Shown: positions 1 through 64,000 of the stretch, piece by piece
How the letters are laid out: every line of letters starts with the position of its first letter
How positions within the stretch are numbered: position 1 is the stretch's first letter
Origin: Arcobacter sp.
GTDB lineage: Bacteria; Campylobacterota; Campylobacteria; Campylobacterales; Arcobacteraceae
NCBI GenBank assembly: GCA_002869535.1
Contig: PKUK01000008.1
Span: 178,541 to 242,540 of the forward strand
Length of the DNA: 64,000 nucleotides
Direction of reading: 5' to 3'
Position numbers and translations under genes: made by a program
The notes under the pieces: model-generated
The model's database searches: none
Told to the model about the DNA's origin: nothing
The model's input: only the letters and a program-made list of their open reading frames with translations

Positions 1-51
1 CCCAAAACAATCATTGATGTTATAAAAAAAGATATGATAAATAAACGTTAA
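1..51 (+). CDS. 3' end of an unidentified gene (partial)
   Basis: An open frame enters from the left edge in frame 1 and ends at TAA 49-51, giving the C-terminal residues PKTIIDVIKKDMINKR. A good hairpin terminator follows nine bases later, which supports a real gene end. Too little is visible to name the product. Confidence 0.45.
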   Translation, partial: PKTIIDVIKKDMINKR

Positions 52-59
52 TATCTAAT

Positions 60-89
60 AAATATGTATCTTTTTTTAGATACATATTT
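60..89 (+). terminator. rho-independent terminator of the left-edge gene
   Basis: A 12-bp perfect stem (AAATATGTATCT / AGATACATATTT) encloses a T6 loop and runs into a T-rich stretch. It separates the left-edge gene from the exodeoxyribonuclease gene. Confidence 0.7.
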
Positions 90-129
90 ATCTCTTAATC
101 TCACAAGATTATACCCTAAAACAATCTTA

Positions 130-141
130 GCTATAATGTGA
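130..141 (+). promoter_or_regulatory. -10 element of the exodeoxyribonuclease III gene
   Basis: TATAAT at 132-137 lies 33 bases before the ATG. The -35 region has no good match, as is usual for sigma-70 promoters in Campylobacterota. An ATAAGG ribosome-binding site follows just before the start codon. Confidence 0.5.
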
Positions 142-169
142 AAATTTAAAAAATATTATAAGGTTTTTA

Positions 170-955
170 ATGAATAAATATAAATTTGTATCATGGAATG
201 TAAACGGTATCCGAGCAGTTGATAAAAAAGAAGCCCTAAAATGGGTAGATGAACACGATATTCATCTTTTAGGTGTGCAAGAAACAAAATCAATGAAAGA
301 ACAAATTCCAGAAACTATCTTTGAAAAAAACTTCAAAAATATGACTGCTAGCCAATCAGCAATAAAGGGACGTTCAGGAACTGCTCTATTTACAGACTTA
401 GATATAACTTTTGAATGTACTTGTCCTACTGTTGATGTATTAGATGAAGGAAGAATAAACGAAGTTCATTTCACACTAGCAGATAAAGATATAGCATTTT
501 TTAATGTATATTTTCCAAATGGTCAAAGTAAAGAAGAGAGACTAGTATATAAAATGGAGTTTTACGATAGATTTTTAAATCATTGTGAGTCTTTAAAAAA
601 ACAAGGTAAATCAATCATAATATGTGGAGATGTAAACACAGCCCACAGACCAATAGACTTAGCAAGACCAAAAGCAAATGAAGGTACATCAGGCTTCTTA
701 CCTATGGAGAGAGAATGGATAGACAAGTTTTTATCGCATGGATACATAGATACACTAAGACATGTTATAGGTGATGAGCCAGATAACTATAGCTGGTGGA
801 GTTATAGAGCAAATGCAAGAGCCAATAACGTTGGCTGGAGAATTGATTATTTTTATGTAAGTGAGGATTTAAAACCTCATATTTCAAATGCTTACATTAT
901 GAGTGATATTATGGGAAGTGACCACTGCCCTATTGCTTTGGAGATAGAGATATAA
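170..955 (+). CDS. xth: exodeoxyribonuclease III (AP endonuclease, Xth/ExoA family)
   Basis: This cytoplasmic repair enzyme cuts DNA at abasic sites and removes 3' blocking groups in base excision repair. The 261-residue protein has the whole endonuclease/exonuclease/phosphatase fold: WNVNGIR (9-15), the metal-binding Glu in GVQETK (about residue 38), GDVNTAH near 152-158, NVGWRIDYFYVS, and the terminal GSDHCP with the catalytic Asp-His. Length is normal for the family (about 250-270). The ATG is preceded by ATAAGG at good spacing. It stands alone between two hairpin terminators, so it is probably monocistronic. Confidence 0.95.
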   Translation: MNKYKFVSWNVNGIRAVDKKEALKWVDEHDIHLLGVQETKSMKEQIPETIFEKNFKNMTASQSAIKGRSGTALFTDLDITFECTCPTVDVLDEGRINEVHFTLADKDIAFFNVYFPNGQSKEERLVYKMEFYDRFLNHCESLKKQGKSIIICGDVNTAHRPIDLARPKANEGTSGFLPMEREWIDKFLSHGYIDTLRHVIGDEPDNYSWWSYRANARANNVGWRIDYFYVSEDLKPHISNAYIMSDIMGSDHCPIALEIEI

Positions 956-965
956 TAGACACATA

Positions 966-996
966 AAATAGGCTTTTTCTATAAAGCCTATTTTTC
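966..996 (+). terminator. rho-independent terminator after xth
   Basis: An 11-bp perfect stem (AAATAGGCTTT / AAAGCCTATTT) with a six-base loop is followed by a T run. It lies ten bases after the xth stop codon. Confidence 0.85.
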
Positions 997-1031
997 TATA
1001 CTTTATTTCTATTTTTAACAAAAAGCCTAAT

Positions 1032-4000
1032 TTATTTATTTTTTTCTTCTTTACTTTTTGTAATAAATTTTCTCTCAATTAAAATACCAATAAGTTTTCT
1101 ATTATAATATTTATCTATTAATACTGGTCTTTTACCATCTAATCTTGCAATATTACTATATTCATTTTCTAAAAGACTTAATAAATTTAGAAATTCATCT
1201 TCAGATAAATATTCATTTTGTTCAACAATTATATTAACTTGCATTTCTTTTGTATTTAAATTTATAATTAAACTTTCTAAAAAACCAATTGGGTATTTAA
1301 TTTTTTTATCCATATTATCATAAACTAACTTTCCAATATTTTTATTATTTATCAATTAATAATCAAGTTTTTTTATTATCTCTATCTTTATTTCTTTTAC
1401 AAATGAACTAAGTAATAAATTATGTACATCATTTTCATCTAAATTGTATTCTTCATATTTTATTAAAAATTTATCAATATTTTTTTCAATAAGTTTTATA
1501 TGTTGACTTTTTGTACATTCTTTTAATCTTTTAAAATTCTGAACTGTGAATTGAAATTTTTCAGTCTTAACTAATTCTATAATTCTTTCTTCGTCAATAG
1601 TAGATATATCTAAATCTGGATACCAATAACCATTTGATTTAATTAATTCTTTATATGAATTAATCTCTATTTCATTTGCAAATAAAATATTTTTTACTAG
1701 TTTATTTACTAAACTAATATCGAATTTACTATCTTCCATGAATTTTGTTTTAGAATTTATTCTTACATCTGATAAAACTTTTGCATTCTCAATTATATTA
1801 AAATATTTGATTAAACTTTCATCTATCTCTTTATGCTCCTGGTAATAATATAAAATATTATTCCAATCAGCTTTTATTTTATTTTCCTCAAATAAATTCT
1901 TCCATAATTCATGATTTGTAACCTCTGAAATATTAGATATTAAAGTTTCTTCTCTTTTTATAATTTCAATTTTTAAGTCATCTGATATATGTTCATTATT
2001 GAGTAAATCAACAAATATGTTTTCATCATCATTAATTTTTTCCATACTTAATAAAATATTATCTATATAACTTTCTATATGCTCTTCAATATTATCTATT
2101 AAATTTTTACATGTAGAATTTTTTATTATTGTTAGATTCTTTTTATCTAAATCTTCTAATTTAAATTCATTTTTATTAAACTGTTTTAAAATTCCCTTTA
2201 TCATTTCAAAAGAAATTTCATAAAAATTATTAGTATAACTAAACTCAAATAGACTAATATTATCTTTAATTTGTGATGCTTTATTAAATTTAGGTTGAAG
2301 TATTAATAATACATCTTTAATTTTTTTCATATCAATATTTTCTCTAAATTTTATAAAATTATTAATATTAGAAATATACTTACTTATTAAATTTATATTC
2401 AATTTTTTTATATTTTCAATTTTTCCATATTTCAAAATCAATTTTAAATAATTTTCTTTTTTCTCAATTGTAAAAGAAGAGTTTTCTATTTCTTCCCAAA
2501 ACCAACTACATTTACTAATAACTAAATCAATAAATTTATTAATATGCTGATAATTTAAATCAATATACCCTTTTATAAACTCTAAATCCTTTCTTTGATT
2601 TATCTGTTTTATTATTTGATTCAAATTCTTTATATTTTCTTTTTCTATTAAATATTCCAATAAACTATAGTTTAATACTTCTTTTTTATCATACTCATAG
2701 TAGTGTATTTGTTTAATAACTTCACTAACTTTTTCTAATTTAAAGGTATAGTCTTTAGCTCTTCTTTCCCTAATAGATAAAATAAAGTCTCTATCTTCTT
2801 TTGTAATACTTTCTTCATAAAAATGTGAAATATAATAGTTATATGTTTCATCTATATGTCCATTTGTAATTAAAAATATTAATAAACCTTTTTCATTAAA
2901 GTCGTCCCCAAATACAGTATTACTATCTTCAATTAAATCTTTTAGCTCTTTTATTTTAATCAATTGCTTTTCATTTTCTAAAGATTCAATTTCTTTGTTA
3001 CTAGTATTTATATATTCATTATTTTTATTTTTTATTAACTCTTCTCTTTCATCATAACTTTTCTCACAAACTTCATTTCCTATATTTTTAAAAACTAATG
3101 GATTTTCATAATAATTATCGCATTTTATATTGGAAGATTCTTTTAATATACTAAAGTTACTTTCCTCTTCTAAATCTGGTATATCTATAGAAATATTGTT
3201 AACTATTATTCTATTATTGTGTATTGAATTAAATTTCTTTAATACATTATAAATATATATACTTCTTAATTCATCAATTGATTTTATTTGCTCATTTTCT
3301 ATTTCTTCCAATTTATTTTTAATATTATTTATTTTTTCATCAATAGACTTAATTCTTGTATTTATCAATTTATCTTTTTTTGACAATACTTCGTAAACTA
3401 AACCTTTTTTATTACTTAACTTTGAAAAATCATCAGGAAATAAATTTTTATAAACAATCATACTAAATAACTTTTCTTTTTCTAAACTATCTGATTCAAG
3501 TTTTTCGTTATAAATAATAAATTCATTAAAAATATTTTTTAGTAGTCTCATATTATCTATATAAAGACAAATATCATTTATAAAACTATTTTTTAATACA
3601 TTTAACTCTAATCCCATATACTTTTTATATTTTCTTATCATGATTTTTAATTGTTCACTTGAATTAGAATAATCAACAATAGGAATAACAGGAACAATTA
3701 AATCAAAAAACTTTGTTCTTTCTTCGTCTTTAAAATTATCATCTTTTATTGCATAAATAAAAGTTACACTTTGTTCAACTTCTTTTGAATTATTTAAAAT
3801 TAAATTTATTTCTCTTAACTTTACAAAGATATCAATATTTTTAGCATATCTATCTAAATCTTCAAATATAACAATATTGTAATTTGTTGCTTTAAAAAAA
3901 TATATAATCTCATCAAGATTTTTATTTAATATTGAACTACCATCTTTTTGCCCTAAATCAACTTCACCACTCTTTAGATTAATTTTTTTCAAATCAATAT

Positions 4001-4547
4001 CACCTAATAAGCTTATTATTTTTGGGAGAGCAAGAAATATACTAATAAATGTAATTATAAAACCAATTATATACACTATATCAAACTTTAAAAAGTCTAA
4101 ATACTCTGGTAAATCTTTATTTTTGTATGCAATAAAAAAGAAAAATATAAAGATAAAAATATATAGACTATAATCTCGCAACTCTTGAAAGGTAATATCT
4201 TTTATTCTCTTGAATCGAGAAAATGGTATCTCTTCGTTTTTTACTGTATAAAACATCTTTTGTAATATACTACGTTCTACATCAGTGTTTTCATTGTTTT
4301 TTTCTGAATCAGAAAAATCTGCAAGAGAAATATTTAAAAAAGAATAATCATCTTTATATTTTTTTTCAAATGTTTTAAGAATACTGCTTTTCCCTGAACC
4401 ATAAGCTCCTGACAATGCAATATTTTTTATATCTTGCTCATCAATTCCATGTTTTAACGAGCACTCATAAACTCCATTATTTTTTACATTATCTGTTGGA
4501 GTTAGATTTTCTAATATATTTTTACAGTCAATAATTTGTTCTTGCAC
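1032..4547 (-). pseudogene. YobI-type P-loop NTPase, interrupted by an in-frame TAA
   Basis: Large membrane-linked NTPase. Visible parts: NLTPTDNV near the N-terminus, Walker A GAYGSGKSS, two hydrophobic segments (around residues 120-175), Walker B VIFEDLDRYA, the RTKFFDLIVPVIPI motif, then a long alpha-helical region. The main reading frame stops at TAA 1356-1358, but the next codon opens a 107-codon stretch in the same frame. Its end (DGKRPVLIDKYYNRKLIGIL) looks like the normal C-terminus of YobI-type proteins, so the two are one gene; joined length is about 1171 residues, typical of the family. GTG 4547 is the likely start because AAAAGG lies six bases upstream; an ATG at 4592 is the alternative. 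YobI-like NTPases are predicted conflict or defence proteins; the function here is inferred. The gene is very AT-rich and sits beside a repeat element and ORF6N genes, which suggests transfer. Confidence 0.75.
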
Positions 4548-4662
4548 AATAATCCTTTTAAATAAAAAAATATTATATCTTTTCTTCATCATATATCATG
4601 TCACAAAACAATATAATAGTTACTATAATATTATATTTTTAATTAATTTACATACATAATTC

Positions 4663-5249
4663 TCTCTTGAAGAGGTAAACCTCTCCGCTTTCTTACTTTT
4701 GTGTTGACGAAAAGTAAGCAAAAGCAACTACGGCTTCGGAGCCAAAGGTTCCCTCATTTATTATTTTTAATTTCTAGCTTGCGGAACTCCTAAAAAAGAG
4801 TGAGTTTATCACTCTTTTTTACTCAAACAAGTCCTCAGCTTTCTCCGAAATGAAAAATAAACATTCGGCTCCTGCAGATGTAGAAAGAAATCTCTTCCGT
4901 TGTTACTTCTTCTGTACAGTCTTTATATTAATTAAAGTAAGTAAAAGTTAGTAATCTAAACAAATCAAAATGCAAATGTCCTTATCCCACCTTTGGTTCC
5001 AACATTTGCAAAAGCCGAACGTTTATTTTTCTCTTTTCTAAACAAGATTGGCAACTGTTTGAGTGTTTAAAAGTTGCTAAACGCAATTTTTAATAAACGA
5101 GTTTTCTCAAAGAGAGTGCAAGCACAAGCCAAGCAGAAAAGATAAAAATAATAAGTGAGGGAACCTTTGGCTCCGAAGCCGTAGTTGCTTTTGCTTACTT
5201 TTCGTCAACACAAAAGTAAGAAAGCGGAGAGGTTTACCTCTTCAAGAGA
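4663..5249. repeat. 587-bp non-coding element with 94-bp perfect terminal inverted repeats (copy A)
   Basis: The left arm (4663-4756) and right arm (5156-5249) are exact reverse complements over 94 bp and continue inward with one mismatch to about 4771/5141. AATTC occurs directly outside both ends (4658-4662 and 5250-5254), as a target-site duplication would. The centre has no convincing gene. It holds a 12-bp hairpin with T run (4792-4820) and further complementary patches, so the whole unit could fold into one long imperfect hairpin. A diverged copy lies at 41401-41945. This explains the whole gap between the NTPase gene and the first ORF6N gene. It could be a MITE-like element, a structured RNA gene, or both. 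Confidence 0.85.
4792..4820. terminator. hairpin with T run inside element A
   Basis: A 12-bp perfect stem (AAAAAAGAGTGA / TCACTCTTTTTT) with a five-base loop looks like a bidirectional intrinsic terminator. Copy B has an equivalent hairpin at 41534-41554, so the structure is kept between copies. Confidence 0.55.
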
Positions 5250-5260
5250 AATTCTATTTT

Positions 5261-5782
5261 TTATTTCACAAACCCAATCTTATTCGTCCCCTCTTTTGCC
5301 TCTTCCTGAATATCTTGCATATTTGAAACAACTTGTACAACCTTGCTTAAAAGTTCCCTTGTCTCATTATCACTAGTTTCTAACTTCTCTAATCTTTTTA
5401 TAATATCAAAATATGGCACAGCTTGATTTTTCAACCTAACAAATGTTCTCATGATAGATAGACTTACATCTGTAGCAACTTTACTTTTTAATACAGTAGA
5501 AAGCATATATACACCATGTTCAGTAAATACAAATGGATTTGAACTTGAGTGTTTCAATTTTTCTAACCGGTCGCATTTTGCGACTAGTTCATTTTTTTCT
5601 CCATCCATTAGTTGAAACATAAAATCATTTGGAAACTTTTTTATATTTCTTTTTACTTGCTCATTTAATCTCTTTGTTTCTACATGATACAACTCTGCCA
5701 AATCTCTATCTATCATAACTTGAATACCTCTGATAATAAATATTTTATCATCAACTATTATATTTGAAAGCTCTTTTTCCAT
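5261..5782 (-). CDS. ORF6N-domain protein (phage antirepressor type), copy 1
   Basis: The first ~115 residues form an ORF6N domain (RDLAELYHVETKRLNEQVKRN, FPNDFMFQL, FTEHGVYMLSTVL), the DNA-binding module common in phage antirepressors and in chromosomal genes of unknown role. A short coiled coil (about 125-160) and the tail TNKIGFVK follow; such an IGF ending is common in the family. Length (173 residues) is normal. TAAAGGAG upstream supports the ATG. Its stop lies twelve bases from the right arm of element A. It is closely related to the next gene upstream and probably arose by tandem duplication. Regulatory target unknown. Confidence 0.85.
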   Translation of the reverse strand: MEKELSNIIVDDKIFIIRGIQVMIDRDLAELYHVETKRLNEQVKRNIKKFPNDFMFQLMDGEKNELVAKCDRLEKLKHSSSNPFVFTEHGVYMLSTVLKSKVATDVSLSIMRTFVRLKNQAVPYFDIIKRLEKLETSDNETRELLSKVVQVVSNMQDIQEEAKEGTNKIGFVK

Positions 5783-5842
5783 AAGTAAACTCCTTTAAAA
5801 TATTATTTTATAATTAGTAATTATTAACAAACCCAATCTGCT

Positions 5843-6229
5843 CTATTTTTTTAGCAAGTTATCATAAGTCAATGCATATCTTCGTAATGCTGTAAAAGTT
5901 CTCATGATTTGAATATTGACTTCTATTGCAGTTTTACTACGAAGGACAGAAGAAAGCATTAATATCCCATGCTCAGTAAAAGCAAAAGGTAAAGTTCTAG
6001 TCATAGAAAAATTTGTGGTCGCAAAATGCGACCGCAATTTTTCATGTTCAGCCTCTGTTAATTGAAACATAAAATCTATTGGAAATCTTTCAATATTTCT
6101 TTTTACTTGTTCATTCAACCTTTTTGTCTCAACTTCATAAAGTTTTGCCAAGTCACTATCTAGCATAACTTTTTCACCACATATTGTATATATCTTTGAG
6201 TTTATTACCTCTATTGCTAGTTTTTCCAT
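5843..6229 (-). CDS. ORF6N-domain protein, copy 2, probably truncated by a frameshift
   Basis: The 128-residue product carries a complete ORF6N domain (DSDLAKLYEVETKRLNEQVKRN, FPIDFMFQL, FTEHGILMLSSVL) very like its neighbour, but lacks the C-terminal coiled coil. The frame ends just after an A7 run. With one more A it would continue as KKIEQIGFVNNY and stop at 5814, restoring the IGF-type tail of copy 1. This is therefore a likely one-base frameshift, a base-call error or slippage at the A-run. A RBS-like AGGAG precedes the ATG. It lies 60 bases upstream of copy 1 on the same strand, so both may be co-transcribed. Confidence 0.8.
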   Translation of the reverse strand: MEKLAIEVINSKIYTICGEKVMLDSDLAKLYEVETKRLNEQVKRNIERFPIDFMFQLTEAEHEKLRSHFATTNFSMTRTLPFAFTEHGILMLSSVLRSKTAIEVNIQIMRTFTALRRYALTYDNLLKK

Positions 6230-6331
6230 AAATATACTCCTATGATTTATGAAAGTATTTTAATATATTATTTTTATTAGACTATAAAATATTACAAATT
6301 GAAATTTGTTTATATATTTTCCAAAACTTTA

Positions 6332-6360
6332 TTGACATTTATAATATAAAATAGTACCAT
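6332..6360 (+). promoter_or_regulatory. promoter of the lysine-rich mini-protein gene
   Basis: TTGACA (6332-6337) is followed after exactly 17 bases by TACCAT (6355-6360). The start codon lies 30 bases further on, with AAGGAG at 6376-6381. Confidence 0.5.
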
Positions 6361-6390
6361 CCTCTATATTTTATATAAGGAGTCATAAAA

Positions 6391-6579
6391 ATGGCAAAGA
6401 AAAAAGAAGAAGAGAAAAAATTAAAAGCTAAAAAAGCTGCTAAGAAAAAAACACTTAAAAAAGAGAAAAAGAAAGTTATCAAAAAGAAAAAACTTGACAA
6501 AAAAAAGAAAGCAAAAAAAGCTTTAAAAAAGAAGAAAAAAGACTCAAAAAAGAAGTCTAAGAAAAAATCTAAAAAATAG
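6391..6579 (+). CDS. lysine-rich 62-residue protein
   Basis: About 39 of 62 residues are lysine, with a few Ala, Leu, Ser and an acidic patch near residues 6-8. No globular domain is visible. Such tails resemble histone-H1-like or nucleic-acid-binding proteins, but low complexity prevents any family call. A strong AAGGAG ribosome-binding site eight bases before the ATG and a recognisable promoter argue that it is expressed rather than a chance open frame in a purine-rich tract. It ends six bases before the convergent radical SAM gene. Binding DNA or RNA by charge is an inference. Confidence 0.65.
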   Translation: MAKKKEEEKKLKAKKAAKKKTLKKEKKKVIKKKKLDKKKKAKKALKKKKKDSKKKSKKKSKK

Positions 6580-6584
6580 TTAGA

Positions 6585-7472
6585 TTAGAACCCTCGTAAA
6601 AACTTTGGGCGAAGCATAGAGTTATCTTCTATAGCTTCACCTAAAACCTTCAATAAATCATCCCTATCTTTTGGCAATGTTCCTTTAAGTGGTAAAGCAT
6701 TTGAAGCATGATTTGACCTAAAAATTATTGGCTTTTTTGGACTTATTAGACTTATAAGTCTTTTTTGTTCTTCTAACATATCTTCATCGCTACAAAAAAT
6801 AAACTCTTGATTCTTATCTTCAAATCTTTTGAAAAAAGCATCCTCTTTTGTGTGACTAACTCCAAGCTGTAAAGTTGATAAATAATTTATATGTTCACAC
6901 TCATTGACTAGCTTTGCACTATCATCTATATGCTGTATAGATAAACTCTTTCCTCCAAGTCCTAATATTAGAGTTGCTGATATTTTCATGTTTGCATTTG
7001 TGGCTTTATTTAATCCCTCCACCATCTTAGATGGTTTCATAGGTTTATTTATATATTTTAATAACTCATGATTTCCACTCTCTATTCCATAATATACTAA
7101 GCTTAATCCATGTTCTCTTAAGTTATTTAATTCTTCTTGCGTTTTTTCTAAAAGATTATAAGGACTTGCATATGAAGCTACTCTTTGAAGTTTTGGAAAT
7201 GTTTTTTTAAGATACTTCAAAACCTCTAATAAAAATGATGTATCACAAGCTAAGGCATCACCATCAGCTAGAAATACTCTTCTTGTATCTTGATAAATAG
7301 ACAAACTATCTATCTCTTCAAATATTTGTTTTATATCTTTTATTTTAAAAGCTTTTGTTTCGTACATAGAACAAAAGCTACATTTGTTATAGCTACACCC
7401 TAAAGTAATTTGCAGTATTAGTGAGTTAGCTTCAGCTGGTGGTCTATAAAGAGGCTCATGATACATATTCAT
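6585..7472 (-). CDS. radical SAM protein
   Basis: The 295-residue protein carries the Fe-S cysteine motif in GCSYNKCSFCSMYE (near residues 25-38, cysteine spacing C-x4-C-x2-C), followed by a TIM-barrel pattern: ADGDALAC, the YYGIESGNHELL glycine-rich SAM segment and LILGLGG. It belongs to a widespread family of radical SAM proteins without an assigned substrate. It overlaps the upstream PsiE-like gene by 17 bases, so they are co-transcribed. Recognition of the fold is firm; the reaction is unknown. Confidence 0.85.
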   Translation of the reverse strand: MNMYHEPLYRPPAEANSLILQITLGCSYNKCSFCSMYETKAFKIKDIKQIFEEIDSLSIYQDTRRVFLADGDALACDTSFLLEVLKYLKKTFPKLQRVASYASPYNLLEKTQEELNNLREHGLSLVYYGIESGNHELLKYINKPMKPSKMVEGLNKATNANMKISATLILGLGGKSLSIQHIDDSAKLVNECEHINYLSTLQLGVSHTKEDAFFKRFEDKNQEFIFCSDEDMLEEQKRLISLISPKKPIIFRSNHASNALPLKGTLPKDRDDLLKVLGEAIEDNSMLRPKFLRGF

Positions 7473-7899
7473 TTTCTGGAATACTTTTTAAATTTTTTTT
7501 CTCAAACATATATCTTTGAGAAGTTTTTATTGATAAATATCTAACAAGTAATAAAAATATAACAACACCTGCAATAACCATGATATTCCAGTTTAAACTA
7601 CTTGCTAATAGTGCATCTATAGATTCTATTTTTTCATTGTTTATTTTTACAACATTTACAATCAACTCCCTAAGAGCTAATATTATAAAGGCATCAACTA
7701 ATATGGTTAAAACAACTCTTTGTTCTCTTATATAGTTTATCACTGCACGTGTTATTTCTAAAAATATTATAAAATATAACATGTAGATAATAAACTCCAT
7801 TAACATATTTAAAACAAGTGCTATCAAAAATAGACTTGCAGCTACTATAAGTTCAATATAAAATTTATCTCTGTAAAATCTACCTATAAATGTTTTCAT
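7456..7899 (-). CDS. PsiE-family membrane protein
   Basis: The 147-residue inner membrane protein has four hydrophobic segments (about 15-33, 37-52, 62-82, 105-122). The pattern MLMEFIIYMLYFIIFLEI, then EQRVVLTILVDAFIILALRE, matches the phosphate-starvation-inducible PsiE family, whose role is unknown. Length fits (about 135-150). RBS AGGAG precedes the ATG. It is upstream of and overlaps the radical SAM gene. Nothing like a Pho box is obvious in front of it. Confidence 0.75.
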   Translation of the reverse strand: MKTFIGRFYRDKFYIELIVAASLFLIALVLNMLMEFIIYMLYFIIFLEITRAVINYIREQRVVLTILVDAFIILALRELIVNVVKINNEKIESIDALLASSLNWNIMVIAGVVIFLLLVRYLSIKTSQRYMFEKKNLKSIPENEYVS

Positions 7900-7999
7900 A
7901 ACATCTCCTTTAGATATAGTATTATATGGATATTTTATTTTATTTTACTTAATTTATAAATTTTACCTATTTAAAGATATTTAGTAGTAAAATAAGATT

Positions 8000-8623
8000 A
8001 TGAAAAGTAAATTATATTATATACATGACCCAATGTGTTCTTGGTGTTATGCTTTTAAAAAAGATTATGACAAATTAAAAAAGAAACTACCTGCAAATAT
8101 TGAATTGGTAAATATTGTAGGTGGGTTGGCAAAAGATACAGATGAACCTATGCCAAAAGATATGCAAGAAAAGATTGCATCAATCTGGCACGAAATAGAA
8201 AAGATGACAGGTGCAAAATTTAATTATGACTTTTGGAAAAAGTGCAAACCTAGACGAGCTACTTATTTAGCATGTAAAGCAGTGCTTTGCGCAAAAGAAC
8301 AAAACAGAGAAAATGAGATGATTGATGCAATTCAAGAGGCATATTATCAAAAAGCGCAAAATCCAAGTGATGAAGAGACTCTTGTATCTTTAGCAAAAGA
8401 TTTAAACCTGGATATGACTATGTTTCAAAGTGATTTGAAAAGTGAAAAAATAGATGAGTTATTTCAAAGTGATTTAGAAAAAAGAAGAGAGTTAAAAGTT
8501 TTTAGTTTTCCATCACTTGTATTACAGTATAAAAAAGAGCTCTACCCTATCAACATAAAATACAATGACGTTAATAAGATACTAAAACAAATTGAAAACT
8601 TAAGTTCAAATGTTTATTTCTAG
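8000..8623 (+). CDS. DsbA-family thioredoxin-fold protein (FrnE-like)
   Basis: The 207-residue protein begins with a thioredoxin strand and the redox motif in DPMCSWCYAF (Cys13, Cys16), then a helical insertion, and near the C-terminus FSFPSLVL with the cis-proline next to the active site. This layout is that of cytoplasmic DsbA/FrnE-like disulphide oxidoreductases; there is no signal peptide. It is convergent with the ADP-ribosylglycohydrolase gene, ending four bases from it. Substrate unknown. Confidence 0.85.
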   Translation: MKSKLYYIHDPMCSWCYAFKKDYDKLKKKLPANIELVNIVGGLAKDTDEPMPKDMQEKIASIWHEIEKMTGAKFNYDFWKKCKPRRATYLACKAVLCAKEQNRENEMIDAIQEAYYQKAQNPSDEETLVSLAKDLNLDMTMFQSDLKSEKIDELFQSDLEKRRELKVFSFPSLVLQYKKELYPINIKYNDVNKILKQIENLSSNVYF

Positions 8624-8626
8624 ATT

Positions 8627-9496
8627 TTAAGAAATATCTATTTGAACTTTTATTTTTGTAAGGTTTTTAGGAATTACTTTTAGTCCATATCTTGCTATAA
8701 AAAACATAGCTACAATCATTGCACGAGCTGAGTTATCACCACCTGCTTGTGCATTTTTTATCAAAGCTTCTTTAAAATTTGTATACTTACCTAAAAGATG
8801 TATAACTCCACCAAAAGCTTCGTCAATCCCACACGCTGGACCAAATTTTCTTATGGCATCAAAGGTTTCATCTTCTATTGAATATAAACCTTCGTTAACA
8901 TATTTTTGTATAGTTGTTGAAAACTCATCTTTTCTCTCTTTTATTGCTTCCATCATCTCTATATTATCTAAAACATCAACTAAAACTTTGGCAAAAAATT
9001 TGGCACCTTCTACAACAATTGAAGAGTTGTGTGTTGCTCTTACAAATTTTTCTACATTTTGAAAAAATTGGTTTTTAGTTTTACTTATAAGTAATAAAGG
9101 TGCAATTCTTCCAATAACAGAGATATCTGTAGATGAGGAACCACAAGGAATAGCTTTGTTTGCATTTAGATTTTCTAAAGTAGTTTTTGTAGCTCCATCA
9201 ATATAACCATCATATTTCTCCATTTTTTCTTTCCAAAAATGGATATATTGTTCTAGGTCAAAATTATCATTTTCAATTATGTATTGATATAAAAAATATA
9301 ATTGGTCTCCATAATGCGTAAACTCACCAGCTTTTTTGCCTTTATGCCAAAGAGAACAAGCATTATTTAACTCTTCCCAATTAGTAGGTAAATTCTTCAG
9401 TTCTTTTTCGTCATATATCCAATGAGACCCTAAACAATATGAATCAGCAATTAAAGAGCCTAATACAAGCTCTTTTGCCTTTCTTTTATCAAACAT
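8627..9496 (-). CDS. ADP-ribosylglycohydrolase-family protein
   Basis: The 289-residue all-helical protein has the family landmarks: GSLIADSYCLGSHWIYDE at the N-terminus, a central HNS segment, and the C-terminal metal-binding AGGDNSARAM. Members remove ADP-ribose from proteins or small molecules using two Mg ions, although the first acidic motif here is less canonical than in DraG. It may process other ADP-ribosylated substrates. It is 12 bases downstream of a J-domain gene on the same strand, so the pair is probably an operon. Confidence 0.8.
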   Translation of the reverse strand: MFDKRKAKELVLGSLIADSYCLGSHWIYDEKELKNLPTNWEELNNACSLWHKGKKAGEFTHYGDQLYFLYQYIIENDNFDLEQYIHFWKEKMEKYDGYIDGATKTTLENLNANKAIPCGSSSTDISVIGRIAPLLLISKTKNQFFQNVEKFVRATHNSSIVVEGAKFFAKVLVDVLDNIEMMEAIKERKDEFSTTIQKYVNEGLYSIEDETFDAIRKFGPACGIDEAFGGVIHLLGKYTNFKEALIKNAQAGGDNSARAMIVAMFFIARYGLKVIPKNLTKIKVQIDIS

Positions 9497-9508
9497 TTTA
9501 GTTTCCTT

Positions 9509-9775
9509 TTACCTATTCCAATTTTTATAATTAGTAAATGATGGATATTGTTCTAAAAATTCCTCTTTTTCAAAAGAAAATTTATAGTTCTCAACGTAAG
9601 TTTTCAAAAGATTATATGCTTCATTTATCTCTCGAAACTTTTCATCACTTCCATCCACAGCGTCAGGATGATACTTTTTTGACAGTTTTAAATAGTTTTT
9701 TTTTAAACTCTTTTGATCAAGTTTAGTCAATATCCCTAAACTGTCAACTGCATTTTGAAATTCTTCATAGTCCAT
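9509..9775 (-). CDS. small J-domain protein
   Basis: The 88-residue protein is little more than one J domain: residues 3-62 with the diagnostic HPD (in KKYHPDAVDG) and EINEAYNLL. J domains stimulate Hsp70 ATPase, so it likely recruits DnaK to some client. It lacks the Gly/Phe and zinc regions of DnaJ itself. It is first in a pair with the ADP-ribosylglycohydrolase gene. Confidence 0.85.
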   Translation of the reverse strand: MDYEEFQNAVDSLGILTKLDQKSLKKNYLKLSKKYHPDAVDGSDEKFREINEAYNLLKTYVENYKFSFEKEEFLEQYPSFTNYKNWNR

Positions 9776-10047
9776 TATATTATCCTAAATATTATAATAA
9801 TACCAAAAAAATTTAAATACTCATATAAATAATATTACTATCTTATAATTTAATTACTTATTAAGACAAAAAATCTCACACTTTAAAAATAATAAAAAAA
9901 TTTAGTCACAAAGACAGCTATTCTGACTTTCAAGTTATAATTAGAAAAATATAATTTTATTTTTTATTTGATAGACTTATTCTTAATAAGACAAACAAAT
10001 AAAAAAAGATATACTTCAAAATAAATTTACAAGGATTAATATTTTTT

Positions 10048-10518
10048 ATGGGTAATATAGACTACTTTTTTTCTAGACTAATTCGATTTTCGATACTTTT
10101 TTTTATACTTTATCTAATATTTACTAACTTTGGTACTTTTTTAATAGTTATCTCTGTTATAGCTGTATTGATATTCTTTTTTATTTATACAAAAGTTAAA
10201 AAAATAAAAGAACAGGCAAGAACGCAAGGCTTCGAGTTTCATTTTAATGGAAGAAACTTTAAACAAGGCAATAATCAAGGTTTTAAATTTAACTATGAAG
10301 ATTTTCAAAATGGCAATTTTAAAGCTCAGCCATCACATAATGAAGTTCAAAAAGCAAAAGATTTTTTTGGATTTACAAGTGAGCCCACACGAGAAGAGAT
10401 AAAAAAAAGATATAAAGAACTAGCTAAAAAGTATCATCCAGATATAAATAACCATGGAGATGATTTAATGCAGGAATTAAATCATCATAAAGATGTTCTT
10501 TTAAATATTTATAAATAG
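10048..10518 (+). CDS. membrane-anchored J-domain protein
   Basis: Two adjacent hydrophobic segments (about residues 12-28 and 30-47) anchor the 156-residue protein. A Gly/Asn/Phe-rich linker (75-105) follows and a C-terminal J domain (about 108-155) carries HPD in KYHPDINNHG. The C-terminal J domain with an N-terminal anchor is the reverse of classical DnaJ and suggests DnaK recruitment at the inner membrane. The 272-base gap upstream holds AT-rich DNA with a small inverted repeat (CTTATT-CTT-AATAAG near 9977) that could be a control site. Confidence 0.8.
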   Translation: MGNIDYFFSRLIRFSILFFILYLIFTNFGTFLIVISVIAVLIFFFIYTKVKKIKEQARTQGFEFHFNGRNFKQGNNQGFKFNYEDFQNGNFKAQPSHNEVQKAKDFFGFTSEPTREEIKKRYKELAKKYHPDINNHGDDLMQELNHHKDVLLNIYK

Positions 10519-10519
10519 T

Positions 10520-10798
10520 TTAAAGAATAGGTAAATTGTGTCTTTTTAAGACTAAGCCATCATAATATTTTTGAAAAGTTACATAAGCTTCACAAGAGAG
10601 TGAACTTGTGTATAACTCTTCACTATCCCACTCTTCATAAATTAAAAATTCATCATCACAATCATCAGATTTGTAAACTTCAAAATAAATACAACCCTTC
10701 ATATCTAATAATGAATTTTTCAAATTGTATAGCTTTTTTTCTAAATCTTTCTCTTTAGTTTTTCTTGCCAAATAGATTGTCTGTTTTATAATACTCAA
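10520..10798 (-). CDS. antibiotic biosynthesis monooxygenase-fold (ABM) protein
   Basis: The 92-residue protein has the ferredoxin-like ABM pattern: IYLARKTKEKDLEKKL, DMKGCIYFEVYKSDD, FLIYEEWDS, and an F-x-x-Y end. Members are small dimeric oxygenases or quinol-binding proteins; the substrate is unknown. A TTG at 10798 is chosen because AGGAG lies six bases upstream. A longer frame starting at 10831 would place that RBS inside the gene. It is downstream of a tautomerase-fold gene on the same strand. Confidence 0.75.
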   Translation of the reverse strand: MSIIKQTIYLARKTKEKDLEKKLYNLKNSLLDMKGCIYFEVYKSDDCDDEFLIYEEWDSEELYTSSLSCEAYVTFQKYYDGLVLKRHNLPIL

Positions 10799-10849
10799 TA
10801 TTTCTCCTAAATTAAAAAAGAAATGTATCAAATATATGATTAAGATAAC

Positions 10850-11242
10850 TTAAGCTAAAGGATCTTCACCACTCTCCCAAGAGGATAAATACTTTTCAAT
10901 TAGATGAAAATCTTCACCCTCATGTTGAGTAAAAGTGATATATTGATTGCTATTTGGTATGTTAAACTCTTCACTTACAATACTCATATAAACCAAAGCT
11001 AACTCTCTTCTTTGTTCCATTGTTCGTCCTTGCCTAATATCTAAATTCATTAAGCAAACCTCTTCTCCCATCTCAACTCTACCAATGGATAAATTAAAAG
11101 GTTCATACTCTCTAATAGATATGGCTATATGGTAAGTTTGAGTATCCATGATTCTTGAAAAAGAATCTCTTATTTTTTTACAAAAACTTTTTTTACTTTG
11201 ATCATCTATTTTTTTATTAATTTCAAACTGTAAGTGTGGCAT
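10850..11242 (-). CDS. tautomerase/MIF-superfamily protein
   Basis: The product starts MPHLQFEIN, so after Met removal Pro becomes the N-terminal residue, the catalytic base of the tautomerase superfamily. Two beta-alpha-beta units follow over 130 residues, the size of the 5-carboxymethyl-2-hydroxymuconate isomerase/MIF-like branch. It probably interconverts keto and enol forms of a small acid. AAGGAG stands before the ATG. It is followed 51 bases later by the ABM gene. Confidence 0.7.
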   Translation of the reverse strand: MPHLQFEINKKIDDQSKKSFCKKIRDSFSRIMDTQTYHIAISIREYEPFNLSIGRVEMGEEVCLMNLDIRQGRTMEQRRELALVYMSIVSEEFNIPNSNQYITFTQHEGEDFHLIEKYLSSWESGEDPLA

Positions 11243-11336
11243 ATCAATCTCCTTAGTTTATAAAATTCTTACCAAATTATCTTTATATACAACTTTTATA
11301 TAATTGTAATGTGCTATAATCTCACAAAGGATGTAT

Positions 11337-12416
11337 ATGCAAGAAATAAGCCAAAATATTAAAAACTTGAAAATCCTTTATGTAGAAGATGACCCAGAAG
11401 TTAGACAAAGACTTGAAAATCTACTTAAAAAAATTTCAGATTTTGTAGAAGTAGCCCAAGATGGTGAAGAAGCTTTCTTAAAAATTCAAGAGAATTTTGA
11501 AAATGAAACACCTTATGAGCTTATTATTACTGATCTTAATATGCCAAAATTAAATGGTATAGATATGGTTAAAAAAGTTAAATTACTTGATGATGATATT
11601 CCTATTATTTTAACAACAGCAGACAATGAAAAAGAGACCTTTTTAGAGTCTATTGAATTGGGAGTTTCTGCATATATTGTAAAACCTATAAATGTTGCAA
11701 AACTTTTTGAAAATATAAAAAAGATTGCACAAAAAATATATTACAAAAACCAATTTTATAAAAAACAAAAAGAGTTAGAGACCTATACAAATATAATAGA
11801 AAGTGTTGCCGTAATATCAAAAACTGATTTAAATGGTATCATAACTTATGTAGATGATGCTTTTTGTGAAGTTAGTGGATATACAAAAGAAGAACTTATT
11901 GGTCAAAATCATAATATAGTAAGACACCCAGAAAACCCAAAAGAGGTATATAAAAACCTCTGGGATACTATTCAAAGTGGCCAAAACTGGGAAGGAAAAG
12001 TTAGAAATATAGACAAACAAGGAAATCCTTGGTACGCAAAATCAACTATTTTCCCAATATTTGATGATAAAAATGAAAATATAATTGAATACATAGCTAT
12101 TAGATTTATCATAACAGATGAATATGAAGAGAAAAGAGAACTAGCTTCACGGTTAATAAAAAATACAGTAACACATAAAAGTACAGTAAAAGATAACGAA
12201 ACATTAAAAAATCAACTTATTTCTCAAAATGAGATAATAACTTCATTAAAAGAAAAAATAGAAAAAATATCAATCCAAAAACAAAAACTTTTATCCCAAC
12301 TAAATGAATATGAAGATAATATTATCTACAAAAGTGGTGATAAAATGGAAATTTTAAAGAAAAAAAGTGAAGAGATAGCTTTAAAAAACAAAATAATTGA
12401 AAAACAAAAAAATTAA
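11337..12416 (+). CDS. response regulator with PAS domain, interrupted by an in-frame TAA
   Basis: Residues 8-130 form a receiver domain: acidic pair in YVEDDPEV, phospho-acceptor Asp in LIITDLNMP, Thr in LTTAD and Lys in IVKPIN. A PAS domain follows (about 145-270; GYTKEELIGQNHNIVRHP, Aer-like) and then a coiled coil. No output domain is seen, so it may act through protein contacts or redox sensing. The frame ends at TAA 12414-12416, but the coiled coil continues in the same frame to TAA 12588-12590, ending KKGFFG. The complete protein would thus be about 417 residues, with one nonsense codon. ATG 11337 is preferred to 11331 because AAAGGA then has proper spacing. Confidence 0.85.
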   Translation: MQEISQNIKNLKILYVEDDPEVRQRLENLLKKISDFVEVAQDGEEAFLKIQENFENETPYELIITDLNMPKLNGIDMVKKVKLLDDDIPIILTTADNEKETFLESIELGVSAYIVKPINVAKLFENIKKIAQKIYYKNQFYKKQKELETYTNIIESVAVISKTDLNGIITYVDDAFCEVSGYTKEELIGQNHNIVRHPENPKEVYKNLWDTIQSGQNWEGKVRNIDKQGNPWYAKSTIFPIFDDKNENIIEYIAIRFIITDEYEEKRELASRLIKNTVTHKSTVKDNETLKNQLISQNEIITSLKEKIEKISIQKQKLLSQLNEYEDNIIYKSGDKMEILKKKSEEIALKNKIIEKQKN

Positions 12417-12590
12417 AAAAACAAACTTTTAGGAAAAATAGAAGAACTAGAACATATTCTTGAAATAAAAGAAAATGCAGTAGATACTTGCCGTGAGAAC
12501 ATAACAAAATATAAAATAGAACTTGGAAAACTAAAAAGAACTAAAAATGACCAAGAAGATAAAGATGAAAAAAAAGGCTTTTTTGGATAA
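12417..12590 (+). pseudogene. C-terminal coiled-coil remainder of the response regulator-PAS gene
   Basis: Directly after the TAA at 12414-12416 the same frame stays open for 57 codons, reading KNKLLGKIEELEHILE and so on, with heptad spacing matching the preceding coiled coil and ending KKGFFG. No start codon or RBS of its own is evident. It is best read as the tail of the preceding gene cut off by one nonsense codon. Confidence 0.7.
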
Positions 12591-12655
12591 AACCTTATTA
12601 CTTTAATACATAGAGAATACACAAAAAAACTTTATAATTAAGCCAAAGGAATAAT

Positions 12656-13237
12656 ATGAAATATTTTATACTTATTTTGGCAGTTATTACACTGTTGTAT
12701 GCAGCATCATTTTCAAAAGATGATTCAATCAAACATAAAACCTATCCTGAAAATAGCAAAAGTGCTTATTTTGCAGGAGGATGTTTTTGGGGAGTTGAGT
12801 ACCACTTTGAAAAACAAATAGGCGTTTTGGATGCCATTAGTGGCTATATGGGTGGTACAGTTGAAAATCCTGATTATTATGGTGTAGTTCGTGGAAATAC
12901 AGGTCATCTAGAGAGTGTTCGAGTTGTCTATGACCCTAGTAAAACAAGCTTTGAAAAACTTGCCAAACTCTTTTTTGAGATTCATGATATGGAGCAAACA
13001 AATGGACAAGGTCCAGATATAGGAAGTCAATATCTCTCTGCAATTTTTTACAATGATGAAAAAGAGAAACAAACCGCACAAGAACTTATAGAAATACTAA
13101 CTCAAAAAGGATACAAAGTAGCAACTTCACTTAAAAAAGCGGATAAGTTTTATAGCGCAGAAGGATATCATCAAGATTATTATCAAAGAAAAGGTTCCTT
13201 GCCCTACTGTCATGTTTATAAAAAGATTTTTGATTAA
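12656..13237 (+). CDS. msrA: peptide methionine sulfoxide reductase A, exported form
   Basis: MsrA reduces the S-epimer of methionine sulfoxide in oxidised proteins. The catalytic cysteine is in AGGCFWGVEY (about residue 43), and GYMGG, NPDYYGV and HLESVRVVYDP follow in the usual order. An N-terminal hydrophobic stretch (residues 2-17) looks like a signal peptide or anchor, so it probably works in the periplasm, using thiols supplied there. Length 193 fits. AAAGGAAT precedes the ATG. It lies 65 bases after the response regulator remnant. Confidence 0.93.
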   Translation: MKYFILILAVITLLYAASFSKDDSIKHKTYPENSKSAYFAGGCFWGVEYHFEKQIGVLDAISGYMGGTVENPDYYGVVRGNTGHLESVRVVYDPSKTSFEKLAKLFFEIHDMEQTNGQGPDIGSQYLSAIFYNDEKEKQTAQELIEILTQKGYKVATSLKKADKFYSAEGYHQDYYQRKGSLPYCHVYKKIFD

Positions 13238-13267
13238 CTAAAATACTAAAAAATTAAAAAACTTTTT

Positions 13268-13387
13268 AAATCATTAGATTTTAAAATAGTTCAAGGCGAA
13301 AATATCAAAATTTGAGGAGCATACTAAAGTATGTGACGAATGTTTTTATATTTTCAACGCAGAAATATGAAGAAAAATGATGATTAA
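13268..13387. repeat. imperfect palindromic intergenic element (REP-like)
   Basis: About 120 bases form an imperfect palindrome centred on GCATACTAAAGTATGT (13319-13334). The arms contain GCGAAAATATCAAAA on the left and the near-complement of TTTTTATATTTTCAACGC on the right, with AATCAT/ATGATT-like ends. It has no coding frame. It lies between msrA and the uvrC promoter. The structure suggests a dispersed repeat or a structured RNA, but only one copy is visible in the window. Confidence 0.5.
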
Positions 13388-13409
13388 AAAAGCTTTTGAA
13401 AAGGTTTTT

Positions 13410-13418
13410 TGGTATAAT
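13410..13418 (+). promoter_or_regulatory. uvrC promoter, probably leaderless
   Basis: An extended -10 (TTGG then TATAAT at 13413-13418) ends seven bases before the likely uvrC ATG at 13426. Transcription would start at or within a base or two of the A of ATG, giving a leaderless mRNA. No ribosome-binding site is present in between. Confidence 0.6.
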
Positions 13419-13425
13419 CCCACTT

Positions 13426-15258
13426 ATGAACCTAGAAGAAAAACTCAAACAACTCCCTTCTGATGCAGGAGTATACCAATACTTTGATGAAGCTGGACAT
13501 CTTTTATATGTAGGAAAAGCAAAAGTTCTAAAAAATAGAGTTAAATCTTACTTTAAATTTACCCCTCAACTTAGGCCTTCTGAAAAACTAGGTCCTAGAA
13601 TTTTCAAAATGATTAGTGAAGTAAAATCCTGTGAATGGATTGTAGTACCAAATGAACACGATGCACTAATTTTAGAAAATTCTCTTATTAAACAGTTAAA
13701 ACCAAAATATAATATTCTTCTTCGTGATGATAAAACCTATCCTTATATTTATGTGGACTTAAATGAGGATTTTCCAAGATTAGAGATTACAAGAAAAGTT
13801 TTAAAAGGTGCCAATATAAAATATTTTGGTCCATATTCAAGTGGAGCAAGGGATATTTTAGACTCTATTTATGAGACTTTTCCACTTGTACAAAAAAAAG
13901 CTTGCATAAAAGGTAAAGAGGCTTGCCTTTTTTTCCAAATCAAAAAATGCTTAGCACCTTGTGAAAATAGAATTACAAAAGAAGAGTATGCAAAAATTTT
14001 AAATAACTCTATGGAGTACATCTACAACAAATCAAAACTGCTAACAAAACTAAAACTAAAAATGCAAGAGTACTCAAATGATTTTCGTTTTGAAGAGGCT
14101 ATGAAGATAAGAGATAGAATCAAAACTATAGAAAAATCAGAAATAAAAACAGGTATGGATTTAGCAACAAATGAAAATCTTGATATTTTTGCTATCAAAA
14201 ATTCTAAAACTAAAGCAGTGATTGTAAGAATGTTTATACGAGATGGGAAGCTAGCCTCTTCATCCCATGACTTTTTAAAAGTTACTCTTGAAGATAATGA
14301 AGATTTTGATTTTAATGAAGCGTATAAAAGAACACTAATAAACTACTATTCAAATGAGATGCCAATAATCCCAAAAGAGATCTTACTTGCTAATGAAATA
14401 GATGAAGTAGAAGATATGGAAGAGTTTCTAAAAACAAAATTTTCTAAAAAAATAAATATTATTAATCCAAAAGTTGGAAAGAAAAAAGACTTGATGCAGA
14501 TAGCTTTAAATAACTGTGACGAGCTTTTAAGAATAGATAGTGCAAAAAGTTCCAATACACTTTATGAAGAGATACAAAAGCTATTTAATTTGAGTCAAAC
14601 TCCTTTAAGAGTAGAAAGCTTTGATAACTCACATATGATGGGGCAAGCTACTGTTGGAGCTATGGTTGTTTGGGATAATGACAAGTTTATAAAAAGTGAT
14701 TTTAGACACTACAACTTAGAATCCCACGATGAATATTCACAAATGAGAGAAATGCTTATAAGAAGAGTCGAAAGCTTCGATAAAAACCCAGCACCTGATT
14801 TGTGGATAATAGATGGTGGTTCAACATTACTTAAACTAGCCTACGATATCGTCCAATCAGTTGGAGTTAACCTTGATATTATTGCAATTGCAAAGGAAAA
14901 GATTGATTTTAAAGCTCACCGGGCAAAAGGAGCAGCAAAAGATATTGTTCACTTTAAAAAAGAAGGAGAGTTTACATCAATAAAACTTCTAACATCGGAT
15001 AAAAGATTACATTTTGTACAAAGACAAAGGGATGAAGCTCACAGATTTGTTATAAACTACCATAAAAAACAAAAAAGAGCAGAAGATAAACAAATCTCAC
15101 TTTTAAATATAAAAGGTATTGGAGAAGCTAAGGTTAAAAAATTACTTCTTTATTTTGGAACTTTTGAAAATATAAAATCTGCCACTATTGAAAATCTCAA
15201 AGAGGTTTTAAATGAAAAAGATAGTATTCTAATATCAAATCATTTTAATCAAAACTAA
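13426..15258 (+). CDS. uvrC: excinuclease ABC subunit C
   Basis: UvrC makes both incisions around bulky DNA lesions in nucleotide excision repair after UvrA/UvrB loading. From N to C: GIY-YIG nuclease (AGVYQYFD, LYVGKAKVLKNRV, residues 10-100), a cysteine pair region with CLFFQIKKCLAPC, UVR motif (FRFEEAMKIRDRIKTIEK, about 205-222), RNase H-like second nuclease (FDNSHMMGQATVGAMVV, LWIIDGG), and a helix-hairpin-helix at the end (NIKGIGEAKVKKLL). The ATG at 13426 (610 residues) is chosen over an upstream TTG at 13396 because that region contains the -10 element. Confidence 0.95.
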   Translation: MNLEEKLKQLPSDAGVYQYFDEAGHLLYVGKAKVLKNRVKSYFKFTPQLRPSEKLGPRIFKMISEVKSCEWIVVPNEHDALILENSLIKQLKPKYNILLRDDKTYPYIYVDLNEDFPRLEITRKVLKGANIKYFGPYSSGARDILDSIYETFPLVQKKACIKGKEACLFFQIKKCLAPCENRITKEEYAKILNNSMEYIYNKSKLLTKLKLKMQEYSNDFRFEEAMKIRDRIKTIEKSEIKTGMDLATNENLDIFAIKNSKTKAVIVRMFIRDGKLASSSHDFLKVTLEDNEDFDFNEAYKRTLINYYSNEMPIIPKEILLANEIDEVEDMEEFLKTKFSKKINIINPKVGKKKDLMQIALNNCDELLRIDSAKSSNTLYEEIQKLFNLSQTPLRVESFDNSHMMGQATVGAMVVWDNDKFIKSDFRHYNLESHDEYSQMREMLIRRVESFDKNPAPDLWIIDGGSTLLKLAYDIVQSVGVNLDIIAIAKEKIDFKAHRAKGAAKDIVHFKKEGEFTSIKLLTSDKRLHFVQRQRDEAHRFVINYHKKQKRAEDKQISLLNIKGIGEAKVKKLLLYFGTFENIKSATIENLKEVLNEKDSILISNHFNQN

Positions 15259-15276
15259 AATAACAAGGTTACGTTA

Positions 15277-16299
15277 TTGTCTAAAATAATTATAAACAAA
15301 AAAAATTATTTTCATAATTTAAGTATAATTTAAAGTAAAGCTGGCTCAAAAGATAAGGTTGCTGTAGTGTTAAAAGATAATGCATACGGACATGGACTTA
15401 TAGAAATAGCATCAATGGCGAAAGAGTTTGGTATAAAAAAAGCTGTCGTAAAAAACCTTAAAGAAGCATTAAAAATCAAAGATTATTTTGAAAAGATTTT
15501 AATTTTATCAGATAATAATATTACTACTTATTCACATACTTTTCACATTGTTGTTAATGATATTAAAAAAATATATCAACTCCCCGAGAATACGAACGTT
15601 CATCTTAAAATTGACACAGGTATGCATAGAAATGGTATATCTAAAAATCAACTTAAAGAGGCTATTCAAGGGCTTTCTAGCCAAAACTTAAACTTAACTG
15701 GAGTCATGACTCATCATAGAAGTGCAGATAAACTTTCTTGTGAATATTATTGGCAAAGAAGTGAATTTAAGCTTATAAAAGAAGAAGTAATAAAGATATG
15801 TGAACAACTTTTTTTACCCCTACCTATGTTCCATTCTTGTAACTCTGCTGCACTATTTAGAACAGCAAATTTTGATGATGATTTTGCTAGAGCTGGAATA
15901 GCAACTTATGGATATATAGAAAATGATTTAGCCTTTGATAAGATAGATTTAAGACCAGTTTTATCACTTTGGGGTGAAAAAATATCAACAAGAGTTCTTA
16001 AGAAAAATCAAGCTATTGGATATGGTGGAACATATAAAGCTTACAAAAATGTGACAGTTTCAACATATGATATAGGTTATGGAGATGGTTTTTTAAGAAT
16101 TAATGAAAATCAACACTACCAAACTCCAAAAGGATATAAAGTATTAGGAAGAGTCTCAATGGATAGTTTATCACTTGATAGTGATGATGAAAAAGTTTGT
16201 ATTTTTGATGATGCAAAACCATTAGCTAAAATACATAATACAATTTCTTATGAAATAATTACAACCTTAAGTACTGAATTAGAAAGGGAGATAAAATGA
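15277..16299 (+). pseudogene. alr: alanine racemase with an in-frame TAA near the N-terminus
   Basis: Alr converts L- to D-alanine with PLP to feed Ddl and peptidoglycan. A TTG at 15277 with AAGG eight bases upstream starts SKIIINKKNYFHNLSII, the normal N-terminus. TAA at 15331-15333 then interrupts, and the same frame goes on [21 protein letters not shown]. The PLP lysine is in [10 protein letters not shown]; the C-terminal domain has GYGGTY and GYGDGF with the catalytic Tyr in GYG, and RVSMD. Without the N-terminus only a GTG at 15367 remains, which lacks the first barrel strand. Either a base error, suppressed nonsense, or a dead gene. Its end overlaps the Sel1 gene by four bases. Confidence 0.85.
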
Positions 16300-16949
16300 T
16301 TAAATATATACTATTGATTTTTTTAACTATTAGTTTAGCTGCACAAGAAGATATTTCACAAAGCAATGAAAACAATAAAATGGCACAACAAATAAAAGAT
16401 TATCAAGAAGCTGCACTTAATGATGATCCAGAAGCTTACTTTCAACTAGGAAAGATTTATTTTGAGGGTAAATACGTTTTTAAAGACTATTTAAAAGCCT
16501 TAGAGTATTTTAGTGCTGCTTCATATTTAGGGCATATACAAGGGACATATAATCTAGGACTTCTTTATCTAAGTCAAAGAACACCATTTCATGATGCAAA
16601 AAGAGCTTTATCATACTTTCTAGAACTTGCAAGAAAGGGTCATGCTCCATCACAAAATAGAGTTGGCATGTATCTAACAGCAGGTATAATTTTAGAAAAA
16701 GATTTCAAAGAAGCTGTAAAATGGTATGAAGCCTCTTCAAAACAAGGTTATATAAATGCCCAATGTAATTTGGCTTTTATGTATGCATCAGGAAAAGGTG
16801 TTTGGCAAAATATGGGTAGAGCACATGCCTTTGCAAAACCTGGATATAAAAAAGGATACAAGCTTTGTGTAAAAGTTTGGGAAGATTTTGATTTAGATAA
16901 ATATCCTGAGGATAAAGGCTTTAAATTTAAATTTTATAATGAACCTTAA
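16296..16949 (+). CDS. secreted Sel1-repeat protein
   Basis: A signal peptide (residues 1-16, ending SLAAQ) leads into three or four Sel1-type TPR-like repeats (for example [50 protein letters not shown]). Such alpha-solenoids mediate protein-protein contacts in the periplasm. 217 residues. It overlaps the end of alr by four bases, so it is translated from the same mRNA, and it is convergent with the CinA-like gene, sharing four bases at the 3' end. Specific partner unknown. Confidence 0.85.
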
Positions 16950-17701
16950 TCCACATCTTTTAATTCATACTCTATTTTTTGTTTATCCAAAAACAGTGTA
17001 AACATCGAGAAATCATCATCTAACTTTTTCTTATCTTTTGAGGATAGTGATAAAACAACTTTTCTTTTATTATCAATAATTTTAGGTAAAGATGATAACT
17101 CAACTTCATTTGAAATTTTTTTCATAATATCAATTAAGTCATTTTCTCCACAAATAGCTGTTAATGTTAATCTAAATTTTTCTATATCATTTTTTTTATA
17201 GTATTTATCAAGTGCTTCTATAATCATACTTTGACTCATAGTTGGAAAACCTGGGGTAAAGAAGAATCTATTTTCTAAATAAAATCCTGGGACATTATTT
17301 ACTACATTTTTTAAAAGCTTTGCATTAATTGGTAGATGTGCCATCTCAATCCTATGAGGATAAGCTTCATCTTTAAACTGCTTTATAATTAACTCTTTTG
17401 CTTTCTCATGATACTCTGTTTGTCCATCTGTAAAAACTTCAGCAGCTATTTGTCTAGTATAATCATCAGGAGTAGCTCCAATGCCACCAAAACAAAACAT
17501 TACGCTAGTTTTATCAGCTTTTATAAGTCTAAAGATGTTTTTCATCAAGTTTGTATCATCTTCAATAACAAAAGATGCTTTATGTGTCCAACCTCTTTTA
17601 AGAAGTTGTTCATTTAAAAAAGAGAAATGGGCATCTTTTCTCCGCCCATTTAAAAGCTCAGTTCCAATAATAACTGAGTAAAAGTTAAAATCTTTTTGCA
17701 T
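16946..17701 (-). CDS. CinA-like molybdopterin-binding-fold protein
   Basis: The N-terminal ~170 residues match the MoCF/CinA N-terminal domain: SVIIGTELLNGRRKDAHF, MFCFGGIGATPDDYT and VNNVPGFYLENRFFFTPGFP. The second CinA domain (nicotinamide nucleotide amidase) is missing; instead a short unrelated C-terminus follows, total 251 residues. Stand-alone copies of this kind are common, and a nucleotide-pyrophosphatase role is possible but not shown. It is one base away from, or overlapping, the start of the upstream kinase gene, implying an operon. Confidence 0.8.
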   Translation of the reverse strand: MQKDFNFYSVIIGTELLNGRRKDAHFSFLNEQLLKRGWTHKASFVIEDDTNLMKNIFRLIKADKTSVMFCFGGIGATPDDYTRQIAAEVFTDGQTEYHEKAKELIIKQFKDEAYPHRIEMAHLPINAKLLKNVVNNVPGFYLENRFFFTPGFPTMSQSMIIEALDKYYKKNDIEKFRLTLTAICGENDLIDIMKKISNEVELSSLPKIIDNKRKVVLSLSSKDKKKLDDDFSMFTLFLDKQKIEYELKDVD

Positions 17702-18270
17702 TATATTCTTGATTGAATAAAGTCATCTATTTCTTCTACAATTTCTTCAATAGTTCTCTCACCATTAATTTTTTGTAAAAGATTTTTTCTACAATAGAAT
17801 TCTTGAATCTCAGCTAAAGGATCAGTATAAACTTTCATTCTATTATTAAATACTTCAACATTATCATCAGCGCCTCTTGCACGACCTAAAACTCTTTCAC
17901 ATGCAACTTCTTGCGAAACTTCTATTTCAATAACATTTGCTAATTCAACCTCAGTTTCATTTACTAAATATTTATTAAGCTCATTCATTTGTTCAAAACT
18001 TCTTGGATAACCATCAATAATCACAACACTTGTAGAAGCTTTTTTTATTGCACCTAAAATTGTCTCAATAGCTATATCAATTGGTACTATAGCACCTACG
18101 CTGATATACTTATCAATTATTTTTCCTCTTTCACTTCCGCTTGTTACTTCTGCTCTAAACATGTCTCCAGTTGAATAATGAGTGATATTATCATGTTTTG
18201 CTGCTATTAATTCTGCATCAGTAGTTTTGCCACTTCCTGGTGCTCCAATAATCAAAAATAGTTTTTTCAT
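17701..18270 (-). CDS. adenylate-kinase-like nucleoside monophosphate kinase (short form)
   Basis: The 189-residue P-loop kinase has [15 protein letters not shown] (10-24), [24 protein letters not shown] and the Arg-rich lid [11 protein letters not shown] without the zinc-finger LID. It resembles the short adenylate kinases typical of Campylobacterota, which transfer phosphate between ATP and AMP. A second kinase of the long, zinc-finger type is encoded divergently 113 bases away, so one of the two may have another nucleotide preference. It overlaps the CinA-like gene at 17701. Confidence 0.85.
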
Positions 18271-18383
18271 TTATGCCCTTAGTCCAATTTACGTGAGCTG
18301 ATTATATCTAAATTGATTTAAAATTTTTATTTGTTATTAAAAGCTTTTTGAATACAATACAAAAAAACTAAGGAAAGTAAACT

Positions 18384-19022
18384 ATGAATTTAATGCTATT
18401 TGGTGCACCAGGAGCGGGTAAAGGAACACAAGCAAAATTTTTAATTGAAAAGTATGGTATTCCTCAAATCTCTACAGGAGATATTTTAAGAGCAGCTATT
18501 GCTGATAATACAGATATGGGAATGGAAGCAAAAAAATTCATGGATGAAGGAAAGTTAGTTCCTGATTCAACAATTATTGGTATTATAAAAGATAGATTGG
18601 CTGAAGATGACTGTAAAAAAGGTTTTATCCTTGATGGTTTTCCAAGAACATTAGCTCAAGCACAGGCTTTAGATAAACTAATGGCAGATATGGAAATATT
18701 ACTTGATAAAGTAATCTCATTAGATGTTCCAGATGAACTAATTGTTGGAAGAATTACAGGAAGAAGAGTTTGTTCTAAATGTGGAGCTTCATTTCATGTA
18801 GAATTTAATCCTTCAAAAGAAGAAAATGTATGTGACTACTGTGGTGGAGAGCTTATCATTAGAAAAGATGATAATGCAGAGACTGTTAAAAGTAGACTTG
18901 AAGCATACCATGCACAAACAGCACCACTTATTGATTTTTATACTGATATGGGTGTATTTGTTGAACTTGATGGTACAAAAGATGTATCAGAAGTAACTAA
19001 AGATATGATTGCTGCACTTTAG
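18384..19022 (+). CDS. adk: adenylate kinase (long form, zinc-finger LID)
   Basis: Balances ATP, ADP and AMP in the cytoplasm. The 212 residues have the full long-type layout: FGAPGAGKGTQAKFL P-loop (5-19), QISTGDILRAA, FILDGFPRTLAQAQAL, LID domain (about 122-160) with four cysteines in CSKCG...CDYCGG for structural zinc, and the trailing SRLEAYHAQTAPLIDFY. AAGGAAAG precedes the ATG. It faces the short kinase gene and ends in a strong terminator. Confidence 0.93.
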   Translation: MNLMLFGAPGAGKGTQAKFLIEKYGIPQISTGDILRAAIADNTDMGMEAKKFMDEGKLVPDSTIIGIIKDRLAEDDCKKGFILDGFPRTLAQAQALDKLMADMEILLDKVISLDVPDELIVGRITGRRVCSKCGASFHVEFNPSKEENVCDYCGGELIIRKDDNAETVKSRLEAYHAQTAPLIDFYTDMGVFVELDGTKDVSEVTKDMIAAL

Positions 19023-19040
19023 AAAATAACTTAAAAAAAT

Positions 19041-19078
19041 AAAAAAGGGCAAAACTTATAAGTTTTGCCCTTTTTTTT
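19041..19078. terminator. bidirectional terminator between adk and ygiQ
   Basis: A perfect palindrome (GGGCAAAACTT-AT-AAGTTTTGCCC) is flanked by A6 and T8. It can stop transcription from adk (plus) and from ygiQ (minus), whose stop codon overlaps its end. Confidence 0.9.
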
Positions 19079-20807
19079 AGCTTTGAAAACTAGCACCGCC
19101 AGATTTTCTTCTTTGGTAATAACTCTTGTCAATTACTATATCTTTTTGTTTCTCTTTTCTTTTTGTATCTTTTTCAACAAATATCTTTTTTCTAGTAACT
19201 GGATCTAATTCAGTATAATACATAACACTAGAGTATGTTCCCGGAGTTGGAGTGAATACTTGAGCTTGTTCTGGATTCATTTTTAATTCATGTTTTGTAA
19301 AATGCTTAAGTTCATGCATATCTTTTTCTTCACATCCTGGATGTGCTGCTATTAAATAGTATGTTAAAAACTGCTGTTTTCCAGCCTCTTTATTTAATCT
19401 ATCATACATCTTTTTAAACTCAATCAAAGGTTCTTTTCCTGGTTTTCCCATAAGTTTCAAAACCCTATCTGAGGTATGTTCAGGTGCTACTTTCATCTGT
19501 CCTGATATGTGATGATTTACAAGCTCTTTTAAGTACTCATAACCATGTTTTTTATCCGCACTTATAAAATCATATCTTAGGCCTGATGCTAAAAAAGCTT
19601 TTTTTATTCCAGGAACTTTTCTAATATTTTGCAAAAGTTTTAAATGTCTTGAGTGGTCTACTTTCATTACTTTACAAAGCCTATCAAAATCTACACATCT
19701 TATATCGTCACAAGTACCTTTTTTAAGCTTTTTACCACACTCATAACCATACATATTAGCAGTTGGCCCACCAACATCAGAGATAATTCCTTTAAAATCT
19801 TTGTACGTTGTAAACTCTTTTGCTTCTTTTAAAATATTTGCTTCACTTCTTGTTCGTATTGTTCGTCCTTGATGAACCCCAATAGCACAGAAATTACACT
19901 CTCCCCAACAGCCATGATGAGTCTGTATAGAAAATTTTACAGTCTCTAAACACTTTACTTTACCTTCAGGTACATGATATGGATGTAACTCACGAACATA
20001 TTTAAAATCTGCAATATAATCCATCTCTTTTTCATCTAAATAGTCACAAGGAGGATTTTGAATTAAATATCTACTATCTATTTGTTGACAAAGTCCATTT
20101 GCGTTTATTGGGTCATTGTTTTGATAAAAATGGTCAAATAAATCTATATATTTATTTTTGTCTTTTAAGCACTCATCATGACTTGGAAGTTCAATATAAT
20201 CTTCATTTGCTTCTTTTGATATATAACAAACTCCCCTAACACTTCTTGGATCTTCACCATTTGCTAAGGCATTTGTAAAATCCCTTATTGCTATTTCTCC
20301 CATGCCATAGATTAGATAATCAGCTTTTGCATCAAATAAAATTGGTTTTTTTAATTTATTTGTCCAGTAGTCATAATGTGTAACTCTTCGCAGACTTGCT
20401 TCTATACCACCAAGTACGATGGGAACTGTATTTTTAAAATGACGTCTTATGAGATTTGTCTAGACTAAGGTAGCTCTATCTGGCCGTTTGTTGTTTTTTC
20501 CACCTGGTGTATAATCATCACTATTTCTAAACTTCTTAGTTGCTGTGTAGTTTGAAACCATAGAATCAATACTTCCACCACTAACACCCCAATAAAGTTT
20601 AGGTTCACCTAGTCTTGTAATATCACCATTTTCTAAATTTGGCTGTCCTATAATTCCTACTTTATAACCTAAGTCTTCAAGTATTCTTCCAACAACAGCA
20701 ACACCAATAAATGGAGAATCAACGTAGGCATCTCCAGAGATTAAGATAACATCTAATTGTTCCCAACCAAGTTTGTCCATCTCCTCTTTTGTAGTGGGTA
20801 AAAACAT
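19077..20807 (-). pseudogene. ygiQ: YgiQ-family radical SAM protein, interrupted by an in-frame TAG
   Basis: YgiQ (UPF0313) proteins are ~580-600-residue radical SAM proteins with an N-terminal cobalamin-binding-like Rossmann region; their reaction is unknown. Residues 1-115 (20807-20463) hold the Rossmann part (VILISGDAYVDSPFIGVAVV) and end RPDRATLV. TAG 20460-20462 interrupts where the family has Tyr, and the same frame continues TNLIRRHFKNTVPIVLGGIE, then YGMGEIAIRDF and the Fe-S site HHGCWGECNFCAIG (C-x3-C-x2-C). The downstream frame alone, from ATG 20303, would lack 168 residues. Joined length 576. It begins directly after the ZnuA-like gene. Confidence 0.9.
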
Positions 20808-21608
20808 TTATTCCTCTTTTTTAGAGGCTATCTTATCGGAAAGAACAAATAAATCAGAAAACCAATTATATGAGTAAATATCAGAATGTATAACTTCCAT
20901 ATTGTTTGCATTTGACCAGGTATTATAGACTTCATAATTTATGCTACTATCAACTATAAGGTATTTTATATTTTTTTCTTTGCTTAATCTAAAAACTTCA
21001 GTAAATCTAGGACCACTTAATACCTTGTTTTCAGCTCTATAATATCGAACATCAAATCTTCTTAAAAAGTAATCTAGTTTATTGTTGAATACCATAACTG
21101 CATTTGTTGAATAAAAAAGAGTATCTTTTAGCCTTAAAAATATTTTATCTAATTCTCTCATCAAGGTTTCATGATTTGATTCAAAGTATTCTTTATTTTC
21201 AGGGTCATTTTTAATTAATGTTTCAAGCATTACTTTTGTAACTTCTCTTACTCTTAATGGGTCTAACCAAAAGTAAGGGTTTTTTTTACCATCATTATAA
21301 AGCATCTCTACATTTTTACTAGTATCCACAACTTTAATTTCATCATTAAATTCAAGTAACTTTTTTGCATATGCTTTCTCTGAAGGAAGCCCTATTGTAA
21401 AATATACATCAGAAAAAGCAAATTTCCTAAAATGCACATGGGGTAACTCTTTTGTAAAGTCAACATTCTCATAAATAGTTTTAACTTTTATTTTACTTTG
21501 CCCAATTCTCTCTAAAAAGAACTTTTGGGGCTCAATTGTTACAGTGTATATAACTCTTGCTAAAAGTGAAGATGATAAAAGGATTAGTATTAAAATTAAT
21601 TTTTTCAT
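20808..21608 (-). CDS. zinc/metal ABC transporter substrate-binding protein (ZnuA-like)
   Basis: A signal peptide (residues 1-17, ending SLLARV) precedes a cluster-A-I metal-binding fold of 266 residues: TIEPQKFFLERI, LPHVHF with the first His ligands, PYFWLDPLRVREVTK, and a second lobe around FNNKLDYFLRRFDVRY and LIVDSSINYE. There is no His-rich loop and no permease or ATPase gene adjacent, so the partner transporter lies elsewhere. Several usual ligand positions are unclear, so the metal is uncertain. It ends one base before ygiQ. Confidence 0.75.
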   Translation of the reverse strand: MKKLILILILLSSSLLARVIYTVTIEPQKFFLERIGQSKIKVKTIYENVDFTKELPHVHFRKFAFSDVYFTIGLPSEKAYAKKLLEFNDEIKVVDTSKNVEMLYNDGKKNPYFWLDPLRVREVTKVMLETLIKNDPENKEYFESNHETLMRELDKIFLRLKDTLFYSTNAVMVFNNKLDYFLRRFDVRYYRAENKVLSGPRFTEVFRLSKEKNIKYLIVDSSINYEVYNTWSNANNMEVIHSDIYSYNWFSDLFVLSDKIASKKEE

Positions 21609-21621
21609 TATAGTAGTGTAT

Positions 21622-21647
21622 AAAAAAGAAGTTAAAACTTCCTTTTT
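21622..21647. terminator. terminator after aspS
   Basis: The 14-base palindrome GAAGTTAAAACTTC (21628-21641) is flanked by A6 on the left and a T run on the right, so it works for aspS on the minus strand and possibly in both directions. It lies 18 bases beyond the aspS stop codon. Confidence 0.65.
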
Positions 21648-21664
21648 ATAAAAAACTAATATCC

Positions 21665-23428
21665 TTAGATATTAGCTTGTTTTCTGATTCTTATGCTTAA
21701 CTCTTTTAGTTGTTCATCATCAACAACACTTGGAGCCTTTGTCATAAGACATTGTGCTCTTTGAGTTTTAGGGAAAGCTATAACATCTCTAATAGAATCA
21801 GTTCCTGCTAAAAGCATAATCATTCTATCAAGTCCCATAGCAAAACCACCATGTGGAGGTGCACCAAATTGTAAAGCATCTAATAAGAAACCAAATTTCT
21901 CTTGTGCTTCTTCTTCACTTATTCCCATTAAAGAGAAAACTTCATTTTGAATATGCTCTTTATGAATTCTTATACTTCCACCACCTAATTCTGTACCATT
22001 TAATACAATATCATAAGCGATTGATTCAATCTCTTCAAGATTATCTTTATTTAAATCTTTTGGCATAGTAAAAGGATGATGCAGTGCTTTAATTTTACCC
22101 TCTTCTACTTCAAACATAGGAAAATCAACAACCCATACAAACTCAAATGTATCTGCTGGGATGATATCCATTTGCTCAGCTAAATAAAGTCTAAATCTTC
22201 CCATATAGTCCCAAACTACCTTTTTATGACCTGCTCCAAAGAATACAACGTCACCAATTTCTAGTTCAGTTACTTTAACAATCTCTTCTAAATCTGCTTC
22301 ACTAAAGAATTTTGTTAATGGACCTTTTAATCCATCCTCTTTCATTTGAAAGTATCCTAAACCTTTAGCTCCAAATTTTCTAACATAATCCTCAAAACCT
22401 TTCATTTGTCTTTTAGAAAATAGATTATCTCCATTTGGACATTTGATTGCTTTGATTCTATTGTGTGCTTTATCTTTTGCGATATCTGCAAAGATTTCAT
22501 TTGTACTATTAGCAAAGATATCAATTACATCTACCATTGGCATATCAAATCTTAAATCAGGTTTGTCACTTCCGTATGTTTCCATAGCTTGGTTATATGT
22601 AATTCTTGGGAATGATTGAGGAACATCTTTACCACAAGCTTTAAATGTATCGTGGATAAGTTTTTCAGCTACTTTGATAACATCTTCTTGAGTACAAAAA
22701 CTCATTTCAACATCTATTTGAGTAAACTCTGGCTGTCTATCAGCTCTTAAATCTTCATCTCTAAAACATTTTGCGATTTGGAAATATTTATCAAAACCAC
22801 TTACCATAAGTAGTTGTTTAAATAGTTGTGGAGATTGAGGTAATGCATAAAACTCTCCACCATGAACTCTTGATGGAACTAAATAATCTCTTGCACCTTC
22901 TGGAGTAGATTTTGTTAAGATTGGTGTTTCAACATCTAAAAAGTCTAATTCGTTTAAACAGTTTCTAATAGCAATATTTGCAGTACTTCTTAATTTAAAA
23001 ATATCATAAGATTTTGTTGTTCTAAGTTCCAAGAATCTATTTTTTAATCTAATCTCTTCATTTACTTTTTCATCACCTAAGTCAAATGGCATTGGCTTTG
23101 ATCTGTTTTCAATAATCAAATTAGTTAATATAATCTCTATTTTTCCAGTAACTAAGTTTGGATTTTCTAATCCCTCACCTCTTTGTCTTACTTTTCCTGT
23201 TGCAATTAGAACAAATTCATCTCTAACTTTTTCTGCAACTTCTAAGGCATCTTTACAATCAACAGGATCAGCAACAAGTTGTACTAATCCACCCTTGTCT
23301 CTTAAATCAATAAAAATAATACCACCATGATCTCTTCTACTGTTTACCCAACCAGCAACAGTAACTTCTTGACCAATAAGTGATTCAGTAACTTCTGTAC
23401 AATAATGCGTTCTCAATTCATGCTCCAA
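21665..23428 (-). CDS. aspS: aspartyl-tRNA synthetase (probably non-discriminating)
   Basis: Class II synthetase that charges tRNA-Asp; in Campylobacterota the enzyme usually also makes Asp-tRNA-Asn for GatCAB. The 587 residues show the OB-fold anticodon domain (1-110; [19 protein letters not shown]), the catalytic core with [34 protein letters not shown] (motif 2), the bacterial insertion domain and motif 3 ([19 protein letters not shown]). Length is typical. It stands alone between the lipoprotein gene and a terminator. Confidence 0.96.
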
Positions 23429-23498
23429 AACAGGGCTAATGCCCTTTATAAATTATCCGCGATTATATCCAAAAGTTGTTAAGAGTTTTTTTAAAGTG

Positions 23499-24593
23499 TT
23501 AGTTATGTTCCAATTTTTTGAAACTAGCCTCAGTACTGTAGTATAAATATGTATTATAAAGTACTTCATTATTTACAATATTATTTTTAATCAAAGCATC
23601 TCTATTTTTAGAAAACAAGTAGTCAATTCCTATTAAAGTTGAATAATTTACCCAATTATACTTCACATCAGTATCAAGTAAAGTTAGTAACTCTGTAAGT
23701 CTATCATCTGTATTTTCAATAGAATTTGCAAAAAATAAGTTTAGTCTATCTTCATATTGAGTTAGGGATAAAATCAAAGGATCAAAATTTTGTTGAGTAG
23801 TCATAATAGCGCCATTTTGAGTCTCATATGCATACAATTGAGAAAGAATAATTGATGCTTTTACAATTGTAGTATTTAACATAAGATTTGTATGTTTTAA
23901 GTTCTCGTTGGTAACCATCTCTTTAAAATTATTATTACTTTGTAATATTTTTTGATTTACTAGTACTTGAGGAACTAAACCTTCATAAATATTTTTTAAT
24001 CTATAACCAATACTAGAATCTTCATAAAACTGAGTATTACCTCCATTTGATAATTCTAAAAGCTTTTTCATCTGGTTTTCATATGAAATTGCCCCATAAA
24101 TAAAATTTGATGTATTTTTATAATAAGATTCACTTTTACTAATTAGTGGAAAATATATTTCCATATTACCAACAGAAGAGATATTATTTACAGTTGCCAA
24201 AGAGTTTTTTGTAAATAAAGCTATAACTTTTTTGTAGCCTTTATTTTTTACTTCATTTAAAGTGTTATATATATTTTCAATACTTTCATCTTCACTATCA
24301 AATGATTCAATTTCAAATTTACTATTTTGAAAAAGTAAATATCCAATAACACTATTTATAGTACTATTTCCATACTTTCCAACAACCTTTGAAGGGAAAA
24401 CAACTGCTATTCTAAAGTTTCCATCTTCATCTAAGTCATTATTCTTTAAATAATCTGGCGTAGTTTTTATATAAGTGTAAGATGAGCTTTGTGTATTCTC
24501 ATTCGCACTTTCAGATTTTGGTAAATTTATCTCTTTATTATTACAAGCAGTAAATAAAAAAAGTATCGCTACAAAAAGGTAAAATTGTTTCAC
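23499..24593 (-). CDS. lipoprotein with periplasmic-binding-like fold, function unknown
   Basis: A lipobox (LFLFTACNN, Cys17) marks an exported lipoprotein of 364 residues. The Ser/Asn-rich linker (25-45) is followed by RIAVVFPSKVVGKYGNSTINSVIGYLL and alternating strand-helix units (KKVIALFTKNSLATV, FPLISKSESYY), resembling LpoA/Leu-Ile-Val-binding folds. A role as an outer-membrane activator is a guess. It overlaps the upstream uracil-DNA-glycosylase-like gene by four bases, so both are translated from one mRNA. Confidence 0.75.
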   Translation of the reverse strand: MKQFYLFVAILFLFTACNNKEINLPKSESANENTQSSSYTYIKTTPDYLKNNDLDEDGNFRIAVVFPSKVVGKYGNSTINSVIGYLLFQNSKFEIESFDSEDESIENIYNTLNEVKNKGYKKVIALFTKNSLATVNNISSVGNMEIYFPLISKSESYYKNTSNFIYGAISYENQMKKLLELSNGGNTQFYEDSSIGYRLKNIYEGLVPQVLVNQKILQSNNNFKEMVTNENLKHTNLMLNTTIVKASIILSQLYAYETQNGAIMTTQQNFDPLILSLTQYEDRLNLFFANSIENTDDRLTELLTLLDTDVKYNWVNYSTLIGIDYLFSKNRDALIKNNIVNNEVLYNTYLYYSTEASFKKLEHN

Positions 24594-25258
24594 ATCTGCT
24601 CCATAATTGCTTTAATTTTTAATAAATCTTCGTATGCCTCACCTTTTGATGAAGGATTTCTAAGAAGATAACTTGGTTCATAAGTGCACATAATATCTAA
24701 ATCATTATTACGTATAACTTTACCTCTAATTTCACTAAAAGCTGTGTTATCATTAGTAAAATACCTATATACACTCTCTCCCAAAATCACAATAAGTTTT
24801 GGTTTAATCAGTTCAATTTGTTTATCTAAGTAGGATTTACAAAAATTTACATGTTCATGTTTTATTTCACTATTAGGAGATATACATTTAACAATATTTG
24901 TAATATAGACCTCTTCACAATTGACTTTTAAAACTTTTTCAATCATATTTTTTAGCAAATCTCCTGACTTACCAACATAAAATGTTCCACATTCATCTTC
25001 GCTAATAGTAGGTGACTCTTTTAAAAACATAATATTTGAATCTATATTGCCACTACCAAATAGTACATTTTCACGATATTTTGAAAGTTGACACAAATAA
25101 CAGTTTTTTACTAACTCTTCTAGTTTATTAATATCTTCTGGCAACTCCACTTGTTCGTTATTACTATTTTGGAAATTAATATTTTGTCCATATTCATAAC
25201 CAATAGATTTTAAAAAATTAAGCTGATAGAGTAATCTATTTTGTAATATTTTTGTCAT
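24590..25258 (-). CDS. Fe-S uracil-DNA-glycosylase-superfamily protein with altered active-site motifs
   Basis: The four cysteines of the Fe-S (family 4/5) uracil-DNA glycosylases are all present: CYLCQ near residues 53-56, and VKCISPNSE plus NFCKSYL. But the catalytic motifs deviate: the first motif reads LKESPTISEDECGTFYVG rather than GE-P-G-x-x-E-D, and the second reads YEPSYLLRNP with Glu instead of the usual His. The fold is therefore certain but uracil excision is doubtful; it may have another substrate. 222 residues, with a variable N-terminal extension. It shares four bases with the lipoprotein gene. Confidence 0.8.
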   Translation of the reverse strand: MTKILQNRLLYQLNFLKSIGYEYGQNINFQNSNNEQVELPEDINKLEELVKNCYLCQLSKYRENVLFGSGNIDSNIMFLKESPTISEDECGTFYVGKSGDLLKNMIEKVLKVNCEEVYITNIVKCISPNSEIKHEHVNFCKSYLDKQIELIKPKLIVILGESVYRYFTNDNTAFSEIRGKVIRNNDLDIMCTYEPSYLLRNPSSKGEAYEDLLKIKAIMEQM

Positions 25259-25287
25259 ATGAGATTGTACATAATTATCCCTTTTTT

Positions 25288-25320
25288 TATAATTTGTTCA
25301 AATAATTGAAACAAATTATA
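25288..25320. promoter_or_regulatory. palindromic operator candidate between divergent genes
   Basis: TATAATTTGTT (25288-25298) and AACAAATTATA (25310-25320) are perfect 11-bp inverted arms around 11 bases. The right arm ends eight bases before the -35 of the HTH gene; the left arm lies 30 bases from the divergent glycosylase-like gene. It may be the binding site of the HTH protein itself (inference). Confidence 0.5.
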
Positions 25321-25328
25321 AATATTAC

Positions 25329-25357
25329 TTGACAAACGTTCCAAATAGTTGTACAAT
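25329..25357 (+). promoter_or_regulatory. near-consensus sigma-70 promoter of the small HTH gene
   Basis: TTGACA (25329-25334), exactly 17 bases, then TACAAT (25352-25357). The start codon is 31 bases further on. A complete -35 is rare in this AT-rich lineage. Confidence 0.75.
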
Positions 25358-25388
25358 TTTAAAAGTAAGATATTTCATAGGATTAATT

Positions 25389-25610
25389 ATGACAGCACCA
25401 AGTTTAAGAAAATTAGAGAATGATTTAAAAATAAATAAAACAACATTGCATAATTGGAAGAAAAGTAGACCTAAGCTTTTTGAATTTATAATTGATTCAT
25501 ATAAAGACAAAGAGATGTTAAAAAAGAATTTAAATCTTTTAATACAACAAAAGAAAATATTGGAAGAGGAGATTAGTTTAACACAACAAAGAGTAATGGA
25601 AAATATTTAG
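25389..25610 (+). CDS. small helix-turn-helix protein
   Basis: The 73-residue protein starts MTAPSLRKLENDLKINKTTLHNWKK..., a helix-turn-helix of the type that pairs with a short C-terminal helix (LLIQQKKILEEEISLTQQRV), which likely dimerises as a coiled coil. The ATG at 25389 with AGGA upstream is preferred; an earlier start at 25329 would lie on top of the promoter. Probable DNA-binding regulator, target unknown; the palindrome upstream could be an autoregulatory site. Confidence 0.7.
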   Translation: MTAPSLRKLENDLKINKTTLHNWKKSRPKLFEFIIDSYKDKEMLKKNLNLLIQQKKILEEEISLTQQRVMENI

Positions 25611-25690
25611 TACTTATTTTTATGGAGCTTTAGTTTTTTGCATACTTTTAAATTGCGCTAGCATGAAACTAGGCTTCATAGATATGAGTA

Positions 25691-26815
25691 TTATGATAAA
25701 GTTTTTGAATCATCGAAAATAATTTTATTTCTACCTTCATGTTTTGCTTTATAAAGCAATATATCTGCATATTTTATAGCATCTTCATATGAATTATATT
25801 TTGACCTAAAAGATACACCTGCTGAAAAATTAACTTTTATTTTTGTTTTTTCATTATATATAAATTTGTGACTATCAACTATCTCTTTGACTCTTTTTAT
25901 ATATTTGAAAACTTCATCTTCTTTAGTATAGTTTATCAAAGTAACAAACTCTTCGCCACCATATCTGCAAATAACATCTTCATCTCTCATCATCTTTTTC
26001 AATATAGTAGAAAACGTTTTTAATACAACATCACCACAATCATGACCATACTCATCATTTATCTCTTTGAAGTTATCTATATCTATAAATATAATTGCAT
26101 AATCAGAGTTAAAAGTTATATATCTATTTTCAACTTTTAAAACAACTGAGGTATACCCTCTTCTATTTAATACACCAGTTAAAAAGTCAATATCTTTTTC
26201 AACTTTTAATTTTTCTAAATCTTTTTGTAGTTTTTTAATATTTTTATCAAGTTTATGACACTCGTCTTTTCCTCTAGCTAACTCTTTTTTTGAATCGCTC
26301 AGGTTAGTTTGTAAGTCATAAATAACATCTGATAATTTTGCATGCAAAAGCTTCATCTCTCTATTTGAGTGTTCTGATATTTCAAGGGATGCTAAATCAT
26401 CTTTAATATTTTCTATTTTTTCATTTGAATTATTACTTACAATTAGTGATTTTTCATACTCTTTAAGTAATAGTGATATAAATTTTTTTGTATCTTCTGA
26501 TTTTGATTTAAGTGTTAATCTATCTAAATCTACCCTTTCGTTGGTAATATTTACTAGTTTATTAATCATTGAATCTTCATCAAGTTTTTCAGGGCTTTTC
26601 ATTAAATCAAAAACAACTTCTTCTATTTTATGATAAATTGTTTGATCTATTGAAGGTTTTAGTAGTTCGGGTAAGTAAGTTATAAATTTTAGTATTTCTA
26701 TATTTTGAAGTTGAGATTTTGTGTTATGTAACATCTCTTTTGATATAAAACTTGAACTAGAGTTTGGTTGTGTACTAACTTCTAACTCTTCATTATTATC
26801 AATATCTTTTTGCAT
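25691..26815 (-). CDS. diguanylate cyclase (GGDEF)
   Basis: Residues ~205-370 are a GGDEF domain with the active-site RYGGEEF and an I-site RxxD (RDED) five residues before it, so c-di-GMP product inhibition is likely. Signature DFLTGVLNRRGY and FIDIDNFKEINDEYGHDCGD are present. The N-terminal half is helical with a long coiled coil (about 120-205) and no membrane segment, so the protein is cytoplasmic; the input signal is unknown. It follows infA on the same strand but behind a terminator. Confidence 0.92.
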   Translation of the reverse strand: MQKDIDNNEELEVSTQPNSSSSFISKEMLHNTKSQLQNIEILKFITYLPELLKPSIDQTIYHKIEEVVFDLMKSPEKLDEDSMINKLVNITNERVDLDRLTLKSKSEDTKKFISLLLKEYEKSLIVSNNSNEKIENIKDDLASLEISEHSNREMKLLHAKLSDVIYDLQTNLSDSKKELARGKDECHKLDKNIKKLQKDLEKLKVEKDIDFLTGVLNRRGYTSVVLKVENRYITFNSDYAIIFIDIDNFKEINDEYGHDCGDVVLKTFSTILKKMMRDEDVICRYGGEEFVTLINYTKEDEVFKYIKRVKEIVDSHKFIYNEKTKIKVNFSAGVSFRSKYNSYEDAIKYADILLYKAKHEGRNKIIFDDSKTLS

Positions 26816-26874
26816 TATTTGTCCATTACTAATATAGGTGTGAAGATTATATCAGTAAGTTTTTAAAATAAGCT

Positions 26875-26907
26875 AAAAAAAAGAAAGTATTAATTTAATA
26901 CCTTCTT
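26875..26907 (-). terminator. terminator of the S10-spc operon
   Basis: On the minus strand AAGAAGGTATTAA and TTAATACTTTCTT pair (one G-T) and run into T8. It lies ten bases after the infA stop codon and so ends the long ribosomal operon. Confidence 0.75.
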
Positions 26908-26916
26908 ATTTTCTAA

Positions 26917-27138
26917 CTACTTATATCGGTGAGTAATTCTACCCTTATCTAAAGAATAAGGAGTAATTTCTACTTTTACCTTATCATTTGGTAAGATTTT
27001 TATGTAGTGCATTCTCATTTTTCCAGATATATGGCATAAAACTACATGCCCATTATTATCCAATTCAACTCTAAACATTGCATTAGGTAAAGCTTCAATT
27101 ACTTTACCATCAATTACAATTACATCATCTTTTGCCAC
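26917..27138 (-). CDS. infA: translation initiation factor IF-1
   Basis: The 73-residue OB-fold protein ([46 protein letters not shown] end) binds the ribosomal A site during initiation. The length is standard. It closes the spc part of the operon, 11 bases after map, and a terminator follows; rpmJ, rpsM and the alpha-operon genes are not next to it, unlike in many bacteria. Confidence 0.96.
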
Positions 27139-27149
27139 ATTTTTTCCTT

Positions 27150-27908
27150 CTATGCATCGCTTAAAATTACTGCTTTTCCGTCGATAACATCAACTGTATG
27201 TTCATAATGACTAGCTCTTAACCCATCTTTTGATACAACATCCCAATTATTATCTAAAATAACTGGTTCTCTATCTTTTTGACAAATCATCGGTTCCAAA
27301 CAAAATACCATTCCATTTTTAATTTTAGGTCCAGATTTGATATTTGGTGTCTCTACATAATTAGGGATTTCTGGTTCACAGTGAGGTTTTTTACCAATTC
27401 CGTGTCCACAAAATCTAATTAATGGTTGATATCCTCTTTCTACAATAAATTGCTCTATTGCGTAAGATAACTCTTTAAATCTCATACCTTCTTTTATAAT
27501 ATCAATAGCGTAATATAACGCATCTTTTGAACAAGCAATTAATTCCTCATCCTCTTTTGATATTTTTCCAATAGGCATAGTAATGGCAGCATCACCATAC
27601 CAACCATCAATTTCAGAACCAATATCTATTCCTAAAATATCACCCTCTTGTAAAATAGTATTTGATGGTATTCCATGAATTACTACTTCATTAAGAGATG
27701 TACATACTGCATTTGGGAAACCATAAAGGCCTTTAAATGAAGGTCTAGCACCTAAGTCTTCTAAATATTTATCACCCATAGCATCAACTTCAAGTAAAGT
27801 CATACCTGGTTTAACATTCTCTTTTAAATACTTTAAAGTCTTCGCAACAGCAACACTTGCTGTACGAAGCTTTTCTATTTCATTTGATTTTCTTAATGGA
27901 ATTGCCAT
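27150..27908 (-). CDS. map: type I methionine aminopeptidase
   Basis: Removes the N-terminal Met from nascent proteins. The 252 residues contain the pita-bread metallopeptidase ligands: [24 protein letters not shown] (two Asp), [17 protein letters not shown] (His) and FCLEPMI (Glu), with a final Glu near the C-terminus (HYEHTVDV). It is five bases downstream of secY in the operon. Confidence 0.96.
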
Positions 27909-27913
27909 TTTAT

Positions 27914-29176
27914 TTACAGACCAACTGCACTTAATGTTTCATATTTATTCATATACTGTTGTGCTTCAATTTTTCTCATAGTATCAATTGCTACTTGAAC
28001 AACAATAAGTACTGCTACACCACCAAAATAGAATGGCACGCCCATAGACTTAACTAAAAGCCAAGGTACAGTAGATATCGCTCCTAAATATAAAGCTCCC
28101 CAAAATGTCAATCTACTTGCTGTTTCATTTAAAAATTCAGCTGTTCCTTCTCCAGGTATAATACCAGGAATGAAACCACCTTGTTTTTTCAAATTCTCAG
28201 AAATATCTTTCGCATTAAAAGTAATTGATGCATAAAAGAATGCAAAGAATACAACAAATAAGAACATCAAGAAATTAAATGTATAACTTGTTGGACTTAA
28301 AAAGTCAGAAAGTGTCAATAACATTTTGTTTTGACTACCTTGTAAAATTGTAGCTGGGAACATCAATATTGCAGAAGCAAAAATTGCTGGAATTACACCA
28401 CTTAAATTAACTTTAATAGGAATATAATTCATTACCCTTTTATTTTGAGATTGCATCATAACTTTTCTAGAGTATGAAACAGGAACTCTTCGCTCCCCTA
28501 ACTCAACATAAATAATAGCTCCAACAGTTGCCAAAATAATAATTAATATTGCAAGTACTGTTAAGAAATTCATTTGTCCGTTATTAACTAAATCAATAGT
28601 TCCACCAATTGCACTAGGAATTGCCGAAACGATACCTGCGAAGATAATTAATGAAATACCATTTCCTATTCCTTTTTGTGTGATTTGTTCACCAATCCAC
28701 ATTAAAAGCATAGTTCCAGTTAACATTGAGATTGCAGAGACTGCAACAAATGTATCCATATCTATAGAAATTGCACTTTGACCTGCTTTTCCTGTTAAAG
28801 AATTAAGACCCATTGATACACCAACTGCTTGAATTAAAGTAATTACAATAGTTGCATATCTGATAATTTGCATATATTTTTGCATACCATCACGTTCTTT
28901 TTTCATTTTACCAAGGCCAGGGAAAGTTGCTGCTAGAAGCTCCATAATAATCGAAGCTGTAATGTAAGGCATAATACCAAGTGAAATAATAGACAATCTT
29001 TCAATTGCATTTCCACTAAACATATTAACTAGCCCTAATGCGTTATTTGCATTTGAGTCGAAAAACTCTTTCACTACGTCAATATTTACACCAGGTACTG
29101 GCACGTATGCCAATACTCTGTATAGAAATATAAAACCTAATGTAATAAGAATCTTATTTATTAGATCTTTACTCAT
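27914..29176 (-). CDS. secY: protein translocase channel subunit SecY
   Basis: The 420-residue inner membrane protein has ten hydrophobic helices and forms the SecYEG channel for protein export. Landmarks: LVNMFSGNAIERLSIISLGIMPYITASIIMEL, the plug-like GNAxxR region, and cytoplasmic loops GERRVPVSYSRK and GFIPGIIPGEGT. Length is standard. Between rplO (two bases) and map, the classical spc order. Confidence 0.97.
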   Translation of the reverse strand: MSKDLINKILITLGFIFLYRVLAYVPVPGVNIDVVKEFFDSNANNALGLVNMFSGNAIERLSIISLGIMPYITASIIMELLAATFPGLGKMKKERDGMQKYMQIIRYATIVITLIQAVGVSMGLNSLTGKAGQSAISIDMDTFVAVSAISMLTGTMLLMWIGEQITQKGIGNGISLIIFAGIVSAIPSAIGGTIDLVNNGQMNFLTVLAILIIILATVGAIIYVELGERRVPVSYSRKVMMQSQNKRVMNYIPIKVNLSGVIPAIFASAILMFPATILQGSQNKMLLTLSDFLSPTSYTFNFLMFLFVVFFAFFYASITFNAKDISENLKKQGGFIPGIIPGEGTAEFLNETASRLTFWGALYLGAISTVPWLLVKSMGVPFYFGGVAVLIVVQVAIDTMRKIEAQQYMNKYETLSAVGL

Positions 29177-29178
29177 GG

Positions 29179-29577
29179 TTATTTACCAGTTGTAGTAACG
29201 TTTTCGTCTTTGATCTTAGAAGTTAAATCTTTTGCACAAGATCCAACTAATTTAACTTTTGTTACTGATTTTGATAATTTATACACAGATTTTATAGTCT
29301 CTAATGTAATTTCACTTAACTCAGCAACTTGTTTAACTCTATCAACGTTAATTGAATAAGGCTTAGTTACTCTTGATGTAAAACCGATTTTAGGAAGTCT
29401 TTTTTGGATTGGCATTTGCCCACCTTCAAAACCTCTTTTTATTTTGTAACCAGATCTAGCTTTTTGACCTTTGTTACCTTTACCGGCAGTTTTACCTGTA
29501 CCACTACCTTGTCCTCTACCAACTCTTTTAACATTTTTTGTACTACCATCTGCTGGTCTTAAACTTTCTAATGTCAT
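29179..29577 (-). CDS. rplO: 50S ribosomal protein L15
   Basis: The basic Gly/Lys-rich N-terminal half ([23 protein letters not shown]) and the C-terminal globular half are typical of L15, which binds 23S rRNA. 132 residues. Three bases separate it from rpsE; the rpmD (L30) gene that often sits here is absent, as in other Campylobacterota. Confidence 0.96.
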
Positions 29578-29580
29578 AGT

Positions 29581-30027
29581 TTATCCTTTTATTCTAGCTA
29601 AAGCTTCAACTGTAGCTTGCACTAAGTTGTTAGGATTATTTGAACCTAAAGATTTTGCAATAATATCTTTAACTCCAGAAAGCTCAAGAACTGGTCTTGC
29701 CGCACCACCTGCGATAAGTCCTGTACCTTCAGATGCTGGTTTTAATAATATTTTAGAAGCATTATATTTATGCTCGATATCATGTGCAATTGTAGTTCCA
29801 TGAATAGAAACTTTTACTAAAGATTTAAATGCATCATCTAAAGCTTTTTTAATTGCATCTGGAACTTCTTTTGCTTTACCCATTCCAAATCCTACTGTAC
29901 CGTTTTTATCTCCAACAACAACTAGAGCTGTAAATCTGAATCTTCGTCCACCTTTTACAACTTTTGTTACTCTTCCGATTTTAACGATTGCTTCTTGAAA
30001 ATCTTCTCTATTTACTGCTGCCATCAT
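29581..30027 (-). CDS. rpsE: 30S ribosomal protein S5
   Basis: S5 (about 147 residues) has the double-stranded RNA-binding N-terminal part ([23 protein letters not shown]) and the C-terminal [15 protein letters not shown] segment. It contributes to decoding fidelity at the mRNA entrance. The second Met (30024) has better spacing from AAGGG than the first. Six bases after rplR. Confidence 0.96.
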
Positions 30028-30033
30028 TAACCC

Positions 30034-30393
30034 TTATAATTTGATACCATTATCTCTTAGTGATTGTGCAAATGCAGCAATAACACCATGATATAGGTAA
30101 CCATTTCTATCAAATACAACTGTATCAATCCCAGCAGCTTTTAAATTTTCAGCAAATTGTGCTGCAACTTTTACTGCATTATCTTTATTAACTCTTAAAT
30201 CTAGTGCTTGAGAACTAACCGAAGCCAGTGTAACACCTTCAACATCATTAATTGCTTGTGCACTTAAATATTTGTTAGATTTAAAAATTGAAACTCTTGG
30301 CTTAGAAGCAGTACCAGAAATTGTTCCTCTTACTCTTCTTCTTCTTTTAATTCTTAAAGAATTTTTTTTAGCTATATCTTTTGCTCTACTCAT
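30034..30393 (-). CDS. rplR: 50S ribosomal protein L18
   Basis: The 119-residue protein binds 5S rRNA and includes the basic N-terminal stretch LRIKRRRRVR and the RVSIFKSNKYLSAQ and FDRNGYLYHG motifs. Normal length and order after rplF. Confidence 0.96.
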   Translation of the reverse strand: MSRAKDIAKKNSLRIKRRRRVRGTISGTASKPRVSIFKSNKYLSAQAINDVEGVTLASVSSQALDLRVNKDNAVKVAAQFAENLKAAGIDTVVFDRNGYLYHGVIAAFAQSLRDNGIKL

Positions 30394-30403
30394 TCTTTAC
30401 ACC

Positions 30404-30940
30404 TTACTTCTTAGCAGTTTTTCCGGCTTTTCTAACGATATGCTCGTCAGTATACTTAACACCTTTACCTTTGTACGGTTCTGGTTTTCTAAAGCCTCTA
30501 ATAATTGCAGCAGCTTGACCAACTTGTTGTTTGTCAGCACCTTTTACGTGAATTAAGTTTTTCTCAACTGTAATATCTAATCCATCAGCGATTTCATAGT
30601 TAATTGGGTGAGAATACCCTAATTGTAACTCTAATACTTTACCTTTTACAGCAGCTCTATAACCAACACCATTGATTTCTAAAGATTTACTAAAACCTTC
30701 ACTTAAACCAACAATTGCATTACTTAATAAAGCTCTATAAGTTCCCCAGAAAGCTGATGATTCTTTTGCTTCACCAACTTTTCCTAAAACTACACTGTTA
30801 TTTGCAATTTCTACAGAAACTCTACCATGAGTCTCTACTGAAGAAGTTTTGTTACCTTTTTTTACATTGATAACTGTTCCATCAACTGTAACTTCTACAC
30901 CTGATGGGATTACGATAGGTTGTTTTCCAATTCTTGACAT
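30404..30940 (-). CDS. rplF: 50S ribosomal protein L6
   Basis: The 178-residue two-domain protein opens [17 protein letters not shown] and has the C-terminal signature [12 protein letters not shown] that contacts the sarcin-ricin loop area. Eleven bases after rpsH. Confidence 0.97.
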
Positions 30941-30951
30941 TTTCTAACTCC

Positions 30952-31350
30952 CTACCAAACAGTACATAGTACTTCACCACCAACTTTTGAAGCGAAAGCT
31001 TCATCGTTAGCAATGATACCTTTGTTTGTAGAAACAATGATTGTACCATATCCATTTTTGAAATTTTTAAGCTCAGAAGAACCTTTATAAACTCTTCTTC
31101 CACCTTTAGAAACTCTTTTAATCTCATTGATTGCAGAAGTCTCTTTTTCATCATATTTTAATGCAACTTGAATAGTTTTTTTATTATTTACACCATCAAC
31201 AACTTTGAAAGAGTCTATATAACCCTTTGCCTCTAATACTGTTAGGATACCTACAACTGTATTAGAATGTAACAAAGTAGTAACTTCAAGTTTTCTCAAT
31301 GCTGCATTTCTAATTCTAGTTAAAGCATCTGCGATTATATCATTCATCAT
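30952..31350 (-). CDS. rpsH: 30S ribosomal protein S8
   Basis: The 132-residue protein starts [17 protein letters not shown] and ends in the GGEVLCTVW signature with [12 protein letters not shown]8 organises the central domain of 16S rRNA and often represses the spc operon translationally. Confidence 0.97.
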
Positions 31351-31362
31351 AGCTTTATTTCC

Positions 31363-31548
31363 TTACCAACTAGCTTTTCTAACACCAGGTAATAAACCTT
31401 CGTTAGCCATTTTTCTTAAACAAATTCTACAAAGACCAAAGTCTTTATAAACTGAATGTGGTCTTCCACATACTGAACATCTTGTATATGCTCTAACAGC
31501 GAACTTAGGAGTTCGTTGTTGTTTCATAATCATTGATTTCTTAGCCAT
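31363..31548 (-). CDS. rpsN: 30S ribosomal protein S14, zinc-binding type
   Basis: The 61-residue short S14 has two CxxC pairs (CSVCG and CRICLRK), so it is the zinc (type Z, C+) form. Its ATG shares one base with the stop codon of rplE, implying translational coupling. Confidence 0.95.
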
Positions 31549-32096
31549 TATTCTCTACCTTTTGTAAATGGAATTCCTACTAACTCTAATAATCTATAAG
31601 CTTCTTTATCAGAAGCTGAAGATGTAGTAATAGAAATATTCATACCATGAGTTTTAATAATGTTATCGTATTCAACTTCTGGGAACATTAATTGCTAGTT
31701 AAGACCAAAGTTAAAGTTACCTCTTCCATCAAAACCATTTCTGTCAAGACCTAAAAAGTCTTTTACTCTTGGTAATGCAACTGAACATAATTTGTCCACG
31801 AATGCATACATATTTTCACCTCTAAGTGTAACTTTTACACCTACTGGCATACCTTCTCTTACTTTAAAACCAGCAACTGATTTTTTAGCAATAATTTGCA
31901 CAGCATGTTGCCCTGCAATTAAAGAGATAGTATCTTGAATATTTTGCATCAACTTAGTATCTTTCATTGCTTCACCAGCACCAACAGAGATAACTACTTT
32001 TTCTAACTTAGCAGTTAACGTCTTGTTTTTAGTAAACTCAGTTTCTAAAACTGGTTTAATCTCTGCATTATATCTTTCTTGTAATCTGTTTGCCAT
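31548..32096 (-). pseudogene. rplE: 50S ribosomal protein L5 with an in-frame TAG
   Basis: L5 binds 5S rRNA and contacts the P-site tRNA; it is essential. ATG 32096 ([10 protein letters not shown]) follows AAGG at eight bases, so it is preferred over a GTG at 32105. The frame reads normally to [14 protein letters not shown], meets TAG at 31695-31697, and continues in frame [26 protein letters not shown] to TAA 31548, the standard C-terminus. The family has Glu or Lys at the TAG position (one base from GAG or AAG). The stop removes 49 residues. A dead essential gene inside an intact operon is implausible, so a base-call error or suppressed nonsense is more likely. Confidence 0.9.
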
Positions 32097-32097
32097 C

Positions 32098-32337
32098 TTA
32101 CTCACCTTCTACTTTTGCTACATTTGAGATATCAATAGGCATCTCTTTGTTTACAAAACCACCATTAGGGTTTTTATCTTGATCAGGCTTAACAGTTTTT
32201 TTAGCTACTTTACAATCTTTTACGATAACTTGTAACTTAGATGGGATAACTCTTAAAACTTCACCAGTTTTACATTTATCGTCACCTGCGATGATTTTAA
32301 CTGTATCACCTTTTTTGATTTTTAATTTAACTGCCAT
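32098..32337 (-). CDS. rplX: 50S ribosomal protein L24
   Basis: The KOW-motif protein starts [18 protein letters not shown] (ATG 32337; an upstream frame extension overlapping rplN is not used). 79 residues with GKTG-like [12 protein letters not shown]24 starts 50S assembly by binding 23S rRNA domain I. Confidence 0.95.
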
Positions 32338-32338
32338 A

Positions 32339-32707
32339 TTATAATACCTCCGGTGCAAGTGAAACGATTTTCATGAAACCTGAATATCTAACTTCTCTAG
32401 CAACTGGTCCAAAAATTCTTGTTCCAATTGGTTCTTTTTTAGTATCAAGGATAACTGCTGCATTATCGTCAAATCTGATTAATGAACCATTTTCTCTTTG
32501 AACTTCTTTGTGAGTTCTAACAACAACAGCTTTAACAACTTGACCTTTTTTAACTTTTCCAGTAGGAATAGCTTTTTTAACAGAAGCAACAATAACGTCA
32601 CCAACTGTTGCGTATCTTCTTTTAGAACCACCTAAAACTTTGATACACATGATCTCTTTTGCACCTGTGTTGTCTGCTACATTTAATCTAGTAAAACTTT
32701 GAATCAT
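32339..32707 (-). CDS. rplN: 50S ribosomal protein L14
   Basis: The 122-residue protein starts [28 protein letters not shown] and ends IVSLAPEVL. Its signature [26 protein letters not shown] is intact. It overlaps rpsQ by one base. Confidence 0.97.
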
Positions 32708-32961
32708 TATTTAACTCCTGTAGCTACAATTGTCTTTAATCTAAAAGATTTAGTTTTAGATAAAGGTCTACACTCAATAGCAATTACAGTGTCACCTTCA
32801 GCTAATTCATTTTTTTCATCATGAACTAAATATTTTTTAAATCTTTTTACAGTCTTGTGATATTTTGGATGTAAAACGTATCTTGTAACTACTACAGAAG
32901 CAGTTTTATCTCCAGATTTTTTTACCACTACACCTTGAATCTCTCTTTTATGCGTACTCAT
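32707..32961 (-). CDS. rpsQ: 30S ribosomal protein S17
   Basis: The 84-residue OB-fold protein carries [20 protein letters not shown] and [18 protein letters not shown]. It binds the 5' domain of 16S rRNA. Eleven bases after rpmC. Confidence 0.96.
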
Positions 32962-32972
32962 ACTACAGATCC

Positions 32973-33164
32973 TTACTTAGCTTTTACTGCAGTAATAGCT
33001 GTTTGAATTTTTGCGATATCTTTTTTCGCAACATTTAATTCAGATGTATTAGTCAACTGCATAGTTTTTAGCTTAGCTTTTAATTCAAAAAGAAGCACCT
33101 TTTTCTCTTTTAATAACTCGTTTAGCTCTTGTAAGCTTTTATCTTGGATATCAGAATAAGTCAT
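32973..33164 (-). CDS. rpmC: 50S ribosomal protein L29
   Basis: The short two-helix protein (about 63 residues, [20 protein letters not shown]...) sits at the peptide exit tunnel. ATG 33164, five bases after GAGAG, is preferred to a GTG at 33170. The start lies inside the end of rplP, so translation is coupled. Confidence 0.93.
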
Positions 33165-33576
33165 TTTCACTCTCTTTAGTTACAATTTTACATTTGAATG
33201 GTAATTTGTGAATTGCTAAAGTTAATGCTTTTCTAGCAACATCTTCACTTACACCAGCCATTTCGAAACATACTCTACCTGGCTTAATGTTCATTACCCA
33301 TTTATCTACTGGACCTTTACCTTTACCCATTCTTGTTTCTAATGGTTTAGCAGTAAGTGGTTTAGCAGGAAATACACAAATCCATACTTTACCTTGTCTT
33401 TTGATAGCTCTTGTCATAGCAATTCTGGCAGCTTCAATTTGTCTAGAATCAATTCTTCCATGTTCTAAAGCTTTGATACCAATATCACCATATGCTAAAG
33501 TATTGGCTCTCATAGATTTACCTCTATTTCGACCCTTCATTACTTTTCTGTATTTTGTTCTTTTAGGCATTAACAT
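33151..33576 (-). CDS. rplP: 50S ribosomal protein L16
   Basis: The 141-residue protein begins [19 protein letters not shown] and has the Arg-rich and [13 protein letters not shown] signatures. L16 organises the A-site region of 23S rRNA. Confidence 0.97.
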
Positions 33577-33578
33577 AA

Positions 33579-34277
33579 TTATTTACCTCTTTTCTTTGTT
33601 GGTCTTCTTTTTGGTTTAGAAGTTTCTTCTCTTTCAACTGGAATACCTTTTGCAAGTACTTCACCTTTGAATATCCAAACTTTTACACCAACACAACCAT
33701 ATGTAGTATGTGCTTCAGCAAAACCATAATCGATTCTAGCTCTTAAAGTATGTAAAGTAACTCTTCCCTCTAAGTACCACTCAGTTCTAGCCATTTCAGC
33801 TCCACCAAGTCTACCATAAACAGAAACTTTAATTCCTTTTGCTCCACCTTTAATAGCATTTTGCATAACTCTTTTCATAGCTCTTCTAAATGCAACTCTT
33901 CTTTCTAATTGTTGAGCAACATTTTCAGCAGCTAACTGTCCAGAAAGTTGAGGCTTTCTCTCTTCTTTAATGTTAACAGCGATATCTTTACCAACTAATT
34001 TAGTTAAAGAATTTTTTAATTTCTCAACGTCTGCACCTTTTTTACCAATAATGATACCAGGTCTAGCAGCAACGATTGTTACTCTTACTTTTTTAGCTGT
34101 TCTTTCAATTAAAGTTTGAGCAATTCCTGCATAGTAAAGCTCTTTTTTAACGAATTTTCTAATTTTGCTATCTTCTGCAATATTAGAAGGCATACTTGAA
34201 AATTTTGGAAACCATCTTGATTCCCAGTTTCTGTTGATACCTAATCTTAAACCAATTGGATTAACTTTTTGACCCAT
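33579..34277 (-). CDS. rpsC: 30S ribosomal protein S3
   Basis: The 232-residue protein has the KH domain ([19 protein letters not shown], the GxxG loop) and the C-terminal signature [12 protein letters not shown], with a basic tail [11 protein letters not shown]. It forms part of the mRNA entry helicase site. Overlaps rplV by one base. Confidence 0.97.
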
Positions 34278-34609
34278 TACTTATCTCCTTTAGGTGCAGC
34301 TTCTACTTCAATAAAAATATGTGCAGTTGGCTTATGCTTTGGAGAAGCAGAACCTCTTGCTCTTGGAGTAAATCTTTTAAGTACTGGACCTTTGTCAACT
34401 CTTGCAGATGTAATAATTGCATCTTCTGCTTCTAAACCAGAATTTGCAACTGCAGAAGCGATAACTTTTGAAATTAATCCAGCAGCTTTGTTAGGTGTAA
34501 ATTCTAAAGATGCTATAGCATACTCTGCATTCATACCTTGAACTTCTCTAGCAATAAGTCTTGCTTTGATTGGAGAAACTCTAATAAATCTTAATATAGC
34601 TTTACCCAT
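34277..34609 (-). CDS. rplV: 50S ribosomal protein L22
   Basis: The 110-residue protein shows [16 protein letters not shown] and the beta-hairpin tip [17 protein letters not shown] that lines the exit tunnel and can carry macrolide-resistance changes. Confidence 0.96.
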
Positions 34610-34610
34610 C

Positions 34611-34889
34611 TTATCCTACCTTCTTCTGAACAGAGCCTTTATGACCCTTAAAAGTTCTAGTTGGTGCAAATTCACCTAATTTATAACCTACGTGGTTCTC
34701 TGTAATATTTACAGGTACAAAGTTTCTTCCATTGTGCACATTAAAAGATAACCCAATCATATCAGGTAATACTGTTGATCTTCTTGACCAAGTCTTAATT
34801 GGTTTTTTATCATTAGTTTCAACAGCTTTGATAACTTTTTTCATTAAGTGCGCGTCTATAAATGGACCTTTTTTTACTGATCTTGACAT
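34611..34889 (-). CDS. rpsS: 30S ribosomal protein S19
   Basis: The 92-residue protein starts [19 protein letters not shown] and carries the [13 protein letters not shown]-type signature (here [16 protein letters not shown]). S19 binds S13 and the head of 16S rRNA. Confidence 0.97.
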
Positions 34890-34898
34890 CTTAAACCC

Positions 34899-35726
34899 TT
34901 ACTTCTTTTTTCTTGAAATGATTAATTTATCACTAGCTTTTTTCTTTCTAGTTTTATAACCTTTAGTTGGCATACCCCATGGAGTAACTGGATGTCTACC
35001 TGAGTTAGTTTTACCTTCACCACCACCGTGTGGGTGATCAATAGGGTTCATTGCAGAACCTCTAGTTTGAGGTCTAATACCAAGGTGTCTACTTCTACCC
35101 GCTTTACCAACAACCATGTTAGAGAAATCTTCATTTCCAACGATACCAATTGTTGCCATACATACAGCAAGAATTTTTCTCATTTCACCTGAAGGAAGTC
35201 TCATAATTACATATTTGTCTTCTCTACCCATTAATTGAGCATATCCACCAGCAGATCTTGCAATTTGTCCACCTTTACCTGGTTTCATTTCAATATTATG
35301 AACCATTGTACCAACTGGGATGTTGATAAGTCTCATTGCATTTCCAGGAAGAATATCTAAACCAGATTCAGCAGCAGAGATTTTATCTCCAACTTTTAAA
35401 CCACTTGGTTGTAAAATATATCTTTTATCACCATCTGAATATGTTACTAAACAGATTCTACAGTTTCTATATGGGTCGTACTCAATTGTTGAAACAGTAC
35501 CCTCTACTCCAAATTTATCTCTTTTAAAATCAATAATTCTGTAAAGTTTTTTAGCACCTGCTTCTCTGTGTCTTGAAGTGATTCTACCATTACTATTTCT
35601 ACCAGCTGTAGCTTTTACTCTTTTAAGTAAAGATCTAACTGTTGGTTTTGAAGTAATATCAGAAGTATCCATAACTGACATAAATCTTCTAGCAGGAGTT
35701 ATTGGTCTAAATTTTTTAATTGCCAT
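34899..35726 (-). CDS. rplB: 50S ribosomal protein L2
   Basis: The 275-residue protein has [21 protein letters not shown], and in the peptidyl-transferase-proximal part [25 protein letters not shown], with the essential His in HPHGGG. One of the core peptidyl-transferase proteins. Confidence 0.98.
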
Positions 35727-35735
35727 ACTATCTCC

Positions 35736-36017
35736 TTATGCTGAAAGGTTCGCTATTTCAGCGCCCTCAGGTAATGTTACATAGAATTTTTTGAAATCAG
35801 CTCTTTTACCAATTTTTCCTCTAAATCTTTTAACTTTACCACTTTGTTTTAAAGAATTAACTTTTGAAGGTGTAACTCCAAAATACTCTTTGAAAACATC
35901 TTTTAATCCGCTTTTAGTCATTCTAGGACTAGTTTGAACAACAATTACACCGTTCTCTTGTAACTCAATAGTTTTTTCTGTGTATAATATTGCTTTTATA
36001 TCTGTAATATCTGCCAT
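35736..36017 (-). CDS. rplW: 50S ribosomal protein L23
   Basis: 93 residues with [15 protein letters not shown] and [26 protein letters not shown]23 docks the signal recognition particle and trigger factor at the exit tunnel. One base from rplD. Confidence 0.95.
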
Positions 36018-36018
36018 C

Positions 36019-36606
36019 TTATGCCTCTTTTAATGCTTCAAGAACTGACTTCTCAACTAAGATTGAGTGATAAGCAGCTGCAATATAAGCATTTACTTCT
36101 TGTTTTTCAATCATATAACAGTTTTTAATGTTTCTGAACGCTAAGTATGTTTTTTCATCAATTGTATCAACGATGATTAAAGTATCTCTTTTTTTTAATC
36201 CATTTATTACTGCAACTGCATCTTTAGTTTTACCTGATTCTAATTTAACAGAATCAACTACAAATAAAGAATCTTTTTCAGCATGAGTATTAATTGCATA
36301 TCTTAATGCTAATACTTTTTGCTTTTTATTAATTTTTTGATTGTAATTTCTAGCAGATGGTCCAAATACTTGTCCACCTCCAACAAATAACGGAGATCTC
36401 TTAGAACCCCATCTAGCACCACCAGAACCTTTTTGAGCTTTAGGTTTTTTACCACCACCTCTAACTTCAGTTCTGTTTTTTACTCTAGCTGTATTTGCTC
36501 TTTGAGCTGCTAGGTATGATTTAACATATAAGTACAAGTTGTGCGAATTAACATTTTGAAATGTTTCTGGTAATTCACTTGTTTTTACTAATACTGCTTT
36601 ACTCAT
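36019..36606 (-). CDS. rplD: 50S ribosomal protein L4
   Basis: 195 residues with the tunnel loop [34 protein letters not shown] and [13 protein letters not shown]. In other bacteria L4 represses the S10 operon; whether it does so here cannot be seen. Overlaps rplC by four bases. Confidence 0.96.
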
Positions 36607-37178
36607 TTAGCAATCCTTACTTTTCCTAATCCACCATTTGATCCAGATACTGAACCTTTAACAGCTAAAATACCAGTCTCAGCATCAAAAGAGAAAATCT
36701 CATTTTTAACACTTACATTTGTATTTCCGTAATGCCCTGGCATTTTCTTACCTCGCATAACTCTACCTGGCCATTCAGCATTACCGATAGAACCTGTTCT
36801 TCTACCCATTCTGTGACCATGTGATGCTCTACCACCAGCAAAGTTCCATCTTTTAACAGCACCGGCAAAACCTCTACCTTTTGTTTTAAAAGTTGATTTT
36901 AAAACTTTAGCGTCTGCTAATACAGATACATCTAAATCTCCAGCTTCAGTATTTGCTACTTCCATAGTTGCAAATCTATTGAACTCTTTAGATAAGTTGT
37001 ATTTTTTTTGTTGCCCTTCAATAGTCTTGTTAAATTTCTTACCACTACTATATGATACAATTGCTACACCATCAGTTACTTCACATACTTTAGTATCAAG
37101 AACTTTTAAAAGTGTAACAGGAACAGCAGGAACTGAAATAGTTCTACTCATACCAATTTTTTCTACGATAAATTCCAT
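36603..37178 (-). CDS. rplC: 50S ribosomal protein L3
   Basis: 191 residues, starting [14 protein letters not shown], with [24 protein letters not shown] and the [10 protein letters not shown] signature near the peptidyl-transferase centre. Thirteen bases after rpsJ. Confidence 0.97.
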
Positions 37179-37191
37179 TTGTTACCCTTTC

Positions 37192-37506
37192 TTATTCTTG
37201 ACCCATAGATCTAACTTCAACATCAACTTCAGGAGCTAAGTCAAGTTTCATTAATGAATCTACTGTATCAGGAGTTGCAGATACGATATCAATCATTCTT
37301 GAATGAACTCTGATTTCGAATTGTTCTCTTGAATCTTTATTTACGTGAGGACCTTTGATTACTGTATATCTTCTGATTTTAGTTGGTAAAGGTATAGGAC
37401 CTCTCAACTCAGCACCAGTTCTCTTAACAGCTTCAACAATTGAAGCAACACTTCTGTCTAAAACTCTGTGATCGTAAGCTTTAAGCTTTAATCTTATTTT
37501 TTCCAT
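37192..37506 (-). CDS. rpsJ: 30S ribosomal protein S10
   Basis: 104 residues with [17 protein letters not shown] and [37 protein letters not shown]10 is also the NusG/NusB partner in antitermination. It is the first gene of the operon, with AAAGGAAAA before the ATG and a perfect promoter 60 bases upstream. Confidence 0.98.
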
Positions 37507-37572
37507 TTTTTTCCTTTAAAGAACTCGTTAAATGTGCGATAAACACACTCTAACCATTTTTCATGGACGCGG

Positions 37573-37601
37573 ATTATAACTTTTTTTATATAAAATGTCA
37601 A
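37573..37601 (-). promoter_or_regulatory. perfect sigma-70 promoter of the S10-spc operon
   Basis: On the minus strand TTGACA (37601-37596), exactly 17 bases, TATAAT (37578-37573). The transcript leader is about 60 bases and contains a small TGTG-TTTATCG-CACA hairpin. It drives 24 genes from rpsJ to infA. Confidence 0.9.
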
Positions 37602-37640
37602 CATATATGGGTCTTCATCTCATTAATTACTATTTTTATT

Positions 37641-37669
37641 TCCTTTTAAAAAGGATAACTATCCTTTTT
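37641..37669. promoter_or_regulatory. alternative hairpin cluster upstream of the S10 promoter
   Basis: TCCTTTT can pair with AAAAGGA (37641-37655), and the same A-rich strand (37648-37657) can instead pair with TATCCTTTTT (37660-37669) to make a terminator-like stem with a T run. The two pairings exclude each other. It lies between the S10 promoter and the plus-strand genes beginning at 37770. Confidence 0.35.
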
Positions 37670-37769
37670 TTGACATATTATTAAGTTAAATGGAAGTTTT
37701 CTTCAAAAATTTTATTTTATTTTTCTTAAAGTCCTATTTTTATAAAGTGTCTCATATAAAAGGAGATTT

Positions 37770-38186
37770 ATGATTGAGAAAAAATACCTAATAGAAGAAG
37801 ATAATGGTTATGCAAGATTTAATTTATTTGAGATTTCTGATGAATTAGAAGAGATATTAACTGATGATTATTATACTTATAATTCAAAAGATTTTACAAA
37901 AAGTGAGTTTGTAGAAAATTTATATAAAAGTAACTTTACTGAAAAATATGATAAAGATACTCAAAGTGAAATATTTGACCTATACATTAATAATGAGAAG
38001 TTTAAAGAAAAAGTTTTTTTCATATATTCAGTTATAGACAAAGATAAGTATAGAAATTTTGTAGAAAAATATAGTGAAATTGAAAATCCAGATGATATCA
38101 CTATAAAATATAGTGTTATTGATTCTGACAATACAAAGGTTTTAATGTATAATATTTCTATTGCAGATATTGCATTTGTATTTTAA
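37770..38186 (+). CDS. unknown acidic protein, 138 residues
   Basis: No family is recognised. The protein is acidic and rich in Asp, Glu, Lys and Tyr, with no signal peptide or membrane segment; an aromatic-rich helical middle (DLYINNEKFKEKVFFIYSVID) stands out. AAAAGGAG before the ATG is a strong ribosome-binding site. It starts a possible three-gene set on the plus strand (37770-39118) with 30 and 2 bases between genes, none with an obvious function. Confidence 0.6.
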   Translation: MIEKKYLIEEDNGYARFNLFEISDELEEILTDDYYTYNSKDFTKSEFVENLYKSNFTEKYDKDTQSEIFDLYINNEKFKEKVFFIYSVIDKDKYRNFVEKYSEIENPDDITIKYSVIDSDNTKVLMYNISIADIAFVF

Positions 38187-38216
38187 CCATACAAAAATTT
38201 ATTTTAAAGAGAAAAA

Positions 38217-38480
38217 ATGCCAAATATAAAAGACGAATTAAAAGAAATTGTTGAAGTAACTATGCTACCTGAGGTTGAATTATACCTAGAAGATTTATTA
38301 AAACTTATAGAAAATAACGAAGCAACAGATGATGATATGGATGCAATTAAAGAGATGGAATCATTTATGGTAGAACTTCAAAATATCGTAGAAGCAATTA
38401 ATACAAACCAAATTAGTGATGTGGAAGCTGCAGAAGTTTATGAAAAAATTATGGATTTGCTAGAAGAAAGCAAAGAGTAG
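38217..38480 (+). CDS. small acidic helical protein, 87 residues
   Basis: Very acidic and predicted all-helical (LPEVELYLEDLLKLIENNEATDDDMDAIKEMESF). No domain recognised; it looks like a small adaptor or inhibitor protein, but this is speculation. RBS AAAGAG precedes the ATG. The next gene begins only two bases after its stop. Confidence 0.6.
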   Translation: MPNIKDELKEIVEVTMLPEVELYLEDLLKLIENNEATDDDMDAIKEMESFMVELQNIVEAINTNQISDVEAAEVYEKIMDLLEESKE

Positions 38481-38482
38481 TT

Positions 38483-39118
38483 TTGGAAGTAGTAAAACTA
38501 ACTAGAGAAGAATACCTTGAATCCGTACAAAAACTAAGCCATTTTGAAAATCTAAAATTTCTAAAAAGAGCACTTGACTTATGGGACAACTACTACAGCT
38601 GGGAAAAATTTCCTCCCTTGGCTCTTGTTGTCAATAAACGCCATGTTACTTATTTATTTTATAATATTTCTAAAGATAACAAATACTTAACAATAAACAA
38701 TATCCTAACTCCATTTAAATATAGACGAAATGGCTATGCATATAAACTTTTAAAATATCTTTTTTCTTCTGTAAAACCTAAAAATATAGAAAGATGTAAA
38801 CTTCATAGTGTAAATAATTCAATAAAATTTTATAATAAGCTAGGACTTAGATATTGGGGCGTAAATAAAGATATGCTTTATTATAGTGATTTTAAAATGC
38901 CTGATGATATAAAAGAGATTGAAGAGATTAATTATGAGGGATCAACTGATGAGTTCAATGACAATGAACTAGAAGATATGTATGATAAACTAAAAGACAA
39001 TGCAGACTCCTTTGATGAACAACAAATTCTTATTCACAAAGATTGCCTAAAGCAGATGAATACTCGATTTAAATTTGACGACTTAGAAGATGAGATAAAA
39101 AAAAGAGATTTGAATTAG
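38483..39118 (+). CDS. GNAT-like N-acetyltransferase with acidic C-terminus
   Basis: Residues ~40-135 look like a GNAT fold: HVTYLFYNISKD, ILTPFKYRRNGYAYKLLKYLF (acetyl-CoA loop of the R-x-x-G-x-A type, here RRNGYA) and LHSVNNSIKFYNKLGLRYWG, the usual N-x-x-A-x-x-F-Y-x-x-x-G-F position. A long acidic tail (145-211) follows. Starts with TTG at 38483 immediately after the preceding gene, so it is likely coupled. Substrate unknown. Confidence 0.65.
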   Translation: MEVVKLTREEYLESVQKLSHFENLKFLKRALDLWDNYYSWEKFPPLALVVNKRHVTYLFYNISKDNKYLTINNILTPFKYRRNGYAYKLLKYLFSSVKPKNIERCKLHSVNNSIKFYNKLGLRYWGVNKDMLYYSDFKMPDDIKEIEEINYEGSTDEFNDNELEDMYDKLKDNADSFDEQQILIHKDCLKQMNTRFKFDDLEDEIKKRDLN

Positions 39119-39120
39119 AG

Positions 39121-39639
39121 TTAATCTATCTTTTTAAAATATATCTCTTCTGTAATAATATCTTTCATATCTTCTACCCTATCAAGATAAACAAGACCTT
39201 TTAGGTGGTCATATTCATGCTGAAAAACCCTTGCGATAAATCCTTCAAATATTTCTGTTTTTTCTTCATTGTTTATGTTTGTATATTTAACTTTGATTTT
39301 TGTATGTCTTGGAACTTGGGCTCTTATACCTGGGATACTTAAACACCCTTCCCAGCCTTTTTCTTTTTCTTTTGACTTTTCTATTATTGTGGGATTAATG
39401 ATAATTTCATCTTCCATATATGGTGCATGGGGATATCTTTCATTTGGATGGGAAGAGATTATAAGTATCTCATAAGAGTGGAAAACTTGAGGAGCAGCTA
39501 AGCCAACTCCATTACTTTTCTTTACACAAGATAACATCTCTTTTATGATAGTTTGTATTGCATCACTATGTATATCTTTTACTTTTTTTGCTTTTAATCT
39601 TAGTACATCTTCACCAAGCTTTGCTATTTTACATGACAT
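39121..39639 (-). CDS. def: peptide deformylase
   Basis: Removes the formyl group from new proteins. All three metal/catalytic motifs are present in 172 residues: GVGLAAPQV, EGCLSIPG (Cys ligand) and QHEYDHLKG (two His, catalytic Glu). It lies 12 bases downstream of dadA on the same strand. Confidence 0.96.
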   Translation of the reverse strand: MSCKIAKLGEDVLRLKAKKVKDIHSDAIQTIIKEMLSCVKKSNGVGLAAPQVFHSYEILIISSHPNERYPHAPYMEDEIIINPTIIEKSKEKEKGWEGCLSIPGIRAQVPRHTKIKVKYTNINNEEKTEIFEGFIARVFQHEYDHLKGLVYLDRVEDMKDIITEEIYFKKID

Positions 39640-39651
39640 GAAAAATCTTTA

Positions 39652-40893
39652 TTATTGGTATAAACCAGAAAATAATAAAATATCATCACTGTCTTTGTTG
39701 TCTAAATCTTTTGTAATCATCTTTTTTACTATTTTTCCTACACTTGGAGCAAAAGTCATACCAAGCCATCCAAGCCCCATAGCGTATACCAAGTTTTTAT
39801 ACTCTTCATCTCGTCCAAGAAGTGGCATGTCATTTGGAGTGAGTGGTCTAAATCCTGTCCACTCTTTTATCTCTTTCATCTCAAAAGGAACTGTGTATTT
39901 TTCAAAGTTTGATTTAATACTTTCAATTTGTGCTTTTACTATATTTGTATCAGTTGAACCTAACTCTAACTTTGAAGTAAGTCTTACGCTATGGCGTCTA
40001 GGGGTCATAACGATAAACAAATCGCTAAATAGTGTTGATGTTTTTGGTTTGAGCTCATTAGGCATAGAAAAAGTTATACTATAACCCTTTGCCGGAGTCA
40101 TCATCAAACTTTTCTTTCTAATATCAGCCAAAAGTGTTTGATACCCTGTAGAGAGTATAAAGTTTTCTGCCTTGTAGGTATTAGTAGCAGAACTTACTGA
40201 TTTGACTTTTTTGTTTTCAAATTTTATATCTGTGATTTTTTCATTTAGTATAAACTCAACACCCTCTTTTTGTAAAAACTCTTTTGTTTGAAGCATAACT
40301 TTTTGAGGGTCAAAGTGTGCATTTCTATTAAATAAGATTGAGCCTTTTATCTTCTCATTTCCACAAGGTAGATACTCTTTTGTCTCTTCTTTTGATAATA
40401 TTTTATAGTTTTTAGCTTCTTTTGATTCGCACTCTTTTAGCTTCTTTTCATAAGTTGCATCTTCAGTGAAAACAGAGAGCATACCAGTACGATGATAATC
40501 AAAATCAAGGTTTTCTTTCTTTTGCATTTTTTCATAAAGCCCTAGAGTCTCTTCCCCATACTTTTCAAACAACATAATAGTTCTTTTAAATCTAGTCTCA
40601 TTTGCACTTGTGGCAAATTTAAAAAGCCATTTAAAAAGTTTTGGATCAAGTTTTGGATGAACTTTTACAGGAGACTCACCTTTTATCATCTGCTTCATTG
40701 TGTTTGTAATAACACCTGGGTAACTCAAAGAGCCCTTATCAAAAGCAGATAATAATCCAGCATTTCCAAATGATGTACTATTTGTGATATCGCCTTCATC
40801 TATAATAGTTACTTTACGCCCTGCTTTATGCAAAGAGTAAGCACACATAAGGCCAACAACTCCAGCTCCTATAATAATAGTGTCTCGTTTCAT
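39652..40893 (-). CDS. dadA: FAD-dependent D-amino acid dehydrogenase (DadA-like)
   Basis: The N-terminal FAD-binding GxGxxG (IIGAGVVGLMCAYSLHKAG) and FGNAGLLS, and the C-terminal RPLTPNDMPLLGR and GLGWLGMTFAPSVG motifs, match DadA (413 residues). It oxidises D-amino acids such as D-alanine to the imino acid, passing electrons to the respiratory chain. The imine it forms would be a substrate for RidA, encoded 82 bases upstream on the same strand, a sensible pair. Peptide deformylase follows, perhaps in the same transcript. Confidence 0.85.
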   Translation of the reverse strand: MKRDTIIIGAGVVGLMCAYSLHKAGRKVTIIDEGDITNSTSFGNAGLLSAFDKGSLSYPGVITNTMKQMIKGESPVKVHPKLDPKLFKWLFKFATSANETRFKRTIMLFEKYGEETLGLYEKMQKKENLDFDYHRTGMLSVFTEDATYEKKLKECESKEAKNYKILSKEETKEYLPCGNEKIKGSILFNRNAHFDPQKVMLQTKEFLQKEGVEFILNEKITDIKFENKKVKSVSSATNTYKAENFILSTGYQTLLADIRKKSLMMTPAKGYSITFSMPNELKPKTSTLFSDLFIVMTPRRHSVRLTSKLELGSTDTNIVKAQIESIKSNFEKYTVPFEMKEIKEWTGFRPLTPNDMPLLGRDEEYKNLVYAMGLGWLGMTFAPSVGKIVKKMITKDLDNKDSDDILLFSGLYQ

Positions 40894-40974
40894 AATTAGT
40901 TCTCCAATATTTATCTTGGCATAATACTATGCAAATATTATACTTAAAGTAAGAAAAAGATGTAATATATTTGT

Positions 40975-41325
40975 TTAAACTTTTGCTGCAATGAATATTA
41001 TCTCAACAAGTGTATTAGTACTTGCCATAGTTGCTTCTACACAAGCACGAGCGGGAGGATTTTCTTTAGATACCAAAGAATCCCAAACTTCATTAAAATC
41101 AGCAAAATCACGAGCTATATCTTTTACAAATATCTCAGCACGTAAAATGTTATCTTTATCACTACCAGCTTCAGCAAGTCTCTCTTCAGCCATAGCCAAC
41201 ACTCTTTGAGCCTGACCTTTGATATCTAGATCTTTATCATCAGATACTATACCAGCTAAATAAATAACTCCATTGTGCTCAACGATTCTACTCATTCTTT
41301 CATTTACTTGTTTTCTAATTATCAT
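40975..41325 (-). CDS. ridA: RidA-family enamine/imine deaminase
   Basis: The 116-residue trimer-forming fold has GVIYLAGIV and PPARACVEATMA with the conserved Arg that binds the substrate carboxylate, then LVEIIFIAAKV. RidA speeds hydrolysis of reactive imines from amino acid metabolism, as produced by DadA encoded downstream. This branch starts with RKQVNERMSRIV. Confidence 0.9.
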   Translation of the reverse strand: MIIRKQVNERMSRIVEHNGVIYLAGIVSDDKDLDIKGQAQRVLAMAEERLAEAGSDKDNILRAEIFVKDIARDFADFNEVWDSLVSKENPPARACVEATMASTNTLVEIIFIAAKV

Positions 41326-41400
41326 ATCAATCCCTTTTGAGTTTTATAGTTTTAGTATAACATTGTAAAGTTATATTTGAATGAAATTGTAAGATTTTTT

Positions 41401-41945
41401 CTCTTGAAGAACAAGTTCTTCGCTTTCTCACTTTTTAGTTGTAAAAAGTAAGACAAAAAGCAACCAGACGAGTTGATGAAGGCAAAGCTTCCCTACAGTT
41501 ATATATTTATTTTCTGCCCTGCAAAACTCACTAAAGAGTGCATTTAGCACTCTTCTTAACGTTCAAACAGTTTCGGGCATAACCGAAAATAAACATCTAA
41601 CTTCCGGCTTCATCAAAGTCTGGGAAGAATGAAAGTTCAAACTATCATTTGTAAAGTAGAACAAGAAAAAGATAAAAGACTAGACAAATCAAAAATGCAA
41701 ATGTCCTTATCCCACCTTTTATCTCCAACATCTACAGAAGCTGAGCGTTTGTTTTATCTTTTCGGAAAAGGCTTGCAACTGTTTGAACAGAACAAATATG
41801 CTAATAGCATATTTTTATGTGAGTTTTGCAAGACAGAAAAGAGAAAACAATAAGAGAAGAAACCCAAAGGGCTTCGCAGCCGTTGGTGGTTTTGCTTACT
41901 TTGTCCACACAAAGTAAGAGAAAGCGGAGACCTTTAGGTGTTCAA
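41401..41945. repeat. 545-bp non-coding element, diverged copy B
   Basis: The ends are imperfect inverted repeats (41401-41500 and 41850-41945; for example CGCTTTCT is paired in both arms, and TGCAAAACTCAC occurs in opposite orientation inside). The middle shares long near-identical stretches with element A, for instance CAAATGTCCTTATCCCACC (41698-41716, matching about 4973-4991) and CAACTGTTTGA. It has an equivalent internal hairpin (AAGAGTGC / GCACTCTT, 41534-41554). No convincing gene. It fills the gap between ridA and the coiled-coil membrane protein. It is more decayed than copy A. Confidence 0.75.
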
Positions 41946-41966
41946 TAATAAAATAAGAATCAGTCT

Positions 41967-43319
41967 TTATTTCTTAAATGATGAAATTATATCTGTAACA
42001 GTTACACTATTTTCATCTTTTATAATTCCATGATTTGTTTGTCTAAAAATACTTTCTATCATGATTTTTTTATCATTTTCTTCTAAGGTATTTCCTTCTT
42101 TCATTAATGCCAAATAAGTATTTATCATTGTAACTCTTTCTTTTGCATCAATAGATAAATGATAACTACTAAGAGCAATTTTCATCACTATTCTAATAAT
42201 CCAAATTGTTAATGAAATTAGTAAAAGCATAAAGGCATACTTAATTAAATCTATATTGAATAAACTATTACTCAATGTTTCGCTATCTTTTTGAACGTTT
42301 GGATTTGACACTTCAATTGTCTTAATTATTTCTGCTTTTGCTTCTAATGCAAAACCTGTATCAATTTCTAAAATACTAAATACTAGTATAAGAGAAGCAA
42401 TTATTGCAATGGATAAATATATTATATACCTTTTTGAATAAAAATTAATTTGGTCTTCCCAAAATTCTGTTGATGCATGAACTCTTAATTCACTCAAAAC
42501 TGTATCTTTTGCATTTTTGTAATCTTCTTCTAATGATGAAGCATTCTCATATAAATTTTTAACACTATCAAATAATTCTTTATTAGAATCTAATTTCTCT
42601 TCTAGCTCTGTAATTTTTCCTGTTAACTTTAACTTATCATCTTCTAATTTTCTTAGTCTTTCTCCTTCAGTTGAACTATTTTTAAAATTATTGATTAAAT
42701 CATTAACATCTAGTTCATTAAAAATTGTATTATCGATTATCTTTTCAATAATAATTGGCTCGTATGAGCCATATTGTGGTAGCATATCATGAAATGCAAT
42801 ATTAATAAATTTTTCTTTTGATACTGACATATCAGTTTTTTCTTCACCACCAATAAAAATAATTGCATTATTTTTACTTTTATAAACCTTAAAAGGCTTA
42901 TTCTTAGCCTTTGTTTGTAAAGTCAGATTTGATTCTTCAGAAGTCTCATTTAATAGTGAAATTAATTTATCATATCTTTTAGAAAATTCATCTTCCGATA
43001 TGTTAATAGTTTGGGTATCAGTGTATTTAGTAATAAAGTCATTCATAATATCTACTATATCAATTTTATAAGCAGATATATTTGTATTTGATGACAACAT
43101 ACTTTTTAATTTATTTAGTTTACTATACAGCTCATTAGCAAGGTCTGTATCAATATCACCTTTTTTAGCCTTATTAATTAAAGAGTTAATTGTATTTGAA
43201 AAATTTTCAATTAATATCTCATTTTTAATATATGTACTAACATATTCTAAAACAATATGATTTTTTAACTTTCCATCAATGTGATAAAGGGATTCCAAAA
43301 GGTTTGGATAAATTGGCAT
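41967..43319 (-). CDS. coiled-coil membrane protein (possible DUF6161 type)
   Basis: A 450-residue protein with an N-terminal soluble helical part (1-210), a coiled coil (about 215-275, TGKITELEEKLDSNKELFDSV), two membrane segments (about 302-320 and 365-385), and a conserved-looking C-terminus (SSYHLSIDAKERVTMINTYLALMKEG) that resembles the end of proteins annotated as DUF6161. No catalytic motif is seen. Its AT bias and its place directly beside element B suggest an accessory gene, perhaps acquired. A role in stress or phage defence is only a possibility. Confidence 0.65.
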   Translation of the reverse strand: MPIYPNLLESLYHIDGKLKNHIVLEYVSTYIKNEILIENFSNTINSLINKAKKGDIDTDLANELYSKLNKLKSMLSSNTNISAYKIDIVDIMNDFITKYTDTQTINISEDEFSKRYDKLISLLNETSEESNLTLQTKAKNKPFKVYKSKNNAIIFIGGEEKTDMSVSKEKFINIAFHDMLPQYGSYEPIIIEKIIDNTIFNELDVNDLINNFKNSSTEGERLRKLEDDKLKLTGKITELEEKLDSNKELFDSVKNLYENASSLEEDYKNAKDTVLSELRVHASTEFWEDQINFYSKRYIIYLSIAIIASLILVFSILEIDTGFALEAKAEIIKTIEVSNPNVQKDSETLSNSLFNIDLIKYAFMLLLISLTIWIIRIVMKIALSSYHLSIDAKERVTMINTYLALMKEGNTLEENDKKIMIESIFRQTNHGIIKDENSVTVTDIISSFKK

Positions 43320-43432
43320 GATTTTTCCTAAATTAGTTTATTGATATTATCAAAAAAGTAATTAATTAATTCCAATAAATAATATACATATTTATAAAAA
43401 ACAATTTAGATTATTTATTTTAAATTTAAATA

Positions 43433-43924
43433 TTAAGAAAAATACTTACCTTGATTCTCACAAAGCTTTTTATACAACTTATGAAAATCCACAGGATAAA
43501 CTCTAGTATTCCCAATAGAAGTGATAAAATTAGTATCCCCTCCCCATCTAGGAACAAGATGATAATGAACATGCTCTGCAATTCCAGCTCCTGCTGCTTT
43601 GCTAAGATTCATCCCTATATTTATGCCTTCTGCATTAAGTACTTCTTTAAGCATCCTTGTAGCTTGTTTTACTCGCAAAGACATATCAATCCAAACTTCA
43701 TCATCTAACTCTTCTATATTATCTGTATGAATATTTGGTATTACCATCATGTGACCTGGAGTGTATGGGTATTTGTTCATGACAACGTAGCAGTTTTTAT
43801 CTCTAAAAACTACACCTAGCTTTTCGTCATCATTTGAATTATTGTATATATGACAAAATACGCAACCTTCGATTTTATCTTCTGTTACATACTCAAATCG
43901 CCAAGGTGCATATATTCTTTCCAT
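43433..43924 (-). CDS. HIT-family nucleotide hydrolase
   Basis: The 163-residue protein carries the histidine triad EHVHYHLVPRW and the CVFCHI pair near the N-terminus. HIT hydrolases cleave nucleoside 5'-phosphoramidates or diadenosine polyphosphates. MNKYPYTPGHMMVIPN is the usual substrate loop. It follows the four-helix-bundle gene and the murF cluster on the same strand. Confidence 0.93.
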   Translation of the reverse strand: MERIYAPWRFEYVTEDKIEGCVFCHIYNNSNDDEKLGVVFRDKNCYVVMNKYPYTPGHMMVIPNIHTDNIEELDDEVWIDMSLRVKQATRMLKEVLNAEGINIGMNLSKAAGAGIAEHVHYHLVPRWGGDTNFITSIGNTRVYPVDFHKLYKKLCENQGKYFS

Positions 43925-43947
43925 TATATTTTCCTTTGGAAAATAAG

Positions 43948-44359
43948 TGAAAAATGAAAAGTGAAAAGTGAAAAATTATTTTGCATTGTTTTCCTTTGAA
44001 GTTTTTATACTACTTACAAGAATACTAATAAGTTCTTTTATTTCAGGCTGAATACTACCATACATTTTATCATTTATATATTCACTGTCCCTTAACAAAT
44101 CTATCCAATAATTAGTCTCATTTGCTTCTTTCAAAGCAATGTGTAATTTTGATATAAAATCAGGTTTTGATTGTGCAAATTCAGATTCAGAAATTAAAGC
44201 ACCAATAGCAGTACCACTTCTAAGAATTTGTTTTGACAAAATGGATTCTTTTTTCTCTTCTTGCAAATATTTAGTTAATTTGACTATGCGAATAGCAAAT
44301 TGATAAGATTTATCTTTCAAAATATTTTTCATTTTTCACTTTTCACTTTTCATTTTTCA
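43948..44359. repeat. cassette bounded by 29-bp perfect inverted repeats
   Basis: The 29-bp left arm (43948-43976) and right arm (44331-44359) are exact reverse complements built from TGAAAA/GTGAAAA units. They hold exactly the four-helix-bundle gene: the stop lies at the left arm and the start codon inside the right arm. This is a compact single-gene cassette, suggesting mobility. Confidence 0.8.
43976..44332 (-). CDS. four-helix-bundle protein (23S rRNA intervening-sequence/S23 type)
   Basis: The 118-residue all-helical basic protein (QFAIRIVKLTKYLQEEKKESILSKQILRSGTAIGALISESEFAQSKPDFISKLHIALKEANETNYWIDLL) belongs to the family often encoded in 23S rRNA intervening sequences and in diversity-generating retroelements. 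The start codon lies within the inverted repeat, whose GTGAAAA units may serve as its ribosome-binding site. It interrupts the murF-HIT interval. It is probably a mobile or selfish gene; activity unknown. Confidence 0.85.
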   Translation of the reverse strand: MKNILKDKSYQFAIRIVKLTKYLQEEKKESILSKQILRSGTAIGALISESEFAQSKPDFISKLHIALKEANETNYWIDLLRDSEYINDKMYGSIQPEIKELISILVSSIKTSKENNAK

Positions 44360-44378
44360 TTTTATTAAAGCCAAAAGC

Positions 44379-45815
44379 TTAAATAAAATTAGGTGCGTCA
44401 TTTGCAAAAAGGATTAAATCCCCTGCTCTAGTTTGTTCTGCTAAAGTCTCTTCCATCTTTGATTTATCTTTTAAGATAAATTGTTTTTCTTTATCTATGT
44501 TATCACTAAAAAGGTGAGTATTTAATGAACCAGTTAAAATAACAAAATCAAAGTGTTTATCTATCTCTTTTGCTAAAAGGATATTTGTCTCATCTGTTGA
44601 TTCAACAAGTCCAGGGGTTATGATCACTTTTCTTCCTTTGTATTCACTACAAAGATTTACAGCCTCTAACATACCCTCAAAGTTTCCATTAAAACTATCA
44701 TCAATGATTATTTTTCCACCAGCTTCTATTTTTTGAAGTCTATGTTCTACTGGCTTGATTTTATCTAAGGCTATTTTGATTTGGTCTATACTCATACCTA
44801 ACTCTTTTGCCATAAGAATACAAGCTGTTAGATTTACAGCGTTGAAACTACCAAGTATTGGCGCATGAAAATGTTCTTGTTTTCCATCGATTTCTATATC
44901 AAACCAGATACCATCTAGGTTACTCATGGTTATGTTTAGGTTATTTGGAAATTTTACTACCTTTTTATAATCTAAAATAGGCACAGACTCATGCACAAAT
45001 GCTTTTATCATCTTTGGTGATTTTAGGATTTCCATTTTAGTATGAATTATATTATCTAAGGTTTTGAAATACTCTATATGTTGCTCACCTACTTGTCCTA
45101 AGATGGCATAATCTTGTTTTAAAAAGTTAGATATCTCTTCAATATCCCCTGGCATCCTAGCACCTGCTTCTGCTATGTATATATCTGCATTATCAGGTAG
45201 GTCTCTGTTTACATCAAGTACAAGTCCAGCTAGTGTGTTTACACTTCTTGGTGTTTTATATGCATGAAACTTTGTTTTTAAAATTTGATACAAATAGTTT
45301 TTTATGGATGTTTTTCCATATGAGGCAGTAATTGCAATGATTTTTAAGTCTTGAATTGATTGAAGTCTCTTTTTTGCTCTATGCTTAAAAGATATAAAAA
45401 ATATTCTCTCTAGTGAAAATGAGACCATATAAGCTATAAATAGAGGTATAAATAAGCCTGAAGTTTTACAATTCTCACTTACAAAACATAAAAGACTTAT
45501 AGAAAATGTTACAAACAGAAGTATGGCCAAAAATCTTTGAACCCTTGAAGTTAATACCAAAGGCTTATCAAGTTTCATATTCCATAAAATCAAAATAGGC
45601 AAATATAAAGCATAAAAATATATTAAAAAATATAATGAAGGTAAAAAATAATACATAACAAAAGGCATCACAAAATAGATAATGTGCCAGTTTAGTTTGT
45701 GGTGTTTAAAGATAACTCTTTCTATTTTATAGCTGTACCATTGTAAATTGGTAATCAAATACCAACCTAAAGACATAACTAAAACTATGTGTGTAAATAT
45801 ATTAAAGTATTCCAT
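44379..45815 (-). CDS. murF: UDP-N-acetylmuramoyl-tripeptide--D-alanyl-D-alanine ligase with membrane N-terminus
   Basis: The C-terminal ~330 residues are the Mur ligase: ITASYGKTSIKNYLYQ (P-loop), AEAGARMPGDIEEIS, GQVGEQHIEYF and IIIDDSFNGN. It adds D-Ala-D-Ala to the muropeptide precursor. The N-terminal ~140 residues hold four to six hydrophobic helices, a fusion seen in this lineage that anchors the enzyme at the membrane. It overlaps the hydrolase gene by 14 bases and follows ddl in the same cluster, which makes its substrate. Confidence 0.92.
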   Translation of the reverse strand: MEYFNIFTHIVLVMSLGWYLITNLQWYSYKIERVIFKHHKLNWHIIYFVMPFVMYYFLPSLYFLIYFYALYLPILILWNMKLDKPLVLTSRVQRFLAILLFVTFSISLLCFVSENCKTSGLFIPLFIAYMVSFSLERIFFISFKHRAKKRLQSIQDLKIIAITASYGKTSIKNYLYQILKTKFHAYKTPRSVNTLAGLVLDVNRDLPDNADIYIAEAGARMPGDIEEISNFLKQDYAILGQVGEQHIEYFKTLDNIIHTKMEILKSPKMIKAFVHESVPILDYKKVVKFPNNLNITMSNLDGIWFDIEIDGKQEHFHAPILGSFNAVNLTACILMAKELGMSIDQIKIALDKIKPVEHRLQKIEAGGKIIIDDSFNGNFEGMLEAVNLCSEYKGRKVIITPGLVESTDETNILLAKEIDKHFDFVILTGSLNTHLFSDNIDKEKQFILKDKSKMEETLAEQTRAGDLILFANDAPNFI

Positions 45816-46521
45816 TTTCTATTCTTTCACTTATATCTTTTGCATTTTCTACAAAAAAGAAGTGTGTCCCTTCATATGATTTAAACTCACTATTTTTTAT
45901 AAGTGAGGCTATTTTTTTACCAGATTCTAAAGAGGTCGCAGTATCACTTTCAGCCCAAAATATATATGCTTTTCCCTCATAATTTTTAAACTCATCTGTA
46001 AAATCTTCATTTAGTACATTTTTAAAAGTCTCATACATATTTTGACTCATATTATCCACATCTTTACTTCTAAAAATCTTTGTAATAGCACCTAAACCCA
46101 AAAATTTAAATAACTTTGCCATCTTAATTTTACTTTTAACTTTAGCAGATTTTTCTTCAACTATTCCAGCACTGCTTAAAAGTATAAGGTTTTTAGGATT
46201 TAATTTTGTAGCAACTTTCCCACCATATGAGTGTCCCATAATTGTATCTTTTGAAGCATGAATTTCTTTTAAAAATATCTCCATGATAGTTACATAATCA
46301 TTTGTACTTAAGACATACTCATTTATACTCTTACCAAAACCTGGCAGGTCAATATAGATATGTCTAAAGCTTGGCAAATAGTTTTTAAAGTTTTTACTCA
46401 TGATATCTTTATTTGAACCCCAACCATGAAGAATAATAATATCTTTTTTTAAACCTTGGTTTACTATTTCATATGAGATATCAAAGTTTTTATTATCATA
46501 TTGGATTGATTTTAAAGCCAA
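45802..46521 (-). CDS. alpha/beta hydrolase
   Basis: The 239-residue protein shows the hydrolase core: IILHGWGSNKD oxyanion loop, nucleophile elbow GHSYGGK, and a terminal THFFFVEN His region. The substrate is not known. It sits between ddl and murF (three bases after ddl, overlapping murF) in a cell-wall operon, but a wall role is inference only. Confidence 0.85.
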   Translation of the reverse strand: MALKSIQYDNKNFDISYEIVNQGLKKDIIILHGWGSNKDIMSKNFKNYLPSFRHIYIDLPGFGKSINEYVLSTNDYVTIMEIFLKEIHASKDTIMGHSYGGKVATKLNPKNLILLSSAGIVEEKSAKVKSKIKMAKLFKFLGLGAITKIFRSKDVDNMSQNMYETFKNVLNEDFTDEFKNYEGKAYIFWAESDTATSLESGKKIASLIKNSEFKSYEGTHFFFVENAKDISERIENGIL

Positions 46522-46524
46522 GGC

Positions 46525-47559
46525 TTATTTACCTTTTGCCGATTGGATTTTATTTACATAATCATATGAAATTTTGATTTTATCTCTTAATCTTAGCGAT
46601 TTAGCAAGTTCATTTAAAGTTGAATCAAAATCTTCAAACAAATAGTTTGCCATAGACCCTGGGATTGGGTTGATTTCATTTAGATATACTTCATCATCTA
46701 TCACAAAAAAATCACATCTAATCATTGAATCATCAAAAGTAGTATTATAAATAGTTTCAAAACTTTTTTTCAACTTTTCTTTTAACTCATCACTTATATC
46801 AGCAATACTAACTCTTTGCGTCCTTGCAAAATCTAAATACTTTTTATCAAAATCTAAGAAGTCAACTTTTTGTGGCTCTTCAACTATTGAGTATTTTATC
46901 TCATTATTTATTTTACAACCTGCTAAATTGTACTCTTTTATATTTGGAATAAATGTCTCTATTAAAACTGCATTATCAAACTCAAAGGCAACATCAAGTG
47001 CATAGTTTAACTCTTCTTTAGATTTTACAATACTAACTCCAATAGAGCTACCTAAAGTAACTGGTTTTACAATAACTGGATAGTTATCTACACTTACTTT
47101 ATCAAACTTTGTAAAGTATTTATAATCTATTGTTTTAATACCTAAAGATGAAGCATAACCTTTTGTTAAAAACTTATTAAAACTCACACTACAAGCTCCA
47201 ACTCTAGGACCTATATATCTAATATCAAAAAACTCAAAAAGTGAAGCAATAGTTCCATCTTCACCATCTCCACCATGGATTAAGTTTAATACAACGTCAA
47301 ACTCTACATTTTTTTCACCAAACATAGCTTTTTTTGAAAAAGTACCTTTTTTAATAGTAAGCTTATCGCACTTTTTATATTCACCACTGCTAAAAAGTTT
47401 TGACTTAATTGTTTTTGTTGGGATATGATAAAAATCTCTATTTTCATCTAAAAATATATATTCTACTTCACTTTTAATAACATCTTTCATCGCAATAGCT
47501 GATACTATTGAAATCTCATGTTCATAACTACTTCCACCAAAAACTATAGCAATCTTCAT
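46525..47559 (-). CDS. ddl: D-alanine--D-alanine ligase
   Basis: ATP-grasp ligase making D-Ala-D-Ala for MurF. 344 residues with VFGGSSYEHEISIVSA, LIHGGDGEDGTIASL, VKPVTLGSSIGVS and the final EINPIPGSM. Its substrate comes from the alanine racemase encoded at 15277-16299. It is between ruvA and the hydrolase gene. Confidence 0.96.
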   Translation of the reverse strand: MKIAIVFGGSSYEHEISIVSAIAMKDVIKSEVEYIFLDENRDFYHIPTKTIKSKLFSSGEYKKCDKLTIKKGTFSKKAMFGEKNVEFDVVLNLIHGGDGEDGTIASLFEFFDIRYIGPRVGACSVSFNKFLTKGYASSLGIKTIDYKYFTKFDKVSVDNYPVIVKPVTLGSSIGVSIVKSKEELNYALDVAFEFDNAVLIETFIPNIKEYNLAGCKINNEIKYSIVEEPQKVDFLDFDKKYLDFARTQRVSIADISDELKEKLKKSFETIYNTTFDDSMIRCDFFVIDDEVYLNEINPIPGSMANYLFEDFDSTLNELAKSLRLRDKIKISYDYVNKIQSAKGK

Positions 47560-47578
47560 ACTTTATTAACCTTTTAAT

Positions 47579-48139
47579 CTATTTTTGTAATTTTTTAAGT
47601 GCTTCTTTTACCAAATCACTTGTATTTGTAGCACTACAACTATTTAATGCCTTAGTTATAATATCTTTTTTAAACCCTAAAGACTCTAAGGCCATAGAAG
47701 CCTCCATCATATTTGTACCTACAGAATCCTCTTCCCCATTTCCATCAATAACAAAGCCAGATAACTCTACTAAAATCCTACTTGCCCCTTTTGGACCAAT
47801 ACCAGGAACTCTTTTTAGCATAGAGATATCATTTGAACTTACTATTTGAGAAAAAGAACTAGGAGTAAAGGTAGAACAAATTGCTAAGGCAACTTTAGGA
47901 CCTACACCATTTATTTTTATAACCGTATCAAATAGTTTTTTTTCATTTATATCTAAAAAACCATATAAAGCTTGTGAATCTTCTCTTATTATATATGTAG
48001 TAAAGAGTGAAATATTATTTTCTGTGATTTTAGAACTACAGTTAACCGATACGAATACTTCATAAACTAATCCGTTTACATCTATATGTAGTAAGGTTGG
48101 TTCTTTTTTCTCAATTTTACCTTTTATGCCAACTATCAT
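47579..48139 (-). CDS. ruvA: Holliday junction branch-migration protein RuvA
   Basis: 186 residues: OB fold (1-62, [27 protein letters not shown]), two helix-hairpin-helix motifs ([28 protein letters not shown]), and a C-terminal RuvB-binding domain. It targets the RuvB motor to junctions in recombination repair. First gene of the ruvA-ddl-hydrolase-murF group. Confidence 0.96.
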
Positions 48140-48224
48140 TATTTTTTAAATTCTTTCTGTTTTTTTATCGTTTATAAATAGTTTTAATTATATAATATCC
48201 TAACTTAAAGATTAAGGTTAGTTT

Positions 48225-50414
48225 ATGTTTGATTTTATAACTAAAAAGATTAATAATAAAATTATGTTTGCACTAGTGATTTTAATGACAATTAGTAGTG
48301 TATCCGTAGTTTATTTTAGTACTACAAAAGTAAAAAGTGATTCAATTGCAATAACAAAAGAGAATTTGGAAATGCTTAATACTGCAATGTTCCAAAGTCT
48401 TAGAAATGCAATGTCAACAGGAGATGTCGCAACTATTCAAAAAGCAGAAGAAGATGCTCAAAACATAAAAGGTGTAAAAAACCTAATAGTTGCAAAAAGT
48501 AAGCCCTTAATTGAAATGTACTCACCAGAGTCAAAATTTACAGAAGACTCAGACATTTTAAAATCTTTTGAAACAAAAGCTCCTCAGATTCTTGAAATAA
48601 ATGAAAATGGAAGTCATCAAATTAGAATGATAAAACCAATGATTGCAGAGCAAGACTGTTTGATGTGTCATGCTAATCAGCAAGTTGGTGATGTTATTGG
48701 TGTTATGGATTTAACTTTCTCGTTAAAAGAATCAGATGAAAGATTAGTTGATTTAGTTGTTAGTATTTCAACTACATCACTTATATTAGGTCTTTTAACT
48801 ATGGCAATTATCTTCTTTATAGTAAGAGGTGCTACAAAACCAATTAATTCATTAAAAGCAGGTTTTACAAACTTGATTGAATCAAATGATACAAATATAA
48901 GATTAACTGTTCAATCAAAAGATGAAATTGCAGAAGTTGCTGAACTGTTTAATGCTTATATGGACAAAGTAAAAGCTGGTTTAGTACAAGATGAAAAAGT
49001 TATTGAAGAGGCAAATGATGTATTAGAAAAAACTGGAAATGGTTTCTTTGTATATGATGTAAAAGCGCAAGCTTCAAATCCTCATGTTGAGAACTTAAAA
49101 ACTAAACTTAATACAATGATTTCTCATACAAGAGATACTTTAGAAAGAATCAATCAATCATTAGAACACTATTCTGAATCAAAATTTGATTTTGTTATTG
49201 ATGATAAGGGTATATATGGTGATTTAGGTTCACTTACGGCTAGTATAAAACTAGTGGGTAATAATACTTCTGAAATCTTAGCAATGATTATGAATACGGG
49301 TGATTCATTAAAACAAAATACTCAAACACTATCATCTGCAGCAAATGAGTTATCTTTATCTTCAAATAAACAAGCTGCCTCTTTAGAAGAGACAGCAGCT
49401 GCTTTAGAACAAATAACAGGTAATATCAAAGGAACAACAGAAGCTACAGTTAAAATGACTCAGCTTGCACACAATGTTACTGCCTCTGCAAAAAGTGGTC
49501 AAAATCTTGCAAGTCAAACTGCTGATTCAATGGAAGATATCAATAAACAAGTTAGTTCAATCAATGAGGCCATTGAAGTAATTGATCAAATAGCTTTCCA
49601 AACAAATATTCTTTCTCTTAATGCTGCTGTTGAAGCTGCAACTGCTGGTGAAGCTGGAAAAGGATTTGCTGTTGTTGCACAAGAAGTAAGAAATCTAGCT
49701 TCAAGAAGTGCTGAAGCTGCAAAAGAGATTAAAGGTATAGTTGAAACAGCAACTGCAAAAGCTAGAAGTGGTAAAGAAGTATCAGCAAAAATGATTGAAG
49801 GATATAACGAACTAAATCAAAATATCTCAAATACAATAGAGATGATTGAAAGTGTTTCAACTGCTTCAAAAGAACAAGAGGGTGGAATCACTCAAATAAA
49901 TGATGCAATTACTACTTTAGACCAAGCAACACAACAAAATGCAAGTGTAGCGGAAGATATTTCTAAAATGTCAACAGTAATTGCTGAAATGTCAAACTCA
50001 CTTGTAACAGCTGCTTCAAATGCTAGTTTCCTTCAAGATTCAAGAGAACAAGTTGCTGATGTGGATTTAGTTTATAATACTGCTAAAGTAAAAGTACATA
50101 TCCTTGAACAAAAAGATGATATCTTTGCTAAATTAGTAACTAAAGAGAAATGGGCTACTTCTAACTCAAAATCATTAACTACTTTTATAAATGATTTTGA
50201 AGGTAAATACCCAGGTCAAGCTGATGACTTAATAGAGAACTTAAAAAGTTTAAGTCAAGTTTTAACTTCAAAACTGCAAGCCTTGATAGATGCAAATGCA
50301 AATAATGAATCAAATAGTACTTTAGCTCAAAAAGCTAAAGAAGCTGATGATGAAACAATGAAAATATTTAATGTATTAAATGAAGTAAAAAAGGTAGTTT
50401 GTAAAAATAAATAG
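48225..50414 (+). CDS. methyl-accepting chemotaxis protein with a c-type haem sensor
   Basis: A 729-residue chemoreceptor: TM1 (13-31), a periplasmic domain with a haem-binding CLMCH motif (Cys145, Cys148, His149; DUF3365/Tll0287-like layout), TM2 (about 182-202), HAMP, a helical linker ([12 protein letters not shown]... about 270-330), and the signalling domain (365-640; [30 protein letters not shown]). A haem sensor suggests chemotaxis to oxygen, redox state or a gas. A -10 (TATAAT, 48191-48196) and AAGG precede the ATG. The extra C-terminal helical domain (about 650-729) is not identified; it has a few His and Cys and could be a zinc-type or adaptor domain. Confidence 0.92.
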
Positions 50415-50437
50415 AGAGTTTAAACTTTCTATTTATT
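50406..50437. terminator. bidirectional terminator between two convergent genes
   Basis: AATAAATAGA and TCTATTTATT (10 bp) pair around an AGTTTAAACT inner palindrome with one G-T. It overlaps the 3' ends of the chemoreceptor gene and the convergent small gene and can act on both strands. Confidence 0.75.
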
Positions 50438-50761
50438 ATTAGCAGCAAACATATTATCGATATCTTCTTGTGACATTTCGTCGTAGTTATCACCTGAAAT
50501 GTGCTTTGCAGTTGGGGCTATGTTAAATTGTGTTACATCTATATCTTGAGCTTCGCAAATACTATTAATAACCCTCTCAATTTTTTGTCTAAATATATCT
50601 TCTTCTTGAATCATATTCATGACTTCAAGGATTAAATCAGAAGACTCTTTGTCTTTAGTAAATGATAAAGCTGATTCTAGTTTCTCAAAAACTTTTACAG
50701 CCACCTTTTCAGAACTTTTTGTCACTTGATCTAGTTCTGCTACTATCTCTTCATAATTCAT
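50429..50761 (-). CDS. small protein with CheZ-like C-terminal motif
   Basis: The 110-residue helical protein (MNYEEIVAELDQVTKSSEKVAVKVFEKLE...) ends EMSQEDIDNMFAANN, which resembles the S-Q-x-x-I-D-x-L-F tail by which CheZ-type phosphatases bind CheY. The DEDIFRQKIERVINSI segment (here EEDIFRQKIERVIN) also fits a helical CheZ-like core. A chemotaxis phosphatase role is an inference, supported by its position next to a chemoreceptor. It would be unusually short for CheZ. Confidence 0.6.
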   Translation of the reverse strand: MNYEEIVAELDQVTKSSEKVAVKVFEKLESALSFTKDKESSDLILEVMNMIQEEDIFRQKIERVINSICEAQDIDVTQFNIAPTAKHISGDNYDEMSQEDIDNMFAANNK

Positions 50762-50835
50762 AGTAAGCCTTTTATTTTATTATTATTTAAAGTTTATCAA
50801 AGCTAAGCTTAAAGAGATAAGAATAAAATATGTTA

Positions 50836-51924
50836 TTAATGGATTATTTCAGAGATAACTTGTGTGGCATATGAACCTTTTGGTAAAGTAAATGAAACTT
50901 CAAACCAATTTTTATCTTCTTTATAATTTGATTCAATTTCATCTGGAAAAACCCAAGCAAATCTTCTAGCACCATCTTCAAAAGTTTTTTTATCAAACTC
51001 TTTTTCTATCTCAAAAGCTAAACCTTCACTAATCTTAACTCTTTTTCCTGGTAATAAACCAGTTGGCACTCTATCTTTTTTATAGAATTTATCACTCTCA
51101 ACTTCAAGTTCTTCTGCTATAAATATCTTTCCAAAAGGATAGTGACTCATAAGTTCCCCAGGAAGCATCTTAAAGGGATGAGCTTGAGCTTTCATTTGCT
51201 TAACAATATCTTGTGGAAGTCCAACTTTATCGCAAATCTCTTTTGGCTCAAAGGCATCTATTAGTTTTGATATCTCAACTCTTTTTGAAAGCCATGAATT
51301 AAAAAGATAACTTTGATAAGCATTTAAAAACATCTGTTTTAGATTTCTTCTTTTCTCTTTTAAAGTTCCTTCAACTATTTGTTGACCTTTTTCATGATTA
51401 TCCCCATATGCACCGAATCTTTGAACACCAAAATAATTTGGAATACCAAATGTTGCAATTTTTCCTAAGGTCTGTTCTATTTTTTTTGCATCCATTAAAC
51501 TAACTCTTTTTAATCTAATAAAAAACTTATTACCTTTTAGATGTCCAATCCTAATTTTATTGTTGTGATTTATAGTTTCTAAAAATTTTATATTTTCATG
51601 GGTGAAGCTATTTATCTTTTCTTCAAATTGTTTTGGAATAGATATATGCTGGATTGTCATTGCATTTTTATCTTTCAAACCAGCATATCCTATATCTCTA
51701 AGCTTACATCCAATACTATCAGCAATAATTTGTAATGCATCCCATGTAGATAAATCTTTTTTTCTAAGTTTTACAACTATATGCTCACCCTCACCTGTAA
51801 ATTCATATAAAGGAATTTCAGTTACTACGAAATCATCTTTATTTTGTTTAAAAAGTACATCTATTTTTGAGTGATTTAAATAGTATTGCAAATTATGTTT
51901 ATTTAACTGTGTATTATCTTCCAA
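50836..51924 (-). CDS. truD: tRNA pseudouridine synthase TruD
   Basis: Makes pseudouridine 13 in tRNA-Glu. 362 residues with the catalytic Asp in GYAGLKDKNAMTIQ, the signature GIPNYFGVQRFG, and the TruD insertion domain ahead of LPGKRVKISEGLAFEIEKEF. It lies nine bases after thiL on the same strand, likely one operon. Confidence 0.95.
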   Translation of the reverse strand: MEDNTQLNKHNLQYYLNHSKIDVLFKQNKDDFVVTEIPLYEFTGEGEHIVVKLRKKDLSTWDALQIIADSIGCKLRDIGYAGLKDKNAMTIQHISIPKQFEEKINSFTHENIKFLETINHNNKIRIGHLKGNKFFIRLKRVSLMDAKKIEQTLGKIATFGIPNYFGVQRFGAYGDNHEKGQQIVEGTLKEKRRNLKQMFLNAYQSYLFNSWLSKRVEISKLIDAFEPKEICDKVGLPQDIVKQMKAQAHPFKMLPGELMSHYPFGKIFIAEELEVESDKFYKKDRVPTGLLPGKRVKISEGLAFEIEKEFDKKTFEDGARRFAWVFPDEIESNYKEDKNWFEVSFTLPKGSYATQVISEIIH

Positions 51925-51933
51925 TATTTTCCC

Positions 51934-52764
51934 TTATTTAAAATGATGATTTTGACAATCACATTTATATGTTCCATCAACTGCTTTTGCAAAGATGTTT
52001 AGTTTTACTTCGTGTTTTGTTGCAATCTTAGAGATTATCTCTTTGTTTTTTTGTGAAAAAGAGAATAAAACTTCATACTCTTCTCCTGAACATCCTACTT
52101 CTTTACTAATTTTATCAAAAAAATTAAAACCTAAACTATTTATTTTAGACAATCTTTCAAGCTCAAAAAAGAGTCCATCTGATATATCAAGAGCGCAATT
52201 AATATAAGGTGCAATTTCATAAAAGAATTTTGGCTTTAATTTTGGCTTTATGAACTTTGATTTTTTAGATACTTTCTTTCCATTTAATAAAGAGTCTAAG
52301 TCTTTCTTACAAGTTCCTAACTCACCACTATAACAAAGTAAATCATCTTTTTTTAGACCTTTTCTATAAATTGGTTTTTTTGTCTTTGAAATAATTGTTA
52401 TGGAAATATCAAGTTTATTATTTGATATTGTATCTCCTCCAATTATTTTGACTCCAAATTTTTTAGCAACACTTTTAAACCCTTTTGCTAACTCTTTTAA
52501 ATCTTCATTTGAAAAACTTTTTGGAATTGCAACACTTAAAAGTGCATATTTTGGAATAGCATTCATAACAATTGCATCAGATATATTTGCAATCATAGCT
52601 TTTCTTGCTATTTGTTTTAGACTCATCCATTCACGTTTAAAATGAATATTTTCAAAAAAAGCATCCATACTATAGACATGAGAACCAATAACTGCTCCAT
52701 CATCACCAATAACATTTTTATGATTGTTTTTAAATTGTTTTATAAAATAATCTTCTTTGTTCAT
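51934..52764 (-). CDS. thiL: thiamine-monophosphate kinase
   Basis: Phosphorylates thiamine monophosphate to the active cofactor. 276 residues with GDDGAVIG (metal binding), SMDAFFENIHF, GGDTISNNKLDISITI and LDISDGLFFELERL. Slightly shorter than usual (about 300), with a degenerate C-terminus. Operon with truD. Confidence 0.92.
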   Translation of the reverse strand: MNKEDYFIKQFKNNHKNVIGDDGAVIGSHVYSMDAFFENIHFKREWMSLKQIARKAMIANISDAIVMNAIPKYALLSVAIPKSFSNEDLKELAKGFKSVAKKFGVKIIGGDTISNNKLDISITIISKTKKPIYRKGLKKDDLLCYSGELGTCKKDLDSLLNGKKVSKKSKFIKPKLKPKFFYEIAPYINCALDISDGLFFELERLSKINSLGFNFFDKISKEVGCSGEEYEVLFSFSQKNKEIISKIATKHEVKLNIFAKAVDGTYKCDCQNHHFK

Positions 52765-52823
52765 AGCGCGGATTTTATCATAAATAGACTTGATTTTCTG
52801 ATATTTATCTTAAATTAAAGCTT

Positions 52824-52840
52824 AGGATAAAATTTATCCT
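52824..52840. promoter_or_regulatory. palindromic operator candidate upstream of superoxide reductase
   Basis: AGGATAAA-A-TTTATCCT is a perfect 8-bp-arm palindrome, just upstream of where the -35 would be for the -10 TATAAT at 52863-52868. It could be the site of a metal or peroxide regulator (Fur/PerR-like), but does not match the usual motifs exactly. Confidence 0.45.
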
Positions 52841-52862
52841 TTAAAATTTAATAAACATACTG

Positions 52863-52868
52863 TATAAT
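52863..52868 (+). promoter_or_regulatory. -10 element of the superoxide reductase gene
   Basis: TATAAT preceded by TG (extended -10), 31 bases before the ATG. TAGGAG at the usual distance is the ribosome-binding site. Confidence 0.6.
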
Positions 52869-52898
52869 GCAATACACAAATTTATAGGAGATTGAAAT

Positions 52899-53255
52899 AT
52901 GCCAAAGATTAACAAATATGTTGATATAGATACTGTTGAAAGAGAAGCTAAGAAAGACTTAATTGATAGACACTCACCATTTATCCACTGTAGCGATAAT
53001 GCAAAAGCAGGTGAGCCGTTTGAAGTAACTGTTAAAATGGGTAATGAATATACTCATCCAGATGATTTTGATCACTTTATTGAATCAGTTACACTATTTA
53101 ACGGTGATACTCAATTAGCAAAAGCTAGTTATGTTCCAGGAACATTAGGAAATGTAAAAGCACACAATACTACAACTTTTACTATTATTCCAACTAGTAA
53201 AAAATTAAACTTAGTTGCTCATGGATACTGTACAAAACATGGTATTTGGGAATAA
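52899..53255 (+). CDS. superoxide reductase (class II type, neelaredoxin-like), C-terminus cut by TAA
   Basis: Non-haem iron enzyme that reduces superoxide to peroxide. The ligand motifs are present: RHSPFI (His), HPDDFDHFIES (His pair) and GYCTKHGIWE (Cys-x-x-His). The frame ends TAA at 53253-53255; the same frame then reads TPVEVAVAE to TAG 53283-53285, the usual end of the family (W-E-S-T-P). The TAA is one base from TCA (Ser). Only the last ~10 residues are lost, so the iron site remains and the protein may still work. A terminator follows. Confidence 0.9.
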   Translation: MPKINKYVDIDTVEREAKKDLIDRHSPFIHCSDNAKAGEPFEVTVKMGNEYTHPDDFDHFIESVTLFNGDTQLAKASYVPGTLGNVKAHNTTTFTIIPTSKKLNLVAHGYCTKHGIWE

Positions 53256-53285
53256 ACTCCTGTAGAAGTAGCTGTAGCAGAATAG
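53256..53285 (+). pseudogene. in-frame continuation of superoxide reductase
   Basis: After TAA 53253-53255 the same frame gives nine codons (TPVEVAVAE) then TAG. This is the normal C-terminal end of the family, showing the stop is an interruption rather than a natural end. Confidence 0.65.
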
Positions 53286-53296
53286 TTAACTTCTTA

Positions 53297-53319
53297 TTGA
53301 GAGAGAACTTCTCTCTCAA
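53297..53319. terminator. hairpin after superoxide reductase
   Basis: TTGAGAGAG / CTCTCTCAA (9 bp, five-base loop) followed by a pyrimidine-rich tract. It lies between convergent genes, so it may terminate both. Confidence 0.55.
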
Positions 53320-53327
53320 CTTCTCTA

Positions 53328-53918
53328 TTACTTTTTATATATACTATTTATATATTTTTTTATATCATGTTGTGTTTCACTAATAGATTTTGTAAAAAAA
53401 GATAAAAGAAAAAAACCTAACATTGTATTTATTATTGAATCAACTAATTCATCTACATTTATATCATTATTAATTAATCTTTTATTCTCACTTGACTCTT
53501 TTATTAAAACTTTTAAATACTCAAAGTTTTCTTTATACCAATTTCTCTGAAATTCTATAATTGAGTTGTTTTCAGAAGAATAAGTTATTCCTATAAATTT
53601 TTTAAATATTTTACGATGACAATTGAATTTATCTTCATAAATCAAGGTTAAAAAGAGTTTGATTTTTTCTCTATAATCTTTTTCTTTTTCTATTTTTTCA
53701 TAAATATTCTCTCTATAATTTTCATATAAAAGAGTATTTAATTCTAAGACTATATCTTCTTTATTTTCAAAATACTCGTAAATAGTACCTTTTCCAATAT
53801 TTGCTTCTTTTGCAAGTTGTGCAATTGTTAGTTTATTTATTCTTTCTTCTAAAAGTATTTTTTTACAAGAAAGTGCTATGCACTTTCTCTTTTTATTTTT
53901 ATTAATTAAAGAAGACAT
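53328..53918 (-). CDS. TetR-family regulator of the efflux operon
   Basis: Residues ~8-55 are a TetR helix-turn-helix (TIAQLAKEANIGKGTIYEYFENKEDIV) and the rest a helical ligand-binding domain of 196 residues. It is two bases after the RND pump gene and most likely represses or tunes the pump operon. It is co-transcribed with the pump, unusual compared with a divergent regulator, since a divergent MarR gene exists at the other end. Confidence 0.9.
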   Translation of the reverse strand: MSSLINKNKKRKCIALSCKKILLEERINKLTIAQLAKEANIGKGTIYEYFENKEDIVLELNTLLYENYRENIYEKIEKEKDYREKIKLFLTLIYEDKFNCHRKIFKKFIGITYSSENNSIIEFQRNWYKENFEYLKVLIKESSENKRLINNDINVDELVDSIINTMLGFFLLSFFTKSISETQHDIKKYINSIYKK

Positions 53919-53920
53919 CC

Positions 53921-56900
53921 TTATTTTTTTGCTTTACTTAACTTAGAAACTAAAATATAAAAAAGTGGTATAAATATAATTGCTAAAAATGTTGCCGATA
54001 ACATCCCCCCAATTACACCTGTTCCTATAGAGTGCCTACTTGCTGCTCCTGCTCCACTACTAATAGCTAAAGGAATAACTCCTAAAGTAAATGCCAATGA
54101 TGTCATTATGATTGGTCTTAGTCTTATTTTTGCAGCTTCAAGAGCTGAATCGACTAAATTCATTCCCTCTTTTTGTTTTTGTAATGCAAATTCTACAATC
54201 AAGATTGCATTCTTTGCAGCAAGTCCAGCCAGTACTAGAAGTCCCACTTGAAAATAAATATCATTTTCTAAACCTCTTAGAAGAGTAGCTAAAATTGCTC
54301 CAAAAATGGCAAATGGCACTGCTAAAACAACTGAAATAGGCATTAACCATTTTCCATATTGTGCTGCTAAAATTAAAAATAGTAAAACAATTCCAAAAAT
54401 AAATGCTTGTGCACTACTACTTGAAATCTGTTTCTCTTGAAAAGCTGTACCAATCCAACTAATAGTATATCCTTGTGGTAATACTTCTTTTGATACTTCT
54501 TCAATTATTCTAAGTGCATCTCCTGAGCTATATCCAAGTGCGGGTTGTCCTGAAACTTTTGCTGCTTGAAAGAGGTTAAACCTTTCTATCAAATCTGCTC
54601 CAACAGTGGGAATAACACTTACTAAAGAACTAATTGGAATAAGTTCATTATTGGCTCCTCTAACAAAAATAAACTTTAAATAATCAATACCTTTTCTAAA
54701 TTCACCTTTTGCTTGAAGATTGACTTTATATGTACGCCCATATAAATTAAAATCATTTACATAATAACTTCCTAAAGTTGAACTAAGAGTTGAAAATATT
54801 TCTGATATTTTCACACCTTTTGCTTTTGCTTTTTGTGTGTTTACATCTATTTTATATTGAGGAATATTCACATTAAGTGAGCTTCTTACACCTTGTAACT
54901 CAGGTCTTGCATTTGCTTTTTGAATAATTTGTGAAACATATTTATTTAAATCCTGCACTGTTCCACCACTTCTATCTTGTACATACATTTCAAATCCACC
55001 AGATAAACTCATACCCATAATTGGAGGAGGAAGTACACCAAATGTAAATCCATCTGTTGTTGTCCCCATAAGTTGACCATTAAATTTTTTATTAATTACT
55101 GAGGCATGTTGTTCAGGTCTTTTTCTCTCATCCCAATCTTTTAATTTAACAATAGTTGCAGCTGCGTGAGTTCTTTGTCCAAAAGTAACTAAATCAAGTC
55201 CTGTTAAGGTAATCACATCTTTTACGTTATTATCTTTTAAAACTGTATTATTAATTTCTGTTGTTAACTTCTCAGTTCTATGTAATGAAGATCCTGGAGG
55301 GTTGTAACTAAATAAGAAAATTGTACCTTGATCCTCTTGTGGTACTAAACCCTTTTTCATACTATCGAACATATCATATGAAATATAAATCAATCCACCA
55401 AATAGTAAAATACTTATAAGTGAGTAACGAATAGTTTTTTTCACTAAAAAAGAATAACCACTTGTTGCTTTATCAAATAAATTATTAAACCATTTGAAAA
55501 ATCCTTGAGGTTTAGTGTGTTCAGCTTTTAACATAGTTGCACATAAAGATGGTGTAAGAGTTAAAGCAACAAATCCTTATATCACTATTGATACAACAAT
55601 CGTAATAGCAAACTGTCGATACATTTCTCCACTTAATCCACCCATAAATGCAACTGGAATAAATACGGCCGAAAGTACTAATATAATTGCAATCAATGCA
55701 CTTGAAACCTCTTTCATTGCAGTGTAAGAAGCCTCTGTTGGGCTCATTCCTTCACTCATATGCCTCTCAACATTTTCAATCACAATAATAGCATCATCAA
55801 CAACAATTCCAATGGCAAGAACTAAACCAAAAAGGGTAAGTAAATTAATGCTAAATCCAAGAACATACATCCCAGCAAAAGCACCTATAATTGAAACAGG
55901 TACTGCTAATATTGGAATAAGTGTTGCTCTCCAGTTTTGTAAAAATAGAAAAATAATTGCAATAACTAAGATAATTGCTTCAATAAATGTTTTAGCAACC
56001 TCTTTAATTGAAATTTCAACAAAGGCAGTACTATCATAAGGAATACTGTAAGCGACACCTTCTGGAAACTTTTTACTTGCCTCTTCTAAAACCTTTTCAA
56101 CAGCACGTGCTGTATCTAATGCATTAGCACCACTTTGTAAAAATATTCCAACGGGAATAGCTGGTTTGTTATTTAATTGTGTAGTCATATTATAGCTTTG
56201 AGAACCTAACTCAACAGTAGCTACATCTTTTAAATGTAAAGCACTTCCATCCATATTGGAACGTATAATTATCTCTCCAAACTCTTTTGGATTAGTTAAT
56301 CGTTTAGGTGTTTGCAAAGTATATGTAAACATCTGTTTATTTTTAATTGGCTCAGCTGCAAATTTTCCTGCTGCATATTGAGCATTTTGTTCTTTAATTG
56401 CATCAATAACATCTGATGTAGTTAGATTTTGATTTGAGAGTTTTAAAGGATCAATCCAAATACGAATTGCATAATCTTTTGCCCCAAATATTGTTGCATC
56501 ACCTACTCCTCTTATACGCTTAATATCATCAACAATATTAATCAAAGTATAATTAGATAGATATGTAATATCTCGACTATTTGTTGGAGAATAAAGCATA
56601 AAAACTTGTAGCATACTAGGTGAACGCTCGCGTACATTTATACCTTGTCTTTGTACTTGCTCAGGTAGTTTTGAAAGAGCCGCTTGCACTCTATTATTAA
56701 CATCAATCTTTGCATCACTAGGGTCTGTACCAACTTGGAAAAATACATTAATACTTACACTTCCATTATCAGCAGCTACAGAGTTCATGTAAAGCATATT
56801 ATTAGCACCATTAATTTGTTCTTCAATAGGTGCTGCAACTGTTTTTGAAATAGTTTCGGCACTAGCTCCTGGATAATTTGTAGAAACAATAATCTGAGGA

Positions 56901-57022
56901 GGAACGACCCTTGGATATTGTTCAATAGGTAAATTAATCATTGAGATTATTCCAGCTAATACAATAATTATAGATACGACTGCTGAAAATACAGGATTTT
57001 TAATAAAAAATGATGAAAACAT
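53921..57022 (-). pseudogene. RND efflux pump (AcrB/HAE1 type) with an in-frame TAA
   Basis: The two frames (55577-57022 and 53921-55534) are one RND pump of ~1033 residues, split by TAA at 55577-55579. The first half has FSSFFIKNPVFSAV and FGLVLAIGIVVDDAIIVIENVERHM with the proton-relay Asp pair, and stops in transmembrane segment 6 (SIVI); the same frame continues GFVALTLTPSLCATML, the next conserved motif (V-x-S-G-F-V-A-L-T-L-T-P). The position is normally Ser, one base from TAA. The second half has GGMLSATFLAIIFIPLFY. It pumps drugs or detergents with the MFP and TolC-like proteins encoded upstream. Confidence 0.9.
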
Positions 57023-58095
57023 TATTTTGTCTCATTTATTATTTGTACTTTTGTATCAGGTCTTACTTTTGCAATATTGCTTATGATTATATTATCATTT
57101 GTACTTAATCCACTTTTTATAACTACGCCTTGTGATAATAATTGACCTATTTCAATTGGTATTATTTTAGCTTGATTATCTTTTACTACATAAACAAAGT
57201 TTCCTTTTACAGTTTTTAATAATGCCTCCTCAGGAATAATAAATACATCTGGAATATTTAAATTACCCAATTCTATTTGTACAAATTCTCCTACTAAAAG
57301 TTCTTGATTTTTATTCTCAAACTTTGCACGTAAGGGTAAAGTATCAGTTTGAGAGTCAAGTTTAGGAGAGATATAATCAATAATACCATTTTCATATTTT
57401 TTATCATTATTCACAAGTGTAACAGTTGCTTTCCCTTCTCTTATTTGTGAAAGAAATAGGCTAATATCATCTTTAGCTAAAGAAAACTCAACATGTATAG
57501 GATCAATTGAAGTAATAGTTACAAGTAAAGTATTTGTTGAATCAGTGCCTACTAAGTCACCTATATCATTATGCTTAACTCCTGCTATTCCTTTTATAGG
57601 AGAAAGTACTTTTGTATAGCTATATTGAATCTTTGCTTCAGTTAATTTTGCTTTGGCATCTTCATAGGTATATTCGTAAGTATCATAATCTTGTACACTA
57701 ATAGCTTTACTTTTTAAAAGTGCATTTGCTCTAACATAATCCTTATTTGCTTTATTAAAATTAGCTTCTGCTTGATCTAAACTTGCTTTATAAGTATCTT
57801 TTTCTATTGTATAAAGTAAATCACCTTTTTTAACTAAACTACCCTCTTTAAAATGTTTTTTTTCTAATATACCTTTAACCCTTGCTGTTACACCTGCTTC
57901 CTCAAAAGGTGTAATTAATCCAGGATAAGATTTAGATATAGAAGTATTCTCTTTTTTTACAATAAAAACTTTTACTGGTAAAGCAGGTTTCTCTTTTGAT
58001 ACATTTGTTGTAGGAGTGCTTGTTTTACTATCATTACATCCTGTAAAAACTATAATTACTGCTGTTATAAATAACAATATTTTTTGATTTATCAT
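57022..58095 (-). CDS. RND efflux membrane-fusion (periplasmic adaptor) protein
   Basis: A lipobox (VFTGCNDS) anchors this 357-residue AcrA-like protein. It shows the hairpin/lipoyl regions (ARVKGILEKKHFKEGSLVKKGDLLYTIE), alpha-hairpin coiled coil, beta-barrel (SPIKGIAGVKHNDIGDLVG) and membrane-proximal domain. It links the inner-membrane pump to the TolC-like protein. It overlaps both neighbours by one to four bases. Confidence 0.93.
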   Translation of the reverse strand: MINQKILLFITAVIIVFTGCNDSKTSTPTTNVSKEKPALPVKVFIVKKENTSISKSYPGLITPFEEAGVTARVKGILEKKHFKEGSLVKKGDLLYTIEKDTYKASLDQAEANFNKANKDYVRANALLKSKAISVQDYDTYEYTYEDAKAKLTEAKIQYSYTKVLSPIKGIAGVKHNDIGDLVGTDSTNTLLVTITSIDPIHVEFSLAKDDISLFLSQIREGKATVTLVNNDKKYENGIIDYISPKLDSQTDTLPLRAKFENKNQELLVGEFVQIELGNLNIPDVFIIPEEALLKTVKGNFVYVVKDNQAKIIPIEIGQLLSQGVVIKSGLSTNDNIIISNIAKVRPDTKVQIINETK

Positions 58096-59327
58096 TTAAT
58101 ATATTCCTTTAAATTATTTCCACTATTGTAAATTACATTAGCTTTTTTGATTTCTATGTCATATTGGGCTGTTTTTAAAACACTTATTGCATTGTATTTT
58201 TCAGTTAATGATTCTAAATAAGCAATATTATCAATTAATCCATTCTCAAATTTTGATTTAACAACTTTATAGGCACTATTTGCAGCTGCTAAACCTGATT
58301 GTGCAGATTTTACTTTTAGTTTTGCTATATCATATGCTTTTATTGCAAGTTGTAAATCAACATTTGCTTTATTTTTTTCATACATATATTTTGATTTTAG
58401 ACTTAAATATTTTTTATATTGAGATTCATATCTGTTTTTTGTTTCTCCAAACGAAAATATATTCCAAGTCAAATTTATAGATGCAATATTTTGATCATCT
58501 AAAGTAGAATCATAACTTGAATTTTTATAATTCATATCATATTTTGTATATGTATTTTTTAAATTTATTGTAGGAAGATAGCCACTTTTTTCTATATTTG
58601 CATTATTTAAAAGTGTATCTAAATCATATTCTAAAGACTTAATATCTGCTCTAGTTAATTCAGTTTGCAATTGTGAAAACTCATTTAATAAAGAACCACT
58701 TTCAATGCTTACATCAACGCCAGTAATATAATTAAGATTGTGCACTATTGTTTGTAATTGTAACTCTATTTCATGCAAACTTACATTTGCACTTTCAACT
58801 CTATAGATTATTTTTTCTAATTCATCTTCAGTTGTAGTTCCAACATCTAAATATTTTTTTAATCTATTATATTGGGCATTTAATTGTTCTATCTCTTTTT
58901 CTTTTGCTTCTTTGCTTGAAAGAAGAGATAAATAACTAAAATAGTAGTTCACTACATTTAAAGCAATCTTATTTTTATTGGCTTGAATAGCTTCTTCTGT
59001 ACTTTTAATATTTGAATCATAGCTTTTGAAAGTATCACTTCTTTTCCCACCATCATATAAAATAAAACTTGCCGTTGCATAGGTGGTTGACCCTTCATTT
59101 GCAACATTTGCTGTTTCTTTATTTGTTTGAGAATAACTTGCCCCAACATCAACTTTTGGTAGATATCCACTTTTCACACTTTCAAACTCATTTTTTAATG
59201 ACTCTAATTCATAATTATAAGAATCAACCAATCTATTTTTTAATGAAAGTTCAACTAGCTCATTTAAGTTTTGACTCCACATAAAAATTGGTATTAAGAA
59301 AATAAAACACAATTTTTTCAATTTCAC
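58092..59327 (-). CDS. TolC-family outer membrane efflux protein
   Basis: A signal peptide (1-18, MWSQN end) and two OEP repeats (residues 25-220 and 235-405) with long coiled helices and VDVGASYSQTN-type outer strands; 411 residues. It is the exit duct for the pump. It is the first gene of the efflux operon and faces the MarR gene across two palindromes. Confidence 0.9.
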   Translation of the reverse strand: MKLKKLCFIFLIPIFMWSQNLNELVELSLKNRLVDSYNYELESLKNEFESVKSGYLPKVDVGASYSQTNKETANVANEGSTTYATASFILYDGGKRSDTFKSYDSNIKSTEEAIQANKNKIALNVVNYYFSYLSLLSSKEAKEKEIEQLNAQYNRLKKYLDVGTTTEDELEKIIYRVESANVSLHEIELQLQTIVHNLNYITGVDVSIESGSLLNEFSQLQTELTRADIKSLEYDLDTLLNNANIEKSGYLPTINLKNTYTKYDMNYKNSSYDSTLDDQNIASINLTWNIFSFGETKNRYESQYKKYLSLKSKYMYEKNKANVDLQLAIKAYDIAKLKVKSAQSGLAAANSAYKVVKSKFENGLIDNIAYLESLTEKYNAISVLKTAQYDIEIKKANVIYNSGNNLKEYIK

Positions 59328-59332
59328 TCCTT

Positions 59333-59352
59333 TTATCTTGCTAGAAAGATAA
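59333..59352. promoter_or_regulatory. MarR operator candidate 1
   Basis: TTATCTT-GCTAGA-AAGATAA, 7-bp perfect arms, directly before the TolC-like gene. It is related in sequence to the palindrome 37 bases further on, suggesting two binding sites for a dimeric regulator. Confidence 0.6.
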
Positions 59353-59372
59353 CATAGAGTAACTTAAATTTG

Positions 59373-59386
59373 TCTTTCTAGAAAGA
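59373..59386. promoter_or_regulatory. MarR operator candidate 2
   Basis: TCTTTCTAGAAAGA is a perfect 14-bp palindrome; CTAGAAAGATA is shared with the first site. It lies between the efflux operon and the divergent marR gene. Centres are 37 bp apart, about 3.5 helical turns. Confidence 0.6.
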
Positions 59387-59423
59387 TATAGTTCTTTAAT
59401 AAAACTTTCGCTAAACTTCGCTT

Positions 59424-59900
59424 ATGGAAAAAAAGCACATAGACAATTTTTTTGAAAATATCGTAACAATACAAGAATACAATCAATTTGGATTTACACT
59501 CCCAATAATGCTTATATATATAAATATATTTAATGAAACAGAGAGTTATTTAAAAGTAACCTATGATTTAATACATTCTGATATAGATGTTTTAACTGCT
59601 TTATATTTTAATGGTAAAGTTCTTTCACCAACAGATTTATATGCAGCTACAGTTTTCTCATCAGGTGGCATGACAAAAATTCTAAAAAAACTAGAAAACA
59701 GTGCTTATATTACAAGAAAACCTTCCGAAAAAGATAAACGAAGTACATTAGTATATTTGGAGAAAAAAGGTGAAAAACTTGTAGAAAAATGTCTAACTGA
59801 CATAGTAGAACATAGAAAGAGACTATTTGATGTACTTACAATAGATGAACAAAAAAACTTACAAAAGATATTAGAAAAACTAACTTACAATTTATTTTAA
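59424..59900 (+). CDS. MarR-family regulator, divergent from the efflux operon
   Basis: The 158-residue winged helix protein has LSPTDLYAATVFSSGGMTKILKKLENSAYITRKPSEKDKRSTLVYLEKKG, the typical recognition helix and wing. It most probably represses the TolC-MFP-RND operon and itself by binding the two palindromes in the intergenic gap. The ATG lacks a clear ribosome-binding site. Confidence 0.9.
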   Translation: MEKKHIDNFFENIVTIQEYNQFGFTLPIMLIYINIFNETESYLKVTYDLIHSDIDVLTALYFNGKVLSPTDLYAATVFSSGGMTKILKKLENSAYITRKPSEKDKRSTLVYLEKKGEKLVEKCLTDIVEHRKRLFDVLTIDEQKNLQKILEKLTYNLF

Positions 59901-59901
59901 T

Positions 59902-62900
59902 CTATTTAATCGCAATTACTTTATTCTTTCCAGTTTTTTTTGCTTCATATAAAGCCTCATCTGCTCTTTTGAAAATCGTATTAATTGTATCAGTGTTATT
60001 AAACTCTACTACACCTAAACTAATTGTTTCTCTTCCTACAATTTCAAACTTTATATCTTCTACAAGTTTTCTTATATTTTCAGCAACAATTTTAGCATCG
60101 TTTAAACTTGTATTTTCACAAATAATAAGAAACTCTTCTCCACCCCATCTTGCAATAATATCTGTAATTCTAAGATTGATTTTTAAAGCTTTTGCAATTT
60201 CTTTTAATACATAATCACCAACATCATGACCATAGGTGTCATTTACCTTTTTAAAATCATCAATATCTAATAATATAATTGAAAATTGTGTTTTATATCT
60301 TTTAAACTCTTCTACTTTTATTAACATTGTTTCATCAAGTTTCATTCTATTATATAAGCCTGTCAATTTATCAGTTATTGAGAGTTCTTCGATTCTTTTT
60401 TTATCTGTAATATCTTCTGATATTGCTCTATATCCAATTTTTTTATTTTCTTTAATTATTGGTTCAATATACATATTAAGCCAAATGGTTTCACCATCTT
60501 TTCTTAAGTTTTTAATTTCTCCAGACCATATCTTATCTTTTGAAATAGTTTCCCATAAATTAACAAAAAAATCATCATCAAGGTCAGGATGTCGCATGTG
60601 GGTATGTTTTTTACCAAGTAGTTCTTCTTTTGTATAACCAACAGTTTTACAATATGGTTCATTTGCTTTTGTAATTATTCCATTTGTATCAGTTGTAAGA
60701 ATTAATACATATTTATTAACCATATGTTGCTGTTCTTCTATCTCATTTTTTGCTTTTGTAAGATCTTTGTTAAGTAAATGTACTGTTCTATTTTTATATA
60801 AAATAATTAAAACTATAATCGCAAAAACTAAACTTGTCTGCCAAAGCAGTGTATAATTGACTTCTTGGGCAACCTTTATCTCTATCCATTTATTTATAAT
60901 TGTTCTTTTTTGTTCTTCACTTATCTCATCTAAAGCTTTTTGCATAATATTATTTAATAGGGGTTCATCATTTCTTGATGCAATACTCAATTTAATATCA
61001 AATTCTAACTTTCCTGCAATTTTCAAATCAAACATAGAGTACTTTTGTATACCATAACCAATAGCTGGCATAATATCTATATAGCCAAATAACTCCCCAC
61101 TACTAACTCTTTCTAGTCCCTCTTTTGCATTTTTAACATCTACAATTTCAATTAAGGGATTTCTCTGTTTTAATACATCTTTAAAAGCATAACTTTTTAC
61201 AATCCCAACTTTTTTGTTACTAAGTTCTTTTGAGTCTTTAATAAATAATTTATCTAATTTTGTGGCAATAACAAATGGCTCAGCTAGATAAGGATTTGTA
61301 AAGTTCATACTATCTCTACGGCTTGCAAGATCCATCGCAACAGGAAGAATATCACATTTTCTATCTCTAATATTTTGTAAAGATTGTGACCACTCTTTAG
61401 TTTGGACAAGTTTAATAGGAGTATCAATATATGTAGAAATTATATTTATTAAATCTGCCCCTATTCCATTATGGTTTCCATTATTGTCAATTTGTTCAAA
61501 AGGTAACCAGTCTGGAAGAACACACATTTTTATTATCTTTTTCTTTTTTAAATATTTAATTTCTTCATTATTTAAACTATAATTTAAATCTGAAAGGTTC
61601 ATCCATTTATGTTTTAGCTTTACTTTTTCATTGTGAGGTATCACATCATTTACTTTTTCTAATATGGATTTTAATAATAAATTATCTTTTGATACAGCCA
61701 TAGGAAGAGCAGTTTTTTTCTCTAATCCAAGATCATTTAAAGTTATTGTCTTTACATTACTTAACCAATCTTTTTGAATATAATATTGTAAAGCAGGAAG
61801 ACTTCCTATTGCAGCATCTGCTTGTCCCATAGATACATCTTCAACTGCATTTGCAGTAGATGAAGAGAATAGTAGTTTTTGTTCTGGGAAATTATCTTTT
61901 AAATATGTCTCTACAAATGATTTTTTTGTTACTGCTATTATTTTATCTTTCAAGTCATTCATTGACTTGAAATTACTATTTTTATCTACTGCAACTCCAG
62001 TTGAAAATTCAATATGGTTAAAGTTTGTAAAATCTAAGTATTTTTTTCTTTCATTAGTAATTGCAACATGTGGAATTAAATCTATATTTTTATCTTTTAA
62101 CATTATCAAAAACTCATTCCAAGATTTATTAGTGATAAAATTAATCTCTATATTTAAATATTTGCCTACCAACTTCATATAATCTATGCTATACCCTTTT
62201 GGAATATCATTTTCATTGAAGTTAAAAGGTGGAAATGTTTTTAAGTTTGCAACATGAAGGACTTTTTTATTTTTTAAATACTCTCTTTCTTCTTTTGTTA
62301 AATTTAGATGGTTTTCATCTGGGATATTTTGTGGTGTTGCAAACCACTTTTTACTTATATAGCTTTTTGTATCTTCAGGTATAAAAGCTAAGCCTTTATT
62401 TAAAATAGAAATTGCTTCAGGATAATCTTTTCTTATGGAAAATACTAAGTTTAAAGTACTGTTTTGTACTTTATCCACAATTTTAAGATAGGGTAACCTC
62501 TCTTTTTGTGCTAAATAAAAAATCTCATGATTGCCAATCGTAGCATCAATTTTTCCAGTTATAAGATTATGCAGTATCTCATCCAATGTTTTTAAGGGAA
62601 CTAAAATCGACTCTTTGTATTGGGAAATAAGTTTTTTATCAAATAAATTATTTTCTAAATATCCAATTTTTTTACCAAGTAAATCATCAATAGAATTGAT
62701 ATTTTTAGGATTATTATTTAGTGTAATAAAATATTTTTTTGTAGAAGTATAACTATTTGAAAAGTTGAAAAATTTGGCTCTCTCTTCATGTACAGCACTT
62801 GTACTTAAGCCATCAATCTCTTTATTGATAGCTTTTTGTACCATATCTTTCCATGTACCAACTTTTAATTGAAAGTTTGCGCCAGTATTTTTATTAACTA

Positions 62901-63099
62901 AGCTTAATATATCAACATCAAATCCATTAATGGAGTTGCCATTATTTATAACAAATGGTGCCCATGTTGTTTCTGTACCCAATGTGATTACAGGGTGCTT
63001 TGCAAGCCATTTTTTCTCTTTTTGGGTTAATTCAACGTGTGAAGCAAATAAATGAAGTGTAAAAAACAGTGTTAAAATTAAGCTAAATAATCTTTTCAA
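59902..63099 (-). CDS. diguanylate cyclase with three solute-binding domains and PAS
   Basis: A 1065-residue membrane sensor. Order: signal peptide (1-19), three type-3 solute-binding domains (about 30-250, 270-500, 505-750; each with GFDVDIL, GYSIDYM or GIGADLI-like ligand loops), one membrane segment (about 755-775, TSLVFAIIVLIILY), PAS domain (about 795-900, GYTKEELLGKKHTHMRHP) and GGDEF (905-1065, ARWGGEEFL with I-site RITD). It probably senses an amino acid-like nutrient in the periplasm and a second cue at PAS to make c-di-GMP. Solitary gene, two bases convergent with marR. Confidence 0.93.
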   Translation of the reverse strand: MKRLFSLILTLFFTLHLFASHVELTQKEKKWLAKHPVITLGTETTWAPFVINNGNSINGFDVDILSLVNKNTGANFQLKVGTWKDMVQKAINKEIDGLSTSAVHEERAKFFNFSNSYTSTKKYFITLNNNPKNINSIDDLLGKKIGYLENNLFDKKLISQYKESILVPLKTLDEILHNLITGKIDATIGNHEIFYLAQKERLPYLKIVDKVQNSTLNLVFSIRKDYPEAISILNKGLAFIPEDTKSYISKKWFATPQNIPDENHLNLTKEEREYLKNKKVLHVANLKTFPPFNFNENDIPKGYSIDYMKLVGKYLNIEINFITNKSWNEFLIMLKDKNIDLIPHVAITNERKKYLDFTNFNHIEFSTGVAVDKNSNFKSMNDLKDKIIAVTKKSFVETYLKDNFPEQKLLFSSSTANAVEDVSMGQADAAIGSLPALQYYIQKDWLSNVKTITLNDLGLEKKTALPMAVSKDNLLLKSILEKVNDVIPHNEKVKLKHKWMNLSDLNYSLNNEEIKYLKKKKIIKMCVLPDWLPFEQIDNNGNHNGIGADLINIISTYIDTPIKLVQTKEWSQSLQNIRDRKCDILPVAMDLASRRDSMNFTNPYLAEPFVIATKLDKLFIKDSKELSNKKVGIVKSYAFKDVLKQRNPLIEIVDVKNAKEGLERVSSGELFGYIDIMPAIGYGIQKYSMFDLKIAGKLEFDIKLSIASRNDEPLLNNIMQKALDEISEEQKRTIINKWIEIKVAQEVNYTLLWQTSLVFAIIVLIILYKNRTVHLLNKDLTKAKNEIEEQQHMVNKYVLILTTDTNGIITKANEPYCKTVGYTKEELLGKKHTHMRHPDLDDDFFVNLWETISKDKIWSGEIKNLRKDGETIWLNMYIEPIIKENKKIGYRAISEDITDKKRIEELSITDKLTGLYNRMKLDETMLIKVEEFKRYKTQFSIILLDIDDFKKVNDTYGHDVGDYVLKEIAKALKINLRITDIIARWGGEEFLIICENTSLNDAKIVAENIRKLVEDIKFEIVGRETISLGVVEFNNTDTINTIFKRADEALYEAKKTGKNKVIAIK

Positions 63100-63150
63100 A
63101 TATAAGAATTCCTAATAAAATATTGGATTATATCTAAATAATAATTTAGA

Positions 63151-63738
63151 TTATATTAGTGCTTCAATCCAAGTTGCAAGTTGTTTTAAACTTTTTTCTT
63201 CTTTATTAGATATAAAAACAGAAGGTTTATTTTTTCTATTATTTTGTACATCATCTTTCATTAACTCTAAATCAACTCCTACGTATGGTGCTAAGTCAGT
63301 TTTATTTACTACAAGTAAATCAGAAAAAAGCAATCCTGCACCTTTTTTACGTGGAATATCTGCCCCTTGTGCCACATCAATTACATACATATAATAATCA
63401 ACAAGTTCATAAGAAAAAGTTGCACTAAGGTTATCTCCACCACTCTCCACAAAAGTAATATCTGGATTAAACTTTTCTTCAAGTTCTCGTACAGCTTTTT
63501 GATTCATAGAGATATCATCTCTTATTGCTGTGTGAGGACAACCACCTGTTTCTACACCTATTATTCTATTTTCATCTAAGTCAAGTGTTTTTTTAAGATA
63601 ATTTGCATCTTCTGTTGTATATATATCATTTGTCACAATTGCAAGTGAATATTTATCTTTTAATATATTTGTAAGACTCTCTATTAGTGAAGTTTTACCA
63701 CTTCCTACAGGTCCTGCTATTCCTATTTTTAAACTCAT
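63151..63738 (-). CDS. ureG: urease accessory GTPase UreG
   Basis: Loads nickel into urease. 195 residues with P-loop [14 protein letters not shown], the nickel-binding [15 protein letters not shown] motif (Cys-Pro-His) and [14 protein letters not shown]. It is immediately downstream of ureF, the usual urease accessory order. Confidence 0.96.
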
Positions 63739-63752
63739 TTTTTAATTATCCT

Positions 63753-64000
63753 TTACGTTATAAACATCTTTGGTTCTAAATTCTTGTGAGAAAAAATGAT
63801 TTCTTCAAAAAGTGGATTAAAGTTTGTGATTTTTTTATCAATTTTTTCAAAAACAATATTCTCTAATATTTCATCAAATTCAAATAGCATTTGTTGTATT
63901 TGAGAGGGTTTTATTCTTGATATTTTAAGTGTTGTTGCTGCTATGTTTATAAGGTTCTTTTTCGTCCACATCACAATAAAATCTTCCATACAAATATCTA
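63753..64000 (-). CDS. ureF: urease accessory protein UreF, C-terminal part (cut by window end)
   Basis: The frame is open to the right edge of the window, so this is the end of a longer gene. The visible ~80 residues are helical (NLINIAATTLKISRIKPSQIQQMLFEFDEIL) and end HKNLEPKMFIT, comparable to the C-terminal H-E-x-x-x-S-R-L-F end of UreF. Placed 14 bases before ureG, in the standard order ureF-ureG. UreF acts with UreG and UreD/H in urease maturation. Confidence 0.7.
   Translation of the reverse strand, partial: DICMEDFIVMWTKKNLINIAATTLKISRIKPSQIQQMLFEFDEILENIVFEKIDKKITNFNPLFEEIIFSHKNLEPKMFIT

Follow-up and report, generated by a model that had tools for sequence, protein, structure and literature searches.

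The window analysed here is a 64,000-nucleotide stretch of an Arcobacter sp. genome (assembly GCA_002869535.1, contig PKUK01000008.1). Near its start, between a Tmn-like anti-phage gene and an ORF6N-domain gene, lies a non-coding palindrome, hereafter E, a second copy of which occurs further along. The features considered, in window positions, are the following:

1356-4592, minus strand: Tmn-like anti-phage gene (YobI-type P-loop NTPase) on the variable side of E, absent from the orthologous place in the sister species G001
4663-5249, no strand assigned: E, a 587-bp imperfect palindrome, non-coding, present in about 18 copies genome-wide
4663-4769, plus strand: left (distal) arm of E, 93-97% conserved between E and its orthologues in two sister species
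4669-4688, plus strand: left end hairpin of E, GAAGAGGTAAACCTCTCCGC, covarying among copies, with TGA or TAA at end positions 6-8
4791-4821, plus strand: internal perfect hairpin AAAAAAGAGTGA-GTTTA-TCACTCTTTTTT, an inverted-repeat pair in the window
5106-5127, plus strand: 22-bp insertion CTCAAAGAGAGTGCAAGCACAA in E, flanked by GAGTTTT and GCCAAGC; the sibling copies aligned from the same genome lack it
5143-5249, minus strand: right (ORF6N-side) arm of E, almost identical to the left arm, while each sister species has a different type there
5224-5243, minus strand: right end hairpin of E, with the left-hairpin sequence on the minus strand, terminator-like
5261-5782, minus strand: ORF6N-domain gene (PADLOC candidate PDC-S05) on the conserved side, its stop 12 bp from E
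41400-41945, no strand assigned: second copy of E in the window
41967-43319, minus strand: AbiZ-like gene (DUF6161), variable, 22 bp from the second copy of E

The original prediction had described perfect inverted ends of 94 bp with AATTC outside each, enclosing no gene or transposase and folding as a unit, and this anatomy was confirmed. E is correctly placed at 4663-5249, its arms are 107 nt each around a centre of 373 nt, the first 94 bp from the end are identical without a break, and 106 of the 107 positions match overall (99% complementarity). AATTC lies immediately outside both ends. No ORF is contained wholly in E, the single one listed being a chance TTG ORF that crosses the right end, which also bears out that E is not an insertion sequence. 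Either strand folds far better than shuffled sequences (z about -29), yet this is expected of any long palindrome and is, taken alone, no evidence of an RNA.

A check of copy number had been proposed for E, which is multi-copy: a search of the source genome (G000) against itself returned about 18 elements and two solo ends. Matches were obtained in 28 of the 60 relatives searched; since the weakest of them cover nothing but a short internal motif, the true family is less widespread than these 28 suggest. It is strongest in the genus itself and in several other genera of Arcobacteraceae. Paired copies mostly measure 500-600 bp, and an 85-bp relic made of two E ends is present in G001. Inverted ends were found in all paired copies and are mostly imperfect, the arms of the other measured copies being 51-79% alike, with the window copy as the exception. 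In the alignment the copies are mosaic, two or more types of left half and of right half being variously combined. A phage or plasmid origin was rejected, as the phage collection and the plasmid collection both gave zero matches. The best explanation of the family is that of an old, vertically kept and constantly reshuffled set of long palindromic intergenic repeats of the Arcobacteraceae. A related but different repeat was seen in G030, where a piece like window positions 4759-4851 occurs in at least eight near-identical places (L109, L110), three of which follow one another at 559-bp intervals.

The copies are placed unevenly with respect to gene ends. Full-length oriented copies were convergent in 13 cases, tandem in 23 and divergent in three, and the median distance from E was 43 bp to a gene 3' end and about 124 bp to a 5' end, the surrounding gene calls being mechanical ORFs, for which single distances may be off. 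The 3' side was the nearer one in 20 of 26 tandem copies (p = 0.009), and a few copies contain the stop codon of the neighbour. That one fixed end of E always faces the gene 3' end was rejected in a wider sample (19 left vs. 17 right). All distinct ends aligned carry TGA or TAA at positions 6-8, and the first end hairpin had 27 double-changed cells among 39 distinct ends vs. 7.7 in shuffles, none of 500 shuffles reaching 27, although kinship among the copies inflates such counts; controls in which the pairing was slid showed far less pairing. The consensus scan, which returns pattern matches, gave five terminator-like sites on both strands vs. 0.2 expected, and the first T tract that follows the end hairpin departs from the canonical pattern of intrinsic terminators. 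No match to Rfam 15 reached the gathering score in seven loci holding sibling copies, and the window copy had only one sub-threshold chance match; a known RNA family was thus rejected, and of the earlier suggestion of a structured RNA it is the covarying end hairpin that stands.

It is possible, though we find it doubtful, that E is a transcript-end structure only, acting as a terminator or stabilising mRNA in the manner of REP/BIME or ERIC units, and that its defence-gene neighbours (see below) reflect tolerance of repeats. The position behind stop codons, the avoidance of divergent promoters, the covariation of the end hairpin and the terminator-like ends on both strands are all as such a structure would have them, but a terminator could be far shorter than 500-600 bp, and this explanation alone accounts neither for the swapping of halves at fixed sites nor for the one-sided synteny described below.

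Less likely still is that E is a MITE, i.e., a non-autonomous element mobilised in trans through recognition of its inverted ends by a transposase, as the original prediction had considered. Inverted ends, lack of coding capacity, dispersed copies and a suitable length agree with it. The AATTC repeats had been taken for a possible target-site duplication, which is unsupported: over 41 pairs of E ends the direct flank repeats had the lengths seen with shuffled flanks, without excess, no duplication of constant size was found, AATTC is one of two 5-bp flank repeats among these pairs, and it is absent from the elements of the sister species G001 and G002. Target duplication at E was rejected on this comparison. 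An autonomous element sharing the ends was not recovered, the search of the own genome giving only E copies and solo ends, and no obvious transposase lies in the two intervals between a solo end and E that were read out. Among the relatives no clean empty site was found; at L206, the one site that lacks E, the DNA past the border differs along its whole length. Against a MITE also count the low likeness of the arms in most copies (51-79%) and the sites common to three species.

Synteny around E places it at the border between conserved and variable DNA. G001 keeps the order ExoIII - segment - E - ORF6N, and the segment between ExoIII and E measures about 0.75 kb there vs. 3.7 kb in the window, where it holds the 1078-aa Tmn-like gene. 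A large rearrangement between G000 and G001 at the window copy was rejected, since the order is kept across E and the segment differs on one side only. At the 41400 copy, G001 has about 0.5 kb in place of the adjoining 450-aa gene (41967-43319), and among the copies where synteny could be read it is also one-sided at L010, L013, L015, L017, L018, L020 (the 41400 copy) and L022. The flank beside the G001 and G002 element at ORF6N lies in G000 beside another copy, L009. Synteny gaps without E also occur in the same 40 kb of the window. Two different PemK/MazF-like toxin genes were observed in the same variable segment beside E in two species (L084 398-730; L022 1914-2273).

E occupies the same site, next to the ORF6N gene that ends at 5261, in both G001 and G002, and therefore the window copy is not a recent insertion, a possibility that was rejected. 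With the ORF6N gene set on the right, the distal arm is 93-97% alike between the three species and the ORF6N-side arm 69-82%. The ORF6N-side arm of the window is 94-95% like the distal arms of the sisters vs. 76-82% like their ORF6N-side arms, which points, provided that the assembly is right, to one window arm having overwritten the other since the species diverged. The original prediction had stated that perfect arms need either recent origin or homogenisation; homogenisation holds, while recent origin falls with the site being filled in G001 and G002. The cause may be template switching in the palindrome, as in quasi-palindrome correction, which is an established process. The three sister species would thus have caught the arm-to-arm overwriting of a palindrome.

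Collapse of palindrome arms in the assembly could mimic perfect arms, and the window copy is the sole exception among copies whose other measured arms are 51-79% alike. Nonetheless, we hold it highly improbable that the perfect palindrome is an artefact assembled over two similar arms: the copy sits within a 740-kb contig, a one-base difference between the arms remains that a simple collapse would not keep, and the orthologues show that the element itself is real.

Many of the genes beside E resemble defence genes. The 1078-aa gene of the window matches the Tmn model at 4e-77 (PADLOC), and the GC content of its region is 17-21% vs. about 27-30% in most flanking bins. At a threshold for a defence match of E-value 1e-5, PADLOC matches were obtained for 9 of 29 tested neighbours of E in G000 vs. 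1 of 51 control genes (Fisher p = 3e-4); the controls came from the window and two loci, mostly from the window, with core genes included, so that the size of the contrast is uncertain and part of it may be one of core vs. accessory genes. The neighbours in G000 comprise an AbiZ-like protein, a specificity subunit, an OLD/AriA-like ATPase, a KAP ATPase (PDC-S20), an AbiP/AbiC-like protein and PDC-S31, as well as a type IV restriction-like HNH protein in a two-gene islet flanked by a solo E end on one side and a complete E on the other (L258 3171-5788). Family tallies, which give lower bounds, showed matches to defence models for at least 6 of 41 neighbours in G001 (a type I methylase, PDC-S35, PDC-M62B, type IV restriction, mad2 and an Argonaute-associated gene) and for at least 5 of 28 in other genera (G010, G011, G020). 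The enrichment is an association and not a cause, and E may merely survive in variable regions.

We infer from the sequences that E is a mosaic, palindromic repeat of intergenic DNA with two roles, ending transcripts and providing a recombination seam for defence islets, a reading to which we assign a probability of about 0.5. Transcripts running into E would form the end hairpin and stop or gain protection there, and E would insulate the neighbouring genes in both directions. As a long repeated palindrome it could serve as a seam at which incoming or resident DNA with another E recombines, whereby islets with Tmn, AbiZ-like or type IV restriction genes would be exchanged beside a fixed core gene. 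Arm-to-arm template switching in replication or repair would have rewritten one arm of the window copy and left a perfect inverted repeat. The copies are thus probably seams for the swapping of defence genes rather than ordinary transposons. Of the mobile regulatory element proposed originally, the location 3' of genes and the terminator-like ends fit the regulatory part, while the evidence leans to a recombination seam by defence genes. In integrons, the palindromic attC sites lie at cassette-gene 3' ends, and E also lies at gene 3' ends beside exchangeable defence genes, but a site of this kind for a dedicated recombinase moving gene cassettes is scarcely credible here, as the copies are dispersed and not arrayed, are too divergent for a strict core site, and in the window have the variable gene on the 5' side and the conserved one as the 3'-adjacent gene. 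If E is a seam, the Arcobacteraceae would carry a non-coding address for the arrival and loss of defence genes, new defence systems could be found by reading the DNA beside each copy, and the turnover of defence islands, a long-standing question, would become testable at one locus.

Several known repeat families resemble E in part. REPs are units of 20-40 nt mobilised by RAYT transposases; like E, the REP/REPIN/BIME repeats are palindromic and intergenic and combine several units in mosaics, but the units are unlike the 500-600 bp of E in size. In Neisseria, mosaic repeats (dRS3/RS, NIME) and minimal mobile elements, in which cassettes differ between conserved genes, were proposed to promote recombination with incoming DNA (PMC3898611). 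E is likewise mosaic and intergenic and borders gene cassettes that differ between relatives, but it is one palindrome of 500-600 bp in about 20 copies, while dRS3 is a 20-bp repeat (ATTCCC(N8)GGGAAT) with about 700 occurrences (PMC3898611). With up to 2 mismatches allowed, no dRS3 repeat was found in the window, and E, which works like the neisserial mosaic repeats, is therefore not a member. ERIC/IRU, Correia/NEMIS and RUP are intergenic imperfect palindromes of about 100-170 bp that are transcribed into structures; most end in TA and have target duplications, and internal insertions occur at fixed points in some of them (PMC2229807). E shares the palindromic intergenic form and such fixed-point insertions, and it is set apart by its greater length and the lack of a target duplication. 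RUP also inserts into IS transposase genes (PMC2229807), a likeness to the 22-bp motif.

This motif may be a stranger find than E itself. In the window copy, CTCAAAGAGAGTGCAAGCACAA stands exactly between GAGTTTT and GCCAAGC, where the siblings continue without an insert; other copies of E carry the motif at the same place or at a second T-run before GCTTAC. In L102 and L108 the stretch between the two positions is missing and one 22-mer is left, which looks like deletion, as if the motif copies had recombined. The consensus CTCA[N]AGAGAGTGCAAGCACAA(G), 22-23 bp long, is dispersed across the Campylobacterota in palindromic repeats and transposase genes. It was found in 33 of 397 genomes of the phylum (zero for a reversed-pattern control) and in 91 stretches from named genomes, which belong almost entirely to the Campylobacterota, with no occurrence in viral contigs and none in the literature searched. 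All 88 listed cases have TTT in front of the motif, two of these three letters belonging to the search pattern, and 81 have G after it. Eighteen of the 91 distinct contexts lie in or next to matches to IS256- or IS1595-type transposases, and E-family contexts number 10 with the motif masked in the query and 34 without masking. Single IS256- or IS1595-type genes hold two to four copies in both orientations (L247, L251, L252, L253, L254). No general target duplication was seen at the 22-mer sites, and movement of the 22-mer as a DNA hairpin was unsupported by folding. A bolder proposal, which we consider a long shot, has two parts: E would be a site dedicated to the exchange of anti-phage cassettes and retained at gene ends because its palindrome favours break-and-swap there, and the 22-bp motif would stem from a separate phylum-wide process that writes one fixed short sequence after T-runs, both in transposase genes and in repeats. 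A second fixed insert, TTATCTCCCTTTGGTCGCTACAGCAAGCTAAG, which was not found in 100 other (relative) genomes and which a neighbouring IS256 copy in L251 lacks, was observed at the same point of two IS256 genes (L251, about 2190-2235; L253, about 1560-1604, minus strand).

Follow-up and report, generated by a model that had tools for sequence, protein, structure and literature searches.

Correia/NEMIS, ERIC and RUP elements are palindromic, non-coding, intergenic sequences of bacteria which can alter the mRNAs of their neighbours. They are named as bacterial MITEs in the passages of Di Nocera et al. (2013, PMC3733652) used here, in which REP/BIME/REPIN sequences and the TIR repeats of TIRtrons are characterised as dispersed, non-coding, self-complementary sequences that often form inverted pairs and lie between unidirectional as well as convergent genes. 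Hairpin-forming intergenic repeats, in some of which inverted repeats flank a core, have been described in P. fluorescens, including R178/R200 (Silby et al. 2009, PMC2718517, in extract), and intrastrand triplex motifs, in which a pyrimidine run precedes a purine-pyrimidine hairpin, have been catalogued (Holder et al. 2015, PMC4666352, in extract).

In this study, we analyse an intergenic element, designated element B, within a stretch of 64,000 nt of Arcobacter sp. (the window), which contains a related element, A. We consider it probable, with moderate confidence, that B is a copy of a non-coding, non-autonomous palindromic family with terminator-like ends, which spread in the past and is now mainly inherited in place with swapping of its units. 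No description of this repeat family was found in openly licensed PMC papers.

Architecture of the elements

In the elements, two units of about 230 nt each lie in inverted orientation around a core bearing CAAATGTCCTTATCCC (Table 1). From the outer end inward, a unit consists of the hairpins H1 (e.g. GAAGAGG-TAAA-CCTCTTC), H2 (with the form CTTACTTT-loop-AAAGTAAG and variants of it) and H3 and a long hairpin, P4, and right-type units run on into the core. A covariance model built from the core and the right P4, termed R1, matches both halves of many elements on opposite strands, and the full element is therefore an inverted pair of related units. Most full copies contain two units placed head-to-head around the core. 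Solo units of 234-283 bp are also present, and at one site, occupied by a full element in the congener G001, a second congener, G002, has a smaller form (about 290 bp) that contains both ends but only one P4.

Element A, when folded, is a nearly perfect palindrome, its arms of 107 nt being 99% complementary. B is less palindromic than A; its folding gives a z of -7.7 against its own shuffles, none of 100 being as good. The original prediction, that both share one order of parts, is borne out, the order (outer arm, AGAGTG hairpin, core, inner hairpin, closing arm) being identical in A and B; the AGAGTG hairpin (41533-41555) is the tip of the left P4 in B. The sequence CAAATGTCCTTATCCCACC is found exactly at 41698-41716 in B and at 4973-4991 in A, with none expected from 100 shuffles of the window. 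B had been called the second copy of the element, and it is a real copy, but the two are far from the only ones: in the own genome (G000; 2.68 Mb, 12 contigs) the core occurs at 12 places with at most three mismatches, and the 45 blastn matches obtained with A as query, both strands counted, were resolved into 18 mapped element places. The plasmids searched gave no match to the element.

Among 21 core-bearing copies, the core is the most uniform segment (mean 0.96 vs 0.62-0.81 for segments of the left arm), a contrast that is partly built in because these copies were gathered via the core motif. Both the core and the P4 motif recur in other genera, and 12 two-unit copies lacking the core were mapped in congeners. 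Most likely, the core serves the element as a signal in cis. A coding reading of it was rejected: no Pfam family matches the 74-aa ORF that lies across the core, and indels of 1-2 nt behind the core between copies break the frame. Rfam 15 gave no matches at gathering score in the window or in five related loci, and the weak snoRNA/miRNA-type matches returned in E-value mode were discarded as chance.

Some smaller sequences were also noticed. A word of 22-25 nt, TCTCAAAGAGAGTGCAAGCACAAG, lies at 5107-5128 of the window and in hairpins of L222, L234, L235, L080 and L088, and it is also found elsewhere in G000 (C4:152461, C7:133227), as though it were a small separate insertion. The H2 loop of L230, L233 and L236 (G001) contains a palindromic insertion, ACCTTTCAGGATTTAGTCACTTCGTTCCCGCAT, of about 35 nt, and a similar one is present in L238 (G002). 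Farther along the window, inverted AAGTGAAAAATGAAAAGTG repeats (43945-43981 and 44319-44362) surround a small ORF on the minus strand (43976-44332).

Table 1 Features of elements A and B and of the genes flanking B, in window coordinates
Feature	Position	Strand	Remarks
Element A	4663..5250	+	Left-type unit and right half; outer 107 nt of right half repeat the left end in inverted orientation (99%)
RidA-like flanking gene (PF01042)	40975..41325	-	Marker of B's orthologous site in congeners
Element B	41400..41945 (about)	+ (core on +)	Inverted pair, left-type and right-type unit around asymmetric core
H1, left end hairpin GAAGAA-CAAG-TTCTTC	41406..41421	+	Followed by T-rich GCTTTCTCACTTTTT; terminator-like layout, inward-facing
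H2, left hairpin CTCACTTTTT-AGTTGT-AAAAAGTAAG	41427..41452	+	
P4, left long hairpin	41505..41594	-	Reads CTGTTTGA..GAGTTTTGC on - strand
Core CAAATCAAAAATGCAAATGTCCTTATCCCACC	41685..41716	+	
Conserved inner strand CCAACATCTACAGAAGCTGAGCGTTT	41724..41754	+	
P4, right long hairpin	41749..41850	+	ACTGTTTGA/GAGTT internal motif between covarying stems
H3, right	41859..41882	+	
H2, right hairpin CTTACTTT-GTCCACAC-AAAGTAAG	41895..41918	+	
H1, right end hairpin GAGACC-TTTA-GGTGTTC	41927..41943	-	Behind the stop codon of the gene at 41967-43319 (-), at a distance of about 20 nt
DUF6161 flanking gene (PF19658)	41967..43319	-	Not found at the corresponding place in G001

Compensatory changes in the hairpins

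Compensatory base change, which had been named earlier as a check, is present in both H1 and P4. For H1 (54 ends, 52 of them distinct, from three genomes), 90.6% of 363 cells are paired; changes on both sides occur in 62 of the 363 cells vs a shuffled mean of 20.5, and the covariation score is 0.399 vs 0.090 for shuffled and at most 0.161 for slid versions, with none of 500 shuffles as high in either measure. Neither the "further pair types" nor the number of double-change pairs in H1 is in excess, the observed values being reached by 495 and 323 of the 500 shuffles, respectively. For P4, aligned in 27 copies that belong to several genera, double changes are seen in 10 of 16 pairs and amount to 43 of 430 cells vs a shuffled mean of 13.1; again no shuffle of 500 was as high, and the excess holds against slid versions as well. 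These significances are overstated because the copies are kin. The covariation shows that the strands pair, and the paired molecule could be RNA or single-stranded DNA.

The set of ends comprised 54 of 61, L230, L233 and L236 with their long H2 insertion having been left out by hand; the right ends of L201, L232 and L239, and also L246, were likewise left out of the 54-end set. The core alignment had 31 rows, minus L084 (misplaced) and L090, L092 and L082 (hairpin deleted or diverged).

Element B as a mosaic of unit types

The arms of B had been thought to be decayed relative to those of A. This is not what we find: both arms of B retain their own H1 and H2 hairpins, and they are unlike those of A because they belong to different unit types. 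The left half of B is nearest to L037 (identities of 56/60 in H3, 73/75 in P4 and 34/35 in the inner stem), whereas its segments compare with A at only 31/53, 33/54, 38/75 and 18/35. Four successive segments of the right half are nearest to L031, L043, L036 and L055 (31/31, 83/92, 41/43 and 53/55, respectively) vs 25/31, 64/92, 29/41 and 42/54 for A, the third of these being H3 (41/43 to L036 vs 29/41 to A). Judged from these sequence comparisons, B is a mosaic of intact units from other types and not a decayed A.

Orthologous sites and exchange of units

The site of B beside the RidA-like gene carries an element in both congeners (G001 and G002). In G001 this element consists of two left-type units without a core, and in G002 the contig stops within the element. 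Edge-to-edge matches between species were obtained for several other sites as well; several sites are shared by three species, and most are old. Solo units hold their place as well, e.g. with 97% identity and flanks of 91-95%, and one site is shared, with its flank, with another genus (L048, L090, L092; 87-89% over about 1.7 kb), the gene upstream of it being, by eye, presumably leuA.

The contents of these sites follow another pattern. Of 52 half-elements, 48 are closer to a copy at another site, mostly in the same genome, than to their ortholog. In this count, which omits L206, L240, L244 and the solo units, the closest of many non-orthologous copies competes with one or two orthologs and has an advantage by number alone. 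It includes sites 204, 205, 209 and 210, where orthology is looser because of large insertions beside the element; when these are set aside and only the seven sites with edge-to-edge flanks are considered (A, B, 202, 203, 206, 208, 211), the figure is 32 of 34 halves. The differences in similarity are often large, i.e. 0.70-0.84 to the ortholog vs 0.91-0.99 to the copy at the other site. At site 206, the right half has been kept as an ortholog in two species (0.97). The element at site 203 is reversed in G001 (L219), and G000 has mostly left-right pairs with a core, G001 mostly left-left pairs without one.

Since halves at shared sites are nearer to copies elsewhere, the positions stay and the units are exchanged. 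This combination of fixed sites and shared content is concerted evolution, most simply caused by gene conversion; the alternative source of unit replacement is repeated insertion at one spot. A recombinant origin of L052 from A and L041 became less convincing because some 270 bp next to several elements recur between different sites. This repeated stretch was seen in the left flank of L202 and in the right flanks of L236, L232 and L239.

Placement near genes and likeness to terminators

None of 49 elements mapped in three genomes is located inside an ORF, and 31 of the 49 lie in tail-head gaps. Gaps of at most 20 nt were found for 24 of 52 tail-facing vs 0 of 42 head-facing neighbours (p 3e-8, with ORFs defined by a simple length rule and orthologous copies at the same site counted separately). 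This preference for the tail side may merely reflect selection that removes insertions just ahead of genes. In core-bearing copies, the right end points toward a gene tail in 17 of the 20 with a mapped neighbour; counted by site and for tail-head sites only, the ratio is 8 vs 2.

The arrangement of H1 and, after it, the T-rich 5' strand of H2 is like that of an intrinsic terminator. A simple terminator scan flagged H1 at both ends of A and gave no flag for H1 of B, including the left one. One site has the element in G001 but not in G000 and G002; at the spot that H1 occupies in G001, the other two have a hairpin, GAAGRCC..GGTCTTC, with a T-rich tail. The upstream gene we take to be valS. In L097 (G030; about 1400-2000), units are situated, by eye, beside 5S-rRNA-like sequence, and near-identical matches in G030 suggest several rRNA operons, each with a unit.

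Distribution

At an E-value of 0.01, R1 recognises 38 of 104 genomes of the family to which the window belongs (Arcobacteraceae), in 10 of 20 genera. At 0.001 it recognises 16 of 397 genomes of the phylum, two of which lie outside the family and contain solo units. In the phylum that includes Thalassotalea (Pseudomonadota), 5 of 200 genomes contain the exact sequence TTTGAGCGNAGCGAGTT, at 8 places in all. Among the pseudomonadotal loci, L146, L147/L151, L149 and L152 show a P4-like, an H2-like and an H1-like hairpin in the same order, and L147 and L149/L152 contain two inverted units; this is not the case for L145/L150 and L148. R1 does not recognise the pseudomonadotal loci (best relevant E above 1), so their likeness is one of architecture and not proven homology. 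It is doubtful, though conceivable, that these loci and the elements of Campylobacterota form one phylum-spanning class of terminator-capped palindromes with the order P4 (TTTGAG..GAGTT), H2, H1, which would keep fixed places behind genes and have its units replaced by a dedicated exchange in which the unit possibly passes through single-stranded DNA or RNA.

Other candidates were dropped. An 18-base core pattern searched genome-wide yielded 10 stretches in unrelated taxa, about as many as expected by chance by our own estimate, and these were taken as chance in view of a best R1 score of 0.04. Core matches in G058 and G067 had no flanking similarity.

Origin and maintenance of the elements

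The conservation of the interior had led to the proposal that it is selected for itself, not only for transposition. On this reading, the interior would be a structured RNA, or an RNA domain, under selection for a host function, and the arms its carriers. The uniformity of core and P4 motif and their recurrence in other genera, the constancy of the P4 internal motif between covarying stems and the predominance of right ends toward gene tails, as for a preferred transcription orientation, are in line with this. Covariation in the interior does stand; the end hairpins, however, covary too, the arms are intact, the uniform copies were picked by their core, the 12 coreless two-unit copies dispense with it, Rfam has no matching family, and the orientation shrinks to 8 vs 2 by site. 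The exchange of units, together with the element's own need for its cis signals, explains the pattern without selection for host function, and we regard the RNA interpretation as quite unlikely.

Two further explanations concern the mobilising enzyme. That the elements are TIR/REPIN-like and mobilised at present by a RAYT/TIRYT-type Y1 (HUH) transposase would fit their paired inverted hairpin units, their places behind ORFs and their dispersal, all of which agree with published REP/TIR repeats as far as the parts of PMC3733652 used here describe them. In G433, moreover, a RAYT-like Y1 transposase gene with a GGGGTCGGAGC motif near its start is directly preceded by a solo unit (L138, 1501-2499), and in G016 an element lies near a RAYT-like gene. 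Against this, of 31 Y1-gene loci scanned with R1 (30 found via PF01797, plus L138), only L181 and L138 match clearly, L138 having entered the set through R1 itself; Y1 genes, present in 36 of the 104 family genomes, occur in 18 of 38 with elements vs 18 of 66 without (p 0.054); the copy-rich G002 has none; and most element sites are old. Present mobilisation by such an enzyme is accordingly unlikely, and owing to this weak association we do not file the family under the RAYT-mobilised REPs, despite the like layout and placement. The sole Y1-transposase match in G000, L076 (C11:8244-8603), contains two TGA stops and is not located within the elements. A conventional MITE, the arms of which are recognised by a mobilising DDE transposase and the copies of which differ by plain divergence, would account for the long inverted ends and the missing coding capacity. 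Many copies, however, have end hairpins of different types, poorly acceptable to such an enzyme, and the ends are themselves hairpins; we hold this explanation to be very unlikely. Among the loci fetched, no transposase gene with the ends of the element was met, and in the aligned copies no consistent target duplication was seen by eye.

We favour the view that the family spread as a small mobile element using a trans-acting enzyme and is now mainly inherited in place. Because a joined-flank query recovered no clean empty site with target duplication, the case for mobility is made by the copy number, the discrete ends and the presence or absence of the element at one site. H1 and the T-rich 5' strand of H2 would act as an inward-facing intrinsic terminator; a repeat that settled behind a gene could replace the gene's own terminator and hence be tolerated. 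Recombination between copies, whether as gene conversion or as replacement recurring at one site, would swap units, and the difference between B and A would be such a swap and not decay. If this is correct, repeats dispersed over the chromosome retain their positions from species to species and yet share their content, forming a portable 3'-end module that is homogenised genome-wide, and concerted evolution of small repeats as well as the recruitment of mobile DNA as terminators become testable in one genus with orthologous sites. The points of interest are the terminator-like ends, the fixed sites with exchanged units and the possible reach beyond the phylum.

Comparison with known systems

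The family is a genuine, structurally elaborate member of the extragenic palindromic repeats. Like the REP and TIR repeats treated in the cited passages of PMC3733652, it is dispersed between genes, its copies mostly following ORFs closely (at most 20 nt in 24 of 52 tail gaps). REPs are short palindromes of 20-40 bp with a GTAG or CGTC tag at one end; in size the units here are different, having about 230 nt and four hairpins and forming a pair of 550-590 nt around a core. The tail-tail bias stated for the P. fluorescens repeats in the extract of PMC2718517 is not shared, the elements being mostly tail-head (31 of 49), and host and size differ as well, the comparison being one of descriptions. 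The H2 of the GC-rich look-alikes L149 and L152 is similar in sequence to the triplex motifs in the extract of PMC4666352, whereas H2 in the window has only a short run. From Correia/NEMIS, ERIC and RUP, finally, the elements differ by their greater length, their nested hairpin modules and the occurrence of ends of differing type in one copy.
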